Below the pieces are notes generated by a model, which saw only the letters and a list, made by a program, of their open reading frames with translations, made no database searches and was not told the origin of the DNA. 64,000 bases of DNA from Thermogymnomonas acidicola JCM 13583 (lineage in GTDB: Archaea; Thermoplasmatota; Thermoplasmata; Thermoplasmatales; Thermoplasmataceae): the NCBI RefSeq assembly GCF_001316105.1, contig NZ_BBCP01000001.1:186001-250000 (forward strand), written 5' to 3'. Below, in pieces: positions 1 through 64,000 of this stretch. The position numbers and the translations under genes are program-made. The first letter of the stretch is position 1, and every line of letters begins with the position of its first letter.

Positions 1-2
1 AC

Positions 3-304
3 GAGATAGAGGGGGGGTACTTCGAGGAACTTGGCGGCGTCTCCACCAAGGCGGTCTTCCAGTGGGACCCCACCACGGACCAGCATATCTTCAGGGGGGG
101 ATGAACAACTCCTACATCCTGGAGAAGAGGATTGCGGCCACAGCCGGAATGCCGGACCCGAAGATGATCTACGAGGAGCTCTTCAAGAGGGCCAGGATAA
201 TAAATGCCATGGCCAAGGCAGGCATAACCTCTTACTTCCAGGTTTTCGAGATGATCAAGACGTTCTACCTCAAGGGAGAGAGCGCTCTCCCGCTGTTCGG
301 GTGA
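3..304 (+). CDS. Secretion ATPase of type IV pilus/archaellum type, C-terminal end (partial)
   Basis: This is the C-terminal hundred residues of a GspE/FlaI-superfamily ATPase, the cytoplasmic hexameric motor that drives assembly of archaeal type IV pilus-like filaments. The visible part reads FQWDPTTDQHIF, then NNSYILEKRIA, then a helical tail ending ALPLFG, which matches the C-terminal domain of FlaI/TadA-like ATPases. The Walker motifs lie upstream of the window. Reading frame changes at the G7 tract at 94-100; five G would restore one frame. The stop lies 6 nt before the TadC/FlaJ-like gene, the usual motor-platform order. No pilin or archaellin gene is in view, so which filament it serves is unknown. 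Confidence 0.75.
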   Translation, partial: DRGGVLRGTWRRLHQGGLPVGPHHGPAYLQGGMNNSYILEKRIAATAGMPDPKMIYEELFKRARIINAMAKAGITSYFQVFEMIKTFYLKGESALPLFG

Positions 305-310
305 TGATGC

Positions 311-1983
311 TTGATTGAGGCAAAGAGGCTCAGGCTGTTCCAGGGCATCGAGTTCGGCAGGCGTGACGTGATCCTGATTCTCTCCTCTTTCCTGGTCTTT
401 GGGATATTCATGCCCCCCCTGTACTTTGAGACGGGCAGGTACGCCTACGTGGCGGTCGCTGGTGCTGGTGGGGGGGCCTCTGCCCTTTTCCTGATACTCA
501 GGCCGGTCATAGCGAGGGACGAGAGGAGGACAAACATAAACTCGAACATACCCCTGTTCATCACAGCCTTCGCAACCCTCTCAACGTCCGATGCAAACAG
601 AGTCGACCTCCTAGAGATATTGTCCAGGAAGGACAAGATAGGGTACATAAGGGAGGACCTGGCGAGGCTTGTGAACCTGGTGAAGAGGTGGAAGAGGGGG
701 GGCCTGTCCGAGGCAGCCATGCTCCTCGCTTCCAGGACGCCAAGCGAGGTCTTCGCGGACTTCCTGGCCAGGTTCGGCCATGCCATAGACAGCGGCCAGG
801 ACTTCCAGGAATTCATTTTGAACGAATCGGACACAGTGATGAGTAACTTCGAGACAGCGTACATCTCGGCCCTCTACACCTTCGACCTCTACAAGGACAT
901 GTACGTGTCAATGCTCCTCTCCTTTGCATTCCTCGTGGCCTTCGTCATGATAATGCCCGTGCTTATCCCGATGAACGTCACTGTCGTTTTCGCCCTCAGC
1001 TTCCTGGCCATAATCCTGGGGGGGGAAGCCGTATTGATGTACGGCATAAAGATAGTGCTCCCAAATGACCCCATATGGCACGACACCGGCCTCAGGACAG
1101 AGGTACAGGATCACATGAGGAGGATCCTGATGATGGCAGGGGCAGCCTGTGTGGCCATACTGGCGGTGCTCTTTGCCACAAGGCTGGTCTACAGGATACC
1201 ATTTTACTTCTCTGTAGCAATGGTCATCACCCGCTGGCCTGGCCCGGCATGGTTGGCTCGAGGTACGAGAGGGAGATAGCGAAGAAGGACGAGATGTTCG
1301 GCAGCTTCATAAGGTCGCTCTCCGGCTCTGCTGCAGCCAGGGGGGGAACATGGTCATAGATGCCCTCAAATCTATAGTGATGCACGACTTCGGCACGCTG
1401 ACCAGGGACGTCAGGAACCTGTACAAGAGGCTCAGGTACAGGATAAACCCGGTGCAGGCCTGGCGCGCATTCTCCGCGGACACAGGCTCGCACCTGATAG
1501 AGGTCTTCTCGGAATCATATGTGGAGAGCGTTGAGCTGGGCGCAGACGCTGGGAAGTCGGGCAACATAGTTGCAAACAACTTCGACAGGGTTGTGAGGCT
1601 CAGGAAGAGGAGGCACTCCTCGGTCACGAGCTTTGTGGGCGTGATCTACGGGATAACCGGGGGGGGCCTGGCCTTCTCCCTTGCCATATCCTACGGTGTC
1701 CTGGAGATCATAAACCAGGTCTTCAGGACATTCCCCCCCATCGGAGATATCTGACTTCGGCATATTCATAGGCCAGCCCACAGCAGCACTGCTCACCATC
1801 CAGGTCTTCCTGATGGCAATGCTCATAGTCCACTCGTTCATAGCAGGCATAGCCCTGAAGGTGTCTGATGGTGGGAAGATGATACACGGCCTCCACCACG
1901 GGGTCTTCATGACCTGGATGATATCGTTCATAGTCTACGGCACCCTGATAATAACGAGGCTGATCCTAGGCACCGGGATTTAG
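311..1983 (+). CDS. TadC/FlaJ-like secretion system membrane platform protein
   Basis: About 557 residues when reconstructed. Two T2SSF-type helical domains are visible (residues about 80-200 and 330-470), each followed by hydrophobic helices; the last segment, with VFLMAMLIVHSFIAG, is a C-terminal membrane pair. In archaeal pili this protein forms the inner-membrane platform that couples the ATPase to pilin assembly. The start is TTG at 311, directly after the ATPase stop. The frame breaks near 1230 (a C appears missing from a run of four), at the G7 tract 1340-1346, and at the C7 tract 1733-1739, after which the product continues to the stop at 1981-1983. It is assigned by architecture and by the adjacent ATPase. 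Confidence 0.75.
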
Positions 1984-2075
1984 GCCACTAGGCCATTGGG
2001 TGGCTCTCAGTCAGTGCTCGGAAGCCACTGCTGCTCTCTGGGGGGGACCTTAAGGCACCACTCCATGCCTAAAGG

Positions 2076-2086
2076 TAATATATTTA
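2076..2086 (+). promoter_or_regulatory. TATA box of the TPR-protein gene
   Basis: TAATATATTTA centred 24 nt upstream of the ATG at 2105, in a GC-rich background. The spacing implies a leaderless mRNA starting at or near the ATG, typical for archaea, and separates this gene from the pilus-like genes upstream. Confidence 0.65.
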
Positions 2087-2104
2087 CGGTGAGGTACTGG
2101 AGGG

Positions 2105-5100
2105 ATGTCCGACCCCTCTGAGGGTAATGGCAACACGGATGCATGCTTCAGGCTCCTGGGGGGGCTCTCAGGTCAAGGGGGGGGCTTCTGGACAGCGAGG
2201 CAGAGAGGAGACTGGGGGGGAGATCTGCTCTTCCGGTGGGGATGCAGGGCGCCTGCTCCGTGAACTGAAGGCCATGAACATTTACGATGTTGAGGCCGGC
2301 AGGATCCTCGCCGATGGGGGGGACCAGGGCGGGGGGGCAGCCAGGCCATATCTCTTCATATCTGCCCTTAGGTCTGGGAACGCCGAACTCGCGTCCTCAG
2401 TTCTGAGGGAACACCCAGAGGTGCTAGAGGACCCGGATGCAGAGAAGGAGGCCGCTGAGCACGCCGGGCAGATCCCGGACCTCAGGAGGGTTCTGGTCAT
2501 AGCCCTGGCCCGTGGGATGTATCCGGTCATCTTCATCGAGGGTGCCTTATGTCCATGGACAGAGAGACGGTGAACGCACTGATCTCGGAGCTCTCTGCCA
2601 GGGGGGGCCTGGACAGGCAGGCGGAGTATGTGATGCACCTAGCCGTTGGCCAGGGGAAATACTGGATCCTGGACAAATACCTGGAGAGGCTGGCGTCACA
2701 GGCCGGATCAACGACATCACCATGACACTGTCAAGGGTCGACATCAGCAGGCTCGTGGACGGCGAGATGGCACTGAGGGCTGCGGAGCTGATGCACAGGT
2801 ACGGACTGAACGACAGGGCACTAAAGGCACTTGCCATGGCTGGCAGGTCTCCGGGAGAAACCGTGCTCCGGGCAAGGATACTGTCTGCCCTTGGCCAGGG
2901 CCAGGAGGCACTGCAGGTGCTGAGGGAGGTGGTGCAGTCACAGGAAACAGATGACGAGACCAGGAGGCTTTACGCATCCCTCTCTCTGACAGCCGGCAAG
3001 CCGGAGGAAGCGTACAGGTGCCTGAACACCATAATATCGGGGGGGGAAGGGCCACAGAGGAAGACTTCATAATGGCTATACAGGCGTGCAAGAGGATAGC
3101 AGACTACGGTTCATGCCTCTCCATAATAAACAGGGCCATCGAGAGGTACGGGCAGAAGGTCAGCTTCCTACGGGAGAGGCTGGAGATAGATAAGACACTG
3201 GGGGAGGACTGCAGAGGCGCTCTCTGTGGCCCAGCAGATCCTGGAGCAAGACCCCCCCTCAGACAGCGGTGCCCTGGAATTCGCGGTGAGTGTCCTGTAC
3301 TCCAATGGTGAGTACAGCAAGGTGATGGAGACCATCAGGAGGTCAGGCGAAGCTGCACTTCGAAAGCTCGGGAACTACTACCTGGCCTCCCTCATCAGGT
3401 CAGGCAGGGCAACTGAGGTCTATCCGGACAGCCTGAGAAGGAGTTCATAACCGACCCCCCCCTGTGCATGGACGCCATATTCTTCTCTGTCCGGGATGAG
3501 GAGTCTGTGGGCCACCTCCTGTCGCTCCTCAAGGGAATAAGGTCTGAGAGGAGGGAACTGGTGAAGAAGGTACTCGATGCACTGAGGGGGGGGAGGTGGC
3601 GCTGAAGGGTGGCGTGGAGGCTTACTCACATTACGGCTCTGAGGCGCTCGTCTGGCTCTCCATAGAGTCCACGGATGCGTTCAGGTCAGGGAAGCTGCCA
3701 GCCGGTGCAAGGGAGCAACTGGGAAACAGGTACAGGAGGATCCAGGCACTCTTGGAGAACCTCTCATCCATACAGTCCATGGGCGAAGGCCACGACTTGG
3801 CGGACACCCGGGAGTTTATGTACCCCCGTATCCAGGTTCGCCATAAGGCAGGGCAGGTGGGACCTGGCGCTGGGCATACTGGAGAGGGAGCCAGAGAAGA
3901 ACTACTCCGACCCCCTGGTACATGGCCGTGGTGGCTAGGGCGCTCATGCTCAAGGGTGACCTAGATGGATCGGATAAGGTCAACAGGAAGTCGATGGAGA
4001 GGCTGGGGGGGACCGTCTACTCGCACGAGACGCAGATAGGCATAGCGGTGGCCTGGGAAAGCCCAGGGAGGTCATCGCAGCAGTAAGGGCAGCATCAGAG
4101 CGCGGGTTCCTCGCGCACGTGGACTGGTCTGTGCTCCACAGGGCCTGCCTCAGGATGGAGGGGGGGCTCGCCGGGGGGGATGTGCTTGCGGAGGCGGAGA
4201 AGGCAGGGGGGGTGAAGAACATCTGGGTTGAGAGGATAAGGAGGGACTGCACGGACGCCGGGGGGGCGAGCGTGGTATGCAGGCTGGCACTGGGCGTTCT
4301 GAGGGATGCCGAAACAGTATCTGAGGACGTCAGGGCTGCATGCAGGGCCTGCATGAGTGCCGGTCTGAACACGGAGCTCATGGAGGCCCTCGATGACCTT
4401 GAGCAGAGGCCCCCCCACGACCCTGAGACCAGCCTTGCCCTGGGCGACGCATATTACGCCCTGGGGGGGGACTTCAGGAAGGCACTGCTCAGCTATAGGG
4501 AAGCGATAACGCTCGGTGTGCAGCCTGACAAGATACGCAATTATGCAGACACGCTCATCGAGACAGGGCACCTTGAGGAGCGGATGCCATAATCAGGAAG
4601 ATGGAGGAGCCGGGAATACTGAAGATAAAGATGCTCTACAAGAAGGGGGGGACGTGCCTGGGATACTGCGCGCCCTCCACTCCCTCGGTAAGGTGAGCCC
4701 AGTGGAGCGGGAGTGGCTCCTCTACCTCATCAGGGTCCTGTGGAAGAACCAGGAGGTCAGGTCCGCCCTAATAGATATATACAGGCAGGGCGGGTACTCC
4801 TTCCTGGGCAAGGCCATCGCTCAGAAGTACCTGGAAGAGGGGGGGAACATGAGGGAGGCCATATCGATACTGGAGAACATACAGGGCAATTTCCCCCCCA
4901 GGGATGTGGACAACGCCAGGAGGCTTGCCTCGTGCTATGAGACCGCAGGTGACTCAGGTGCCGCGGTCTCACTGCTCACCAAGACGCTATCGCTCCTGGA
5001 TGAGCCGGCCCAGAGGAGGCAGGTGGGGGGGACGAGCTGGCGAGGCTCCTGTACCAGTCGGGGGAGTACGACCAGCTCATAAAGATGTTCTCCAGGGACG

Positions 5101-5707
5101 CTGAACTGCAGGACCCGGTTGTCCTGGGCTACCTGGTGAGGTCGCACCTGAGGAGGGGTGACTTCCAGAGGGCCAGGGCTTTGATAGAGAGGAACAGGGA
5201 TGCGCTGGGTCCTGAGGCCTGCAGCCTCCTTGAGAGGGAGATCAGGGCGGAGGAGTCCAGGGTGAACCTCCTCGGAGATGTGACGGAGATAATGAAGGCT
5301 GAGGCAAAGCTGGGCAGGAGGATGGGTGAGGCAGAGGCGCAGAAGAGGCTGGGCCTCAGCCAGGAGCGCGTCTCCAGGGCCTACGAGTTCCTGTACCCCA
5401 GGGACCCGCACCCCAGGTACGGCAGGGATGTGCTTGAGAGGGTCAGTGCAGACATCATCCCCAGGATACTGAAGGCGTACCGTGGGGGGGTGACCTCAAG
5501 GGACCTGGAGATATACATGGTCTTCAGGGCCATGGGCTTCAGGGAGCCAGAACTGGCCAGGGACCTTTACTATTACATAAAGCAGGTTGCGGGCTCCGCT
5601 GCAGCAGGCCAGGACCGCTCCACCTCTCGGCGCAGCTGGGAGTTGGGATCTCCGAGGCCGCGTCAGTTAGCACTCAGGTACAGAGAGGGGGGGGAAGGGG
5701 GGGCTGA
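2105..5707 (+). CDS. Giant TPR-like repeat protein (frameshift-riddled)
   Basis: A single long gene of roughly 1200 residues can be followed across at least ten frame changes. Each readable block is helical and TPR-like: paired amphipathic helices with A, L, G and Y at TPR positions, for example LALGDAYYALGG and AISILENIQGNFP. The block from about 5085 to 5600 is intact and ends in a helical region without repeats. There is no signal peptide or membrane helix, so it is probably a cytoplasmic scaffold. The start at 2105 is set by the TATA box. The corrected frame ends in a TGATG overlap with the downstream protease gene, suggesting coupled translation. Breaks occur at G/C tracts, for example near 3040, 3455, 3595, 4010 and 5690. 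Function is unknown. Confidence 0.6.
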
Positions 5708-6309
5708 TGTATTACAGCTACAGGTACAGCAGGGAGCGCCAGGACATCATAGTAGCGGTGCTGGGACTCACCCTGGCCTTTTTCATCGTGATCGTGAGGT
5801 CATCACGTGTCTTCAGCGCAGCCGTTGCAGCCCTGGCCCTGGGGGAGAGCCTGCTGATCACCCTTACCGCCTTTCTCCTGCACGAGATGTCCCACAGGTA
5901 CTTCGCCAGGAGCTACGGTGGCATCGCTTATTTCAGGCTCTGGCCACTTGGCCTTGTCCTGGCCCTGGTGACATCAGTCATTGGCATCATCTTCGCAGCG
6001 CCCGGAGCGGTGAACATTGGCGGCATATACAGGCGGGACCAGGTGGGCAAGGTGGCACTGGCAGGGCCAGGGGGGGCAAACATTGCCATGTCTGTGGTGT
6101 TCCTGATGGCTTACCTGCTCGCCGGACACGCTGGTATCGTATCACCTATCCTGCAGGAACTTTCGGAGCTGAATGCGTGGTTCGCACTGTTCAACATGAT
6201 ACCGGTACCCCCGCTCGACGGCCAGAAGGTGCTCTCATGGGACATAAGGGCCTTCGGGGGGGCCACCCTTGCGATCGCCCTCATCCTGTTCCTGATCTTG
6301 ATCGTCTGA
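5707..6309 (+). CDS. Site-2-protease-like membrane metalloprotease (M50)
   Basis: A 200-residue integral membrane protein of the M50 family, which cuts substrates within the membrane. The zinc motif HEMSH is at about residues 59-63 on a hydrophobic helix, and the second motif, NMIPVPPLDG, is at about residues 163-172, supplying the third metal ligand (Asp). About five membrane segments are visible, and it is short because it lacks PDZ or CBS domains. Translation overlaps the stop of the TPR-protein gene (TGATG), so the two may act together. The gene is read without a break. A second M50 homologue at 50.4-52.1 kb lacks the catalytic motif. The substrate is unknown. Confidence 0.8.
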   Translation: MYYSYRYSRERQDIIVAVLGLTLAFFIVIVRSSRVFSAAVAALALGESLLITLTAFLLHEMSHRYFARSYGGIAYFRLWPLGLVLALVTSVIGIIFAAPGAVNIGGIYRRDQVGKVALAGPGGANIAMSVVFLMAYLLAGHAGIVSPILQELSELNAWFALFNMIPVPPLDGQKVLSWDIRAFGGATLAIALILFLILIV

Positions 6310-6588
6310 CCGGAAATATCTGGTCCAGGACTGATCCGTCAACCTTAAGGAAGAGGACTTCGCTTGATCCCACGGTGAGCCTCATCTCCACTCTGGCCTC
6401 AGCAGCCTTCCTCCCCCCCACTCAAGCCTCACGGTCCTGGAGGTGTTCACCGCCCTGACATTGGATGGGGATGCGGGCAGGGAAACCATGAAATAGCCGT
6501 CCCTCCTTGAGACCGGAAATGCTGCTTCCGCACTCAGTTCAATGGCTCCCTCGTCCGAGAGCGCAACGTATTTCACCCTTGCGGACAC
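6281..6588 (-). CDS. Small hypothetical protein, frameshifted
   Basis: A roughly 100-residue reading frame starts at GTG 6588, about 27 nt from a TATA-like sequence at 6611-6620, so a leaderless start fits. The N-terminal 55 residues read without interruption. A frame change at the tract near 6412-6419 (C7 on the plus strand) joins a second beta-rich block that ends at 6281, overlapping the end of the protease gene on the opposite strand. I do not recognise a family. KEOPS subunit Pcc1 was considered because of its size and beta-alpha character, but its conserved motifs are absent. The second half depends on the frame correction. Confidence 0.4.
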
Positions 6589-6610
6589 GGGCCCGCCATT
6601 TGAGGTAGGG

Positions 6611-6620
6611 TTAAATATTT
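6611..6620. promoter_or_regulatory. Shared TATA-like element between divergent genes
   Basis: TTAAATATTT contains the self-complementary core AAATATTT and lies between two divergent genes: 27 nt from the minus-strand GTG at 6588 and about 38 nt from the plus-strand ATG at 6653. It could serve both directions; only its position and sequence support this. Confidence 0.45.
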
Positions 6621-6652
6621 TTCATCAATATGAGGGGGAGAGGAAGAAGGCA

Positions 6653-6820
6653 ATGAAGTTCAAGGAAAACTGTTCATCATGCGGTGTTGGACTCATAGAG
6701 GTCGGTTACTCCGTGTTCCCGTGTCCCAACTGCGGCGAGGAGCTCATAGGCAGGTGCAAGGAGTGCAGGGAACACTCCACGCAGTACGTTTGCCCGTCCT
6801 GTGGCTTCGTTGGTCCGTGA
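6653..6820 (+). CDS. Small zinc-ribbon protein (HVO_2753-like)
   Basis: A 55-residue protein with four CxxC knuckles (CSSC, CPNC, CKEC, CPSC), enough to bind two zinc ions. This is the pattern of the small archaeal double zinc-finger family represented by HVO_2753, which commonly precedes the aEF-1beta gene, as here. A purine-rich stretch (GGGGGAGAGGAAGAAGG) lies just upstream of the ATG at 6653. Its stop is followed one base later by the GTG of aEF-1beta. The family is thought to act in RNA or protein binding; nothing in the sequence defines a partner. Confidence 0.8.
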   Translation: MKFKENCSSCGVGLIEVGYSVFPCPNCGEELIGRCKECREHSTQYVCPSCGFVGP

Positions 6821-6821
6821 G

Positions 6822-7096
6822 GTGGTAGTTCTGGGCGAGGTCCTGGCAACCTTCAAGGTGCTCCCGGAGGACGTGTCCACAGACCTTAAGGGTATTGAGG
6901 AGAGCTCAGGTCTTCACTTAAGGGAGTGTGCGACATAAACAGGATCGAGACTGAGGACATAGGTTTCGGGCTCAGGGCCCTCCGTGTGGAGGTCATTGTG
7001 GACGATTCCGAGGGAAAGATAGACAGTGTAGAGAGGATACTCTCGTCCACAAAGGGCGTTGGGCAGGTGGACAGCGAGGGCGTATCCCTGATATGA
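6822..7096 (+). CDS. Elongation factor 1-beta (aEF-1B)
   Basis: About 90 residues, the usual size of archaeal aEF-1beta, the guanine-nucleotide exchange factor that recharges aEF-1alpha. The sequence shows the expected small alpha-beta sandwich, with VVLGEVLATFKVLPE at the N-terminus and DIGFGLRALRVEVIVDD followed by VERILSSTKGVGQVD at the C-terminus. The start is GTG 6822, immediately after the zinc-ribbon gene. One frame change near 6905 is best explained by loss of one C (AGCTC for AGCCTC), which restores a continuous protein. This conserved neighbourhood supports the call. Confidence 0.8.
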
Positions 7097-7097
7097 T

Positions 7098-8200
7098 ATG
7101 TCCCTCACCTATTATGAGATCGCGGTAATCGCCTTCACATCCCTGGTATTCCTGGGCCTCCTCCTTATAAGCGTCGTCAGGGGGGGCAGGGATGACCACA
7201 GGCCAGGGAATTACAGCCCACACGTCACGGTCATAGTGCCGTGCAGGGGGGGTAAGGACCTAACGCTGGAGAGAAACCTGAGGTCGCTCGTATCCCAGGA
7301 CTACGGGGGGGACTACAGGGTTATTGCCGTTGTGGACTCCCTGGATGACCCGGCTGTTGAGACGATAAGGAGGGTGGGCCTGGAACTCATGGTGTCGGAT
7401 GCCAGGTGCGAGGCCTGCAGCGGGAAGGTCAGGGCAATAGCCACGGTTCTGGAGAGGGTGAGGTCAGAGGTTTATGTGTTCGCTGATTCAGATGCTGAGA
7501 TGCCACCCAACTGGCTCCGGGACCTGGTGGCACCTCTGGGGGACAGTGAAACCGGCCTCTCAACCACTTTCCCCCCCATCTTCTACCCTATGGGCGGCTT
7601 CTGGTCGCATGTGAAGATGGCCTGGGGCCTTGTGGGCATGGGCCTCATGGAATCCAGGATAACGAGGTTCGGATGGGGGCGGTTCACTTGCGTTCAGGTC
7701 CGAGATAATGGGGGCAGAGGGAGCTTGAGTTCTTCAAGTCAGGTGTCTCTGACGATATAGCGATAACGAAGATATGCAAGGCAAAGGGCCTGAAGTTGGC
7801 CTACGTTAAGTCCGCGACCCCCCCCAGGGTGAACTCTGACGACGACTTCTCCACATTCATAGAGTGGTCGAACAGGGAGACGGCCCTATCGATATCTGCG
7901 AGCAGCAAGATATTCACCTACGGCATCACGTTCTACATTTCACACCTTTTCCTGATAGCCATGGCTGCGGTCCTCTCCATCTACATCTCCCCCCCTGCCT
8001 TCGTTATCCTGCTCCTGCCCATTTCGATAACGATAGCGAGGAACTGCCAGAGGGCTGGGAGGAGGGACCCACTGTTCGTACTGTGCAACCTCCTCGTACT
8101 CCCTGTCTATACCTACAACCTCGTCAAGGGCAGGCTGATGAAGGAGATCGTGTGGAGGGGGGGGAGGAAGTACAGGCTCATATCGCCGGACTTCCAGTGA
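7098..8200 (+). CDS. Membrane glycosyltransferase, family 2
   Basis: A protein of about 367 residues with an N-terminal membrane helix, a GT-A catalytic domain and three or four C-terminal membrane helices. The nucleotide-sugar site is marked by VTVIVPCRGG near residue 43 and by the DxD equivalent FADSDAE near residue 130. GVSDDIAITK later in the domain fits the catalytic-base region. It is probably a GT2 enzyme transferring sugars to a lipid or surface glycan from the cytoplasmic face. Two one-base overcalls (G5 near 7676-7680 and GGG near 7724) break the frame in mid-domain. It begins 1 nt after aEF-1beta and precedes a GlmM-type mutase, suggesting a surface-sugar role. Confidence 0.7.
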
Positions 8201-8211
8201 ACCTATCGAAC

Positions 8212-8220
8212 CTATTTATA
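8212..8220 (+). promoter_or_regulatory. TATA box of the phosphohexomutase gene
   Basis: CTATTTATA centred 25 nt upstream of the ATG at 8241. It favours that ATG over the upstream in-frame GTG at 8223 and implies a leaderless transcript. Confidence 0.65.
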
Positions 8221-8240
8221 TCGTGTGCAGATTCAAGGTT

Positions 8241-9624
8241 ATGGAAAGAGGATCTGCACCCAGGCTCTTTGGCACAAACGGCATAAGAGGCGTACCGAAC
8301 AGGGACCTCACGGTGGAGTTCGCGCAGAGCATCGGGAAGAGCATAGGCACGTTCTTCAGGGCACGGGAAGTGGCCATGGGCCGCGACACGAGGCTCTCAG
8401 GCCAAATGATCATGGGTGCAGTCCAGTCTGGCCTGAACTCAACGGGGGGGACAGACACCGTGGACCTGGGCATCCTCCCGACACCAGCCCTGCAGTACTA
8501 CTGCAAGAACACTGGCATGCCCGGCGTCATGATAACGGCCTCACACAACCCGCCGCAGTACAACGGGATAAAGTGCATAGATTCCGACGGCTCTGAACTG
8601 GCCAGGGAGAAGGAGAGGGAGATAGAGGTCATACACCACTCGGGCCAGTTCCACTCCGCAGACTGGAACTCTGTGGGGGGGAGGAACAGGTGGGACAGCA
8701 CGGCGGAGGAACTGTACGTGAGGGGGGGGTGGCGTCCAGGGTATCTGTGGACAGGATCAGGGCCTCTGCCTTCAGGGTGGCGCTGGACACGGGCAACGGT
8801 GCATCTTATAGGACGAGCCCTGAACTACTGTCCAGGTACGGGGGGGCATCGGTCACGACCCTGAACTCCAACCCTGATGGCCTCTTCACGGCCAGGCCCT
8901 CGGAGCCAGTGGAGGCCAACCTGAAGGCCCTCATAAGCACCGTAAGGTCAGGCGGGTATGACCTCGGTGTGGCACATGACGGTGACGCTGACAGGTGCGT
9001 CTTCGTGGACGAGAGGGGGGGGCAGTTCGTTGATGGCGACAGGTCACTTGCCCTCATCGTCAGGCACACAGCCAGGAACGGAGACGTCGTTGTGACGCCG
9101 GTCAGCACCTCTGATGCCATAGAGGAGGTCTGCTCCGAGGTGGGGGGGCCAGGGTTGTGAGGACGGTAGTTGGCGCTCCCGTGGTAATCAGGACGATGAT
9201 CGAGACAGGTGCAAGGGTTGGTGGCGAGGAGAACGGTGGCGTCATATTCGGGCCGCACCAGTACTGCCGGGACGGTGCGATGACAATGTCGCTCGTCCTG
9301 GACCTGATGGCGCGCACCGGCAGGAAGCTGTCCGAGCTCCTGAAGGAGGTACCGGAGTACCACATGTTCAAGGCATCGGTCGAGAGGAAGAAGCCATGGG
9401 AGGAGGTCCTGCCACTGGTCCTGAAGTACGCAGAGGGCAGGAAGGTGGACAGGACAGACGGGGGGGTGAAGGTTTTCCACGAGAACGGCTGGGTGCTGCT
9501 GAGGCCCTCTGGCACGGAGGCCATAATAAGGATCTACGCGCAGTCCAGGGACAGGGGGGGATACGCCAGGGAGCTCGGGGGGGAAGAATACAGGGAGTTC
9601 CTGGAGGGTGCACAGCTGCGCTAG
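8241..9624 (+). CDS. glmM: Phosphoglucosamine mutase / phosphomannomutase family enzyme
   Basis: About 460 residues, the full length for the alpha-D-phosphohexomutase family. It interconverts 6-phospho and 1-phospho sugars, feeding UDP-GlcNAc or GDP-mannose synthesis. All four signatures are present: RLFGTNGIRG at the N-terminus, the phosphoserine loop ITASHNPPQYNGIK, the metal loop DGDADRC, and the phosphate-binding loop RPSGTEAIIRIY. GGEENGG is the sugar-binding loop. The archaeal enzymes closest in motif are GlmM-like, so that is the preferred symbol; mannose specificity cannot be excluded. The frame changes at tracts near 8677, 8725 and 9145. It converges with the CDP-alcohol transferase gene, overlapping it by 3 bp. 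Confidence 0.85.
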
Positions 9625-10226
9625 CCCAGCGACCTCCAGGCATCTGAGAACCTCTTGACCGCTGTGTAGTTCCCGAGCACGCCGAATGCCAGGAGGAGGA
9701 CTGTGACGGGCGTTATCTGGAAGTACCAGGCATACCGCACCGGGTACACTATCTCAACCACCGTCACCACAATTATTAAGACGAGCCTGTCAGCCCTCCC
9801 CATTATTCCAGAGTAGTTCCTGCCGAGGCCAAGGGCCTGGGACTGGGTGCCATGTAGCTCGTCATCAGGACACCCTCCATCCCGAAGAGCCCGAGGCAAC
9901 GTTGCGAGGTGCTGAAGGCCAGGCCAGCCAGTATGAATATGTCGCTGAACCTGTCTATCACGTGGTCAAGGAGATCCCCTCTCTTCGATGCCACGCCCTT
10001 CATCCTGGCCAGTTTGCCGTCGAGGGCGTCGAACAGGGAGGCCAAGGCCACGGCCACAAGCGAAGCGATGAGGTATGGCCTCAGGGATAGGTAGTAGCAG
10101 GCCCCCGGCAATTCCTGAGAGCGCCAGGGAAGAAACGGTGAGCTGCGATGGGCTGGCGCGGTAGAATGCCCTGGCTATTGGCTCGATGAACCTGTCGGCC
10201 TTCGGTCTGTACGTGTCTAGAGCCAT
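9621..10226 (-). CDS. CDP-alcohol phosphatidyltransferase (archaetidylinositol-phosphate synthase-like)
   Basis: About 200 residues with around six membrane helices. The family signature is complete: FDALDGKLARMKGVASKRG, then DLLDHVIDRFSD, giving D-x2-D-G-x2-A-R-x8-G-x3-D-x3-D, which binds two metals and the CDP group. These enzymes transfer an alcohol phosphate to CDP-archaeol; archaeal members of this size with a lysine after DG are often archaetidylinositol-phosphate synthases. The substrate is inferred only from family. The ATG at 10226 begins MALDTYRPKADRF. Frame changes occur near 10100 (a C5 tract) and 9845. Downstream of UppS and TiaS on the same strand, it may share their transcript. 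Confidence 0.75.
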
Positions 10227-10250
10227 CCGCTAAGGTATCTGTCCCTGTAA

Positions 10251-10709
10251 TTAAGTGATTGCTAGCCTGGATGCGATGGAGAGTATCGTCCCAGCCACAG
10301 CGTCAGGGTCCTTGCCCTCGGCGTTTATCCTGAATATCCTTGTGGCCGGGAGGCGTTCCAGGGCCTCCTGGAAGTATATGTCTGCCCTCTGCGTCTCCAG
10401 GTTCTCCTCTATCTTCCCCCCCTCTGAGTAGCCCCCCCTCTCCTCCATCCTCCTCCTCAGGGTGTCTTCGCTCACCTCCAGGATGAAGACGGCGGAGCAC
10501 GGCAGGAGGTGGGAGTAGTGCGACTCCACGAACCTGTAAGGCAGCCTGGCGCATGATAGGAGGTCGATGTCTACCTCGTCACCGTTCACGAACCCCCCCA
10601 TTTCCCGCGCAAGCTCGTTCAGGGATGCGCAGCTCACCCCCCATAGAGAGCAGCACCCGGCATACCGTGGTCTTGCCGGCACCCGGGGGGGCCCTGTTAT
10701 GCACATCAT
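10251..10709 (-). CDS. AK6/Fap7-type nucleoside monophosphate kinase
   Basis: About 152 residues after correction. The N-terminus reads MMCITG, then the P-loop PPGAGKTT once the C/G tract at 10686-10692 is shortened by two; the rest matches the AK6/Fap7/hCINAP family: LNELARE, DEVDIDLL, the hallmark ESHYSHLLP, a lid LRRRMEERGGYSE, and KIEENLETQ. Archaeal members act as broad NMP kinases and bind uS11 during small-subunit ribosome maturation. A second tract at 10637-10642 is one base too long. The start is ATG 10709. It sits 100 nt after the TiaS stop on the same strand, in a block of RNA-processing genes. Confidence 0.8.
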   Translation of the reverse strand: MMCITGPPRVPARPRYAGCCSLWGVSCASLNELAREMGGFVNGDEVDIDLLSCARLPYRFVESHYSHLLPCSAVFILEVSEDTLRRRMEERGGYSEGGKIEENLETQRADIYFQEALERLPATRIFRINAEGKDPDAVAGTILSIASRLAIT

Positions 10710-10809
10710 ACCACTCCCTCCACCAGCGCTTTCCACCTCACCGTCTACCTTCTGGCATTGTGCCCGGCATGCACCCCATGGTTCCCGGGGGGGCCACATT
10801 AGAGGGCAC

Positions 10810-12131
10810 TCATACGAGTCCCTCGAGCTCCAGCGGTTCCGTGAGGTGCCTCCTGGCACACACGGGCACCTGGAAGCGTGTCCCTCTGAGATCTCTCTTC
10901 ACCACCGCGTATTCCGGCAGGTCTGAACGGGTACCGCACTCCTGGCACCTGTAATCGAACCTCCCCCCCTTGCTCTTCATTCTCCTCCCGCAAGATCTGC
11001 ACGCAGGCGCCTCCCTCTCAAAGGTCAGTGCTGTAGCTTCTACGTATAATTTCTCAAGGTTGAGGGTGCCCCCCCTGCTGAATGAGCCTGTGACCGTCAC
11101 AGAGTCCCCTGGCATGAGGCCCCCTTACAGTGTCCCTGAACTCCTTGGTGGGCTCATACGCGGCTAGGTCTATCTCCTGACCCCCCCTGTAGACCGCCCT
11201 GACGAAAACGTGCGATCCCCCCTCTCTGTCCTTGGCCTTCCGGAGATGCGCACGGTGATCCTGTAGGAGTGCATGTCCTCCAGCCTCTCCGGCCCCCCCT
11301 CTATGAGGTGGTCATCGGTACCCTGGTTGCTCATGAATGTCAGGTAGCCGTGCGCATCCAGCATCCCGGATGCCCTGCTGGCCAGCGAGGCAAGGGATTC
11401 CGGGTCCGTCCCCCCCTCACGCCCAGCACCACAGGGGGGGTGATTGGGGCCGGGAACAGGGCCACGTGACCGTTCCTCCTGTCGATGTTGTTGAACGTCC
11501 CCCCCCGGGTTCCCTCGGCCATCTCCCCCCCTATCCGCCACATCACCCCCCCCTTTGGCGTCTCTGGTGCCCTCGGCTCCCTGTACACGAGGGCCTCGAA
11601 GGTATGCCTCTCTCCCGGCCAGGCGATTGATGCAGACGCACCTATTATGCCCCCCCTCCCGTTGCCGAACTCGGCCCACCGGGCCCCCCCAAGGTGCCTG
11701 AGGTGGTTCCTGATCTCGTCGGTATCCACGACGTCCTTGACCGCCCTCCAGTACAGCTCCTCCGGGAGCCTGTCACTGGATATCACAATGCCGGGGTTTG
11801 TCCCCCCCTCGTCCCTTTCATGCAGGCGCTCCACCACCTCAGCTGCCTCCTCCAGCACGCTTTCCCTGTACACCCTCTCACCATCAGTACATGATTATGG
11901 GCTCGCCCCCTCCACGTCCCTATCAACTTGCCGCTGCCACCTGGCAGGCCGAGCTCCACCGAGAGTGCCCCCCCGTTCCCCCCCCTTGTCTTGTACGGTA
12001 TCTCCGGGTTCAGCCGCACGAGCCTCGGGTACGAGAGGGGGCACCAGGTCGACCTCCCTCAGCACGCTAAGGAGGGTAAAGGTGGTGCACATGCCCTTCC
12101 TGGAGTCCGTGTCGTCTATTCCGAGGTGCAT
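10810..12131 (-). CDS. tiaS: tRNA(Ile2) 2-agmatinylcytidine synthetase TiaS
   Basis: About 440 residues. It modifies C34 of the AUA-reading tRNA-Ile with agmatine in an ATP-dependent reaction, an archaea-specific step. The N-terminus MHLGIDDTDSRKGMCTTF is characteristic, followed by PRLVRLNPEIPYKTRG and the ATP-binding core. An OB-fold-like region (GDSVTVTGSF) and a zinc ribbon with CRSCGRRMKSKGG and CQECG close the protein, as in known TiaS. The motif after KTRG contains two extra glycines from over-long tracts at 11966-11972 and 11976-11983. At least four frame changes are needed, near 12038, 11410, 11215 and 11120. The ATG at 12131 lies 1 nt after the UppS stop. Confidence 0.85.
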
Positions 12132-12132
12132 C

Positions 12133-12913
12133 CTACCTCCCGAACCTCCTCTTCCTGGCCTGGTAGGAGAGTATGGCCCTCAGGAAGTCCGTCTTCTTGA
12201 ACTCCGGCCAGTACACGTCGGAAAAGTACAGTTCGGAATATGCAGACTGCCACAGAAGGAAGTTGGAGATCCTCTCCTCGCCGCTGGTCCTGAGGATCAG
12301 GTCCGGGTCCGGTATGGACCGTCGTAGAGGTACTGGCGGAACATCTCCTCGTTTATCTCATCCGGCTCCAGCTCGCCTTCCCTGACCTTCCTGGCTATCT
12401 TCCTTATGGCGTTTATGATCTCCTCCCTCCCACCATAGCCGATGGCAAGGTTGAACCTGAACTCATCGTACCCGTTCGTGGCCTCCTCCACCTTCCTGAT
12501 GGTCTCCTGTAGGTACTCAGGCAGCCTCCTGATCTCACCTATGACCTTTACCCTGATCTTGTTCCTGTGGACGCGCTCATCCTTCATGAGGTCTATGAAG
12601 GCCCTGTTAATGAGGGAGAAGAGGAATTCCACCTCATCCGGGCTCCTGGCGAAGTTCTCAGTGGAAAAGCCGTAGACAGTCACGATCCTCACGCCCACCT
12701 CCATGCACCACTCAAGCACCTCCTCCAGCTTCTCCTTCCCCCCCCTCAGGTGGCCCTCGTTCTCGGATATCCCCCCACGCTCCTGGCGTAGCGCCTGTTG
12801 CCGTCGGTTATGATGCCTATGTGCCTGGGTACAGGGTTCTTCCTGACGTCCTCCAGCAGGATCTTCTCGTAGATCTCGCTTGTAATGGAACCTATCCTCT
12901 CGGCTATTCCCAT
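12133..12913 (-). CDS. uppS: Polyprenyl diphosphate synthase (UppS family)
   Basis: About 260 residues of a cis-prenyltransferase, which elongates farnesyl or geranylgeranyl diphosphate with IPP to make the long lipid carrier for glycosylation. Seen in order: [14 protein letters not shown] (catalytic Asp), [18 protein letters not shown], and [20 protein letters not shown], ending [13 protein letters not shown]. The frame breaks at the C6 tract 12771-12776 and near 12305. Removing extra bases restores [12 protein letters not shown] and a continuous protein. The start is ATG 12913. It is followed after 1 nt by tiaS. With three glycosyltransferases in the window, it could supply the dolichol-type carrier. 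Confidence 0.85.
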
Positions 12914-12972
12914 CTCATCCACTCTAGAACTCCTGCACTACCTATGGTTGAATGCAAGCCCTCTTAATAATT

Positions 12973-13893
12973 TCAACCTTTCCTCGCGAGTATGTGGTAC
13001 ATGTCCTCCCTGGGGGGGGAGTACCCGTGCACCTTCCTCTTCTCCAGGATCTGGCAGCCGGCCTCCCTGAACCTCTCCATTGTAAGGTATAGTGTGTCCA
13101 GGTCGCATATCCTGTAATAGAACACCTTGCCACCTTCCCTGAGCACAGAGAGGCCAACGTCCAGGAACTCATCCGGGCTGTGGGGCAGGTTCATAATGAC
13201 AGAGTCGAATGGCCCGCGCCCCCCGCCACAACTTCCCTTGCATCTCCCAGCACGGGCTCAACCCTTCCCAGGAGCCTGTTGGCCTCTATGTTCCTTCTCA
13301 TGAGCCAATGGCATCGCTGTTTATGTCCACAGCTGTGACGCTGCACCTCCTGTACCTGGCTATCGTTATGGAGAAAGGCCCGATGCCAGCGAACATGTCC
13401 AGCACCCTCTCGCCGTCGGCGACCCTGTTGCACACCCTCATCCTCTCCGTTGCAAGCCTTGGCGAGAAGTATACTTTCTCAACATCGACGAAGAGCCTTA
13501 TCCCGTTCTCCCTGTGCTCTGTCAGCGTGTGGTAGCTGCCTGCCAGGAAGCTCAGCCTCCGCCTCCTCTCTGTGCCGGATATGCCAGCATCGTGGAAGAC
13601 TGCGCTCACGTGGCTGTTTGAGGCCAGTATGGAGGAGGCGATCTCCCTGGCCCTCTCAACGTCCCTGACCTTCACTATGGCTATGTCCCCCCCTACCACG
13701 TCAAACGATGACCTGAAGGGCCTGGGCCTCTCCCTGGCCTCCTCCTCCACTTCCCTCTCCACAACCTCTCCCGGGGGGGGTCATGGCCTGGCCTCAGAGG
13801 TATGAGGACAAAGTCTCCCTCGTGGGCCACCCTGTGTGTCCTGTCCATCCAACCCTGGCGCTTCCCCCCCTCGGTTATCGCCTCCTGTGCCAT
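12973..13893 (-). CDS. trm5: tRNA (guanine37-N1)-methyltransferase Trm5-like
   Basis: About 306 residues. Trm5 methylates G37 of tRNAs using SAM, guarding against frameshifting. The catalytic Rossmann fold shows DMFAGIGPFSI (SAM loop), AVDINSDA, then NIEANRLLGRV and IMNLPHSPDEFLDV, the NPP-like motif. An N-terminal domain containing FVLIPL matches the D1/D2 region. The start is ATG 13893, just inside the Hel308 end; its frame breaks near 13780 (G7 tract), 13315 and 13217. A Trm5a/Taw22 wyosine-pathway variant is possible and cannot be separated by eye. It ends in HILARKG. Confidence 0.8.
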
Positions 13894-13916
13894 TTGCTTT
13901 TGCACTTTTAGGAACC

Positions 13917-15988
13917 TCAAGTGCCCATCCTCCTGAGGATGATGGAAGCGTTCCTGATAGTATCGGCAGCCAGCCTTGTTGAGAACCCGGGTATTGTGGC
14001 TATCTTGTCTATGCCAGCCGAGGCTACCTTCTCAACCGTGTCAAGGCCCGCCATCTTGAGCCTCCTCGCCCTGACCCTGCCCACGCCCCTTATTACCGTG
14101 AGGGCAAGGATGTCCTCCCTAACGCCTTCGCTTATCCTCCTGTAGAGGACCTGGTGCTCGTGGGCACTCTCCCTCTTTATGATGGTGGAGAGTTTCCAGA
14201 GGGAGTAGGCCATCCACTCTGCGGAGGACGCACAGCTCTGCACATCGCCAGGCCCGATGGCGTAGGTGTTGCATATCTGCCTCATGGGGACCTCCTCTAT
14301 CCAGTCCCTCAGCACCAGCGCGGTCTTGGCCGCCTTCAGCGCGGTATCATCGTACGACCTGTAACTGCACTCCTCGAGGAAGGACCAGAGCGTGTCGACC
14401 TCGCTTTCAAAGTACCTGAGGGTCTGCATGTCCCTCGTGAGCGAAATGGCCAGCAGGCCCTGTCCACAGAGGTCGTGCCTGCAAGGTATTCCCTGAGCAC
14501 CACAGCACTCTCCGGGTCAATGTAAAGGTCAGAGACCTCCTTTCCGAACTGGGTGGGCCTGTAGCCATCATCCCACTCCCTTATGAAGCCCTCCCTCTCT
14601 AGGAAGTCAAGGGCGGCCGGTATTATGGGCCTGACCCTTTCGATGCCGGACTGGAGTGAGTAAAGGTTGAGGAGTAATAGGCCTCTATCTTTTCCAGTGT
14701 GTTGGCTAGGCGGCTGGAAACGAGGGCCAGGCAGTTGAACCTTACCCTCTCCGGGTCGCCGAAGGACGAGACCACTGGCTCTGTTTCCCCCCCGGTCAGG
14801 TAGGCCCTGGCCCTGTCGTACCCGGCGGGAGTCGTGGCGAATATGATGGCGTATCCCTGTGTATCGTATCCTGGCCTGCCGGCCCTGCCCAGCATCTGCT
14901 GCACCTCGATCGATGGTATGTACTCCGTGTGACCATCGGTGAACCTCGTGGTATCCCTGACAATAACCGCCCTGGCCGGCAGGTTCACGCCTGCGGCGAG
15001 TGTTGGGGGTGGCCACTATCACGTCCAGCTGCCTCTCCCTGAACATCTTCTCTATGAGTGCCCTCTGCTCCAGTGAGAGGCCGGCGTGGTGGTATGCCAC
15101 CCCCTTCCTCATGAGGTCGAACAGGTCCTCCTGATACATGCCATCATCGTCGTAGTCCTCGTCTATTTCGGTCTCCCTGCTGCTGGCGTCGGCCAGCACC
15201 CTCGCAGTCTCCTCAGCCCGCCTCCTGGAGTTGACGAATATGAGCACCTGGCCGCCACCGCTCACGAACTTCCACACCAGCCCCCCCCAGAGGTCGTTGC
15301 CCTTCGGCAGGTTCTCGATGGACTGGTCATCGTATATTATCCTTCCCCCCCTGTAATATATGCCCCCCCTCCTCAGCTTCACCGGACGGAAGTCACTCAC
15401 AACGCTCCTGGCGCCGAGCCACTTCGCAATCTCCCCCCCGTAATTGGAAACCGTTGCTGACAGGGCCACAACCCTCAGGTCAGGGTTCACCAGCCTTGCA
15501 CCCGTGAGCACGTTCTCAAGTACCGGCCCCCTCTTCCTCTCGCCTATAAGGTGCACCTCGTCGGCCACGATCAGGCCCACGTCCTGGAAGACATCAGGGT
15601 CGTGGTGCAGGAACGAGTCTGCCTTCTCACCCGTCATCACGACAACATCGTTCTCCCTTATCACTGAGGGAGGGCTGTCGTAGTCCCCCCCAACCGATAT
15701 GCTCACCCTCATGCCCAGCGACCTCAAACGCTTCATCTCGTCGAACTTCTCCGAGGCCAGGGCCTTCAGAGGGACTATGTATATTGACTTCATCCCTCTG
15801 GCGAAGGTGTCGAGGATCGCTGAATAGGCCACCAGTGTCTTTCCCGCGGCGGTAGGAACGCTAAGGAGGACGTTGTGCCCACTGCGGAAATCCTCAATGG
15901 CCTCCTCCTGGTGCCCGTACAGTTCGAAGTCCCTGCCACCGAAGAGGTCTAGAAACTCACCGGGGTGGCCCAGATCGCTGACCCTCAT
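13917..15988 (-). CDS. hel308: Hel308 DNA helicase
   Basis: About 690 residues, the family length. Hel308 is an archaeal 3'-5' superfamily-2 helicase acting at stalled forks. The order is YGHQEEAIEDF (Q motif), VPTAAGKTLVAY (Walker A), VADEVHLIG (DEVH box), LSATVSN (motif III), IFVNSRRRAEE (motif IV), and IPSIEVQQMLGRAGRPG (motifs V-VI). A winged-helix domain follows, then the ratchet domain, and the C-terminus carries the helix-hairpin-helix VIRGVGRVRARRLKMAG. Breaks fall near 15005 (a five-base G tract), 14665 and 14455. The start is ATG 15988. A TATA-like CATTATGAA lies about 24 nt upstream on this strand. Confidence 0.85.
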
Positions 15989-16027
15989 CGAACGGTCAAT
16001 GCTTGACTTTTCATAATGTTTGTGAGC

Positions 16028-16036
16028 CTTTTAAAC
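16028..16036 (+). promoter_or_regulatory. TATA box of the RibD-type reductase gene
   Basis: CTTTTAAAC centred 24 nt before the ATG at 16056, in the short divergent gap with hel308. It supports a leaderless start at that ATG. Confidence 0.55.
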
Positions 16037-16055
16037 AAGTTCAGCATCCACAAGC

Positions 16056-16699
16056 ATGCCCTCCAGGCCTGCTGTGCACGTCAACATGGCGATGAGCCTC
16101 AACGGATACATATCCGGACCGGGAGGTAGGCGAGCAAACATATCAAGCGACGAGGACTGGAAGAGGGTTATGCAGCTCAGGGGGGGAGCGTTGATGCCAT
16201 AATCGTGGGCGTGAACACAGTGATCTCGGACGACCCGGAGCTGGTGCCCAGGGGGGGACAGGGTGTACCGAGGCTGCCGGTCAGGGCGGTGATCGATCCG
16301 CACCTGAGGACGCCGGCAGGCTCAAGGATCACCAGGGGGGGCAGTGCCAGGACGATCATATTCTCAGAGAGGCCGGGTGAGGTGGAAGGGGGGGCGACGG
16401 TGGTGCACATGCCTCAGGGTGTCAGTGTCCGCTCTGTCCTCTCCTTCATGCACTCGCAGGGATTCAGGTCAGTGCTCCTGGAGGGCGGCAGGAAGACCGT
16501 TTCGTCATTCCTGAGGGAAGGCGTGGTCGATACCTTCACACTCTTCCTCTCCTACCTGGTGCTCCCCCCCGATGGTGGGACAAGGTTATTCTCGACGGAC
16601 ACTGAAATCTCCGGCCTTGTTACCTCATCACGGCTCATGGAGGGTGGCGTCCTGCTCCAGATAGACCCCGGGGGGGCCGCTGCCAGGGCCATTCTGTGA
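16056..16699 (+). CDS. 2,5-diamino-6-ribosylaminopyrimidinone 5'-phosphate reductase (RibD C-domain family)
   Basis: About 214 residues, the size of the stand-alone archaeal reductase that carries out the second step of riboflavin and F420 precursor synthesis using NAD(P)H. It begins VHVNMAMSLNGYIS, the DHFR-like first strand. It then has ISSDEDWKRVMQLR, IIVGVNTVISDDP (substrate and nucleotide loop), and VLLEGGRKTVSSFL, a glycine loop binding NADPH. The G7 tract at 16179-16185 shifts the frame after MQLR; five G restore RGSVDAIIVG. It stands alone downstream of its own TATA box. No other riboflavin gene is visible. Confidence 0.8.
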
Positions 16700-16768
16700 C
16701 CACGGTCCTGTGAATGGCGGACGGTGTGTGCATAAAGTTAAACAGAGCCAGAGACATGCGATACCAGC

Positions 16769-18044
16769 ATGTCAGACGGTGCTTCTGCCGGGATAGACCA
16801 GAGGGAACGCGGTTTCCTGCGCCTTGAATGGGCCAGGGAACACATGCCTGTGATGGCGAAGGTCAGGGAATCGTTCCAGAGGGAAAGGCCCTTCAGGGGG
16901 GGCATGAAGGTTGCAATGGCACTCCACGTGGAGGCCAAGACTGGAATACTTGCACTCCTCTTCAGGGAGGGGGGGGTGCGGACGTCAGGCTAGCATCCTG
17001 CAACCCACTGAGCACAGACGATTCCGTTGTGGCATCCCTGAAAGAGGACTTCGGCCTGTCAGTGTATGCCAGGAGAGGGGAGACGAACGAGGAGTACTAC
17101 GATTACCTTAACAGGGTTCTCGACATAGGGCCAGACATAGTGGTGGACGACGGCGGTGACCTCGTCCGGCTGCTGCACACGGAAAGGAAGGACATTGATA
17201 CCGTCATCGGAGGGAACGAGGAAACGACCACCGGAGTGGTGAGGCTCAGGGCCATGGAGAAGAACGGCGTCCTGAGGTTCCCCCCCATGTTCGATGTGAA
17301 CGACGCAATGATGAAGCACTTCTTCGACAACAGGTACGGAACTGGCCAGAGCACGCTGGACGGCATAATGAACGCCACGAACCTGGTCATAGCCGGGAAA
17401 GATGTGGTGGTGGCAGGCTATGGTTTCTGTGGCAAGGGCATTGCCATGAGGATGAGGGGGGGCATGGGCGCCTCGGTGACCGTGACTGAGATAGACCCTG
17501 TCAAGGCCGTTGAGGCCATCATGGATGGGTTCAGGGTGGAGAGAATGTCACAGGCGCTGAGGCATGCTGACATTGTGGTTACCGCTACAGGTATGAAGAA
17601 CGTTGTCCGCTACGACGACCTCCTCCAGGCCAAGCCAGGCCTCATACTTGCCAACTCAGGCCACTTCAACAACGAGATAGAGGTGGACGTCCTGGTGAGT
17701 AGGAGCATGGAGAGGAGGAGGGTGCGCGACCATGTTGACATGTTCAGGCTCGAGAACGGCAACAGGGTGTACCTGATATCTGAGGGCAGGCTAGTGAACC
17801 TGGCGGCGGGGGGGCAGGGGGGGCACCCCCCCGCGGAGATCATGGACATGAGCTTCGCCATACAGGCCCTCACGGCCAGGTACCTTGCAGAGAACCACCA
17901 CAGGCTGGAGAGGCGTGTCTACCGGTGCCCAGGGAGATAGACATGGAGGTGGCCAGGCTCAAGCTGGAGAGCATGGGTGTTGAGATAGACAGGCTTGACA
18001 GTGAGCAGGAGAGGTACGCGGAGTCCTGGGAGGAGGGCACATGA
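16769..18044 (+). CDS. ahcY: Adenosylhomocysteinase (SAH hydrolase)
   Basis: About 424 residues. It hydrolyses S-adenosylhomocysteine to adenosine and homocysteine, clearing the by-product of methylation. Visible motifs are [45 protein letters not shown] (active site), [15 protein letters not shown] (NAD-binding), [22 protein letters not shown], and NLAAG...HP...EIMDMSFA. The catalytic VNDA and NRYGTGQS stretches are intact. The frame changes at the G8 tract 16969-16976 and near 17921, where a missing C restores YPVPREID. Three consecutive tracts near 17810-17832 add an extra residue each to the conserved AAGQGHPAE segment. The stop overlaps the next start (ATGA). Confidence 0.9.
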
Positions 18045-19282
18045 GCACCGGCAGGTCTGTGATCCTCATAGTCTTTGACGGCCTTGGCGACAGGCCGAAC
18101 CCTGCCCTGGGGGGGAACAGGACAGCTCTCCAGGCCGCGTACAGGCCCAACCTGAACAGGATGGCAAGGCTCGGCATTACGGGTCTCCTTGACACAGTCT
18201 CTCCCGGAGTTGTGGCCGGTTCCGACACATCGCACCTCTCCCTGCTTGGCTACGACCCAAGGAGGTACTACACGGGCAGGGGGGCCCCTTCGAGGCCATG
18301 GGCCTCGGCATTGAGGTCAGGCCCGGTGACATTGCCTTCAGGGCCAACTTTGCCACAAGGGAAGGCGGCACGATCACGGACAGGAGGGCAGGTAGGATAT
18401 CATCCGGCACAGAAGAGCTGTCGGAGGTGCTCAACAGGGAGATCGATGGCGTTGAGTTCATATTCCGCCCCCCCGGTGTTGAGCACAGGGGGGGCGCACT
18501 GGTCATGAGGGGTGAAGGCCTCTCAGACGCGCTTTCAGATTCAGACCCTCACGACGTGGGAAAGCCACCGAGGGAGGTGGTGGCCCTGGATAAGGGGGGG
18601 CGGAGAGGACGGCATCCGTCCTGAACAGGTACCTTAAGGAGGCCAGGGAGGCGCTCGAAAGGCATCCGGTGAATGTGAGGAGGAGGTCTGAGGGAAAGGG
18701 CCCCGCAAATGAACTGCTCGTCAGGGGGGGAGCAGGGAGGGTGCCAGACCTGCCACCTTTCAGGCAGGTACACGGCTTCAGCGGGGGGGCCTGCATCGCG
18801 GGCATACCCATGATCACGGGCATATGTGCACTCCTGGGCATGGAGGTCATAAAGGTGGAGGGCGCCACGGGTTCACTGTACACAAACGTGGACGGCAAGA
18901 TCGCCGCAGCGGTGGAGGCCAGCAGGAGGCACAGGTTCGTGATAGTGAACATAAAGGGCACTGACGTCGCAGGCCATGACAGGAACCCTGTGGAGAAGAA
19001 GGGTGTCATCGAGAGGGCGGACAGGGCCATGGGCAGGATCCTGGAGGTGGCAGACAGGGCTGTCATAGCGGTCACAGGCGATCACAGCACACCGTGCAGC
19101 ACAGGTGAGCACTCCGGGGACCCTGTGCCCCTCCTCGTTTTTCCCCCCCGGACGGGAGGAGGGACTCCGTGATGTCATTCGACGAGGTGTCCGTGGCAAG
19201 GGGTGCGCTGAGGCTAAGGGGCACGGAACTTATCGAGTACCTGAAGCAGGCCGCCGGGCTTTCCGAGAAGTACGGGGCCTGA
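18041..19282 (+). CDS. apgM: Cofactor-independent phosphoglycerate mutase, archaeal type
   Basis: About 413 residues of the alkaline-phosphatase superfamily, converting 3- and 2-phosphoglycerate in glycolysis and gluconeogenesis. The first metal site is in [13 protein letters not shown]; the catalytic serine lies in [14 protein letters not shown]; the later metal ligands are in GTDVAGHD and [29 protein letters not shown] and the [14 protein letters not shown] stretch match the archaeal enzyme. Frame changes occur at the G6 tract at 18279-18284, the G7 tract near 18594-18600 and the C7 tract at 19143-19149. It overlaps the SAH hydrolase stop by ATGA, so they are cotranscribed. Confidence 0.88.
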
Positions 19283-19291
19283 GCGGGATAC

Positions 19292-19304
19292 ATTTAAATA
19301 TTTT
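19292..19304 (+). promoter_or_regulatory. TATA-like element upstream of membrane-protein gene
   Basis: ATTTAAATATTTT lies about 33 nt before the ATG at 19331 and directly after the apgM stop, the right place for a short-leader promoter. Confidence 0.5.
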
Positions 19305-19330
19305 CAGCTTGTTATCTGTCTGACAAACGC

Positions 19331-19950
19331 ATGACCATGGAGGACGGGAGGAAGAGGAGTCCGTATGGCCTCGGCAGGAGCATGAGATCGGGGGGGCGCC
19401 AGTTCTCCGGCTTGAGGCCCCCCCATGGTTTACTCCCAGGCACAGGGCATTGGCCTCTGCCTGCTCTTCACAGCCCTCCTCATATGGCTCCCGGTGGCGG
19501 GCCCGGCGCTGGCAGGCTACCTTTCGGGGGCGGAAATCGGGCACAATGGGCAGGGCCCTGGTCTCTTCCCTCGTTACCACCGCGGTTTTTGAAATACTGG
19601 CCCTCTCCCTGGCGCCATTCAGGACGGGTGTCCTCCACGTTGCGGGAACATACATCGAAGGCACGCTACTCACACTCTCCACCTCGGGAGTGATCAACGC
19701 CTCATCTGTACTGTTTTCCATCCACACGGCCTATGGGCTCCTGAGGTCATTCACAATCTTCGTGCCCTCGGCCCTGATAATACTTAACACCTTCAGCCTC
19801 ATCGGTGGCCACCACTCCTCGCAGATCAGGAAGGAGAGGATCTACCTCGGTGGGAGGCAGGCAACAACGGTTGCAGGGGGGGAGGCCCCCCCCAGGGAAG
19901 ACACCGATGACTCCGGAGACAGCCCCCCCTCCTGGTCTTACCTGGAATAA
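19331..19950 (+). CDS. Small multi-pass membrane protein, function unknown
   Basis: About 206 residues after frame correction. The N-terminal 35 residues are basic and soluble. About four hydrophobic helices follow, including GLCLLFTALLIWLPVAGP and SALIILNTFSLIGG, and the tail is acidic and soluble. The first helix pair, with PVAGPALAGYLSGRKSGTMGRA, resembles small archaeal glycine-rich membrane families such as DUF5518, but I would not assign it. The frame changes near 19391-19427 and near 19530. It has its own TATA-like element and is followed by the promoter of serS. No partner is evident. Confidence 0.45.
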
Positions 19951-19958
19951 CCAAGGCA

Positions 19959-19968
19959 CTTTTAATAC
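19959..19968 (+). promoter_or_regulatory. TATA box of serS
   Basis: CTTTTAATAC centred 26 nt before the ATG at 19990, consistent with a leaderless serS mRNA. Confidence 0.6.
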
Positions 19969-19989
19969 TACCCAGGGATAAGGGTCTGC

Positions 19990-21328
19990 ATGATCGACGT
20001 CAGGAGCCTGAGGGAGGACCCAAAGCCTTTCTACGATTCCTGCAGGGCCAGGGGGGGATTCGACGTCTCTGTCCTGGACAGCTTCTTCGACCTGGACAGG
20101 AGGTGGAGGGAGAACAGCAGGAGGCTTAACGAACTGAAGCACAGCAAGAACGTGATCACCGCGCAGGTGGCCCAGGCTGTGAAATCTGGTGGAGACGCGG
20201 AGGCCCTCAGGGAGAAGGTGAAGGGCATTAACGGTGAGATAGAGCAGCTTGAAAGGGAACAGGAGGCCATAGAGAGGGAGAGGGACAGGGTGCTGAGAAT
20301 GATCCCGAACCTGATACACAGCTCTGTGCCCGTATGCTTCGGTGATGACAACAACGTGGTGGTGAGGAGCTGGGGGGGAGTGGCGAAGGTGTGCAGGGAG
20401 GACGAGGGCTACATGAGGGCCAACGGTGGCGGGATGGAGTACGAGATCATAGAGAAGAGGCCCAGGAGCACGTGGACATACTCCCTGAGCTCAACCTGGT
20501 CGACCTGGAGAGGGCAGCGAAGATAGCCGGCAGCCGGTTCTACTTCATAAAGAACAGGCTCCTGAAGCTTGAACTGCTCTCATAAATTACGCCATTGACT
20601 TCCTGTCTGAGAGGGGGGGCTTCAGTGTGGTGGAGCCACCATTCATGCTCAACCTCGAGAGCATGTCCGGCGCAACTGACATAGAGACATTCAGGGACAC
20701 GCTGTACAAGATAGAGGGTGAAGATCTTTACCTGATATCGACGTCCGAGCATCCCATAGCCTCCATGTTCAGCGGGGGGGAGTTCCTGGAGGAGAGGGAC
20801 CTGCCCATGAGGGTGGCTGGCCTGTCCGCCTGCTTCAGGCGTGAAGCCGGTTCGCATGGCAAGGACACGAAGGGCATATTCAGGGTGCACCAGTTCAACA
20901 AAGTGGAGCAGTTCGTCTTCTGCAGGGAGGACCAGAGCTGGGAGTTCCTTGAGGAGATCCTGAACAACGCCGAGACGATATACAGGAACCTTGGCATACC
21001 GTACAGGGTTGTCAACGTCTGTTCCGGGGGGGAGCTAGGAAGGCTGGCTGCAAAGAAGTACGACATAGAGGCCTGGTTCCCCGCGCAGGGCAGGTTCCGT
21101 GAGGTGGTCTCGGCCTCCAACGACACAGATTACCAGGCCAGGGCACTCTCCATAAAGTACCGCAGCAGCGAGGGAAACAAGTTCGTGCACACACTGAACA
21201 GCACGGCGGTGGCCACCACAAGGACGCTGGTTGCCATAGTCGAGAACTTCCAGCGCGATGACGGAAAGGTGATAGAAGTACCGAAGGTCCTGGTTCCATA
21301 CACAGGCTTCGACCACATAGGTGAGTAG
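19990..21328 (+). CDS. serS: Seryl-tRNA synthetase
   Basis: About 445 residues of a bacterial-type class II SerRS, the kind found in most archaea other than some methanogens. The N-terminal coiled-coil arm that grips tRNA-Ser runs to about residue 105. The catalytic core follows, with ISTSEHP, motif 2 (FRREAGSHGKDTKGIFRVHQ) and the serine-site residues NKVEQF. YDIEAWFP and motif 3 NSTAVATTRTLVAIVENFQ complete it. The frame breaks near 20461, where CCC should be CCCC, and near 20575, where one base appears missing; neither is at a long tract. Several in-frame tracts add a glycine, for example within CSGGELGR. Its start is set by the TATA box. Confidence 0.92.
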
Positions 21329-21416
21329 CTCAGGCTGGCCCAGTGTCTCACTGATTACGGGTAAAAATTCAACAGCATTTTCACTGAACCCAACCAGATC
21401 GGCATCCCGCTGCGTG

Positions 21417-22873
21417 TCACCTTGACCTCTCTGCGTACGCGTTCTTGGCAATGGTAGGTGAGTACTTCTTCCACCTGTCCACTATCGGCAGCTTCTCCTC
21501 CACCACCTGGTCCATGACGTTCAGGTACCTGAGAATGCGACGACGGAGATATCAGCGTCCCTCACCGCTGAGATGAGATCCCTGTTGGTGTTCGTTGAAT
21601 CTCCGCCGGAAAAGACGCCGGGTATGGACGTCATCCCGTACATGTCGAGTATTGGCTGTCCCTGTGGCGTGAGCCTGAGCTGCCTCATGTACTTCTCACC
21701 CATGAAGGAGTAATCGGTCTCCTGGCCCGTCGCCTCTATGACGTAGTCCGCCTTTATCTCAAGCACCTTGTCCTTCTTTGGCACCGGTTTGGCCCTGCCA
21801 CGGCCCTCCATGACCATCTCGTTCTGCCAGTACCTCACCTTCACGACCCTGCCGTTCTCCTTCACGTACTCGAAGGGCGTGACTTCCCAGATGTAGTGGA
21901 CACCCTCCTCCAACGACTCCTCCATCTCCTCGTCTGCATTGAGGGACGGGTAACCTGGCCTGTCCACCTCCCTCCTCCTGTACATTATGTAGACGTTCTT
22001 GGCCCCCCCGAGCTCAGGGAGGTCCTTGAGGCATCATTGGCAGTGAAGCCGCCACCGATTATCACCACATTCTCGCCAACATCCGGCCTCTCGCCGAAGC
22101 TGACCCTCCTCAGGAACTCTGTGGCGTGCACCACATTGGGCGCGTCGCTCCCTGGCGTGCCGGTCATCCTCGGTTTCTGGTTGCCGACGGCAAGGAATAC
22201 GGCATCGTAGGTGTTCATTATCTCCTCGAAGGATATGTCCCTGCCCACCTCAGTGTTCAGCCTCACCTCCACGCCGTGAGAGAGGATGAAGCCTATTTCC
22301 TTGTCCAGGACGTCCTGTGGCAGCCTGTACCTCGGTATCCCGGTCTTCATGAAGCCGCCCAGTGCGGGCAGCTTCTCGAACACGGTCACCTTGACGCCCT
22401 GTATGGAGAGGTAGTATGCCGCAGTGAGGCCTGCCGGGCCTCCGCCTATGACGGCCACCCTTTTGTTTATGAACTTGCGCCTGGGCACATCTATTATCTT
22501 CGAGTAGTCGTCGAACTTGTCCGCCGCGTACCTCTTCAGGTGCCTTATCGCCAGCGGGCCGCCTGTGTCGAAGAGGACGCATATGTCCTCGCACATGTGC
22601 GTGCAGACCCTGCCTATCACAGCAGGGAATGGAAGGGTCTCGAATATTATCCTCACGGTCTCGGCCGGATCGCCAACTGAAACGTTCCTAATGTAAGCCC
22701 CCTATATCCAGGCTTGCAGGGCATGCCTGCGTGCAGATGTTGCACCCGAGACACCTGGAAGCCTCGGCAACAGCCTCCTCATCTGTGTAGCCCCTGACTG
22801 GTTCAAGCGTGAAACCCTTGAGCCTCTCTGCCGGGTCTTCATGGGTGATCTTCACGCGCTCCAGGTTCAGCAT
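21417..22873 (-). CDS. GltD-like NAD(P)H-dependent flavoprotein oxidoreductase
   Basis: About 485 residues of the family that includes the glutamate synthase small subunit and sulfide dehydrogenase SudA. The N-terminus carries a ferredoxin-like CLGCNICTQAC cluster site and CTHMCEDIC. It then has VAVIGGGPAGLTAAYYL (FAD loop), MKTGIPRYRLP, NVVIIGGGFTANDAS (NAD(P)H loop), and GVFSGGDSTNTN. It normally passes electrons from NAD(P)H to a partner. No large glutamate synthase gene is in view, so the partner is unknown. The frame changes near 21997-22003, 22695 and 21534. The start at 22873 follows a GAGGTGA ribosome site. The downstream neighbour is a TauE/SafE permease, which may hint at sulfur chemistry. 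Confidence 0.75.
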
Positions 22874-22920
22874 AACTAATTCACCTCAGTAATTTCTCTT
22901 CCAGTATTAACATTTGCCCA

Positions 22921-24297
22921 TCACCCAATGATCCTGGGCACCACGATCATTGCGAAGAACAGGTCGAAGAGCACCACCGCGGCTAGGCCTATGTAAAGCG
23001 AGTTCTTCTGCTCTATGAAGGTCGCCAGCGAGAACACAACCACGGTTATGGGGGGGTGAATATGAGCACCCAGAGGCCGAGGGTTATGAAGTAAACGCCG
23101 TCCAGGGAGCTATGCCGGAGAGGATGTGGTTCAGGTATATGTACTTCGAATCAAGGGTGTTGTGGTAGGCTGCCAGCTGGAGGACGGAGAAGCCGTCCGC
23201 TCCGTGCCTCGCAAATATAAGGAGCACCCCGAGCAGGATGAGCGTCACGCTCGTTATCACTCCTGCCCTGAGGACGTAGGAGACCACAGTGTCCCTCTCA
23301 ACCATCAGGTCGTCACCTCCTTCCTCTGGCCCCCTCGTGTTTGATAGGTACAGGCCAAGTATCATCACAATCGCGAACACCACCGATATTATGAACTGGA
23401 TTAATGTGGCTATGCTTATTATGTCCCTTATGTAAAGGCCCTTGAGTACCATCTCAACCCCGAGGAATGAAAGGACGCCGAAGAAGATCCACCTTATGTT
23501 CTTGTTCGTCATCCTCACCAGTATCTTTGCACCTATGAAGGCCCCGGTGAGGACGCCTATGGCAGTTGCAGCGGCTATGAAAACCTGTATGTAGCCCTCG
23601 TACCAGTATATTGAACTGCCTGTGGCGGCAGTTATGCCGATCATGAAGTTGCTTGTGGTTGTGGTCACCTTCATGGGCAGGTTCATGGCCCAGTCCATGC
23701 CCAGCACCTTGAGGGCCCCCCCGCTCCCGATGCCCAGGAGGCCCGATATGGTGCCCGCGAAGAACATGATTATCTCGCCGAGCCACCATCTCACTCCATT
23801 GTAATCTACCCTCTTCTTGAGCCTCGCATCGTAGTAGGATCCAGAGAGCTGGAATACCCTCGTTGTCCAGTCAGGGTCCATCTTCTGGGGGGGTATCTCG
23901 TACTTACCCTTCTTTATGGTGGGTATAAGGGAGAACAGGAGTACAATGCCAAACACTATGTATATGACCCACTGAAGCGAGTGCCTGTATATGTCAACAG
24001 CGAGTATTGAGCCGAAAATGGCGCCAAGCGTCGTTGCGACTTCAAGGCCAACACCCACCTTCACGTTTGTTATCCTGTCCCTGGTGTATGCGCTCGCTGA
24101 GCCCGCTGATGTGGCTATCGTCGACACAAGGCTTGCTCCGGTTGCAAAGATTATGGGAACGCCGTAGAAGATCGTGAGGAGAGGGACAAGCACTGTACCC
24201 CCCCTCCCAGGCCAGTGAGGGAACCGAGGAGACCAGCGAAAATACCACCTGCAACTATGCTGATGAACCTGATGATTGCGCCGATGTAAGTCAGCAT
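22921..24297 (-). CDS. TauE/SafE-family anion permease with C-terminal DUF1634 domain
   Basis: About 458 residues. The N-terminal two thirds form a TauE/SafE unit with eight or so helices; both half repeats carry the glycine-rich signature (GSLTGLGGGTVLVPLL and GLLGIGSGGALKVLGM). The family exports sulfite, sulfoacetate or similar anions. The C-terminal part has three more helices typical of DUF1634, which is often encoded next to TauE/SafE in archaea and appears fused here. Breaks fall at the C7 tract around 24199-24205 and near 23108, where the frame must change to complete the last helices. A TATA-like GTAATTTATC lies upstream of the ATG at 24297. Confidence 0.75.
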
Positions 24298-24506
24298 CAA
24301 CTGGGTATTCCCTGATTAGATAAATTACTTATTACCTGGTTCACACTTTATATGGACTACTGAAAGTTATTCAATACGCTCCCTGTGGCTGTGCACCCAG
24401 AGGTGTTTTTAATTGGATATATTGTAGTTCATTCAATCCTTGGAAGTATACCAACAAGAGAAGCGTTCCAACTTACTAAAACATTTGGGGGGCCAGGGCA
24501 CGTGTG

Positions 24507-24517
24507 AAATATAAATA
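24507..24517 (+). promoter_or_regulatory. TATA box of pdxS
   Basis: AAATATAAATA centred 28 nt before the ATG at 24540. The rest of the 240-base divergent gap shows no gene. Confidence 0.65.
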
Positions 24518-24539
24518 GGGACAGTGGATTAACCACATC

Positions 24540-25562
24540 ATGCCAGTAAACATTGAGGAACTGCGCCATGGCCAGGAGCTCCTCAAGAGGGGGGTTTGCC
24601 AAGATGACCAAGGGTGGCGTCATAATGGACGTCACCAATGCGGAGCAGGCAAGGATAGCAGAGTCCGCAGGCGCTGTGGCGGTTATGGCCCTTGAAAAGG
24701 TGCCTGCCGACATAAGGGCGGCCGGCGGAGTGGCGAGGATGGCTGACCCGGAGAAGATAAAGGAGATTATGGACGCGGTTTCGATACCTGTGATGGCCAA
24801 GGTGAGAATAGGCCACCTGAGCGAGGGATACATCCTGGAGGCCCTCGGTGTGGACATGCTGGATGAGAGTGAGGTGCTGACCCCGGCTGACCCGTTCTTC
24901 CACCTGTACAAGAGGGAGCTGAAGGTGCCGGTTGTGTGTGGGGGGGCCCGGACACTCTCAGAGGCAGTGAGGAGGATATTCGAGGGTGCCGCAATGATAA
25001 GGACGAAGGGGGGGGAGGCAGGAACGGGCAACATAATTGAGGCAGTGAGGCACATACGCCTTGTCAACGAGGGAATATCCGTTCTTTCGGAGATGTCCAG
25101 TGATGAAATCTCCAGGGTGGCCGAGAACATTGCATCTTCTTACAGCAAGCTGCGCAGGGAGGTCTCGAAGGAGCTGCTGGGGGGACGAGGACAAGCTATC
25201 CCTCTCCAGGGTCTATTACGGCCTTGACTACGACAGGATCGTGAAGGAAATCCTCTCCATACTGAAGGAGATAAAGAGGCTGAGGAGGTTGCCGGTGGTC
25301 AACTTCGCGGCTGGGGGGCGTTGCAACGCCAGCGGACGGTGCCCTGATGATGAAGCTGGGCGTCGATGGCGTGTTCGTGGGGAGCGGTATATTCAAGAGC
25401 CCCCCCAACCCGGAGAAGATGGCCAGCGCAATAGTGGAGGCTGTGGAGAACTTCGAGGACTACAAGATGATAGGCGAGGTCTCGAAGGGACTCTCCGGAA
25501 TGCGTGGCACGGACATCTCCACAATACCGCAGGAAATGAGGTTGCAGGAGAGAGGATGGTAA
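24540..25562 (+). CDS. pdxS: Pyridoxal 5'-phosphate synthase subunit PdxS
   Basis: About 340 residues of the TIM-barrel synthase that makes PLP from ribose 5-phosphate, glyceraldehyde 3-phosphate and ammonia. Seen: [33 protein letters not shown] (catalytic lysine), [27 protein letters not shown]...EAGTGN, and NFAAGG...[14 protein letters not shown]. The gene is broken at tracts 24588-24593, 25180-25185 and 25314-25319, each apparently one base too long. In VCGGAR and KGGEAG the tracts add a residue in frame. The PdxT glutaminase partner is not encoded nearby. The stop overlaps the next start in ATGGTAA. Confidence 0.92.
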
Positions 25563-26289
25563 ACGACCCCTGATCTGCTCACATCCCTGGTCACCGTAGC
25601 GCTGCTCGCAGCGCTGTTCATACTGTCCCTGAAACTGAGCATCTTCGACCTCAAGGGTAGCGTTGCAGCGCTCCTGGTCGGCCTCATAGTCGGTTTCCTG
25701 GGATCAATAAGGTGGCTCATACTGCTGATAGTGTTCGCAGTGTCTTCTCACTTCGCTACCAGGGCTTACATGGAATACAAGACGAAGAATAACCTGCAGG
25801 AGGGCGCACATGGGGGGAGAGGAGGGGGTCAAACGTATTCTACGCAGCCCTGGTTGGAACGGTCTTAACACTCTTCAACTTCCTGAGGCCAGCCCACCTC
25901 CCCCCCTATTTCACCCTCTTTGCCATCTCGCTGTCAGTGGTGAACGCTGATACGTTTGCAAGCGAAATAGGCGTTATAGACAGGAACGTCTACATGATAA
26001 CGAACTTCAAGAGGACAGTGCCCGGCGTCAATGGCGGCGTATCCCTGACCGGGGAAATGGCAGCGCTCGGGGGTTCCCTCATTGTAGGCATAGCTACCTC
26101 ATCCTGGTTCCAGGCAGGCCAAACCCAGCTTACTTTGCGGCTGTTGTCCTGATGGGCTTCCTGGGGGGGTGCCAGATAGACAGTGTCCTTGGAGCAACCC
26201 TGGAAAACCGTGAAAAGCTCACTAAGGGGGAGGTCAACCTTATATCCTCACTCCTCCCTGTCATCATATCTGCACTGATATTCTACTGA
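25556..26289 (+). CDS. DUF92 integral membrane protein
   Basis: About 244 residues with six or seven hydrophobic helices. The conserved DUF92 features are visible: the first-helix block ending [16 protein letters not shown], the RRWSNVFYA-like stretch after frame repair, ADTFASEIG, and [11 protein letters not shown] with an [17 protein letters not shown] tail. Some members are phytyl-phosphate kinases; in archaea a polyprenyl-phosphate role is likely but unproven. The start ATG 25556 overlaps the PdxS stop. Frame breaks occur near 25568 (an extra C), 25817-25828 and 26118. The link to PdxS is only positional. Confidence 0.7.
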
Positions 26290-26291
26290 AC

Positions 26292-26916
26292 TCAGGTCAC
26301 CTGTGCCAGGTGTTCTGCATCCAGGGCTTCCCTGAAGTTGCTGAACCTGGCCCTCCTCATGAGGTGGAACTGGAAACCCTTGTTCTCCTCCATGATCGAC
26401 CTGGCGTCCTCGAGGAACCTTTCCCTGGGCAGGACAATGTCGCAGTTCACGCCTGCCTCTGCCCTTGAGATCCAGAGCCTCCTGGACCTGGACATGGAGA
26501 GTGAGCCGCACATGCTGAACCTGTAGCCAGGTGAGAGCCCGAGCATGGAGCCCTCCGATGCGATCACCACGTCACCCAGCATGGCTATTTCGTAACCCTC
26601 GTTTATTGCGTCACCGTTGACAATGGTGAACACAGGTTTGTCAAGCCCTATCAGGAGAGATACGAAGGCCCTTATGGCACCCAGATCCACCGACTTCCCC
26701 CACTGTATGCCCCCTCAAAAAGATGCTGTTCATTCCTGTAAGCGCAAGGGCCCTGACGTCACTGTCGACCGAAGCGATCCCGAGGACAGATATGGCCTCT
26801 TTTATTGCATTCTCACTTGCGATGCCTGCGGTATTGCTCCTGAAAACGACTATCCCGATGCTTCCCTCTCTCCAAAAAGAGATGTCGTGGTATCCCACGA
26901 CCCTAACGTCACTCAT
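26292..26916 (-). CDS. Enoyl-CoA hydratase/isomerase family (crotonase) protein
   Basis: About 207 residues, short for a crotonase. Recognisable elements are IGIVVFRSN, VRALALTGMNSIFLRG, the segment KPVFTIVNGDAINEGYEIAM forming the oxyanion-hole region, VVIASEGSMLGLSPGY, and a C-terminal helix. The usual catalytic glutamates are not obvious, so the reaction is not assigned. The frame changes at the tract near 26697-26710. The ATG at 26916 overlaps the end of the cytochrome b gene by 8 bases (CCATGAGTGA), suggesting translational coupling, although a link to respiration is not apparent. Confidence 0.6.
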
Positions 26917-28588
26917 GGTAGTTCGCAGCCCTGTAGATCCTGAGGACTATGCCCGCAAGTATCAGGAGCACGCCTAGTCCTATGCCAAACTCGGACTCGT
27001 TGGGGGGGACATATGTCGGGTTCAGGCCTGATATGACGTAAGCTATGGCTATCATCGCTATCGCTATGATCGATGTGAGTGCGATGGCTGTGTTCTGGCT
27101 CATGTAGTGTACGTTCTTTGGCTTCTTTACGGTCTCCCCCCCCATTGCCATCTCAATCTTCTGCGAGACGTCAGCGCTCTTCATCGTACCGACTGCTGCA
27201 AAGACGGTCACTCCGCCGGTGAAGATCGAGCTGACCAGGTTCAGGCCATCAGAGTGTGCGAGGAAAGCGAGAAGTTCTGGGCGAACTCAAATATGCCCAC
27301 AGACATGATCATTGCGAATATTATGAACGAGGCCAGCATGCTCCTGGCTCCTACCCTCAGCCTACCCTTCTTGTAGAGCCTGCCAAGGGCCAGCATTCCT
27401 CCAACGACTAGGACGAACGGAGGCACAACGACTGCGGCAGTCTCCCAGCCAGGGATCTCCACACCGGCGCAAGAGCACCCCCCCAGAGTGACAGTATCAC
27501 AAGGTAGATGATACCTAGTATGCCGAAGGCTGTTACAACTGGCCTGGCAAGCGGGTGGAGGTCGTTGCTGTTGTCTATGAACGGTATTATTATGAAGTAG
27601 ATGAGAGGGATCACTGCAAACGTGATCGTGGCAGCCAGGGCCTCAAGGCCACCGAATGCGTGAACATCTCGAAGTCCACTGCCTTGTAGACGAATAGCAG
27701 GAACCATGGTGGGTACGGGGGCACGAAGGATGCGAGTGAACTGCTGGGCGATACCTGCGGGAATGGTGAAAAGAGTGCAGGTACATTTGGAAGCAGTGCC
27801 ACAACTGATGGTATGAGGATTATGATGCCGAACGTCATCAGAGCAAGCTGCACAGTGAACGCCAGGTTGTAAGGGCTCCAGGGCTTGTATGTGGGCTTCT
27901 CCTCGTCTATGGCAGGTGCCTGTACTTCGATTCCTTGTTGGAGGGCATCATTCCGTTTGCCTCTGCCATGAAGAAGTGGAAGCCAAACAGCAGGCCCACC
28001 AGAGCGGCCAAAATTATGTGCCATCCCAGCATCCTTATGAAGAGGCCTGTTGTGGTGCCGTTTCCAAAGAAGACGTTCTCAAGCCAGGGGGGGCCTATGA
28101 CTGGCACAGAGAGTGCAATGCCCCTGCCCACGTCCGTGGCATCCACTGAGAGCACGTCCCCCGTCATGGAGTAGCCGAAGTAACCCACGCCAACGGTCAG
28201 GAGGAGGAGTATGACGCCGGTGATCCACTGCAGCTGCCTTGCTTCTTGTAGGCGCCCATGAAGTAGTTCCTGAACATGTGTATGTAGACAAGTGCTATCA
28301 TCGCGTATGCACCGTAGAGGTGCGTTGTGAGGAGCAGGGACCGAATGGCACCTCGTTTATGATCGTCTCAGTGGTAGCGTATGCGTTTGCCGGGTTATAG
28401 TAGAGAAGGAGGAGCAGGCCGGTTATGACTTGGTAAATGAAGGCGATCGAGACAAGCGCGCCTGTCCAGTAAAGGAAGCCCCCCTTCTTCCTCATGTAGT
28501 CAGGTACGCGCCTAAGCGGGAGGTCCTGTATGTGGAGCGGGTCCTTGCCAAGTATGGTTTCACTAATTCCTCTCTTGGGTATGTCCAT
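26909..28588 (-). CDS. Cytochrome b of a Rieske/cytochrome b complex
   Basis: About 559 residues and roughly 12-13 helices, against about 8 in bc1-type cytochrome b. Two haem-ligating histidine pairs with 13 residues between are visible: H in THLYGAYAMIALVYIH and H in WHIILAALVGLLFGFH. The quinol-site PEWY position reads PPWF within VPPYPPWFLLFVYKA, in sequence with no G/C tract at the motif itself. A C-terminal extension of about five helices follows. Frame changes occur near 28340, 28242, 27912, 27660, 27478 and 27272. The start follows GAGGTGA. It is coupled to the upstream Rieske gene, forming a quinol-oxidising complex with no cytochrome c1 gene in view. Confidence 0.8.
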
Positions 28589-28601
28589 CTATCGATTCAC
28601 C

Positions 28602-29373
28602 TCACGAAGACGGGGGGGTTCCCAGGTCAGTGACCGTTGTGGTTGTCGTACCCACCGGAAACGGAGTGCCGCCACTCAGGTCTGAGGGCTTGCCGTATAT
28701 TGTTGGCCCAACCATTGATTTCACGTAAAGGGTATCACTCACAGGGTCCCACTCAAGCACTACGTTGGGCAAAGGCTTGGCCGTGGGCCCGGTCACCACG
28801 CAAAGCCGTGCAGTGGGTCGTATGTGCTACCGTGGCAGTTGCAGTGTATCAGGCCGTTCTTGTATGTGTTCACCAGGCCGGGGGGGTGTCCCGGGATGGG
28901 CGTACCCGGTGTGTAATAATGTATGATTGGTGGCACGCAGCCGAGGTGCTCGCAGATTGCACTTGATGCAACGATGTTCTGGTCTGGCCCCCACGCCGTG
29001 CTGACATGAACTTCGCACCCGTCGCAGGTATGGTCACCTCCGTGCTCTCGATCTTTATGGGCTTCCCGCTGGCATCTGCCAGCTTAAGCAGGAAATTTGG
29101 CTCACCCTGGAGCGGGTAATCAAAGACGAATATGCTGGGTGAGTTTGTCGGGAAGTCTGCTGTCTTCAGAGGTACAGGGATGGAGCTGGTTGAATTCGGA
29201 GGCACCCAGTAGAGCTGCATCGTCGGGAACGAGGTTATGCCAGCCACCGGTGTCTTCACGTTCTGCAGCACTGCCTTAACAGCTCCGCCTGCCGCTGCAA
29301 TCACGGATACAGCAACCATTACCTTGAGAAAATTCCTCTTGCCCTCGTCAACAGGTTCATCATCCGACGGCAT
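28602..29373 (-). CDS. Rieske iron-sulfur protein
   Basis: About 256 residues. The N-terminus has a basic KRNFLK motif followed by a hydrophobic segment VMVAVSVIAAAGGAV, a membrane anchor or Tat-like signal with KR in place of RR. The 2Fe-2S site reads CEHLGC and CNCHGS: Cys and His ligands are intact, with Asn where Pro is usual in the second motif. The protein is exposed outside and passes electrons from quinol beside the cytochrome b encoded 13 bases downstream. Frame breaks lie near 28990 and 28802. A TATA-like TTATTATAAGT lies about 28 nt before the ATG. Confidence 0.85.
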
Positions 29374-29499
29374 CGTCTAGAGATTGTAACACTACTTATA
29401 ATAATTTTCCAGATTGTGCCTTGCCCGACTATGGAGCGCAACGGGGGGGGCAGGCCAGGGCTGGAGCACTTTCTCCCCCCCTCCTATCACAGGCAAAGG

Positions 29500-29510
29500 T
29501 ATTTTAAAAG
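29500..29510 (+). promoter_or_regulatory. TATA box of the tRNA-Val gene
   Basis: TATTTTAAAAG centred about 31 nt before the mature 5' end of the tRNA, the usual archaeal spacing with a short leader. Confidence 0.6.
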
Positions 29511-29535
29511 CATAACTATGCAGCATCCAGGTAAA

Positions 29536-29608
<73 letters not shown>

Positions 29609-29630
29609 TTGGGTTCACTGGTCTCAGTTT

Positions 29631-30646
29631 CTAATCAAAGGTACCGAACCTTCCAGGTGGCTTGGCGAAGAAGAGGTTCTCCATAACTGAATCCCTAGGC
29701 AGTGAGCTTATCCTGTCATCCAGTTCCCTAAGGAACCTGTCCCTGGTGGCTCTATCCACATCCAGGCCGAGGTTCTGCATCATCCTCATGAGACCACCAA
29801 CGGCCACCTGGTAGCCGTAAAAGTAATGCAGTGCCCTTCCGACCCTCTTCCTTATCTTCTTCAGGTAGGCCTCTCCGGCAAGCATAGTACCGCCCAGGAC
29901 ACTCACGTCTCCGCTTCCTTGCACCCCCCCGGAGGAGTGCAGTAGCGACGCTATGTATCCAGAGGCCTCCTCGAGCACCTTGTCAGCCTCCCTGTTCCCC
30001 CCCATCCTGGCGATGTCCACAAGGCCCGGGGGCAAGAGCAGCTATCCTTCTCTTAGAAAAGTTCCTCTGGGCCTCCGATATGGCGTCCCTCAGTGGCAGG
30101 CCATAGTGGCCCTCGACGAGCCTCACGAAGTCCCGGCTCTCCATTATCCCGTCTGCCTCCCTGGTCGCCAGGTTAAGTGCCCTCAGGCCGAACCAGTACC
30201 CGGAGGCCTCGTCACCGCACAGCCAGCCCCCCCAACCTGCGAGCCTTTTGAGCTCCCCATCCTTTTGCACAAAGCAGACGCTGCCTGTGCCACCGGCGAA
30301 GACAAAACCGTCGCTGCTCATGTTGGCCAGGAAGTACGCGGCTGACCCGTCATTCTCGACAATGAAAGGCCTTCCTCCTGAGACCCTGCTGCATATCCTT
30401 TTCCCTGTCTCCGTGTCCTTCTGGGAATCACCAACACCCGCGAGGCCGAAATAAAAATGCCTGACCGGATTCGAACTAATACCGGCCATTTCCAGGGCCT
30501 TTAATATGTTCTGTACTGCAACCTCTTCCGGAACGCTCGTGAAGTTAGACGGCCCGGATACGCCGCATGAGACTATGCTGTCCTCAGATTCGTCATAGAG
30601 AATGGCAACGGTTTTTGTGGCCCCCGCCATCCACAGAAACAAGCAT
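29631..30646 (-). CDS. BadF/BadG/BcrA/BcrD-type ATPase, N-acetylglucosamine kinase-like
   Basis: About 338 residues of the ASKHA fold. The phosphate-1 loop reads VDGGATKT once the C/G tract at 30621-30625 is shortened by one, which also selects the ATG at 30646. Further on are NDGSAAYFLA, FVFAGGTGS (phosphate-2) and WGGWLCGDEASGYWFG, the sugar-kinase form seen in GlcNAc kinase-like members, and VLGGTMLAGEAY. It probably phosphorylates an amino sugar. A frame break at 30027-30031 and the tract at 29998-30004 disturb the middle. It converges with tRNA-Val. A TATA-like AATAAACAC lies about 25 nt upstream of the ATG. Confidence 0.7.
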
Positions 30647-30682
30647 GGGGGGGTGGGTAAGGTATAGTGTTTATTGATTTTT

Positions 30683-31190
30683 TCACTTCTGGACAACGAG
30701 GCTCACATGGGTCAGTGCATTCAGGTTCGTGTACTCATTCTCAACCACAATGGTCAGGTTGTACGTCCCGTTGGAGGCAAAGGCGTAAGCCTCAGGGTTG
30801 ACACTGAAAGTGAGTATGTACGAGTAGCTGTCTGGAGCCCTCAGTGGGACCGAGGAGGACTTGGGGGGGTAGATCGTTGTGGATGTGGACGATGTCAGGT
30901 TTATCAGCTGAGTCACGGTGAAGTTTCCTGAGCCGTTTGCCTGCGCCTCTATCGCTGGCGGAAGGTCGTAGATGTAAACTGTTGCGTCGGTGGTCGTGAA
31001 GTTGACCGTTATGTTGAAAGTGTCCTTGTAGTCTGTGCTGTTGATCGTGATATTGGTGGGGGCTAACTGCAGTGATGTTGAGCACTTGCTGCTGTGAGCT
31101 GTAGTTGATGGCTGAGGCAGCGGCATGCCCTATTCCTATACCCACGGCCACCACAACAATAGCCAGAATGGCAGCCAACCATCCCTTCAA
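30683..31190 (-). CDS. Secreted or membrane-anchored protein rich in glycosylation sequons
   Basis: About 168 residues starting at TTG 31190. An N-terminal hydrophobic segment, AAILAIVVVAVGIGIG, acts as a signal or anchor. The rest is a Thr/Asn/Ser-rich beta-type ectodomain with about eight N-x-S/T sites (NIT, NST, NFT, NLT and others), so it is likely exposed and glycosylated. YSYILTFSVNP and YNLTIVVENEY give alternating strands like an Ig fold. A frame change occurs near 31066. I do not recognise a family. It lies between an amino-sugar kinase and a glycosyltransferase, which fits a surface-glycan locus. Confidence 0.5.
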
Positions 31191-31287
31191 TCACACCACC
31201 TCAGCGTCTCATTCGGAATGCGGCCCTGCATCGTGATCTGGACATGATTGAAAAAGTGGTTAAAAAATTTCTCCACCCCCCCGCATC

Positions 31288-32685
31288 TCACATAGGCTTC
31301 CTGATCACGTGGAAAGAATCCTTCTTCTTCACGAAGTCTGCGATTGCATGGGCAGCCGCCACCGCCTCGACGCCGCCGGATATGTATATGAGCGGAATCA
31401 CCAGGGCGTTGTACCACCACTCTATCCTCATGTGCTTCGTGACGTACCTGTTGATCCTGAAGCCTTCCAGGTACATCCACAGCTGGTACGCCATAGTGAA
31501 CGCCCACAGAGGCACGAGCCACGGTATGTCAGGCACAACCTGGACACCGAACAGCATGGAGGCCACAACCACTATGACCGCATACTGGAAAGGACTCACA
31601 GCGTAGGATATTGTGTAGAGCACCATGGGTATCTTGACCTTGGGCCTCAGCTTGTTCGAGAATACAAGCTGCAGGAAACCGGAGTACCAGCGCCTCCTCT
31701 GTTTTATGAAGTCGTAGATCGTTGGAGGCGAGGCCCCCGTAGACAAAGGAGTTGAGGAACTTGCTCTTTCCAGGGTATAACTGTGAGAATACCAGGCCAA
31801 AGTAAGAGTCTTCGAGCCTGTTGACACCGAAGTCCCACCCGATCCTGTTCTCCACAGACGACCTCACAAGGAGGTGTTCACCGTGCAGTCCGGCCAGGGG
31901 CCTACCCAGTATGCCGGTGAAGAAGTGGAACCTGGTCAGGTCGTCAGAGGGCCTTATAGAATCAGCGACCCTTGCTATCCATGACTTTGAGAGGTCGTAT
32001 GGGAAGCTCAGGACACCCTGTGCCAGGTGATAACTTACTCCGTCGTCCTCGCTTATGAACTGCGCTATGGACTTTATGGTATCTGCCCCCCCAACAGCGG
32101 TGTCGTCGTCGAGGTGGTATATGAACACATCGTCCCTGGCCAGCCCCCCCTCTCTTTCCCTTACAATCCTTGCGTATTCCAGTGCCCTGGCCTTATTCTT
32201 TGCCCCCCCGTTCCTGCACCTGAACCCTGAAGGCACGGTGACAAGGTTGATCGAATCCCCCCCGAAAGTCCTGAGGAGCGTCGGAATTCCCTCTGATCCC
32301 TCATCCACGACCACATCGATCCTGAACCTATCCAGGTGGAGCGGCGCGAATGTGAGGATCGACTGTATCACCCTGGAAAGTGCGGGGAGCACATCCATGC
32401 TCCCGACGGATGGTATGGTGAACACCACCAGTTTCGAGACCCTACCTTCGAACCTCGGTGTGGCATAGCGGCTCGCACCGAATGCCCCCCCCACGGTTCC
32501 TATGACAGCGGCAGGGAAGTAGAGGGACCATATGAACCCTACAAAGTAGCTCCCCCCCTACCTATGAAAGCGTGCTGAACGGAGTAGTAGAGCACAGGGA
32601 CACTTACCAGGAAGATTATGAGGAGGTGTAGCATGTTCCCCCCCTTCTTGAAGTCCCTGTTCCCTCTCCTTCTATTACCAAACAT
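31288..32685 (-). CDS. Processive-type membrane glycosyltransferase, family 2
   Basis: About 465 residues. Two N-terminal helices are followed by a GT-A domain and a C-terminal set of about four helices. The catalytic features of cellulose- or hyaluronan-synthase-like enzymes are clear: DVVVDEGSEG, the DxD motif in YHLDDDTAVGG, the catalytic base in NRLEDSYFGLVF, and Q-x-x-RW as KQRRRWYSGF. It would extrude or attach a polysaccharide at the membrane from a nucleotide sugar. Frame breaks lie near 32552 (C7 tract) and 31733. The start at ATG 32685 is preferred; a TTG at 32727 is also in frame. A TATA-like GCATAAATTG lies upstream. Confidence 0.75.
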
Positions 32686-32851
32686 CTCTCCGGTCGATGT
32701 CTTTGATTCGGAGGTTATTAATAACAATTTATGCCTAGGTGGTGATATAATCCAAACTGTGTATATGTCACGATAAATTATTTTTAGTTTAATTTTTATA
32801 CATTTCCCGAGGTTACCACAGCCCTTCTCCTGTTTTTACACATTGAAAAAG

Positions 32852-32860
32852 TATTTTATT
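32852..32860 (+). promoter_or_regulatory. TATA-like element of the deaminase gene
   Basis: TATTTTATT about 30 nt before the TTG at 32886. The 200-base AT-rich divergent gap upstream shows no other gene. Confidence 0.45.
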
Positions 32861-32885
32861 GGGAAGAATTACAGGCTAGATCGAG

Positions 32886-33401
32886 TTGCAACCGGACTGG
32901 GATACATATTTCATGAGGATGGCCTTCTTGGCCGCATCCAGGTCAAACTGTGTGCGGAGGAAGGTCGGGGGGGCAGTGATCGTGAAGGACCGGAACGTTC
33001 TGGCCACAGGGTACAACGGGCCGCCATCAGGGTCTGCCCACTGCGATGTTGCTGGGTGTGTCAGGAACATAATGGACATAAAATCGGGGGGGGAGCGGCA
33101 TGAGCTCTGCCGCGGACTGCATGCAGAGCAGAACGCGATAATACAGGCTGCGGTGCATGGGGGGGTGAGCATAAAGGATGCCGTGATATATGTCACCACG
33201 CATCCCTGCGTGGTATGTGCGAAGATGCTCATCAACGCCCACATCAGGGAGATCGTTTACGCTGAGGGGGGGTACCCTGACGACCTCTCGGAGCTCATGC
33301 TGATAGAGAGCGATATGTCGACCAGGCAGTTCAGCCTTCCAAAGAGTGAAGTGCGTGCCATGCTGGGTGAGATCCCTCCAGAACTGAGTGGTGAGGACTG
33401 A
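32886..33401 (+). CDS. dCMP/cytidine deaminase family protein (ComE-like)
   Basis: A complete 171-residue zinc deaminase, unbroken. The catalytic motif is LHAEQNAI (zinc His and proton-shuttling Glu) and the second zinc site is [11 protein letters not shown]. With [15 protein letters not shown] and [11 protein letters not shown] near the N-terminus, it matches ComE/dCMP deaminases, which make dUMP. Four G tracts each appear to add a glycine to conserved positions ([38 protein letters not shown]) compared with family wording. A TTG start at 32886 fits the TATA box. The stop overlaps the DedA gene start by one base. Confidence 0.85.
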
Positions 33402-34051
33402 TGGGGGGGATAGTCGTTGAGGTTGTGAACCTGATCCTCTCGATAATCCAGACGATAGGATACCCGGGGGGGATATTTGGCCTGATGCTGCTCGAGGGCA
33501 TGCTGCTCCCGATACCCTCGGAGGTTGTGATGCTATTCGGAGGCTACCTGGTGGTTTCGGGCGGGCTGCCCGCTTACATGAACGTGCCGGCCTTTGCCCT
33601 GCTTGTCCTTGCGGGTACTCTGGGCAACCTGGTGGGAGCCTACATAGCCTATGCCATCGGGAGGTACGGCGGGATACCTCTGATAATGAAGTTCGGAAAA
33701 TACGTGGCGCTGGACGAGAAATCTGTAAGGAGGACGGAGGAGTGGTTCAGGAAGTACGGGCCTGCGTCTGTTTTCTTCACAAGGCTCGTGCCGGTGTTCA
33801 GGACATTCATATCCATACCTGCGGGAATAGGTGAGATGGATCTGAAGAAGTTCCTCGGGCTGAGCTTTGCCGGTTCACTCATCTGGGACATAGTGCTGGT
33901 ATACCTGGGCATGAAGCTCGGGAGGAGCTGGGAAGTGGCTGTGAACTTCTTTGACAAGTACACATACGTTGCTGTGGTGGCAGCTGTCCTTGTGATACTC
34001 TATATAGCCTACACCAAGTACAGGTCTCTGAGGAGGGGTGCTGGAAACTAG
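33401..34051 (+). CDS. DedA-family membrane protein
   Basis: A complete 216-residue protein. It has the DedA/SNARE-associated pattern: LLEGMLLPIPSEVVMLFGG, a GTLGNLVGAYIAYAIGRYGG pair of glycine-rich turns, FFTRLVPVFRTFISIPAGIGEM, and a final helix. DedA proteins are flippases for polyprenyl phosphate or phospholipid; here that could recycle the lipid carrier of the glycosyltransferases. Four or five membrane segments. The start ATG 33401 overlaps the deaminase stop (TGATGG). It is one of the few longer genes free of a break, though tracts near its start may add glycine. Confidence 0.85.
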   Translation: MGGIVVEVVNLILSIIQTIGYPGGIFGLMLLEGMLLPIPSEVVMLFGGYLVVSGGLPAYMNVPAFALLVLAGTLGNLVGAYIAYAIGRYGGIPLIMKFGKYVALDEKSVRRTEEWFRKYGPASVFFTRLVPVFRTFISIPAGIGEMDLKKFLGLSFAGSLIWDIVLVYLGMKLGRSWEVAVNFFDKYTYVAVVAAVLVILYIAYTKYRSLRRGAGN

Positions 34052-34089
34052 TTCCAGTACCTTAAACAATGCTTCACCCGCTACTTTCT

Positions 34090-34296
34090 TCGCAGGAGTA
34101 CCTGCTCCTCGCAGTTCCCTGGTATGTGAAACCAAAGCAACAGCGCACTTACTTCCTTTCCTGGCTTGCACCATCGTAGGTGGCTGCCACCCTGCAATTC
34201 CGAACCGGGCTTGCATGCCCGTGGTGCCCGGAAGGGAGACGCTATAATGGGCCAACCCTGCGCTTTCCACCGGTCAATTAGCTACATTGCTATTTT
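34090..34296 (+). ncRNA. Candidate structured RNA in gene-free stretch
   Basis: The stretch 34052-34359 holds no convincing gene: the open frames across it use codons unlike their neighbours. It is rich in short inverted repeats: AGGAG/CTCCT near 34100, GGTGGC/GCCACC at about 34170-34182, CCGGGC/GCCCGG around 34204-34233, and long-range CGCAGG/CCTGCG. CCCGGAAGGGAG resembles an SRP helix-8 tip, but the flanking AGCA of SRP RNA is missing (AGAC instead). TTAAACAA near 34065 could be a TATA box for a start near 34090, and a T5 stretch near 34294 could end it. The strand is a guess. The call is weak. Confidence 0.3.
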
Positions 34297-34359
34297 TAGA
34301 TCACGCCGAGGAGGCACATCAGGCAATTGGTGCCAAAATGTGGGTTTTTAAAATATGTT

Positions 34360-34530
34360 TTAGGGGACAATGAAGGAAAGCAGAAAGATTACGAAACCTA
34401 TCCCGGCCATCACCTCAACGGTCAGTTCAGTTATGTGTGCAAACTTGAGGAGCAGGCCTGCGAGCTCTATGACAAAGAGGCCCGTGAAGAATAGTGGGTA
34501 TCTTGCCCTGCTGTTCATTATGCTCTTCAT
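34360..34530 (-). CDS. Small membrane protein at end of the sdh operon (SdhD-like)
   Basis: A 56-residue protein with two hydrophobic helices, YPLFFTGLFVIELAGLLLKF and TVEVMAGIGFVIFLLSFIV, separated by a short loop with His. The ATG at 34530 is preceded by GAGGTGA at a proper spacing, and the gene starts 10 nt after the SdhC-like stop. Position and size suggest the second membrane-anchor subunit of succinate dehydrogenase; sequence alone does not prove it. It is unbroken. Confidence 0.6.
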   Translation of the reverse strand: MKSIMNSRARYPLFFTGLFVIELAGLLLKFAHITELTVEVMAGIGFVIFLLSFIVP

Positions 34531-34540
34531 TCACCTCACC

Positions 34541-35313
34541 TCAGTGTATCAGGATTATGTTGGGGAACATGTGGACGCCCAGTGCCCTTATGTAAAGGTC
34601 CACGAATATCAGGAGCGAAAGGCTCGTCCAGGCCAGTGCCTCGTGGTGCCTGTTGAGGGCTGACTGGAACCTGAAGAATCCCCCCCACCTTGCGGAGCTC
34701 CTCGGCTGGGACTGGTTGAACACGCAACCGAAGCACTCAGCCCCCCCTCCTGCAGTCACGTGCCTGAGAGAGTGGCAAGAGAACGTGTAGAGTGTGACGA
34801 AGATCGCGTTTATTAGCAGTATGATTGAGCCGAGGGACAGCTCTGCGAAGCCCTTGTAGGTTATCGATACGTAGACGTCGTAGAAGAAGAATGGTATTAT
34901 GGGCCATGAGGCGTACATGAAATACCTGTGCACGTTCTCAACCCTGAAGAACCTGGTCTCCCCCCCGTTGTACTTCCTCTTTGTGTTCTCGTGCCTCACG
35001 TCTGCCCTGCAGGCCATGGGGTGGCTGAATATGTGCCTGTGGTAGTCCTTCCTGTAAGCGTAGCATGTGAGCCTGAAGAGACCCACAATGGGGGGAGCAC
35101 CAGAACGGTTGGGGAATAGAAGGGATCGATGAGGCCATCAGTCTCCCTTACGGGGGGGAACTGCGTGAGCAGGTAAATGGCCAGTATGACGACAAGGATA
35201 AAGGACCATATCCTCCAGTTGGGCTCCCTGAATTCGGCAGGTATCAGGCTCGTGTCGTGGGTTTCAGCGTTTATCGTCACCACGCTTTCCTTTCCCTCTT
35301 TGTTGGCTATCAT
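34541..35313 (-). CDS. sdhC: Succinate dehydrogenase membrane subunit (SdhC-like)
   Basis: About 256 residues. There are about five hydrophobic helices (WSFILVVILAIYLL, MYASWPIIPFFFYDVYVSI, LGSIILLINAIFVTLYTF, ALAWTSLSLLIFVDLYI and others) with several His residues that could bind haem or quinone, notably in SCHSLRHV and ENVHRYF. A Cys-rich loop, GGGAECFGCVFNQ, is unusual for SdhC. It anchors SdhAB to the membrane and passes electrons to quinone. The start overlaps the sdhB stop by ATGA. One break near 35090 (G6 tract) separates the first helix from the rest. Confidence 0.7.
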
Positions 35314-36107
35314 GCTACAGTCTCACCTCTCTTCTTCATCAACCTCCTCTTTATGGCGTGCATGAGGGGGTCATACTGCAGGTCCACTGCCCTCTCCTTC
35401 TCTGGTATTATTGCATTGTCGGTGATATGTATGTGCTCAGGGCACACCTCCTGGCAGCACTTTGTTATGTTGCAGTACCCCAGGCCTCCCTCCTCGTTCA
35501 GGAACTTCGCCCTGTTCACTATGTCAAGTGGGTGCATGTCAAGGGATGCCGCCTTCACTATGTGCCTGGGGGGGCCGAAGTAGCCGGACTTGTGCTCCCT
35601 CACCACGTGGCAGACGTCCTGGCACAGGAAGCACTCTATGCACTTCTTGAACTCCTTTGCCCTCTCCACGTTGATCTGCTGTATCCTCCACACATCCTGG
35701 TGCTTCTTTCCCTCGGCCTCAGGGTTCATTAATTCCTTCCTGACGGTGAACTTCGGTATCTTGCTCATTATCCTGTAGTTCTCGTCCACGTCTGTAACGA
35801 GGTCTCTTATCACGGGAAACGCCCTCATGGGAGCAACGGTTATCCTGTCTCCGAGTGTGTCGATCCTGGTCTTGCACATGAGGGCGGGCCTGTTGTTGAT
35901 CTCCGCAGAGCACGAGCCACACCTGGCCGCCTTGCAGTTCCACCTTATGGCCAGCGTTGTGTCTATCTTCTCCTGGACGTACCTGACAGCATCGAGGACA
36001 ACCATCCCCCCCTCAACCGTTGGCACCTTGTAGTCCACGAACCTGCCCTCTTTGTCCTTTTCAGGGTCGAACCTGAAAATGGACAGCGTCACCTCTCTGT
36101 CCGCCAT
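35310..36107 (-). CDS. sdhB: Succinate dehydrogenase iron-sulfur subunit
   Basis: An unbroken 265-residue protein. The 2Fe-2S ferredoxin domain has CKAARCGSC and a later Cys in ALMCKT. The second domain holds CIECFLCQDVC and CNITKCCQEVCPE, giving the ligands for the remaining clusters; a CC pair replaces the usual single Cys in the third set. It carries electrons from the flavin in SdhA to the membrane quinone. Its ATG overlaps the sdhA stop (TAATG), and its stop overlaps sdhC, so the operon is translationally coupled. Confidence 0.92.
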   Translation of the reverse strand: MADREVTLSIFRFDPEKDKEGRFVDYKVPTVEGGMVVLDAVRYVQEKIDTTLAIRWNCKAARCGSCSAEINNRPALMCKTRIDTLGDRITVAPMRAFPVIRDLVTDVDENYRIMSKIPKFTVRKELMNPEAEGKKHQDVWRIQQINVERAKEFKKCIECFLCQDVCHVVREHKSGYFGPPRHIVKAASLDMHPLDIVNRAKFLNEEGGLGYCNITKCCQEVCPEHIHITDNAIIPEKERAVDLQYDPLMHAIKRRLMKKRGETVA

Positions 36108-37838
36108 TACTGGTACACCTCCGGCTTCACCAGCTTCTTCAGCTCCTCTGGCATTTCAGGAACCGGCACAGTGTCCATCTTCATGGTATCGCCCTCCTTC
36201 CACAGGATTATGTTCTTGAGCCAGTTCCTGTCCTTCTTCGGGTAGTCCTTCCTGGTGTGTGCGCCGCGGCTCTCTGTCCTCATTATTGCGCTCCTCACTA
36301 TGGCCTCGGCAGCTATGAGCATGTTGCCTAACTCCAGGGCCGTGAAGAGACCGTGGTTGTACTTGCGCCCGCCTGGCACAGAGACCTTCTTGTACTCCTC
36401 CTTGAGCTCCAGTATCTTCTGGAGGGCACTTTCCAGGTCCGGCCCATTCCTCACTATGCCGACCTTGTTGGACATGGTCTCCGTGAGCTCGTCCACCAGG
36501 AGGTACGGGTTCACGCCTCCGGGCTTTAGGTAGGAGAGGACCCTGTTGATCTCCTCCTGCACCTCAGAGTCTTCTATTTCTGCAATCTTCTTGTCGCTTG
36601 CATACTTGGCCGCAGCCTCTCCGCTCCTTTTCCCGAAGACAAGGATATCGGCCAGTGAATTACCGCCGAGCCTGTTTGCCCCCCCGTGCAGCCCGCATGC
36701 GACCTCTCCGGCAGCAAAGAGGCCAGGCACGTTGGTTGCGGTTGTGTCCGGGTCGACCCTTACACCCCCCCATCTGGTAGTGCACCGTCGGCGCTACCTC
36801 CATCTTCTCCTTCGTTATGTCGACGCCGGCAAAGTCCAGGAACTGCTGGTACATTCCTGGGAGCTTCTGCTTTATGAACGCAGCGCCCTTGTAGGATATG
36901 TCCAGGTAGACGCCGCCGTGGGGGGGTGTCCCCCCTGCCCTCGATGATCTCGTTGTAATTTGCCCTGGCCACCACATCCCTGGCGTCCAGCTCTTTCTTC
37001 TCAGGCGAGTACCTGAGCATGAACCTCTCTCCCTTGGAGTTGTAGAGGATACCACCCTCTCCCCCTGACACCCTCTGTGACCAGCAGTCCCCTAACGCCA
37101 GGGGGGGGATAGACCATGCCTGTCGGGTGGAACTGTATCATCTCCATGTCCTGGAGTATGGCGCCTGCGTTGTAGGCCAGACCTATGCCATCGCCTGTGG
37201 ACTCCCAGGAGTTGGAGGTGACCTTGTAGACCCTGCCACAGCCGCCCGTGGCCAGTATTGTGGCCTTGGCCCTGAAGAGTATGAACTCCCCCCCTGTGTG
37301 CATCTCTATTCCTATCGCTCCCACCACAGCATTGTCCTTCTTCACAAGCTTCGTTATGTATATCTCGTCAAGCGCGGTGACGTCCCTGTGCAGTATCTGA
37401 TCTTCCAGTGTCCTGAGCATCTCCAGGCCAGTCTTGTCACCCACGTGGCATAGCCTTCTCTTGCTGTGGCCTCCAAAGGCCCTTTGCAGTATCCTGCCAT
37501 CAGGGTCCTGTCGAAGAGCGCCCCCCCGTAGCTCTCCAGCTCGTAGACCCTATCTGGCGCCTCCTTTGCCAGGATCTCTGCCATCCTCCAGTTCGACAGG
37601 TACACGCCCTCCTCTATTATGTCTGCGAAGTGCACCTGCCAGTTGTCGTCTGGATCGACGTTGCCCAGCGCAGCGGCAATGCCCCCCCCTCTGCCATCAC
37701 CGTGTGGGCCTTGCCCAGCAGGGACTTGGACACCATTATGACCTTTGCGCCCATCTCACTGGCGGCAAGCGCTGCCCTCATTCCAGCGCCACCGGCACCT
37801 ATTACAAGGACATCACAGTCCATCTTCTTGTAGTCCAT
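36107..37838 (-). CDS. sdhA: Succinate dehydrogenase flavoprotein subunit
   Basis: About 576 residues. The start is ATG 37838 after a strong GGAGGTC. The FAD loop [18 protein letters not shown] opens the protein, and [11 protein letters not shown] carries the histidine that binds flavin covalently in this family. [28 protein letters not shown] and the C-terminal [15 protein letters not shown], with the substrate arginine, follow. The enzyme oxidises succinate to fumarate. It is broken near 37683, 37480, 37088, 36925 and 36770, at C/G tracts or nearby; each repair keeps known motifs. It heads a four-gene operon sdhA-B-C and a small D-like gene. Confidence 0.9.
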
Positions 37839-38000
37839 AAAAAAGACCTCCAGCAACACACATCCGACCCGTCACCGGATGGATTGACCGGAACCCAAGG
37901 TGGGATCCATTCCAGGATCCGGATCCTGACTGTATCATTGACTGGTGGGTATCCCCCTATTTTTTAAAAAGTTTTCATGGACGGACATACGGGGGGGTAC

Positions 38001-38021
38001 ATAAACATGAGAAATGTTTAT
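38001..38021 (+). promoter_or_regulatory. Inverted-repeat operator overlapping the hsp20 TATA box
   Basis: A perfect 8-bp inverted repeat, ATAAACAT and ATGTTTAT separated by GAGAA. Its right arm merges into TTTATATA at 38017-38024, the likely TATA box. Transcription would begin near 38046 and a GGAGGT ribosome site at 38065-38070 serves the ATG at 38078. A repressor sitting on the TATA box is the mode of archaeal heat-shock regulators such as Phr and HSR1, and a winged-helix gene follows hsp20. Confidence 0.6.
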
Positions 38022-38077
38022 ATAGTGGTAGGCAATATCAGGTTGGTAACTGAAGGTTACAACTGGAGGTGGTAAAG

Positions 38078-38637
38078 ATGGTTGGAAGGAGGAACAGGGA
38101 CATGGACGACTGGGACGACGACTTCTTCGACGACTTCTTCAGCGACTTCGGCATCGACATAAACAAGATAAATGAGAGGATGAAGAGGATATGGGACAGG
38201 CTGCTCAGGGACCCGGATGTCAGGACTTACGGCCCCCCCTATGTGTACGGCTTCACGTACAAGGTAGGGCCAGACGGCAGGCCTGTGTTCGAGGAGTTCG
38301 GCAACCTCCCGGGGATGAGGGTACCTGGCTAGGCCAGCCAGTTGAGAAGGACGTCAGGGAGCCTATAACTGACCTGAACGTGGACAGGGACAAGGTCTAT
38401 GTGACTTACGAGCTGCCCGGGGGGGTAGCCAAGGAGAACATCAAGCTCAATGTGACGGAGAACAACATAACGCTCGATGTCAGGGAGGGCCCGAGGAAGT
38501 ACTTCAAGAGCATGGACTTCGACTTCAAGCTGAAGCCCAACACTGCCAGGGCAAAGTTCACCAACGGCATACTGGACGTGACTGTGGAGAAGGAAGGCGG
38601 CTCCACAGGCAGCGGCAGGACAGTGACCATAGAGTGA
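38078..38637 (+). CDS. Small heat-shock protein, Hsp20/alpha-crystallin family
   Basis: About 186 residues. An acidic, aromatic-rich N-terminal arm (DDFFDDFFSDFG) leads to an alpha-crystallin domain: VYVTYELPGGVAKENIKLNV, ITLDVREG, ARAKFTNGILDVTVEKE. Such ATP-independent chaperones form oligomers and hold unfolding proteins. A single break near 38328, with one base missing, separates the two halves. The start is set by GGAGGT seven bases upstream. It forms a two-gene unit with the winged-helix regulator 6 bases downstream. Confidence 0.85.
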
Positions 38638-38643
38638 TCCTGT

Positions 38644-39249
38644 ATGATCGGTGACGGCGTGGACGACTTCATAGCCGCACTGGAGAACGAGACCAGGAGG
38701 CAGATAATAAAGCGCCTCCTGGAAACAGAGTCATACGCGCTCGAGATCAGCAGGATCGTTGGTGTGTCACAGCAGGCAATAATGAAGCATTTCGACATCC
38801 TGGAGAGGGCCAACCTGGTGATACCCGTGGGCGTAGTCCCAAGCCCCCTCGGGTGCCCCCAGGAAGGTCTACAGGCCCACCGGGTTTTCAACCCTCGTCA
38901 TCGATTACTCCAGGAGCTTCTTCGATATGAAGCGCTATCCACTGGAAAACGGAGAGGAGGTGGAGGGGGGGGAAGCATAGACGAACTCCTGGAGAGGCTC
39001 AGGGACGTGAACAGCAGGCTTGACAGCCTCATGAAGGAGAGGGAGAAGCTGATATCCCTCAAGGACTCGATAATCAGGAGGGCAAAAAGGCTGATAGAGG
39101 AGGATTTCCCAGATCCCTTCACCCGTGAAGTCCTGACCACATACATCTCCAGCATGGACGCCGAAACTGCTGCACAGGAGCTGGGGGGGTTGCCCGTGGA
39201 GATCGTGAGGAGCATGGTGGGCCAGTATCTTGGCAAGCACTCAGACTGA
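38644..39249 (+). CDS. ArsR-like winged-helix regulator (HSR1/Phr-like)
   Basis: About 201 residues. The N-terminal 60 residues form a winged helix: ENETRRQIIKRLLETESYALEISRIVGVSQQAIMKHFDIL. A long C-terminal coiled coil (LLERLRDVNSRLDSLMKERE) follows. It has two compensating frame changes: an extra G near 38851 (LG frame) and a tract at 38965-38972; between them the true frame reads RPTGFSTLVIDYSRSFFDM. Such a protein placed behind hsp20 matches the autoregulated heat-shock regulator of Archaeoglobus, and the inverted repeat at 38001 is its likely target. Its stop overlaps dphB by 9 bases, tail to tail. Confidence 0.7.
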   Translation: MIGDGVDDFIAALENETRRQIIKRLLETESYALEISRIVGVSQQAIMKHFDILERANLVIPVGVVPSPLGCPQEGLQAHRVFNPRHRLLQELLRYEALSTGKRRGGGGGGSIDELLERLRDVNSRLDSLMKEREKLISLKDSIIRRAKRLIEEDFPDPFTREVLTTYISSMDAETAAQELGGLPVEIVRSMVGQYLGKHSD

Positions 39250-40017
39250 CTGGCAGAAGGCTGAAAGCATCTCCTCTTCGCTGAAGTCCAGGCTGGCTAA
39301 TATGGCTATGCTCACCGGGCTCCTGAACCCGATCTCCGTTTGCAGGAGGTCGCTGATCTTCCCACAGACAACCTTCTCCCACGGCTGGCCGAGGCCGGAT
39401 AGGACGCATGCCATGGTCCCTTCGTTAGGGTTATCGTAGTTTCTTCTCTGTGCCATGGCCAGGAGTGTCCTGAGCGCTGTGTGAGGGTCCAGGTTCTCCC
39501 TGTTGCGGTCCAGGTCCAGCAGAAGGAGTGTGTGGAGGCCATTCTCAAGGTTCCTCCTGACCTTGTCCGCAACACTCAGGGGGGGAAAGAACCTCTCGTC
39601 GGTGAAGGGCATTGAGACCGGCGGGCCCACCTTGTAAGAAAGCAGGCCGAGCCTCCCGTGCCAGGTGTTCAGGATCGATGCGTTTTCTAGAACCTCTACA
39701 TCCACGCCCGCCCTTACCGCGCTCATCCTGACCTGGTTGTGTGTGGTCGCTGACAGTGCGTCTCCTGGGACTAGGAGGCACACAAGCCTGTTTCTGCTCA
39801 TCTCTATGAGCCATCCGTGCTCCTCAAGTTCTGTCCTTCCGCAGAGCCTCACCTCCTTGCCCGTGAGCTCCCTGATCCTTTCAACAGTCCCAGGGGGGGT
39901 ATGAAGGAGGTGTATGTATCAAGGAGCACTTCGTCTGCTCTCCTAAGCCTCTCCACTTCCAGGAGGGTCAGTGAATCGGCCCCCCCTGAGGCCCATGCCC
40001 ATTATGCAGAGCGTCAA
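39241..40017 (-). CDS. dphB: Diphthine synthase DphB
   Basis: About 258 residues of a SAM-dependent tetrapyrrole-methylase fold. It trimethylates or tetramethylates the modified histidine of elongation factor 2. [53 protein letters not shown] and HTLLLLDLD run in the order of archaeal DphB. Tracts near 39982 and 39893 shift the frame in the first third. The TTG start at 40017 overlaps the enolase stop in TTGA, so it is cotranscribed with enolase. Confidence 0.82.
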
Positions 40018-41250
40018 TCTGTGCTCAGTTCCTCCTCTATCCTTATGAGTTCGTTCAGCTTTGCCAGCCTCTCGCCTCCGATCGTGCCCGACTTGATGAA
40101 CCTGGAGCTGAACGCCACCCCCCCCAGGTGTGCTATGAAGTCGTCTGTGGTCTCGCCGCTCCTGTGTGATATGGTGTTGAGCATTCCAGCCCTTGTTGCC
40201 AGCTTCACGGATTCCACTGTATCGGAGAGAGTGCCGATCTGGTTCACCTTTATCAGCACGCCGTTGGTGGCCTTCTTCTCTATGCCTTCCGCAATCCTCC
40301 TCGGGTTTGTGGTGTAGAGGTCATCACCCACGACAAGGGCAGAGCCGCCGACCTTTTTTGTTATTTCAGCAAAGCCCTCAAAGTCCCTCTCGTCCATTGG
40401 GTCCTCTATGTAGTAGAAGCCGTATTCCCTTGCGAGCGAAACAGCGAAGTCTATCTGCTCGTCCCTGCTCAGCTTCCTGTCCCTGTAAACGTAGTGCTTC
40501 CCATCAAAGAACTCGCTGGCGGCCAGGTCTGTCCCTGTCAGGATCCTGACGCCGCGCTCCTTCGAGACCTCATCCACGCTCTCCCTCAGTATTTCCATGG
40601 CCTTCTCGTCGGTGATGCTTGCAGTCCAGGCCTTTTCGTCCCCCCCGAGACCAACACTGCACCCCCCCGGCAGCTCCTGGCTCAGCTTCTCCCCCCCTAC
40701 CCTCCTGTGCACCATCGCGTTCGTGATCATGGATTCGAGGGTGCTCCCACCCTGGGCAGAGACCAGGAACTCCTGTATGGTAGTGCCGTTCCTGGTGTGC
40801 TTGCCACCACCTATGACGTTTCCAAGCGGGCTGGGCGGCCTCCCGTATGCCGTCCCCCCCCTACGTACCTGTAGAGCGGGATACCGAGGTACGAGGAAGC
40901 CAGCTTTGCCGCACATATTGATAGGGCAGTGGAGACGTTTCCGCCCATGTTGCTGAAGTTCTCAGTCCCATCTATCTCGTGGAGGAGGGAATCGAAGCCC
41001 CCCCTCTGGTCCAGGGCATTGAAGCCGAGTATGTAGTTCTTCACCCTCCTGTTGAAGAAATCGAACGCTTCATCTATGCCTGACTTTGAGAAAGCCACAA
41101 CCTCGGTCTCACCGGTGCTTGCGCCCGAGGGGGGGCCGATGCGGTTGCCCTTACCTTCCCGGAAACAAGCTCTGCCTCCACCGTGAGGTTTCCCCCCCTG
41201 GAATCAAGTATCTTCCTCAACCTGGCCTGCTCGATGGGTAGCGATGGCAT
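40014..41250 (-). CDS. eno: Enolase
   Basis: About 411 residues of the glycolytic enzyme that dehydrates 2-phosphoglycerate. It begins RKILDSRG, with a tract adding an extra glycine to [44 protein letters not shown] and IQEFLV follow. The metal sites [15 protein letters not shown] and [12 protein letters not shown], then [18 protein letters not shown], complete it, with [10 protein letters not shown] near the end. Frame breaks are at 41132-41138 and 40854-40861. A TATA-like GTTAAAC lies upstream of the ATG at 41250. The stop overlaps dphB. Confidence 0.92.
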
Positions 41251-41397
41251 GGCGGAATATCTCCTCACACTGTTTAACTTTACCGTAAAGGCATGAGTGC
41301 GTGGCACAGCACCATATACCTGCATGCCTCTGGCAGCCCAGACATCTCCCATTGCATACAGTGACACCAGGGTGCCGAAACACCACTCTGAATATTC

Positions 41398-42287
41398 CTT
41401 ACCTTGCCCCCCCGCCATCCAGTATAGAGGCGATCCTGTCCATGTCACTACTGGTAACCTGGAACTCACCCTGCCTGTGAGAAACCCACTTGGATGCCAC
41501 GTAGTTCCCCAGGAGGACCGAGGACTGGAGCTTGCCCCCCCTCTGCAGGCCCAGGTGGAATCCGGCACGGAAGGCGTCACCCGCGCCCACGGTGTCGAAG
41601 GGCCTTTCCACCGGAAATGCCCCAATATGTTCCCTCCGCCCGTCAGAGAGTATGGTCGCACCCCTATCGCCCTCGGTCACTATCACTGAGGTGACCTCCC
41701 TTGAGATCTCATCCTCGCTCATGCCAGATATACGCACCATGTGTGCGAGCTCGGCCCTGTTCACGAGCACGAAGGTCGAAAGCCCCCAGGAATTCCCTGA
41801 CGGTGTCCCTGTCGTAGCCGTACGATATCTCCTGCGAAGGGTCGAATATTATGGCCTTGCCACTCCAATTCCTCGCTATCTTCAGGTACTCCGCTGGGGG
41901 GGACCGGTTGTGAAGTGCAGGTATGCCTCCCCCACCTTCACTGTACCTGGGTGCCAGTTTGCCATTCCGCCCTGGTATATGTAGGCCACCTGCTTCTTAC
42001 CGTCAGACGCTATGGTGCAGACGGGCCACTCACCGTCTGAGGCATCGACCCTTAGCTCCACACAGTCCCCCCCACCTTCTCCTTAAGCCTCCCCCCCAGG
42101 ACGCTGGACGAGCATGAAGAATATACTGTGGCCCTCAGGCCTATCCTCGAAGCTGCTATGGCAAAATTCCCTGCGGTGCCACCAACGGTCTCCCTAACAC
42201 TGACCACCGGGACTGAACCCTCGTCAGGATGAAGCCAACGCTCAGGACCCTGTCCAGGTTCACATGGCCGAAGTAAGCCACACTCAT
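41398..42287 (-). CDS. PfkB-family carbohydrate kinase
   Basis: About 296 residues of the ribokinase family. It begins MSVAYFGHVNLDRVL, has TVGGTAGNFAIAASRIG after frame repair, and ends with the catalytic loop FDTVGAGDAFRAGFHLGL. The sugar is not defined; adenosine or ribose types are possible. Breaks are near 42217, 42063-42090, 41903 and 41783. The ATG at 42287 overlaps the stop of the Cgi121-like gene (ATGA). The 147 bases between this gene and enolase hold only the enolase promoter. Confidence 0.75.
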
Positions 42288-42694
42288 ACCTGGAGATTCA
42301 TCTCTGCCCTACATATCTTTGCAAATGCTTCCCTGTCCCTCTCCCTTGCGTCCTCCGGTATCTCAGCAATGGGCCTCAGGCACGGAAACTCCCTCAGGGC
42401 CTCTTCCCTCGAGGCATCGGTGAACACAACAGCCCTATCACCTGGTGGCCTAGCGGCTTCAAGGGCCACCCTTGCCTGCCTCTCGCCGGTCAGGAGTGCA
42501 CAGAACAGTGCGTGCCTGTTCTTAATACGCGTGTTCTGGAACCTCGGGAGCAGGGAGAAAGCCACTTCGAGGTGGAACCTCGAGACGACGATGCCGGGAT
42601 TCAGAAAAATTGTGAAGTGATTCAGTGAACCGGATCTCTGGACGAGATCCTCAAACCTGCACCCGGAGATGTCTGCCAGGAACGAATCAGGCAA
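42284..42694 (-). CDS. Cgi121-like KEOPS subunit
   Basis: About 136 residues, unbroken. The size and pattern fit archaeal Cgi121, the tRNA-binding subunit of the KEOPS complex that makes t6A37 in tRNA: a central helix with FHLEVAFSLLPRFQNTRIKNRH, then LFCALLTGERQARVALEAA and the strand RAVVFTD. The TTG start at 42694 has a GGAGGT five bases before it and overlaps the LonB stop. It overlaps the next kinase gene too. No other KEOPS gene is in view. The family call is from a few motifs only. Confidence 0.6.
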   Translation of the reverse strand: MPDSFLADISGCRFEDLVQRSGSLNHFTIFLNPGIVVSRFHLEVAFSLLPRFQNTRIKNRHALFCALLTGERQARVALEAARPPGDRAVVFTDASREEALREFPCLRPIAEIPEDARERDREAFAKICRAEMNLQV

Positions 42695-44677
42695 CGTTAC
42701 CTCCAGCCCTGGCCTTCTTGTTGGGCATGACCGCCTTCGTCCCCCCCTCGGCCACGGGCCCGCCCATCTTTGACAGGAGCTCTGTTTTCGCAGGGCAGTC
42801 GACAAGGGCGTTCTCCAGGACCTCCCTGATGGTCGTTACTGGCACGATCTCTATCCTGTCTTTGTGCGCGTGGTCAAGTACTATATCTCCAAAGTTGGAA
42901 GCAGGCACGATGACCTTCTTGAGGCCAGCGTCTATGGCAGCCTCCACCTTGGCTGTCACGCCACCCACAGGGAGCACCTGGCCCCCCCTCACGCTGAGAG
43001 AACCTGTCATTGCAACGCTCTGGTCCACCGGAATGTTCTCCATGGCAGATATGACTGCAGTTGCGATGGAGACGCTTGCGGAGTCACCCTCAACACCCTC
43101 ATAGGTGCCCACGAACTGTATGTGCACGTCCATATTGGTTATGTCCTTGCTGCTGCCGCTTATCTTCTTGAACACAGCAGAAACGTTCTGCACGGCCTCC
43201 TTTGCAATCTCTCCCAGTTTGCCTGTGGCTATGACCTCACCCCCCCTGCCCTTCTGAATAGCCGGCGTGACCTCTGCCACTATGGGCATGACTATGCCTG
43301 AGAAGTCGGAGAGGCCATTGTTGGCACCAACAACGGCCAGACCGTTAACCGTGCCGACTGCCGATCCCTCGGTGAGGAATGTCTTGTACTGCTTCTTGAC
43401 CTCTATGGACTTGTCAGCAACCTGCTGCTCCAGGGGGCTTGCTGAGGCGCTTTGCCTTATGACATGGTCTGCTGTCACGATGTCCGCCTTTTCGCTCACC
43501 GCTATGTCGCCTGCCACCCTGACAAGCCGCCGAGCTCCCTGAGCCTCAGTGTGAGCTTGCCTTTCCTGCCTGAACGCCTCTGTGCCTCCTTAATGACTTC
43601 CACAATGGCGCCGGTGTCGAAGTGCGGTATCTTCTTGTCCTTAACCACCTCCTGGGCAATGAACTGCACCAGCTTCCTCCTGTTCTCGTCTGTATCGTCC
43701 ATGACGGAGTTCATGTAAACTTCGTATCCGTAGCCCCCCCTGATCCTTGACCTCAGTGCTGGGTGCATACCCTGTATGGCATCAAGGTTGCCTGCAGCCA
43801 CCAGGATGAAATCGCATGGCACAGGCTCAGTCTGCACCATGGCTCCAGCACTCCTCTCGCTCTGGCCAGATATGGGGAACTTCTTCTCCTGCATTGCAGT
43901 GAGGAGCGCCTGCTGGCTCTCTGGCCTCAGCAGGTTTATCTCGTCTATGAACAGCACGCCCTTGTGGGCCTTGTGGATGTTGCCAGCCTCAACCCTCTCG
44001 TGTGCCGGCGTTTCCAGGCCACCGGACTGGAACGGGTCGTGCCTGACGTCACCCAGCAGCGCACCGGAGTGCGCTCCTGTCGAATCTACAAACGGGGGGG
44101 GCTTGTCGTTGGGGGGGGTGTGCGATACCAGGAGCTTCGGTATCATTGCCCTCTCTGTCCTCATGGCGGGGGGGTTGAAGGCCAGAGCCATCCAGAGTAT
44201 CGCGGCCGCTATGATGGCGAAGAATAGTATTGTCCAGTTGCTTATCACTATGGATATGATCAGGCCCAGGAACACCACAGAGAAGATGAGGAACAGAACT
44301 CCCCCCCTGGACCTGTCCTTCTTTTCCCTCTCCGCCTTTATCTGGTACTGCCTAACAACCTCCTTGCCCTTGCCTGCAGGGAGTGTCTTTATTTTTGGCC
44401 TGTTGGAATCCTCAGGGTTTGGAAATACGAGTATATCTTCAAGCTCCTCCTTGGGGAGGAAATCAACCATTGACTGCGCAAGCATTGATTTCCCTGTACC
44501 AGGCTCACCTATGAGCAGGACGTGCCTCTTCTGTATGGCAGCCTTCTTGACGACCTCACCTGCCTCGTCCTGCCCGATTACCTGGTCGAAAAGGATCTTC
44601 GGAACCTGAACATCCTTCGTGGACTTGATGTTCAGCTTCTTGATCCATTCCTCAACGCTTTCTAGTTCTTCGTCCAC
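42687..44677 (-). CDS. lonB: Archaeal membrane-anchored Lon protease (LonB)
   Basis: About 663 residues. The AAA domain has [16 protein letters not shown] (Walker A), [10 protein letters not shown] (Walker B) and the sensor [19 protein letters not shown]. Two membrane helices ([19 protein letters not shown] and [17 protein letters not shown]) interrupt it, the hallmark of LonB. The C-terminal protease domain shows [12 protein letters not shown] with the catalytic Ser and [19 protein letters not shown] with the Lys. A single break near 43526 comes from a missing G (CTTG for CTTGG). Several tracts add one glycine within conserved blocks ([21 protein letters not shown]). A GTG start lies about 23 nt from a TATA-like sequence. 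Confidence 0.9.
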
Positions 44678-44732
44678 AGTACACCATTAAAAATTAGTAA
44701 TTAAGCCTTTGTATCAAAAATTCTCCCTTTTT

Positions 44733-45077
44733 CTAGCCTATTTCGACTGCGAATACCTTCCTGTTGTTGAACATGGTCTTGAGCGCCTTTATGTCCTCTA
44801 TGAGGTCCGGGTTCACTTTGAAGTACCTGAAGCCGTTCTTGGACTGTTCAACCACCACAAGGCCAAGGCCCACAAGGGACTCCTCTCCGGTGTACCTGAC
44901 TCCCAGTCCCTCTAGGCACCCCCCCTTGACGTTCGAAGGATCGGACCTCACTGCCCTGGATATCTCTGATAGGTATGACCTGTAAGGGTATATGGAGAGG
45001 AGGTAGAATAGGACTTTTCTCCTGAGTTCACTGCGGTTCAGTGAACGTATTACGTTTCCATCGGCTACAAGTTCCAT
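44733..45077 (-). CDS. Small winged-helix transcription regulator
   Basis: A 114-residue protein, unbroken. A winged helix is visible: ELRRKVLFYLLSIYPYRSYLSEISRAVRSDPSNVKG, then a wing (GLGLVVVEQSKNGFRYFKVN) and a short C-terminal helix. It resembles archaeal regulators of unknown effector. The ATG at 45077 is 24 nt downstream of the TATA box at 45095-45107, making it more likely than the TTG nine bases earlier. One tract near 44919-44925 adds a glycine. No target is evident. Confidence 0.7.
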   Translation of the reverse strand: MELVADGNVIRSLNRSELRRKVLFYLLSIYPYRSYLSEISRAVRSDPSNVKGGCLEGLGVRYTGEESLVGLGLVVVEQSKNGFRYFKVNPDLIEDIKALKTMFNNRKVFAVEIG

Positions 45078-45094
45078 AAAGTTCAAACCGGGAG

Positions 45095-45107
45095 GTTATA
45101 TATAAAT
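45095..45107 (-). promoter_or_regulatory. TATA box of the winged-helix regulator gene
   Basis: On the minus strand ATTTATATATAAC, centred 24 nt upstream of the ATG at 45077. It is a strong, AT-rich match. Confidence 0.65.
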
Positions 45108-45204
45108 CTTCCCATGGCACCTATTACATGTGGTGTTTCTTGCACACCCACTAGCTGTATCACATACATAGTACCTCTTTATCCTCACTATACATCAGGT
45201 CAGC

Positions 45205-46333
45205 ATGGGATTCAGCATAGGTCATCAGCTCAGGCTGACCCTCTTTGGTGAGTCTCACGGCCCAGCCATAGGGTTCGTGCTGGATGGCCTTCCAGCAGGC
45301 CTTAAGATCAGCAAAGAAGAGACTGCTGCCTGGATGGAGAGGAGGAGGCCGGCGCAGTCCATATTCACAACCCAGAGGAGGGAGAGGGACGATGTGATTT
45401 TCCTCTCTGGCCTGAGGGAGGATCATACAAACGGTGGTGCGGTATCCGGCGTGATATACAACCAGGACGTGATCAGTAAGCACTACGATGAGATCAGGGA
45501 CAACCCGAGACCAGGCCACGGCGATCTCACCATGTTCCTGAAGTACGGGGAGTGGAGGCCATACGAGGGGGGCGGCTTCCTCTCTGGACGGATGACAGCA
45601 CCCATCGTTGCTGCCGGGTCAATATGCCTCCAGGTGCTAAACAGAGCCGGCATAGAGATAGTGTCGTGGATAGAGCAGATAGGAGAGGTACGCTGCGATC
45701 ACGGGCCTCCCCAGGGACAGGACGGCGCTTATGCCTTTGATACGAGGATGCCGGACGGGGGGGAGTGCGATGCCAGGGCCTCACTCCTCCTGAGGGACAC
45801 GCTATCTGAGGGTGACAGCCTGGGTGCAAGGATAGCCACGGAGGTCAGGGGGGGCGTGCCCGCTGGAGTGGGCGATCCAATATTCGATTCTGTGGAGGGC
45901 GAGATCGCAAGGTTCATGTTCTCAATACCTGGCCTGAAGGGCATCGAGTTTGGCCGGGGGGGCTTCGGGTTTGCGGGCTCCAAAGGCAGCGAGGTGGTGG
46001 ACGAGATCTTCCTGGAGGATGGAATCTTCCGGACGAGATCGAACAACAATGGGGGCATACTGGGTGGCATAACCAACGGCATGCCCATCAGGTTCGATGT
46101 TGTGATGAAGCCCACATCCTCCATAAGGAAGCCCCCTCAGGACGGTGAACCTCAAGACCGGTGAGGAGAAGACACTCAGGGTCGTGGGCAGGCACGACCC
46201 GTGCATAGGGATAAGGGCTGTACCGGTTGTCCAGACGGCAACGGCAATAGTGCTCCTAGACATCCTCCTCCGGGACCTAGGGCCAGGGTTCCTCAGGGCC
46301 TTAGAAGAAGGGCACGAGGAACCTGAAGATTAG
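45205..46333 (+). CDS. aroC: Chorismate synthase
   Basis: About 376 residues, the final step of the shikimate pathway, needing reduced FMN. It begins GHQLRLTLFGESHGPAIGFVLDGLPAG, with RRRPAQS, RPGHGDLT, GGGFLSGRMTAPIVAAGSI, and GSEVVDEIF. The C-terminal motif GRHDPCIGIRAVPV follows after one break: the C5 near 46130-46134 should be C4. VRGGVPAG and FGRGGFGF each carry one extra glycine. The ATG at 45205 follows a TATA-like CTCTTTATCC. It converges with DUF2070, overlapping by 33 bases. No other aro gene is in view. Confidence 0.92.
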
Positions 46334-48136
46334 GAGTGAGGCTAACACGCTGCTGGGCACGGTGATCATTATGTTTACCTTTGCCCTCTGGAGTGAGTAG
46401 AAAACTATGGACTTCAGGCTGTTGAAGGTGTTTTCGTCGCCCATCCTCACCTTCACTTCGGAAGATCCGGCCACGAACCTGCACTTCTCCAGGTTGGACG
46501 ATGCCGTCCTTATGGCCTCCAGTATGCTCTCCACCACATCCTCAACCCTGTCCCTCATGCCCAGGGGGTTCATGTCAAGAGTGCTCGCGTTCACTATGTG
46601 GTTGTCGGTGGTGTAGACCTCTACGCTGTCAAGGCCAGAGCACCTTGCCCTCACGGCCTCTATTGCTCCTTCACTATGTTGTTGGAATCTGTCAGGACGT
46701 AAGCGTTGCTCCGCCCACCTGTCCTTATGACCAGGGCCTGGATGCCCATCTTTCCCATGGCGCTGAACTTGGGGGAAACCCTGCAGTACCCCCCCACCTC
46801 GGCTTCATACTTAGGCTGCAGCCTCTTGATCTCCCTCTCCAGGGGGCTTCAGGACGCTGCTGCAATCCTCCAGTTCACGGGCCCCCCCTGTGAATAGTTG
46901 TTCTGCGCGTCAATCACAGCACTATCAGATAGTCCGGCCTTCTTCAGGTGCGACATGATCTTGAGGCCCTCTTTCAGGGATACGTCATCGAACGGCTCCC
47001 TCTCTGGTACCAGGGCCACCATCCCGAAGTCCCCCCCGAACCTTTGCATCGCAACAGTGTACTTCCCGGCGCTGATCTTCTTGAACCTGGAAACGTTCCT
47101 GATCTCCACAGAGTTCTGGAGTGCCTCGCGCACGCCCATGGCTATGCTGTCTATGTCCTCCTCTCCTGCACAGTTGTTGCTGTTCGTGGTGGTGGTGTGA
47201 AAGACCATCAGGTCGGTGCCTATGTCAGGCAGCTTTTCCTGCAACCTCCTCGGGAGGTCGCTAGAACCGAGTATGCCGAACGGCCCAGGGTGCACGTAAG
47301 GGAACACAAGGGTGACCTTTGGCTCCCCCCCGCTCTCCCTGAGGACCTGGAGCACCTTCACGGGCACCTTTCTCCAGCTCCTGTAGAGACGCTCCATGAA
47401 CCTCTGGCCCACGGTCTGGTCCTTGTCTGGCCTGTAGTTCAGGAAGAAGTTGATTATCTTTATGGGGCTCTCGTTGTACTTCTGCTTGAAAGCCCTCACC
47501 GAGGCCCTTGCAAAGAGCACCCCCACCGACGACGTAAATTATGGAGGAGAGCAGGAAGGGGATGACAGTTATCAGGTCACGGTAAACCAGGACCATGGTG
47601 AATATGGCGGCATATGTGTAGTTCAGGCTAGGTATTATTGCCTCAGTGTTCTCTCTGAATAGTAGGTGTAGAACATCAGCGATCTCAGGAGGGCCACAGA
47701 CGAGATGGAGAGCATGAAAGCGTACTCGGGGATCCTTATGAAGCCCGTCCCGTAGACGGCCCAGAAGAATATGTTCCATATGATGAGCGACAGGAAGTTC
47801 AGGGCAAATACCCTCCTGGCGGGGAACTCGAACTTCGTGATCCTGGCGAAGGCTATGTCTCCAAGGTTCACTATGACGTAGGAAAGGAGTATGACATCAA
47901 CAGTGAAGACAAGGTTGCCCAGTGCATGGTAGTCAAGGGCCATTATTGCAGCCGCCGGTGCTGGATAGTAATACCACTGTGGCGATCTCCTTATGTATTT
48001 GGAAAGCTCCTCGAAGTTGCGGTGGTGCGCCTGCCTGTCCCTCAATGCAAGACGCATGCTGGGAGTTCTAAAATACTTTTCTACGGGGGGGCGGGGGGGC
48101 AGGAGGCCCTTCACTGCGTCAGTATAGGAAGCTCAT
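46301..48136 (-). CDS. DUF2070 membrane protein
   Basis: About 611 residues. The N-terminal half is a set of six or so hydrophobic helices (VIVNLGDIAFARI, FALNFLSLIIWNIFFWAVY and others), and the C-terminal half is a soluble domain with LVFPYVHPGPFGILGSSDLP, HTTTTNSNNCAGEED and VDAQNN-type elements, matching DUF2070. The family is archaeal and widespread; its His and Asp clusters suggest a hydrolase, but the function is not known. The ATG at 48136 overlaps the stop of the GT4 gene (ATGA) and needs one frame repair near 48118; a GTG at 48114 is in frame otherwise. Breaks also occur near 47655, 47520, 46848 and 46662. Confidence 0.7.
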
Positions 48137-49251
48137 TTCGTCTTTTGACGAATAGAGGAATATATTGAGAGGAGGCTCTCTATGTGGGCTTCGCTGGAAA
48201 AGTTACTCTCAACGAATTGCCTTGCTCCTTCCGAGAGCTGCATGTACGAGGATGGGTTCTCCAGCAGCGCCTGATCCTTCCAGCGGTCTCAGGCGGTTCA
48301 GTATGCAGGATCGTGCAGTCCCCCCCTGACCCCCCCGTGAAATCAAGGAGTGGGAAGCCCGGTGTCACCACGGCTGGCAGGCCGGTCGCCATGGCCTCCA
48401 GCACGGATATGCCGAACGTGTCAGATGTGGACGGATAGACGAAGAAGTAGCTCTCTCGGAGTATCCTCTGCTTTTCCTCCTCGCTCACGTAGCCCAGGAA
48501 CTCTATCTCTGCCTCTTTGTATTCAGGCACACTCTCTTTCAGCCTCTCCTCCTCAGGCCCCCCCGTGCCCGCTATCATGAGCCTCGTGCCCCCCCCACAC
48601 TCCTTCCCAGCTCCCGGGCTATTTCCACCGCCCTCCATACGCCCTTGTCTACAGTCAGCCTCCCGATATAAGCCAGAAAGGCCTAACGCTTTCCCTCCTG
48701 CACCATGTGAATCTTGAAAGGTCTGTGAACAGCGGAAGGACACGGACGTTGCCGGCACCATTGGAACGCAGCAGTTCGGCCGCCTTCGGGCTCGGTGCCA
48801 GGACAGCATCGCACCTCCTGTAGAGGTACATGTTGTAGCGCCATGAGATCCTGAAGAGCGTCTCCTTCATGGGCAGGCTCACGGCATCCATCATCTTAGA
48901 GAAGTCCGTGTGGAACGTTGCTACAATGGGCCTCCTTAGCTCCCTTGCCAGCCTGTACCCGAGCGTCCCCCCCATGTAGAAAGGGTCGTGGATGTGTATC
49001 ACGTCGGGGTTCACATCCTTCATCTTCTTGTAGAGGATGAACGGGAAGAAGTTCACGGGCCAGCGGTACTGCCTGTACCAGAACATGGGCACCGAGAGTG
49101 GCCTCACAACGTTCCTCTCAAGCTGGCCCGTAAGTGTGAAGACGAAGACCTCGTGCCCCCTGGCCTCGAGGCCCCTCTTCACCTCGTGCAGGTAATGGGA
49201 TACGCCGTCAGGCGTTGGGTAGTATGTTTCCGTGAAGAACGCGATCCTCAT
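48133..49251 (-). CDS. Glycosyltransferase family 4
   Basis: About 372 residues of GT-B fold. The N-terminal domain begins MRIAFFTETYYPTPDGVSHY, with DVIHIHDPFYMG, IVATFHTDFSK and a DAVLAPS loop. The C-terminal donor site has MIAGTGGPEEERL, FLGYVSEEEKQ, and FVYPSTSDTFGISVLEAMATGLP with the conserved E-x7-E. These are typical of diglucosyldiacylglycerol- or mannosyl-type transferases. The frame breaks near 48690, 48592 and 48270. It overlaps the following DUF2070 start. The start ATG 49251 follows the NAD-kinase-like gene by 1 nt. Confidence 0.8.
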
Positions 49252-49252
49252 C

Positions 49253-50342
49253 TCATATCTCCGTTACCCTTAACATCCTGAAAAGCCCGTAACCGTAGAG
49301 TACCTTCGTGAAGCCATTGAACCCCCCCGGGAGCCCGGCGTACTCCGAATCGATCCTGAGCTGGGGCGTGGAGAGGAGCTTCTGGAGGGTCGAGATCACC
49401 AGGACGTTGGGCCAGGTGACCTTCTCCATTACCCTCCTGCTGATCTGCCTGTTCCCCCCCTGCCGAGAATGAACCCCCCCTGCCCGCCTATGGGTGAGAG
49501 TATGGCCACGCTCTCCCTCCTTGATACCTCGTTGAAGATCCGCTCCTCCGTTGCATCCCTGACTACGACCCTCCCACCTAGCACTATGTCCACACCGAAC
49601 TCATTAGTCTCTTCGCCTAGTGCCCTGACCAGCGACTTGCACGTCCTTCCTGTACCGACAACGTATGCAACGCCATCCCTCATGTTGTCAATTATGTATT
49701 CCACTATGTCTGAGGAGTCCGGGCTCCCCCCCATGTCGAACTTCGGGCACGCGACGACGCCACCCGAGCCCGGGACAAGGGCCTTTCCGTAGTTCACGAG
49801 CCTCAGGCTCCCCCCCCTGCTCATCGATATTTCATCTGCATCCACCACATCGGCCTCCTCCAAAGATATCTGTGAGCTGCTGCCAAAACTGTCCAGCACA
49901 GCTGCCGCAGCTTCCGGGCTCGAGGCGAAGACCCCCCCGCTGTACATCTTCATCCCTGCCGGTACGCCCAACACAGGTATGTTCCTGTCCACCACTCCGG
50001 TAACATCCCTTGCTGTCCCGTCCCCGCCAACGAAAACGATGATGTCAGCATCCTCCTCCAGCGCCTTTCTGCAGAATTCCTCGGTGTCCCTTGCACTCGT
50101 TGGGCTGCCCGGGGGGGAGTGTATGACCTCGTAATCGCTCAGGCCGCACTCAACTATCTCTTGCTCCCCCCCCATGGGCCCGAGCACGTGAGGAGGTGGG
50201 GCCTCGACCTGAGGCTCCTGAGGAACGTCAATGCTCTGGTGTGGGCGTAATTGCCCACCTGCTCCCTCATTGTATCGGAACCCCTTAACGACCTGTACAG
50301 GCCAGAGCCAGCCACAGGGTTCACAAGGAAGCCCACGCGCAT
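49253..50342 (-). CDS. ATP-NAD kinase-like protein (AcoX/COG3199 family)
   Basis: About 362 residues. It opens with MRVGFLVNPVAGSG and contains the diacylglycerol/NAD kinase loop DIIVFVGGDGTARDV, followed by VLGVPAGMKMYSGGVFA and the YVVGTGRTC block. These match COG3199, a group that phosphorylates NAD or a related nucleotide. The exact substrate is unknown. The C-terminus runs through NVLVISTLQKLLSTP to the stop at 49253. Breaks near 50175 and 49452 are at C/G tracts. It lies 40 nt downstream of the dead S2P homologue, on the same strand. Confidence 0.65.
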
Positions 50343-50382
50343 GCACCAACATGGAAAACCACTAACTTATTGTTTCCACTGT

Positions 50383-52116
50383 TCAGTAAGGAGTGATATC
50401 CACCGCTGCCAGTGCGCCCACCATGGTGGAGTTGAAGGCCACCACGTACATCATCCCGGGGTCGCTGAGGGCCTTCAGGTGCATGACAATCGAATCGCCA
50501 GCGCCGAGCTTCACCTGGCCTGAGAAGAACATGTGCGTCCCGTTCATGTCAATGGTCAGGTTGTCCGGCATGCCCACCTGGTAGTACATGCCGCTTGGGG
50601 GGGCAACGATCATCAGGGAGAGGGTGTAGTTCATCCCACCCGCGTTCTCCAGCGTCATGTTCGTGTCTGTCCCGACTGATGCCTCTTCTGAAAGGGGGGT
50701 TTCTGCCGTTGAACAGTATTTCCGGGGGGGTCAGGTTCACCACAATGACCCTGACGCTGCACGCCACCGAGTAGGAGCCGGAATACACACCGATGGAGTA
50801 TGAGTATTCGCCGGGGGGGTGCGTTGTTGGCGGGAGGCCCAGGCTCAGCGTATAACTAGCTTCGCCCCCCGGGCTCTATCGGGCTCCCACCGCCGTATAC
50901 GTACATGGGAACACTCGGGCTCACGGAGAACGCGGGCACTATGGGCGCATCCCCAAGGTTGAAGACCGTCACGTTGTAGGAGGCGTTTCCTCCCATGCCG
51001 TACGCCATGACGTAGTACTCTTCATTTATGGTCACCCTGAACTGCGTGCTGCCCCCATGGTAGGGCAGTGGTACTATTCCGAGCACTATGAGCACGAGGA
51101 CTACTACGACAGCTGCATCCCGTAGCCTGGGCAGTGGGGGGGAGACGTTGTTCAGTGACGTCGGGCCCCCTGATTCCGAACACTATTGCGAAGACAGCCA
51201 GCAGTATCCAGAACGGGTAGTAAAGGCCAAGCACGACCAGCAGGGCCACCGAGATGTAAGAGAGGTAAACGGACTTCCTGCCGAGTACGGCCGAGAATAT
51301 CAGGCCGCCGTCAAGGTAGCCGAGGGGGGGAGCGCGTTGAACGCGGTGACAACGATGCCTACCCACCCCCCCGCAAAGCCCAGGATGTTCGGCGCGCTCC
51401 CAAGGGGGGAGGAAGTGGTCCAGTATCCCGGTATAGAGGAGGGGGAAAAGTAGTTTCCTGAAGGGCGTGTTTATTGCCCTTGAGTAGTCGATCTGCGGGA
51501 GGCCCTTCAGTGTGGAAATGGAAATGAAGAAGAGGGCGATGATGAAACCGGAGAGGAGTGATGAAAGGCCGGAATAGAGCATTACCTTCCTTGACGGGTA
51601 TGGCCTGTTGGGCGCGTTCACGCTGCCAAGGGTGCCCAGGGTTATGGGGTCAGGTATGAAGATGGAGAGCCCGTACTCCATGCCGTTCATCTTAAGTATC
51701 ATGGCCTTGGGTATTTCCCTGGCCAGGAGGAAGGTCAGGACAGGTATGAAGAAGAAGATGAGGGCATTCTGGAGGTTGCCCGCGAATGTGCTTGCCTCGT
51801 AAGTTGCGCTTGAATAGCTGTAACCGGAATATATGACAGTTGCCAGCGTGGCAGCCAGAAGGATGTACCTGTAAGGGAAGGCCCTGCTGTCCCAGGTCTT
51901 CCTCACTATGGTGATTTCAGATCCGCCTGCGGTGGTGAATGCCACGTAACCCTGTTTCTCCAGCTCCCGGACGAGGGAAGTAAAGTGCTCCTCGCCATAG
52001 AGGTCGAAGTTCGATACCCTGAAGACGAGGAAGTCGCCGTCCCTCTCTGCACCCTCGACCTCGTAGTACTTCGAGACCCTTGACTGTATCTGCCTTACTT
52101 CCTCCTCGTCAAACAT
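50383..52116 (-). CDS. Site-2-protease homologue lacking HExxH, with Ig-like ectodomain
   Basis: About 577 residues. An N-terminal alpha-beta domain (about 80 residues) precedes an M50-type membrane core. At the HExxH place the sequence reads FLLAREIPKAMI, so both zinc-binding His are replaced by Arg and Lys, and no G/C tract lies there to explain it. The rest of the fold is kept: PDPITLGTLGSVN and, later, NALPLGYLDGGLIF, which normally gives the third ligand. The core is followed by another helix and a beta-rich outer domain with N-x-T sites (NLTIDMNGT). It is probably a regulatory pseudoprotease. Frame breaks occur near 51405, 51160, 50865 and 50705. Confidence 0.7.
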
Positions 52117-52124
52117 TTATTTTG

Positions 52125-54780
52125 CTATTTAGCGTTAAACTTGCTTATTAACTTTTCAGGGTATTCCTGCGAAACTGCTTCTGCGTACCTCTGCCCTTCT
52201 CTGAGTACTTTGAGGCCTTCGACCTGGAGAACGCCGGCGCAGCTGAGCGTGGACGAGGTGCAGACCACCCTGTATTCCCTCCCGTCCCTGTAAAGCATTA
52301 TCACGCCTGGCACCTTCCTGGAGTTCACCACGGTGGGTATCTTCTTCAGGAGCACGGGTATGTTGGGCACCTCTATGACCCTGAAGCCCCCCCTCCATCC
52401 ATGCCCTCCAGGTACCTCTCGGCAACAGCACTTGCCAGGCTCTCGACCTCCTTTTCCAGGCCTATCTTCTCCCCCCCCAGCAACCTTGAAACTGCCTCGC
52501 TTACGCTGCCCTGTGGCTTCAGCTCCAGCCTTATCCTCTCCATCTCCGCGTGCTCCTTCTGGAAGTGGTCAAGCGCGGCGGGGGGGCCGGCAACGAAAGT
52601 GAGCCTCTGGACGCCCTCCTGTATGGTCTCCGTACCTATGATCTTTACCATGCCGATCTGGCCTGTGGAACTCAGGTGCGTGCCCCCCCCGCACCCCTCG
52701 GCATCGAGGTCCTCTATCTCAACAACCCTTATTTTGGGCCCCTCTGGTATGCCGCCCTCAAAGAGCCTGAACCCGTACTTGGACAGGCCCTGTTCCATTC
52801 CATGTTCGTTACAATTATCTTCCTGTCCTCAGCGATGACACGCATGCACTCCTTCTCGATCCTCCTGATCTCTTCTTCCGTTATCTTGGAATAGTGTGTA
52901 ATGTCCAGCCTGCTGCTCTCGACGTTCTTCTGCACGCCGCTCTGCCAGACGTGTTCACCGAGGACCTTTCTCAGTACGCCAAGGAGCAGGTGGGTTGCGG
53001 AATGGTGAACGGATAGGTACCAGCGCCTCTCACCGTCGACGTGGCCCATTATCCTTGCCCTTTCCGGTATTGGCTCCTCAAGCACGTGTACTATGCATCG
53101 CCAACCTTCTTCACATGCATGACCCTTATGTTCCTGCCACCGTACGTGAAGTAACCGGTATCGCAGGGCTGCCCACCCCCCTCAGGGTAAAAGGCAGTCT
53201 GGTTCGTTATGATCTCGTTTCCCCCCCTGGAGAAGAGGACAAGTGCGTTGAAATCACGGATTGACCCGTCGTCGTAGTAGAGTGGCCTCGTCTTTATGTC
53301 AGGGTAATCCTCCCTCCTCTTCTCCACCCTGGCTTAACTTCGTGCCTCTTCAGCACCATGAGGGTGAAGTTCTCGGGCACGGTGACCTTGACACCGTTTT
53401 CCTCCGCTATGGCCTGCACAAGCTCGGGCGGTATACCGTGAGAATCGTATAGAGTGATCAGGTCTTCCTGCCCTATGCCCTTGCCCCCCCTGGATATGAG
53501 CCTGCGCACCTCATTTGTGCCAGACCTCACGGTCTCCCTGTACCTCTCAGCCTCCCGCTCCAGCACCACCCTGACGAAGCCCTCCGGGAAATTGGCCACA
53601 ATGGTGCTGAACTTCATGGCCTGCATCTTCACAATGTCGAAGAGCTGGAGCTTGCACCCGAGCTCCTCCAGGGCCCTCAGGGACCTCCTTATGAGGAGCC
53701 TGGCAAGGTAGCCGACCTTCGTGTTTGAAGGTATGACGTAATCGGAAAACATGAAGAACAGCGTCCTTGCGTGGTCTGCCACAATGAAGGCGTCCTTGGT
53801 ATATTTGTAGAGGTGGAGGTTCTCCTCCGTTGCATCGCTTCCCAGGGCCTCCCTGACAGACGATGTGCCGTACTCATCCCTGCCGGCGAGGTGCTTCACT
53901 ATCTTCTCCAGGTATTCATCACCCAGCCTCCTCTTGCCAGATGCCTCAAGGATGGCGTCTACAACGTCGCCGTAGAGTGCGTGGTATACGGTCGGAGTCC
54001 CCTGGGAGAGCCATGCCAGCCTCTCCAGGCCATAGCCCGTGTCCACTATGTTCATCTCCATGTGCGAATACCTGGTGCCCTCAATCTCTATGTCACCGTT
54101 CGGGTCCTCCCTGAGGTCCATGAACACCAGTGTGGCGACCTCGAGCCCCCTGACAAACACCTCGACTGCAGCGCCAGCATTGCCGCCTCCGGACCACGGT
54201 TTCTCCTTGTACGTGATTATCTTGCCGTCTATACCGAGCACCTCGGTGAGGAACCTGTGGCAGTATTCCACTGTCTCGCTCCTCCAGTACACGTACCGGC
54301 CAGGCCTGTTGAAGGCGTCGTGACACATCATCTCGAAGCTTGTCAGGTGCCTGCCCGTGGCACCCACGCTCTCAACGTCGTTCATCCTCACGCAGGGCTG
54401 CGACATGACTATGGGGTTCCCGGGCGGCTCAACCCTGCCTGATGTGACGTGGGGGGGCTGGAAGTCGTATATGGAGGCGTTGACCAGCAGGACGTCATCC
54501 CTCCACCTTGGTACTATGGGGGGGTAAGGCTTCAGTACCTTGTGGGTGCTGCTGAAGAAGTTTATGAAGCGTCCCTCATCTCGTCCACGGTGTACCTGTA
54601 TTTTGTGGGCGGGTTTCCTATGAACTCGTACTCTGAGCACGGAGGGTCACCGCACCTCTCCCTTCCTGCGTCAAGCGTCCAGAAGTAGGAACCGCAGCTG
54701 GTGCACTTCTTCCTCATGAAGCCATTCCTTGTGAAGAACTCAAGTTCAAGTGGCCCCGTTTCCTGGGTCATCCGTTGCAT
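52125..54780 (-). CDS. alaS: Alanyl-tRNA synthetase, archaeal type
   Basis: About 885 residues. The archaeal zinc N-extension has [12 protein letters not shown] and CGDPPC. The core shows [46 protein letters not shown] and YGLERLAW. The editing domain has [17 protein letters not shown] and a distal [14 protein letters not shown], both zinc sites. The C-terminal domain ends near 52125. Breaks lie near 54560, 53330, 53085, 52795 and 52372. ATG 54780 is about 22 nt below a TATA-like GTTAAATAG; a GTG at 54792 is also in frame. Some tracts (GGGNAG) could be normal. Confidence 0.9.
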
Positions 54781-54806
54781 ATAGGTAGACACTATTTAAC
54801 GCTATT

Positions 54807-55484
54807 TTATCTCCTGAGGTGCATCAGGTAGTTGTTCCTGGCGTTCGGGGGGGACAGGTCTATGACATTCAAGACCTTCCAGCCGGAACCTTCGAACTCA
54901 GTTATGGCCCTTTCCAGTACCCTCTGGGGGGGCTTCTCCCTGGAGTTGATGGATGTGGCCTTGAGGATGAATATGGCCTCCCGTACGGAATCGAAGTGGT
55001 CAGCGTTCCACATGAATATCTGTACCTGGTTCCTCTGTGATATGTCCTGGTAGATTAAGTCCGGAGCCTCCAGGAAGAACGAGTACCTCTCTGGGAAAGA
55101 CGCGTCGTCCAGCACGGGGGGGTATATGTTGCTCCTCCTCTCTGCTAGCCTGAGTAGCCTGCTGAACGGCTCCAGCGCCACCTCCACTGCGAATATCCTT
55201 GACCTGGGGGGGTAGATGTCTGACAGGTGGCTCACAGTTGTGCCAGTGGATGCCCCCCCAAGGTACAGCATCTCGCCCAGGCCTGCAGGCAGGCCCCTGA
55301 AACCCTTCAGTATCGCGGTGGCCAGCTTGCTCCTCCTTGCCACCCACTCCCTCATGAGTCTGGATCCGGACCTCCTGAAGGTCTCGCCGTATACGGGCAC
55401 GGAATCGCTTGTGACGGTGAAAAGCCTGCTGCCAGACCTGATTATGTTTCCGTTCGTCTGTGAACCCCCCCTCTGGAAAGCTGA
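54807..55484 (-). CDS. flpA: Fibrillarin-like rRNA/tRNA 2'-O-methyltransferase
   Basis: About 226 residues. It is the catalytic subunit of box C/D RNPs, using SAM. The core is continuous: VPVYGETFRRSG, RSKLATAILKG, EMLYLGGASTGTTVSHLSDI (SAM loop), IFAVEVALEPFSRLL, and NVIDLSPPNARNNYLMHL, which match archaeal fibrillarin. The N-terminus is disturbed by a G7 tract at 55465-55471. No ATG, GTG or TTG fits upstream in any frame after the nearest stop, so the start shown is only approximate. It is divergent from the MBF1 gene. Confidence 0.8.
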   Translation of the reverse strand, partial: SAFQRGGSQTNGNIIRSGSRLFTVTSDSVPVYGETFRRSGSRLMREWVARRSKLATAILKGFRGLPAGLGEMLYLGGASTGTTVSHLSDIYPPRSRIFAVEVALEPFSRLLRLAERRSNIYPPVLDDASFPERYSFFLEAPDLIYQDISQRNQVQIFMWNADHFDSVREAIFILKATSINSREKPPQRVLERAITEFEGSGWKVLNVIDLSPPNARNNYLMHLRR

Positions 55485-55516
55485 TTAACCTGTAGGTATT
55501 ATTCTTAGCGGTACCG

Positions 55517-55951
55517 ATGGAATGCGAGATGTGTGGCAGGAAGGTCGAACGCACCAGGAAGGTCAGGGTGGACGCAGCCATCCTGAACGTGTGCGATGCC
55601 TGCGCCAGGTTCGGGACTCCACTGGAAGATAACAGGCCGAGGGCCCAGGTGAAGCAGGAGATCGTGGTCAGGGTGCCACAGAAGCCCCCTGAATCTCTTA
55701 AGCCAAGGGAGGTGAGGAAGGCCCAGAGGAAGGTGGATGACGTTGAGCGGTTCACGATCGTTGAGGACTATGCAAGGCTGATACAGCAGGCAAGGAACAG
55801 GCTCTCCATGACGCAGGAGGACCTGGCCAAGAAGATACTGGAGAGGAAGAATGTGCTTGCGAGCGTGGAGAGGGGCGACCTGATGCCTGACCTGAAGATG
55901 GCCAGGAAGCTGGAAAGGGTGCTGGGCATAAAACTGATCGAGGAGGAGTAA
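55517..55951 (+). CDS. Multiprotein bridging factor 1 (MBF1) homologue
   Basis: A complete 144-residue protein. The N-terminal zinc ribbon has CEMCGRKV and CDACARFG, the linker is basic, and the C-terminal helix-turn-helix domain reads LIQQARNRLSMTQEDLAKKILERKNVLASVERGDLMPD. This is the archaeal MBF1 arrangement; the protein binds the small ribosomal subunit and may affect transcription. It is read without a break. The ATG at 55517 lies close to an AT-rich element shared with the divergent fibrillarin gene. Confidence 0.88.
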   Translation: MECEMCGRKVERTRKVRVDAAILNVCDACARFGTPLEDNRPRAQVKQEIVVRVPQKPPESLKPREVRKAQRKVDDVERFTIVEDYARLIQQARNRLSMTQEDLAKKILERKNVLASVERGDLMPDLKMARKLERVLGIKLIEEE

Positions 55952-56053
55952 CCGTCAAAAAGTCTAAAAAACCTGAGTTTGGCGGAATCTAGACTTGACG
56001 CGACGGAAAAACGTTAAATATCATTCTTCGGTTATTAACACCAGGTAAGGGAA

Positions 56054-56347
56054 GTGAAGATAGAGGTCGGGCAGAGGTTTGATCTCGAGATAGACAGGGA
56101 GGACGTGGAGGGAGAGAACCCGGGGGGGCCCATAATAGCGACCTGGTACCACATGGGCACTCCGATATATGTTGAGCTCAGCGTCAACAAGTCTCTCCTG
56201 AGGGCCCTGAGGGACTTCTTCAGGAAGTACGGGAGGAAGAGCGCGATAGTTTCCATCGCCAGGGTATCAAGGTACAGGTATGAGGTCACGCCCACCGTTG
56301 TGCTTCTGAACAGGCAGGGAAACGACGTGAGGCAGATGAAGTTCTAG
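56054..56347 (+). CDS. Conserved-looking hypothetical protein, 97 residues
   Basis: An unbroken 97-residue basic protein. It alternates strands and one amphipathic helix (SLLRALRDFFRKYGRK), with VEVGQRFDLEI-like acidic start and a C-terminal strand pair (SRYRYEVTPTVVLLN). A small beta-barrel is plausible but no family is recognised. The GTG start at 56054 is about 37 nt downstream of CGTTAAATATC. A tract at 56122-56128 may add a glycine. It stands alone between MBF1 and a small reading frame. Confidence 0.5.
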   Translation: MKIEVGQRFDLEIDREDVEGENPGGPIIATWYHMGTPIYVELSVNKSLLRALRDFFRKYGRKSAIVSIARVSRYRYEVTPTVVLLNRQGNDVRQMKF

Positions 56348-56446
56348 GGCCATTCACGTCTTCGCAGTTTCTCCCACTTCCATCTAAATGTATGTTTTCG
56401 TCACAATCCTTAAATAATGGCTTTGAGTTAATAATATCGGTCATTC

Positions 56447-56581
56447 ATGGGACGCAAAAAGGACTTCAAGGATGACCTAGAAGAAGATGAGGAGCTGGAC
56501 CTAGACGAGATGGCTTTTGGAGAAAGCAGGGAAAGGAGGAAGGCTTCAAGGAACGACCCTCGTTCTGTCCCTAGGAAATAG
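56447..56581 (+). CDS. Small highly charged protein, 44 residues
   Basis: The ATG at 56447 follows two TATA-like runs (TTAAATAATGG and AGTTAATAATATC). The peptide begins [20 protein letters not shown], an acidic stretch, and ends basic. No cysteine, helix of a membrane or known family is seen. The last 36 bases overlap the end of aspS on the opposite strand. Coding is plausible from the promoter and charge pattern; a family search would test it. Confidence 0.4.
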
Positions 56582-57850
56582 AGTTGCCTCCCTTATGTTG
56601 GGCAGGTCAAGGAGGATCATGACGAGCCTCTCGAGGCCGAGGCCCCCAGCCTGCGTGTGGAGGCATTCCGTACCTGAAAGCCTTTATGTAAAACTCGAAG
56701 TCAGTCGGGTTCAGGCCCTTGGCCCTGAACCTCTGTTCAAGCATTTTTGGGTCGTGCACCCTCTGTGCCCCCCTGACGTTATCTCCTTTTCCCTGAACTG
56801 GAGGTCGAAGGAGTTCGTTATCTCAGGCCTCTCCGGGTCAGGCATAGTGTAGAAGGGGGCGGAGGCTTGAGGGCCATTTTGTTATGAAATAGAAGCCGCC
56901 CATCCTGTCACCCAGGAGCCTGAGCTGCTCCGGTGACAGGTCTTCTCCGAAGTTCACGTTTATCCCGTCCCTGGAAAGTTCCTCGAGGCACCTCTCGTAC
57001 GTTATCCTGGGAAACGGTACCCTGGCCTCAGGCATCCTCAGGGACAGCGCCTCCAGTTCACCGCCGAGGTCCTCCTTCACCTGCTTTATTCCCTGTCCTA
57101 TGGCGTTCTCCAGTATTCCCATCACGTCCTCATGGTCTGCGAAGCTCACCTCGATATCGACGCTCGTGAACTCGTTCAGGTGCCTTGGAGTGTTGTGCTC
57201 CTCCGCCCTGAAGGCGGGCCCCCACCTCAAACACCCTGTCAAGTCCCGCTGACATTAGGATCTCCTTGTACAGTTGCGGTGACTGGTTCAGGTACGCCTT
57301 CTTCTCAAAGTACTGCACCGGAAAGAGTTCTGCCCCGCCCTCTGTGGCGGCTGCAACTATCTTGGGGGGGCTGTGCACCTCAACGAAGCCCTGCTCCTTC
57401 AGGAACTTCCTTATGCCCCCCCAGAGCATGGAGCTCTCGACCCTGAATATCATGGCCTTCTCCGGCTTCCGGAGGTCTATGAACCTGTTGTTCAGCCTGG
57501 TCTCGAAGTCTGCCTCCACAGGGTCGTCAACTCCCATGGGCAGGGGGTGCATCGGACCTGTTAAGAATATTTATGCTGTAAGCGTCTATTTCGGCCCCCC
57601 CAAGCCTGCTCTTGGGCTCCTCCACGATAGCGCCGGAGACGCTTATTACGCTTTCCCTGGCAAGGTCGGACACAGCATCCCTTAGTTTCTGATCCTTCAC
57701 ATTGACCTGGAGCCTGCCGGTGCTGTCCCTCAAAACTATGAAGGTGACGTTCTTGAGGTTCCTTATGTCCTGCGCCCAGCCGGCAACAGTTACCTCCCTG
57801 CCATTCGCTCTGCCTCTGAGAATGTCCCCCCCGATGTAGGTTCTCTGCAT
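56546..57850 (-). CDS. aspS: Aspartyl-tRNA synthetase
   Basis: About 434 residues of archaeal class IIb type. The anticodon-binding OB fold comes first ([21 protein letters not shown]). The core follows: [63 protein letters not shown] (motif 2), and GLGLERLVM (motif 3) with RDRTR at the end. The archaeal form is often able to charge both tRNA-Asp and tRNA-Asn; asparagine specificity is not excluded by eye. Breaks near 57547, 57225, 56863 and 56643 are at G/C runs. The start is 25 nt from a TATA box. Confidence 0.88.
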
Positions 57851-57870
57851 CGGGAGATTATGCCAAGCTC

Positions 57871-57880
57871 ATAATAAAAC
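57871..57880 (-). promoter_or_regulatory. TATA box of aspS
   Basis: On the minus strand GTTTTATTAT, centred 25 nt before the ATG at 57850; it supports a leaderless aspS mRNA. Confidence 0.6.
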
Positions 57881-57941
57881 TGTTCCTGGAAGTCGGTACG
57901 GTTTCCGCATATTTTTATGTGCTCAAATAATTTAGTCATGT

Positions 57942-58926
57942 ATGTCTCGCTACATTCTGGGCTTCGATGTGGGCGGTACGAAGATCAGCGCGGTGATCGG
58001 AGATGAAGGCGGCAACATAATAGCAAAGGTTTCCAGACCCACGGTGCGACACCTGGGCAAGAAGAGGCTAATACAGCAGATGATAGAGATGGGCCACTCC
58101 GTGATGGAGAAGGCCGGTTCAGCTGACGTTTCAAAGATAGGCATTATATTCGCAGGCCTGGTGGACAGTGAGAAGGGGATAGTCAAGGTGTCCCCCCCCA
58201 ACATCCTGGGCCTCAACAACTTTGCAATAACCAGGCCACTGAGCGACGAGTTCGGCGTGGAGGCGGTGCTTGAGAACGACGCAACTGCCGCCACCATCGC
58301 GGAGCGGGTTTACGGCTCCGGAAGAAATGTCGACAACTTCGTCTACCTGACCCTCAGCACAGGGATAGGTGGTGGGGGCTTTCGTTAACGGGCGCCTGAT
58401 GAGGGGGGGGCACATGGAATGGCAGGTGAGATGGGCCACATGGTGATAATGTCCAACGGCCCGGTCTGCGGGTGCGGGAGGAGGGGGGGCTGCCTGGAGG
58501 CAATAGCAGGGGGGGGAAGGGGGGGTATCGCCAGGAGGGTGGCTGAGAATATAAGTGCAGTGAGGGACTCGGAACTCTTCTCGAAGGTAAAGCCAAACGA
58601 GATAGATGCGCGGACCGTTTTCGAATACAAGAAGAAGGGGGGACATGTTCGCCCAGCTCATCGTCGAGGAGACGATCTACTACCTGGCTGTGGGCATCGT
58701 CAACATAGTGAACATCCTGGATCCTGAACTGGTAATAATAGGAGGGGGAATAGCTAACGCGGGCAGAGAGCTCTTCCAGCCACTGAGGGCAGCAGTAAAC
58801 CAGGAGTTCAAGAGCATGTACAGGCAGGTGAAGATCGTCAGGGGGGGCATGAAGAACGGTCACGACATAGCGCCCATAGCAGTGCCCGTGTACCTTGAGG
58901 GTCTGGAGGCAAAGGCCAGCGGATAG
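57942..58926 (+). CDS. ROK-family sugar kinase
   Basis: About 327 residues. The phosphate-1 loop is FDVGGTKISAVIGDEGG, the ENDATAATIAE and LSTGIGGG motifs follow, and the zinc motif is CGCGRRG(G)CLE, where an over-long G7 tract adds one Gly to the standard C-x-C-G-x2-G-C. The enzyme phosphorylates glucose or N-acetyl sugars. A G5 tract at 58374-58378 and a G8 tract near 58413-58420 shift the frame between IGGG and GEMGH; a further change is near 58640. The ATG at 57942 is 28 nt below TATTTTTATG. Its end at 58926 opens a 260-base gap. Confidence 0.8.
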
Positions 58927-59014
58927 ACCTGAACTTGTCTAGCCTGGCCATCTCCACTGGGTATCCAAACCTCTTACCCTGTCACGGATCCATAATTTTC
59001 AGTGGGGGGGAGGG

Positions 59015-59030
59015 AAGCCCAGCTGGGCTT
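59015..59030. repeat. Perfect 16-bp palindrome after the ROK gene
   Basis: AAGCCCAGCTGGGCTT is fully self-complementary. It lies in the 260-base gap between the ROK kinase and the secreted-protein gene, which otherwise holds no gene and becomes AT-richer towards 59180. It could be a binding site or part of a transcription end; the sequence cannot decide. Confidence 0.4.
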
Positions 59031-59185
59031 CATAGTGTAGGCTTGGCACACCGCGTTGTTGCTTCAGGCTCCAAAAAGCGCCGATGGTATGTATCTATAG
59101 CTGTGTGCAGTGTTGGTGTCTAGAAACTGATATAATTGATTGCACAGATACCGAAAAAAAATAGGAGTAACAGTTCTATTTCTTG

Positions 59186-59959
59186 ATGAAAGACAGATGT
59201 GGCATCTACATAGGTGTTGCACTGGTGGCATTTGTTCTGCCAGCCTCTTTTAGTTTAACGGCAGTATCCAGCACAGGCACTCACGCAGAGAGGACAGCAG
59301 ACTCTGCCCCCCCGACCCCCCCAATAATGTATTATTCCATTAATCATCCGGAAAAGTACGGGAATATTTACGTCCAGTACTGGGCTTACCTGGGGCCACA
59401 CGGTGAACATGTCTACTGGTACGGTATAGTTCACGTTACCGCTGAAAACGGCGCAGTCCTAGACGGAGGTTATCCTTTCTGGAATGAGTATGATGTAATC
59501 GGATCACATAGCACTGGAACCATTGACTTCACTTCACCGGATGCTTCTGTGGGCAGCCCCCAGAGCATATATGCCTTTACCCCCCCTGAAAACACGATCA
59601 GCAGCGGTTCGGCAGAAACTGTTACCTTTGGTTTTTCAGCATCAGCAGGTTATGCGGGCGTCAGTGCTGGCGGTACAATTCAGTGGCAAGTCAACTATCC
59701 TGAATTCGAGGAGGTCGCCACCTCTCTGACGGCGACAGATGGCGCATGGGCATTCTATGACAACCAGGCCTTGAATGGTCCCAACCCAACTGCAGCATCC
59801 TTCTCTGCAGGAGTGGCGGTTCCGGTGGTAAAATACAATGCGCAGAGTATAGACAGTTCCTGCTCGATGACAGCCCTGCTTTCGGAGTGGGGCGGCCTGT
59901 GGATCACAGCTCATACCTATTCAGTGACCAAATACTTATTTACAGAATACATCAGTTGA
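59186..59959 (+). CDS. Secreted beta-rich protein of unknown function
   Basis: A 257-residue protein, unbroken. A signal peptide (YIGVALVAFVLPASFSLTAVS) ends near residue 30. The mature part is rich in Tyr, Gly, Ser and Thr: MYYSINHPEKYGNIYVQYW, GFSASAGYAGVSAGGTIQW. Two Cys are present, one in the signal. No enzyme motif or known family is visible. Its codon use is less GC-biased than the genes before it. It is the first gene of a block with an ABC exporter, so it may be the exported or guarded product. Confidence 0.6.
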   Translation: MKDRCGIYIGVALVAFVLPASFSLTAVSSTGTHAERTADSAPPTPPIMYYSINHPEKYGNIYVQYWAYLGPHGEHVYWYGIVHVTAENGAVLDGGYPFWNEYDVIGSHSTGTIDFTSPDASVGSPQSIYAFTPPENTISSGSAETVTFGFSASAGYAGVSAGGTIQWQVNYPEFEEVATSLTATDGAWAFYDNQALNGPNPTAASFSAGVAVPVVKYNAQSIDSSCSMTALLSEWGGLWITAHTYSVTKYLFTEYIS

Positions 59960-59980
59960 AGCGGGGGGGTTGGTGCAGGT

Positions 59981-60778
59981 TTGAGCGATGAGGCTTCCAG
60001 AAGGAAGAGAATCATAGTCATCCTCATAGTCGTTATAGTGGTATATGCGTCTATTTACCTTTACATCCGCATTCAGCAGGACAGGATTTACAATGTGGAT
60101 ATCACAGTGAAACCAGGTAGTCTCGTCGTAAAGCAGGGAGAGGAGCTACCGTTCTACATAAATTCCAATGGTGCCGGTGTACCATTCGATGTTAACGCAT
60201 ACACGTACCTGAGCGGCCTTAGGCTTGATTACCTTGGCCTGAATGACAGTGGAAGTGCCAGTGGCTCTCAGTGCTTTGCCCTTGTCAAATTCAACCTGAG
60301 CGGCTCCGACCCTGATGTTACGGCATACTGGAACGGTACAATTGTGTACCTGACGAACAGTGGCCCGAGGTATTACCTGGCGCCGGCAGGATACTATCTC
60401 ATCGGCCAGATAGTGGAGAGCTCCCCCCCAGACACTCGTGGTAATGTGTTCATGAACTTCACAGTACCGCATGAGACGATTTTCGTATCAGGCCTGTACC
60501 TGAACTATTACCTCAACCTGACAAACGACACGCTTGGCTCACGCTCACCCCCATTGGCACTAATTCTTCGGGAAACTTCAGCGCCACGATAGTTTCAGAT
60601 AACAATGGAACAGCTTCAGCCACCAATGTAGGAATAGGGGGTTCTGAGCAAGACATACATAAAGTTCGAGTACATCATGCAATCACCGGAGGACTCAATC
60701 AAAGTGATGGTTCGCATTGGCCATGGAACTCTATACACGGCCATTGGAAATTACGGTGGTCCCATTGCCCAGGATTAG
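59981..60778 (+). CDS. Membrane-anchored extracellular protein
   Basis: About 265 residues beginning at TTG 59981. The N-terminus has RRKR and a single helix (IIVILIVVIVVYASIYLYI); the rest is outside the cell, beta-type, with many N-x-S/T sites (NLS, NGT, NFT, NLT, NDT). The frame changes near 60548 and near 60640, after which it runs to 60778. No family is recognised. It overlaps the ATPase start by 14 bases and follows the secreted-protein gene by 21 bases, so these form one operon. Confidence 0.55.
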
Positions 60779-61632
60779 TGTGGAAAACCTGACAAAGACA
60801 TACGGGCATTTCCGAAGGTTCAATGCCCTTTCTGGCTGCTCCCTGACAATAGACACTCCTGGCTTGTACTCCGTTGTGGGCCCCAACGGAGCTGGCAAGA
60901 CGACTCTGCTGAAGATAATTGCAGGCCTGATAAGGCCGACGGGAGGCAGCGTGACGGTCCAGGGGGGGAGCACATTCTACGTTCCGGAAAACGCGGCATT
61001 CTATGACAACCTAACGGCTCTCGAGCACTTTCAGCTCATCGAAGACTCCTTGGGATCCCATAGCACCTCAATGAAGCCAGAGGATGTCCTGGACCTCATG
61101 GGCTTCCGCGCGAAAGGAAGGTCTCAGGATACTCAAAGGGGGGGATGAAGCGCAGGCTCGACATAGGCATGTCACTGGTCGCAGATCGGGACATAATGCT
61201 ACTCGACGAGCCCTTTGAGGGCCTTGACCCCCCCTCCTTTTCCGAGGCCCTCTCAGCGGACCTTAAGAGGCTGAACGATGGGTCCCGGATCATAATACTG
61301 AGCAGCCACGACCTGGCAAGGGTGGAGGACCTCTCTGACGTGATCATCTTCCTCAAGAGGGGGGGCTCCATAGTGACTACGGTGGAAAGGGGGGGAAAGG
61401 CGGACAGGGTCACTATAAAGGTACCTGGTGGCCCTAATGTCGAAGATTTCCTGGGAAGCCTGGGGGGGTTCAATATGAAGTGCGCGGGGGGGATGGGATC
61501 ATCGTGACTGCCGGAAGGGAAAGGTCGCAGGACCTTCTGAGGCAGCTCATTGCAAAGGGAATAGAGGTGGAGGAGATGAAGTCCCCAAGCCTGCTTGAGA
61601 CGTACCGCAGGATAATGGAGGGAGAGCGGTAA
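60765..61632 (+). CDS. ABC transporter ATP-binding protein
   Basis: About 289 residues. Walker A is VVGPNGAGKTTLLK, the signature reads YSKGMKRRLDIG once the G7 tract at 61138-61144 is shortened by two, and Walker B is IMLLDEPFEGLDP, with the H-loop in ILSSHDLARVEDL. The YSKGM signature is typical of ABC-2-type exporters. A second frame change near 61488 leads to the C-terminal LLETYRRIMEGER. A TTG start at 60765 is chosen; a GTG at 60780 is also possible. It overlaps the permease start (TAATG). Confidence 0.85.
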
Positions 61633-62515
61633 TGTACATGATGGCAGTTCTTGCGCACCTACGGAAGGACCTCAGGATCAGCATCAGTCTAACATGTATA
61701 TAGCCATTATATCACTTTGGAGCTTTGTATCCCTGGTGATGGCCCTGTACATCATTGATAGCAGCAGGCACCTCACCTTCTCAGACCTCGTGGCATACCG
61801 TTTCATTGATAACCTGATGGATATGTCAGTTTTCCTCTTTCTGATTCCGGCCATCCTCATTCCCGTTGAACAGGAATCAGGGATGATCGATGTATACAGG
61901 GGGGGTGCACCTCCCGTTCAGTGTCATCTTCACATCGAAGCTGGTATCCTGCCTGGTGTATTTCCTGACCCTTGTTCTATCCTCCATTGCTATGTTTTCG
62001 ATTGCCTACGCCGTTTCCAGGGCCTCAACAGTGACTCTGGCAGTGTTCGGAAGGGGGGGTCCTGGCCTTACTGACTGCCATCCCCCCCTCCTGATATTCA
62101 TCTTCCTTCCAGCCTTTGGCTACATATCGGCTCTCTCATATGCCTCCTCCAGGAGGTGGGTACCGATACTCTTCTCAGCGCTTATGTTCTTTATGCTGTT
62201 GTTTGCCGTCAAGAATATCGACCTGTTCTATGAGGGATACGACTCCATCGGCAACTCCGCTATGTTTCACGTCCCCACCTTCTATTATCCCTTGCTCGTA
62301 TCGTTCCCGGCATCATCCATCGGCATCCTGGCGGAGGCTTACGGCCTACCGACCGTTAACGAGAAAGACCTTGGGCAGACAACGGTAATAGCAACACCAT
62401 TCTTTCATGCCTTCCTGGGCGAGAGCGGCTATGCCTCTGGATACTCGCCTTCTTCATAATTTTCATATCTGTGAGTTACCTGGTGGGGGGGAGGTTGAAG
62501 TATCAGTATGGATAG
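61632..62515 (+). CDS. ABC-2-type permease
   Basis: About 294 residues with about six membrane helices, including IAIISLWSFVSLVMALYI, MSVFLFLIPAILIPVEQESG, SKLVSCLVYFLTLVLSSIAM, and WILAFFIIFISVSYLVGG. The E-x-E-S-G turn after helix 2 and the extended loop before the last helix are usual in ABC-2 permeases. It forms the membrane part of an exporter with the ATPase, whose stop it overlaps. Breaks are near 61690, 61901-61906 and 62430. The substrate is unknown; nearby secreted proteins are candidates. Confidence 0.7.
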
Positions 62516-62943
62516 CGCGCCATAGCTGTGGCCATAGCGGTTGTGGTGGTTATCGCTCTGTTCGTTTACTTCCACGGTGGTAGGCCTGCACACTCCAGCG
62601 AGACCATTGGAAAAAACCCCCCCACAAGCACTCTCACAATTGTGGCAGACTTCAACATCACCGTGCCCGATTTCAACTACACTTTTTCCCTGCAAGAGAA
62701 TGCCTCCGAGATCTTCCTGAGTGCCTACTCCAACGGTACCATGGGCACCATCAAGGTCTTCAGCCCCCAGGGATACCAGGATATCACTGTGGAGGTGGGA
62801 CCTGGGAACGATTCTTCCTACGAAGATGCTGCATTTTCCGATCCCCCCCCTTACGTGAACCTCACAGCGGAACATGGCGTTTAGTGGCTTCCCTGAGCGA
62901 GGTGAAGTCGGTACATGTCGTGATCTATGCAGCCTTTCTATGA
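62508..62943 (+). CDS. Small membrane-anchored extracellular protein
   Basis: About 145 residues. An N-terminal helix (IAVVVVIALFVYF) is followed by a beta-type outer part with NIT, NYT, NAS, NGT and NLT sites. The gene probably starts at ATG 62508, overlapping the permease end, with one frame change near 62520; a GTG at 62528 is the in-frame alternative. A C8 tract at 62845-62852 disturbs the end, and the corrected frame runs to 62943. It resembles the 59981-60778 protein in layout but not in clear sequence. Confidence 0.5.
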
Positions 62944-63006
62944 AAATTCCCTGCATTCAAGTATCACCGATGTCCTCACATCACCGGTCGTGAAAGGGAG
63001 GATCTA

Positions 63007-63490
63007 ATGGCAGACGCCAGAAAAGTACATCCTCTTGTCATGCTGCTGCCACTGTGGTTATTGTTCAGACAATGGTACTTAGCTCACTGTGCAGTAGGGT
63101 CGAGACAGGGTTTGCCACAGGGTTATCACGCGTAGGGTCCTAAACATTGCCCAAGCCTGTGATGCCAATTCTGGTACATCTCCACCATCCTTTCCAAGCA
63201 TCAATGGAGCCCATCATGGATCTTAAATCAAGCCGTCAGTTCAATTCAGCTGCCATTATCTGGAAGATCTTTACGGCACAGTCTTTCGATGGTACTAAAT
63301 TTCTGTTCTTGATCCACATCCCTGAACTCATTGTCCGTTGGTTCCATTATTTTAGTTAGGCTTACCGGTCTTCTTATGGTTCTTGGCATTCTTAGTGTTT
63401 CAGTATTGAAGGGGGGGCGCCCTACCTCATGCTGTATATGACCTTATGGTATCTGGAGCACCGCTTATCACCGAACTATTGAATTCTTCT
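63007..63490 (+). pseudogene. Degenerate membrane protein, possibly a second ABC permease
   Basis: Several short frames can be joined: an N-terminal block starting ATG 63007 that reads, after corrections, like MADARKYILLVMLLPLVVIV and a following TMVLSSL stretch, and a later block LVRLTGLLMVLGILSVSVLKG with APYLMLYMTLWYLEHRLS. Both look like membrane helices. Stops and shifts are too many to be explained by G/C tracts alone, so the gene is probably decayed. The link to the exporter cassette is by position. Confidence 0.3.
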
Positions 63491-63539
63491 CAGTGTATCT
63501 CTATTTGGTGCTGAGAGAGACATCCCTGAGAGCTGCTTC

Positions 63540-63991
63540 CTACGTCCACTTCCTTTCCGTCACGGACATGTATCTGGGGTTCGGAAATCTTGTATGCACC
63601 TTTTGTGAATAGTGGCTTGAAAACCTGTCCCTGGGTATATCCACCCCCCCGATGCTAGGTAGCCAATCTGCTATTAATAGAGGGGCTTCTTCAACCCACC
63701 TCGGATCGATCGGGACGACATCTGCGCATGCCAGGTGATACCCATTCGTAACACCCACTGAGCCTTTCTTCCGCTCTCCCAGGGGATGCCTTTATCTCCT
63801 CCCTTTAACATGCTTCCCATGAATACGCTGACTGTCGTTCGTACCACCTCAGATACATTTTCTTTAGACTGCCCATCAATCATTGACTCTCCCTGTCCGC
63901 TCGAGGTGTATTCTTGCACTTTTCTGGGATTTTCAAGGCCCCTCCCATGGTCACCTACCACAGGATCCTTTACACTATGGGGCTCGCACAC
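63540..63991 (-). other. Possible degenerate or partial coding region, unidentified
   Basis: Two overlapping minus-strand frames can be joined near 63755 into a product of about 150 residues including GYHLACADVVPIDPRWVEEA, LLIADWLPSIGGVDIPRDRF and an upstream block NVSEVVRTTVSVFMGSMLKG. The composition is protein-like but no family is recognised. A transposase remnant was considered without positive evidence. The right edge of the window cuts it off. Confidence 0.2.
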
Positions 63992-64000
63992 CTCTAACGT

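Follow-up and report, generated by a model that had tools for sequence, protein, structure and literature searches.

Excerpts of a 2022 review (PMC9133787) name only Phr and HSR1 as dedicated heat-shock regulators of archaea. Phr of Pyrococcus furiosus regulates its own gene along with hsp20 and an AAA+ ATPase, from a site at the transcription start (excerpts of PMC9133787 and PMC10653856); this site is composed of TTTA / TGGTAA / AAAA over 29 bp (PMC9133787, in part). HSR1 of Archaeoglobus fulgidus is encoded in one operon with hsp20, which lies downstream of the regulator, and is autoregulated through the operator CTAAC-N5-GTTAG (excerpts of PMC9133787). For SurR of the Thermococcales, the motif GTTn3AACn5GTT and a second winged helix at the C-terminus are described (excerpts of PMC12162507 and PMC8595942). 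According to excerpts of a hypothesis published in 2023 (PMC10653856), histone-bearing Euryarchaeota possess factors such as Phr and HSR1, whereas in Sulfolobales and other thermophiles without histones the task falls to chromatin proteins. Histones have been lost in the Diaforarchaea, including Thermoplasmatales and marine group II (excerpts of PMC7613761). A repressor of hsp20 in Thermoplasmatota is not mentioned in the titles or the beginnings of abstracts among the matches listed for the literature covered, which leaves out most subscription journals.

The stretch of DNA analysed here (the window) comprises 64,000 nucleotides of Thermogymnomonas acidicola JCM 13583 (contig NZ_BBCP01000001.1, positions 186,001 to 250,000). 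For its hsp20 locus (Table 1), the original prediction had proposed an autoregulated unit like those of HSR1 or Phr, with a perfect palindrome on the TATA box as the operator. The C-terminal piece of hsp20 matches Pfam HSP20 (8e-5) and the NCBIfam archaeal Hsp20 family (5e-26, 91 of 140 bits), and tblastn yields 43-75% identity to relatives. The regulator gene encodes an ArsR-type helix-turn-helix (Pfam HTH_5, 7.2e-8). Since the longest frame 3' of the regulator (39241-39852) is situated on the other strand and is convergent, the hsp20 operon probably consists of two genes. Apart from one tRNA, no Rfam family was found in the window.

Table 1. Features of the hsp20 locus (positions are those of the window)
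Feature	Positions	Strand	Remarks
Perfect 8-5-8 inverted repeat ATAAACAT-GAGAA-ATGTTTAT	38001-38021		0 mismatches
TATA box TTTATATA of the hsp20 operon	38017-38024	+	Read from the sequence; aligned with the TATA columns conserved in relatives; within the promoter-model match; overlapped by the right arm of the inverted repeat
Putative third half-site GTAGGCAAT (degenerate), or an AAT element of initiator type	38028-38036	+	14 bp upstream of the left half-site
Proposed operator GTTGGTAAC-TGAAG-GTTACAAC	38042-38063		Worn GTTRNYAAC-N5-GTTRNYAAC, right half one base short; position as in relatives
Shine-Dalgarno GGAGGTGG	38065-38072	+	Directly 3' of the proposed operator; relatives G-rich at columns +24, +25 and +27
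hsp20 (small heat-shock protein, alpha-crystallin domain)	38078-38637	+	Pfam, NCBIfam, tblastn; start ATG after GGAGGTGG, stop included
Regulator gene, ArsR-type winged helix	38644-39249	+	Pfam HTH_5; profile and predicted structure of relatives

In this assembly neither gene has an intact reading frame, a point on which the original prediction is silent. The frame of hsp20 shifts between about 38312 and 38332; that of the regulator is lost between about 38844 and 38860, beside two runs of five C, and is regained within or close to a run of eight G (38965-38972). Concerning run lengths in the window, 107 runs of seven C and 20 of eight C are found vs nine of six C, and 118 runs of seven G and 22 of eight G vs eleven of six G, whereas A and T runs fall off smoothly with length. 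This excess of G/C runs of 7-8 bases is due to run-length errors of sequencing or assembly, through which reading frames are broken and which may also explain the completeness figure of 50.54% of this genome. The break in hsp20 is not located at a G/C run of the over-represented kind.

The two-gene arrangement is common among relatives. In the three partly overlapping sets of loci compared (set A, L006-L034; set B, L083-L162; set C, L194-L213; the sets share genomes), hsp20 lies directly upstream of the regulator at 28 of 29, 52 of 80, and 20 of 20 loci, respectively, and the sole exception in set A is a locus cut at a contig end. Another species of the window's genus is not among the genomes compared; set C includes two loci of genus g2, whose regulators are 52-55% identical to that of the window over the first 60 residues. 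A regulator and hsp20 in one operon is also the arrangement of HSR1, but the order differs, with hsp20 coming first here.

Concerning the regulator protein, a winged helix with a coiled coil had been expected. The ArsR-type domain is present in the window protein itself, whereas the remainder of the fold is predicted for a relative (L110), which was modelled in place of the frame-broken window protein (mean pLDDT 90.1, pTM 0.71); its model shows a winged helix, more strands, a long coiled-coil helix of 43 residues, and a C-terminal stretch of three helices. An alignment of 28 regulators matches, over most of its length, the solved structures of Phr (PDB 2p4w, 1.6e-19) and SurR (PDB 2quf, 3.6e-16). 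Phr, which likewise combines an ArsR-type winged helix with a coiled coil, is also the best Foldseek match of the L110 model (E 6e-9, TM 0.56-0.63, rmsd 6.4-7.2); with VIA-align it reaches Z 13.0 over 171 residues (rmsd 4.5), a score level with that of many short ArsR domains, which cover mostly residues 1-82. From these profile and model comparisons, Phr is the closest solved relative of the regulators over most of their length. By score, however, the proteins are not members of the Phr family: against NCBIfam NF053602, with a cut-off of 320 bits, the window protein scores 34.1 and L110 28.2. The likeness to HSR1 is drawn from the description of its operon and operator, and no Archaeoglobus locus is among those compared. 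The C-terminal three-helix stretch (residues 162-199 of L110) is found in the window's family and is missing in four aligned proteins of two sister families, which end shortly past the long helix.

The hsp20 promoters of the relatives share a dyad of the form GTTRNYAAC-N5-GTTRNYAAC (i.e., GTTnnnAAC-N5-GTTnnnAAC), situated between the TATA box and the start codon. With at most 2 mismatches it is present in 62 of 67 distinct promoters, as opposed to 6 of 67 for the reversed pattern; separated by set, the counts are 26/27 (A), 49/51 (B), and 16/20 (C), against 2, 5, and 1 for the reversed pattern, and the core YAAC-N5-GTTR is exact in 26/27, 46/51, and 18/20 promoters (L009 and L094 are outside the promoter counts). 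The misses comprise L087, L195, and L198 with 3 mismatches each, furthermore L097/L200 and L202, and finally L029, which was counted as a miss since the script placed the start too far upstream and which possesses a site with 0 mismatches. The TATA box occupies positions -25 to -18 of the dyad, and columns -8 to -6 are mostly A, A, and T (45, 54, and 48 of 62 promoters) in a column table that was built from promoters already within 2 mismatches and therefore overstates the conservation of the operator columns. In some promoters a third half-site is found 14 bp upstream of the dyad (L012 and L017; GTTAGTAAT and GTTATTAAT). At the level of whole genomes, the dyad with at most 1 mismatch occurs in 42 of 61 genomes vs 10 of 61 for the reversed pattern; the genome of T. 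acidicola is counted here and has none. It occurs exactly once in 24 of 36 genomes of the same family, in 23 of these no more than 650 bp upstream of the regulator; in G001, of the same family, the single dyad with 1 mismatch is situated elsewhere, and the hsp20 promoter holds a site with 2 mismatches.

Compared with the described systems, this dyad shares the inner core AAC-N5-GTT with the HSR1 operator, whose outer C and G are replaced in the consensus of the relatives, and its syntax GTTn3AACn5GTT is that of SurR. The original prediction had not recognized its own site from HSR1 or Phr, which is resolved insofar as the conserved site follows the SurR syntax and its inner core fits CTAAC-N5-GTTAG. 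The elements of the Phr site differ from the GTTn3AAC halves, 14 bp apart, of the relatives; TGGTAA of the Phr site occurs in the window and is absent from the relatives' consensus.

The window's own copy of the dyad begins 41 bp downstream of the start of the palindrome. Its left end is 25 bp past the start of the TATA box, its right end is directly followed by the Shine-Dalgarno motif, and AAT is found at -8 to -6. As an ungapped 23-mer it exhibits 3 mismatches, and it retains the AAC-N5-GTT core and the register. A 64-column promoter model of the relatives, built from promoters chosen for having the motif, finds its best match in the window at 38011-38070 (E 0.0021; next match 3.5), with one missing base in the right half-site, which may be an assembly error. 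The site in the window goes unlisted when the model is restricted to the 23-mer; only the whole promoter in register matches, such that the assignment of the window operator rests on position together with partial sequence. The strict word GTTGTCAAC-N5-GTTGACAAC is absent from the window and from the genome with up to 3 mismatches. With the relaxed pattern, 24 places with at most 3 mismatches exist in the genome vs 17 for the reversed pattern, so that a sequence search alone would not single out the site; the sole place with 2 mismatches overlaps one with 3 mismatches, and both are situated at the hsp20 promoter. The possible third half-site GTAGGCAAT, combined with the left half-site, gives a pattern match with 2 mismatches in this genome, and it could serve a second dimer or act as an initiator. 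Judged from the promoter sequences, the window's operator is most likely the predicted dyad site rather than the palindrome over the TATA box.

Beyond the hsp20 promoters, the 15 loci that were inspected consist of four hsp20-regulator operons, eight loci with Cdc48/VAT downstream of the dyad (L038, L039, L057, L058, and L060-L063), and three with neither (L041, L065, and L066, of which L041 is also without the dyad by the relaxed pattern). Pfam was used to check the identity of two Cdc48 and two second hsp20 genes, and the other genes of the 15 loci were assigned by eye. The Cdc48/VAT gene follows the dyad directly in six cases and behind a second small hsp20 in two, all in two sister families. 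In these sister families the dyad precedes both the hsp20-regulator pair and Cdc48, whereas in the window's family none of the 21 Cdc48/VAT promoters, including that of T. acidicola (L177), contains it (best matches with 5-7 mismatches, control 4-7). The second hsp20 of T. acidicola (L163) is likewise without the dyad.

Regulator homologues without a detected upstream hsp20 are found at 28 loci, which by title comprise 11 of Poseidoniales/-aceae or the synonymous marine group II, 15 of 'Euryarchaeota archaeon', one of Methanomassiliicoccaceae, and one of Thermoplasmatota; two of them (L117 and L149) have less than 160 bp of upstream sequence, which is too short to show that hsp20 is absent. 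The core YAAC-N5-GTTR is present near the regulator's own start in 24 of the 28, and six control words are present in 0-2 of the 28. One core match (L116, at +60) has other flanks and may be due to chance. In the Methanomassiliicoccaceae locus (L130), one dyad precedes the regulator and another a separate hsp20. That the core accompanies the regulator even where the gene order has changed constitutes the best evidence that dyad and regulator belong together. The dyads near the start of these homologues (L115-L159) mostly resemble CTAnnYAAC-N5-GTTRnnnAG. Judged from their position and outer bases (CTAnnnAAC-like halves in the Poseidoniales loci, GTTnnnAAC halves in the hsp20 promoters), they probably reflect autoregulation through a dyad whose outer bases differ and come closer to the HSR1 motif.

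Transcription in archaea starts about 25 bp after the TATA box. The dyad, situated about 25 bp past the TATA box, is therefore located where transcription should begin, as is the site of Phr (excerpts of PMC9133787). We take the locus most likely to be a heat-shock operon that includes its own repressor, under autoregulation as with Phr and HSR1 and with the dyad as operator. Repression is inferred from the position of the dyad at the start site, and binding by this protein, its dimeric state, its release on heating, and the functioning of the worn copy are inferred as well. The product of the second gene would belong to the Phr/HSR1/SurR group, as a winged-helix repressor of the ArsR type that forms dimers. 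While the temperature is normal, such a dimer would occupy the dyad, over the predicted transcription start and up to the ribosome-binding site, leaving the TATA box free for TBP and TFB and blocking RNA polymerase. On heat stress the repressor would be released, and hsp20 and new repressor would be made together; with the regulator encoded in its own operon, this would provide a negative feedback by which the response shuts itself off. Thus, of the unit originally proposed, the autoregulated hsp20-repressor pair finds support in the conserved gene pair, in Phr as closest solved relative, and in the conserved dyad at the expected start, whereas the operator named for it does not.

The operon and its dyad might be real and yet respond to a signal other than heat, the regulator being a SurR-like redox sensor or an acid or metal sensor with a chaperone gene among its targets. 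The operator follows the syntax of the SurR motif, GTTGGTAAC-N5-GTT of the window fits the long SurR motif too, and SurR (PDB 2quf/2qlz), a related protein (profile positions 9-194 of 196) with an extra C-terminal helical domain, is the second-best solved relative of the regulators. By score the window protein is not a member of the SurR family (26.5 bits against a cut-off of 250 bits). However, the CxxC redox switch, which SurR carries in its N-terminal winged helix, is missing: none of the 28 aligned regulators, which do not include the window protein, has a Cys between positions 20 and 35 or more than one Cys altogether, and the window protein has none in its first 69 residues. Moreover, 12 of the 15 loci inspected for the dyad, which has the long form of the SurR motif, have hsp20 or Cdc48/VAT downstream of it, genes different from those of hydrogen and sulfur metabolism in the SurR regulon. 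We regard a sensor of this kind as unlikely.

The preferred reading, a heat-shock repressor acting on its own operon, would extend beyond the window: on sequence grounds, the repressor and its operator are probably a widely conserved pair in histone-less archaea, which would act like Phr and HSR1. If true, the pair would constitute an easily tested counter-example, within the histone-less Diaforarchaea, to the chromatin-protein hypothesis, and Phr, HSR1, and SurR would be linked through one operator grammar. A further step is conceivable but rather doubtful at present: the Thermoplasmatota might keep a phylum-wide heat-shock repressor with the DNA code of SurR, the GTTn3AAC-N5 dyad being ancestral to Phr, HSR1, and SurR, with SurR a former repressor of the heat-shock type that gained the CxxC switch and a new regulon, and Phr a regulator with a changed site.

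Two other readings concern the palindrome. The dyad might be decaying in this particular organism, with the TATA palindrome as its lineage-specific replacement, and indeed the window's dyad is worn and the palindrome perfect; since, however, the AAC-N5-GTT core and the register are kept, the missing base may be an assembly error, and the palindrome is near chance, such a turnover appears quite improbable. Quite improbable as well is a repressor that binds the palindrome on the BRE/TATA box in competition with TBP and TFB, for although the repeat is perfect, has no second exact copy in the genome, and is placed directly over the TATA box, it occurs at a near-chance frequency and, with up to 3 mismatches, in only 1 of 67 distinct hsp20 promoters of two-gene relatives.

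The presence of the perfect repeat, as originally reported, is confirmed. Its frequency is as follows: perfect inverted repeats with 8-base arms number 7 distinct in the window for spacers of 0-5, vs 6.5 (sd 2.3) in 30 dinucleotide shuffles, 14 vs 11.2 (sd 2.8) for spacers of 0-10, and 32 vs 21.3 (sd 4.5) for spacers of 0-20, the last a mild excess. When the 138-bp promoter region is shuffled, a repeat with 8-base arms and a spacer of 0-20 arises in 176 of 4000 cases (4.4%); the expectation of 0.04 refers to the exact word that was found and is for this reason circular. In the genome (1.74 Mb) the exact word occurs once. Further copies had been suggested as a check, and the two places with 2 mismatches lie, by eye, beside sugar-transfer enzymes (L002) and beside a dehydrogenase and a transporter (L003), that is, not beside genes that look like heat-shock genes. 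Concerning the relatives, the columns under the left arm (seven of eight printed) carry 0.23 bits or less in the promoter table. Any inverted repeat in the TATA region (arms of at least 8, spacer 0-12, -60 to -10) is found in 5 of 62, all different words in AT-rich DNA. Lack of the repeat upstream of hsp20 in relatives had been named in advance as a refutation of the original proposal, and by this standard the palindrome fails as operator. Given its near-chance frequency as well, it is rejected in this role and most likely is a chance repeat over the BRE/TATA region.

In none of the set C loci is the best match to the palindrome one of 3 mismatches or fewer at the hsp20 promoter: 18 of the 20 loci have best matches with at least 4 mismatches, and those of the two exceptions, L199 (exact) and L200 (2 mismatches), lie over 500 bp 5' of the hsp20 reading frame. 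In L199 (positions 185-205), from another genome, the exact word extends across a start codon of a gene preceding hsp20, by eye presumably a dCMP deaminase gene, and is read as a chance occurrence in AT-rich DNA.
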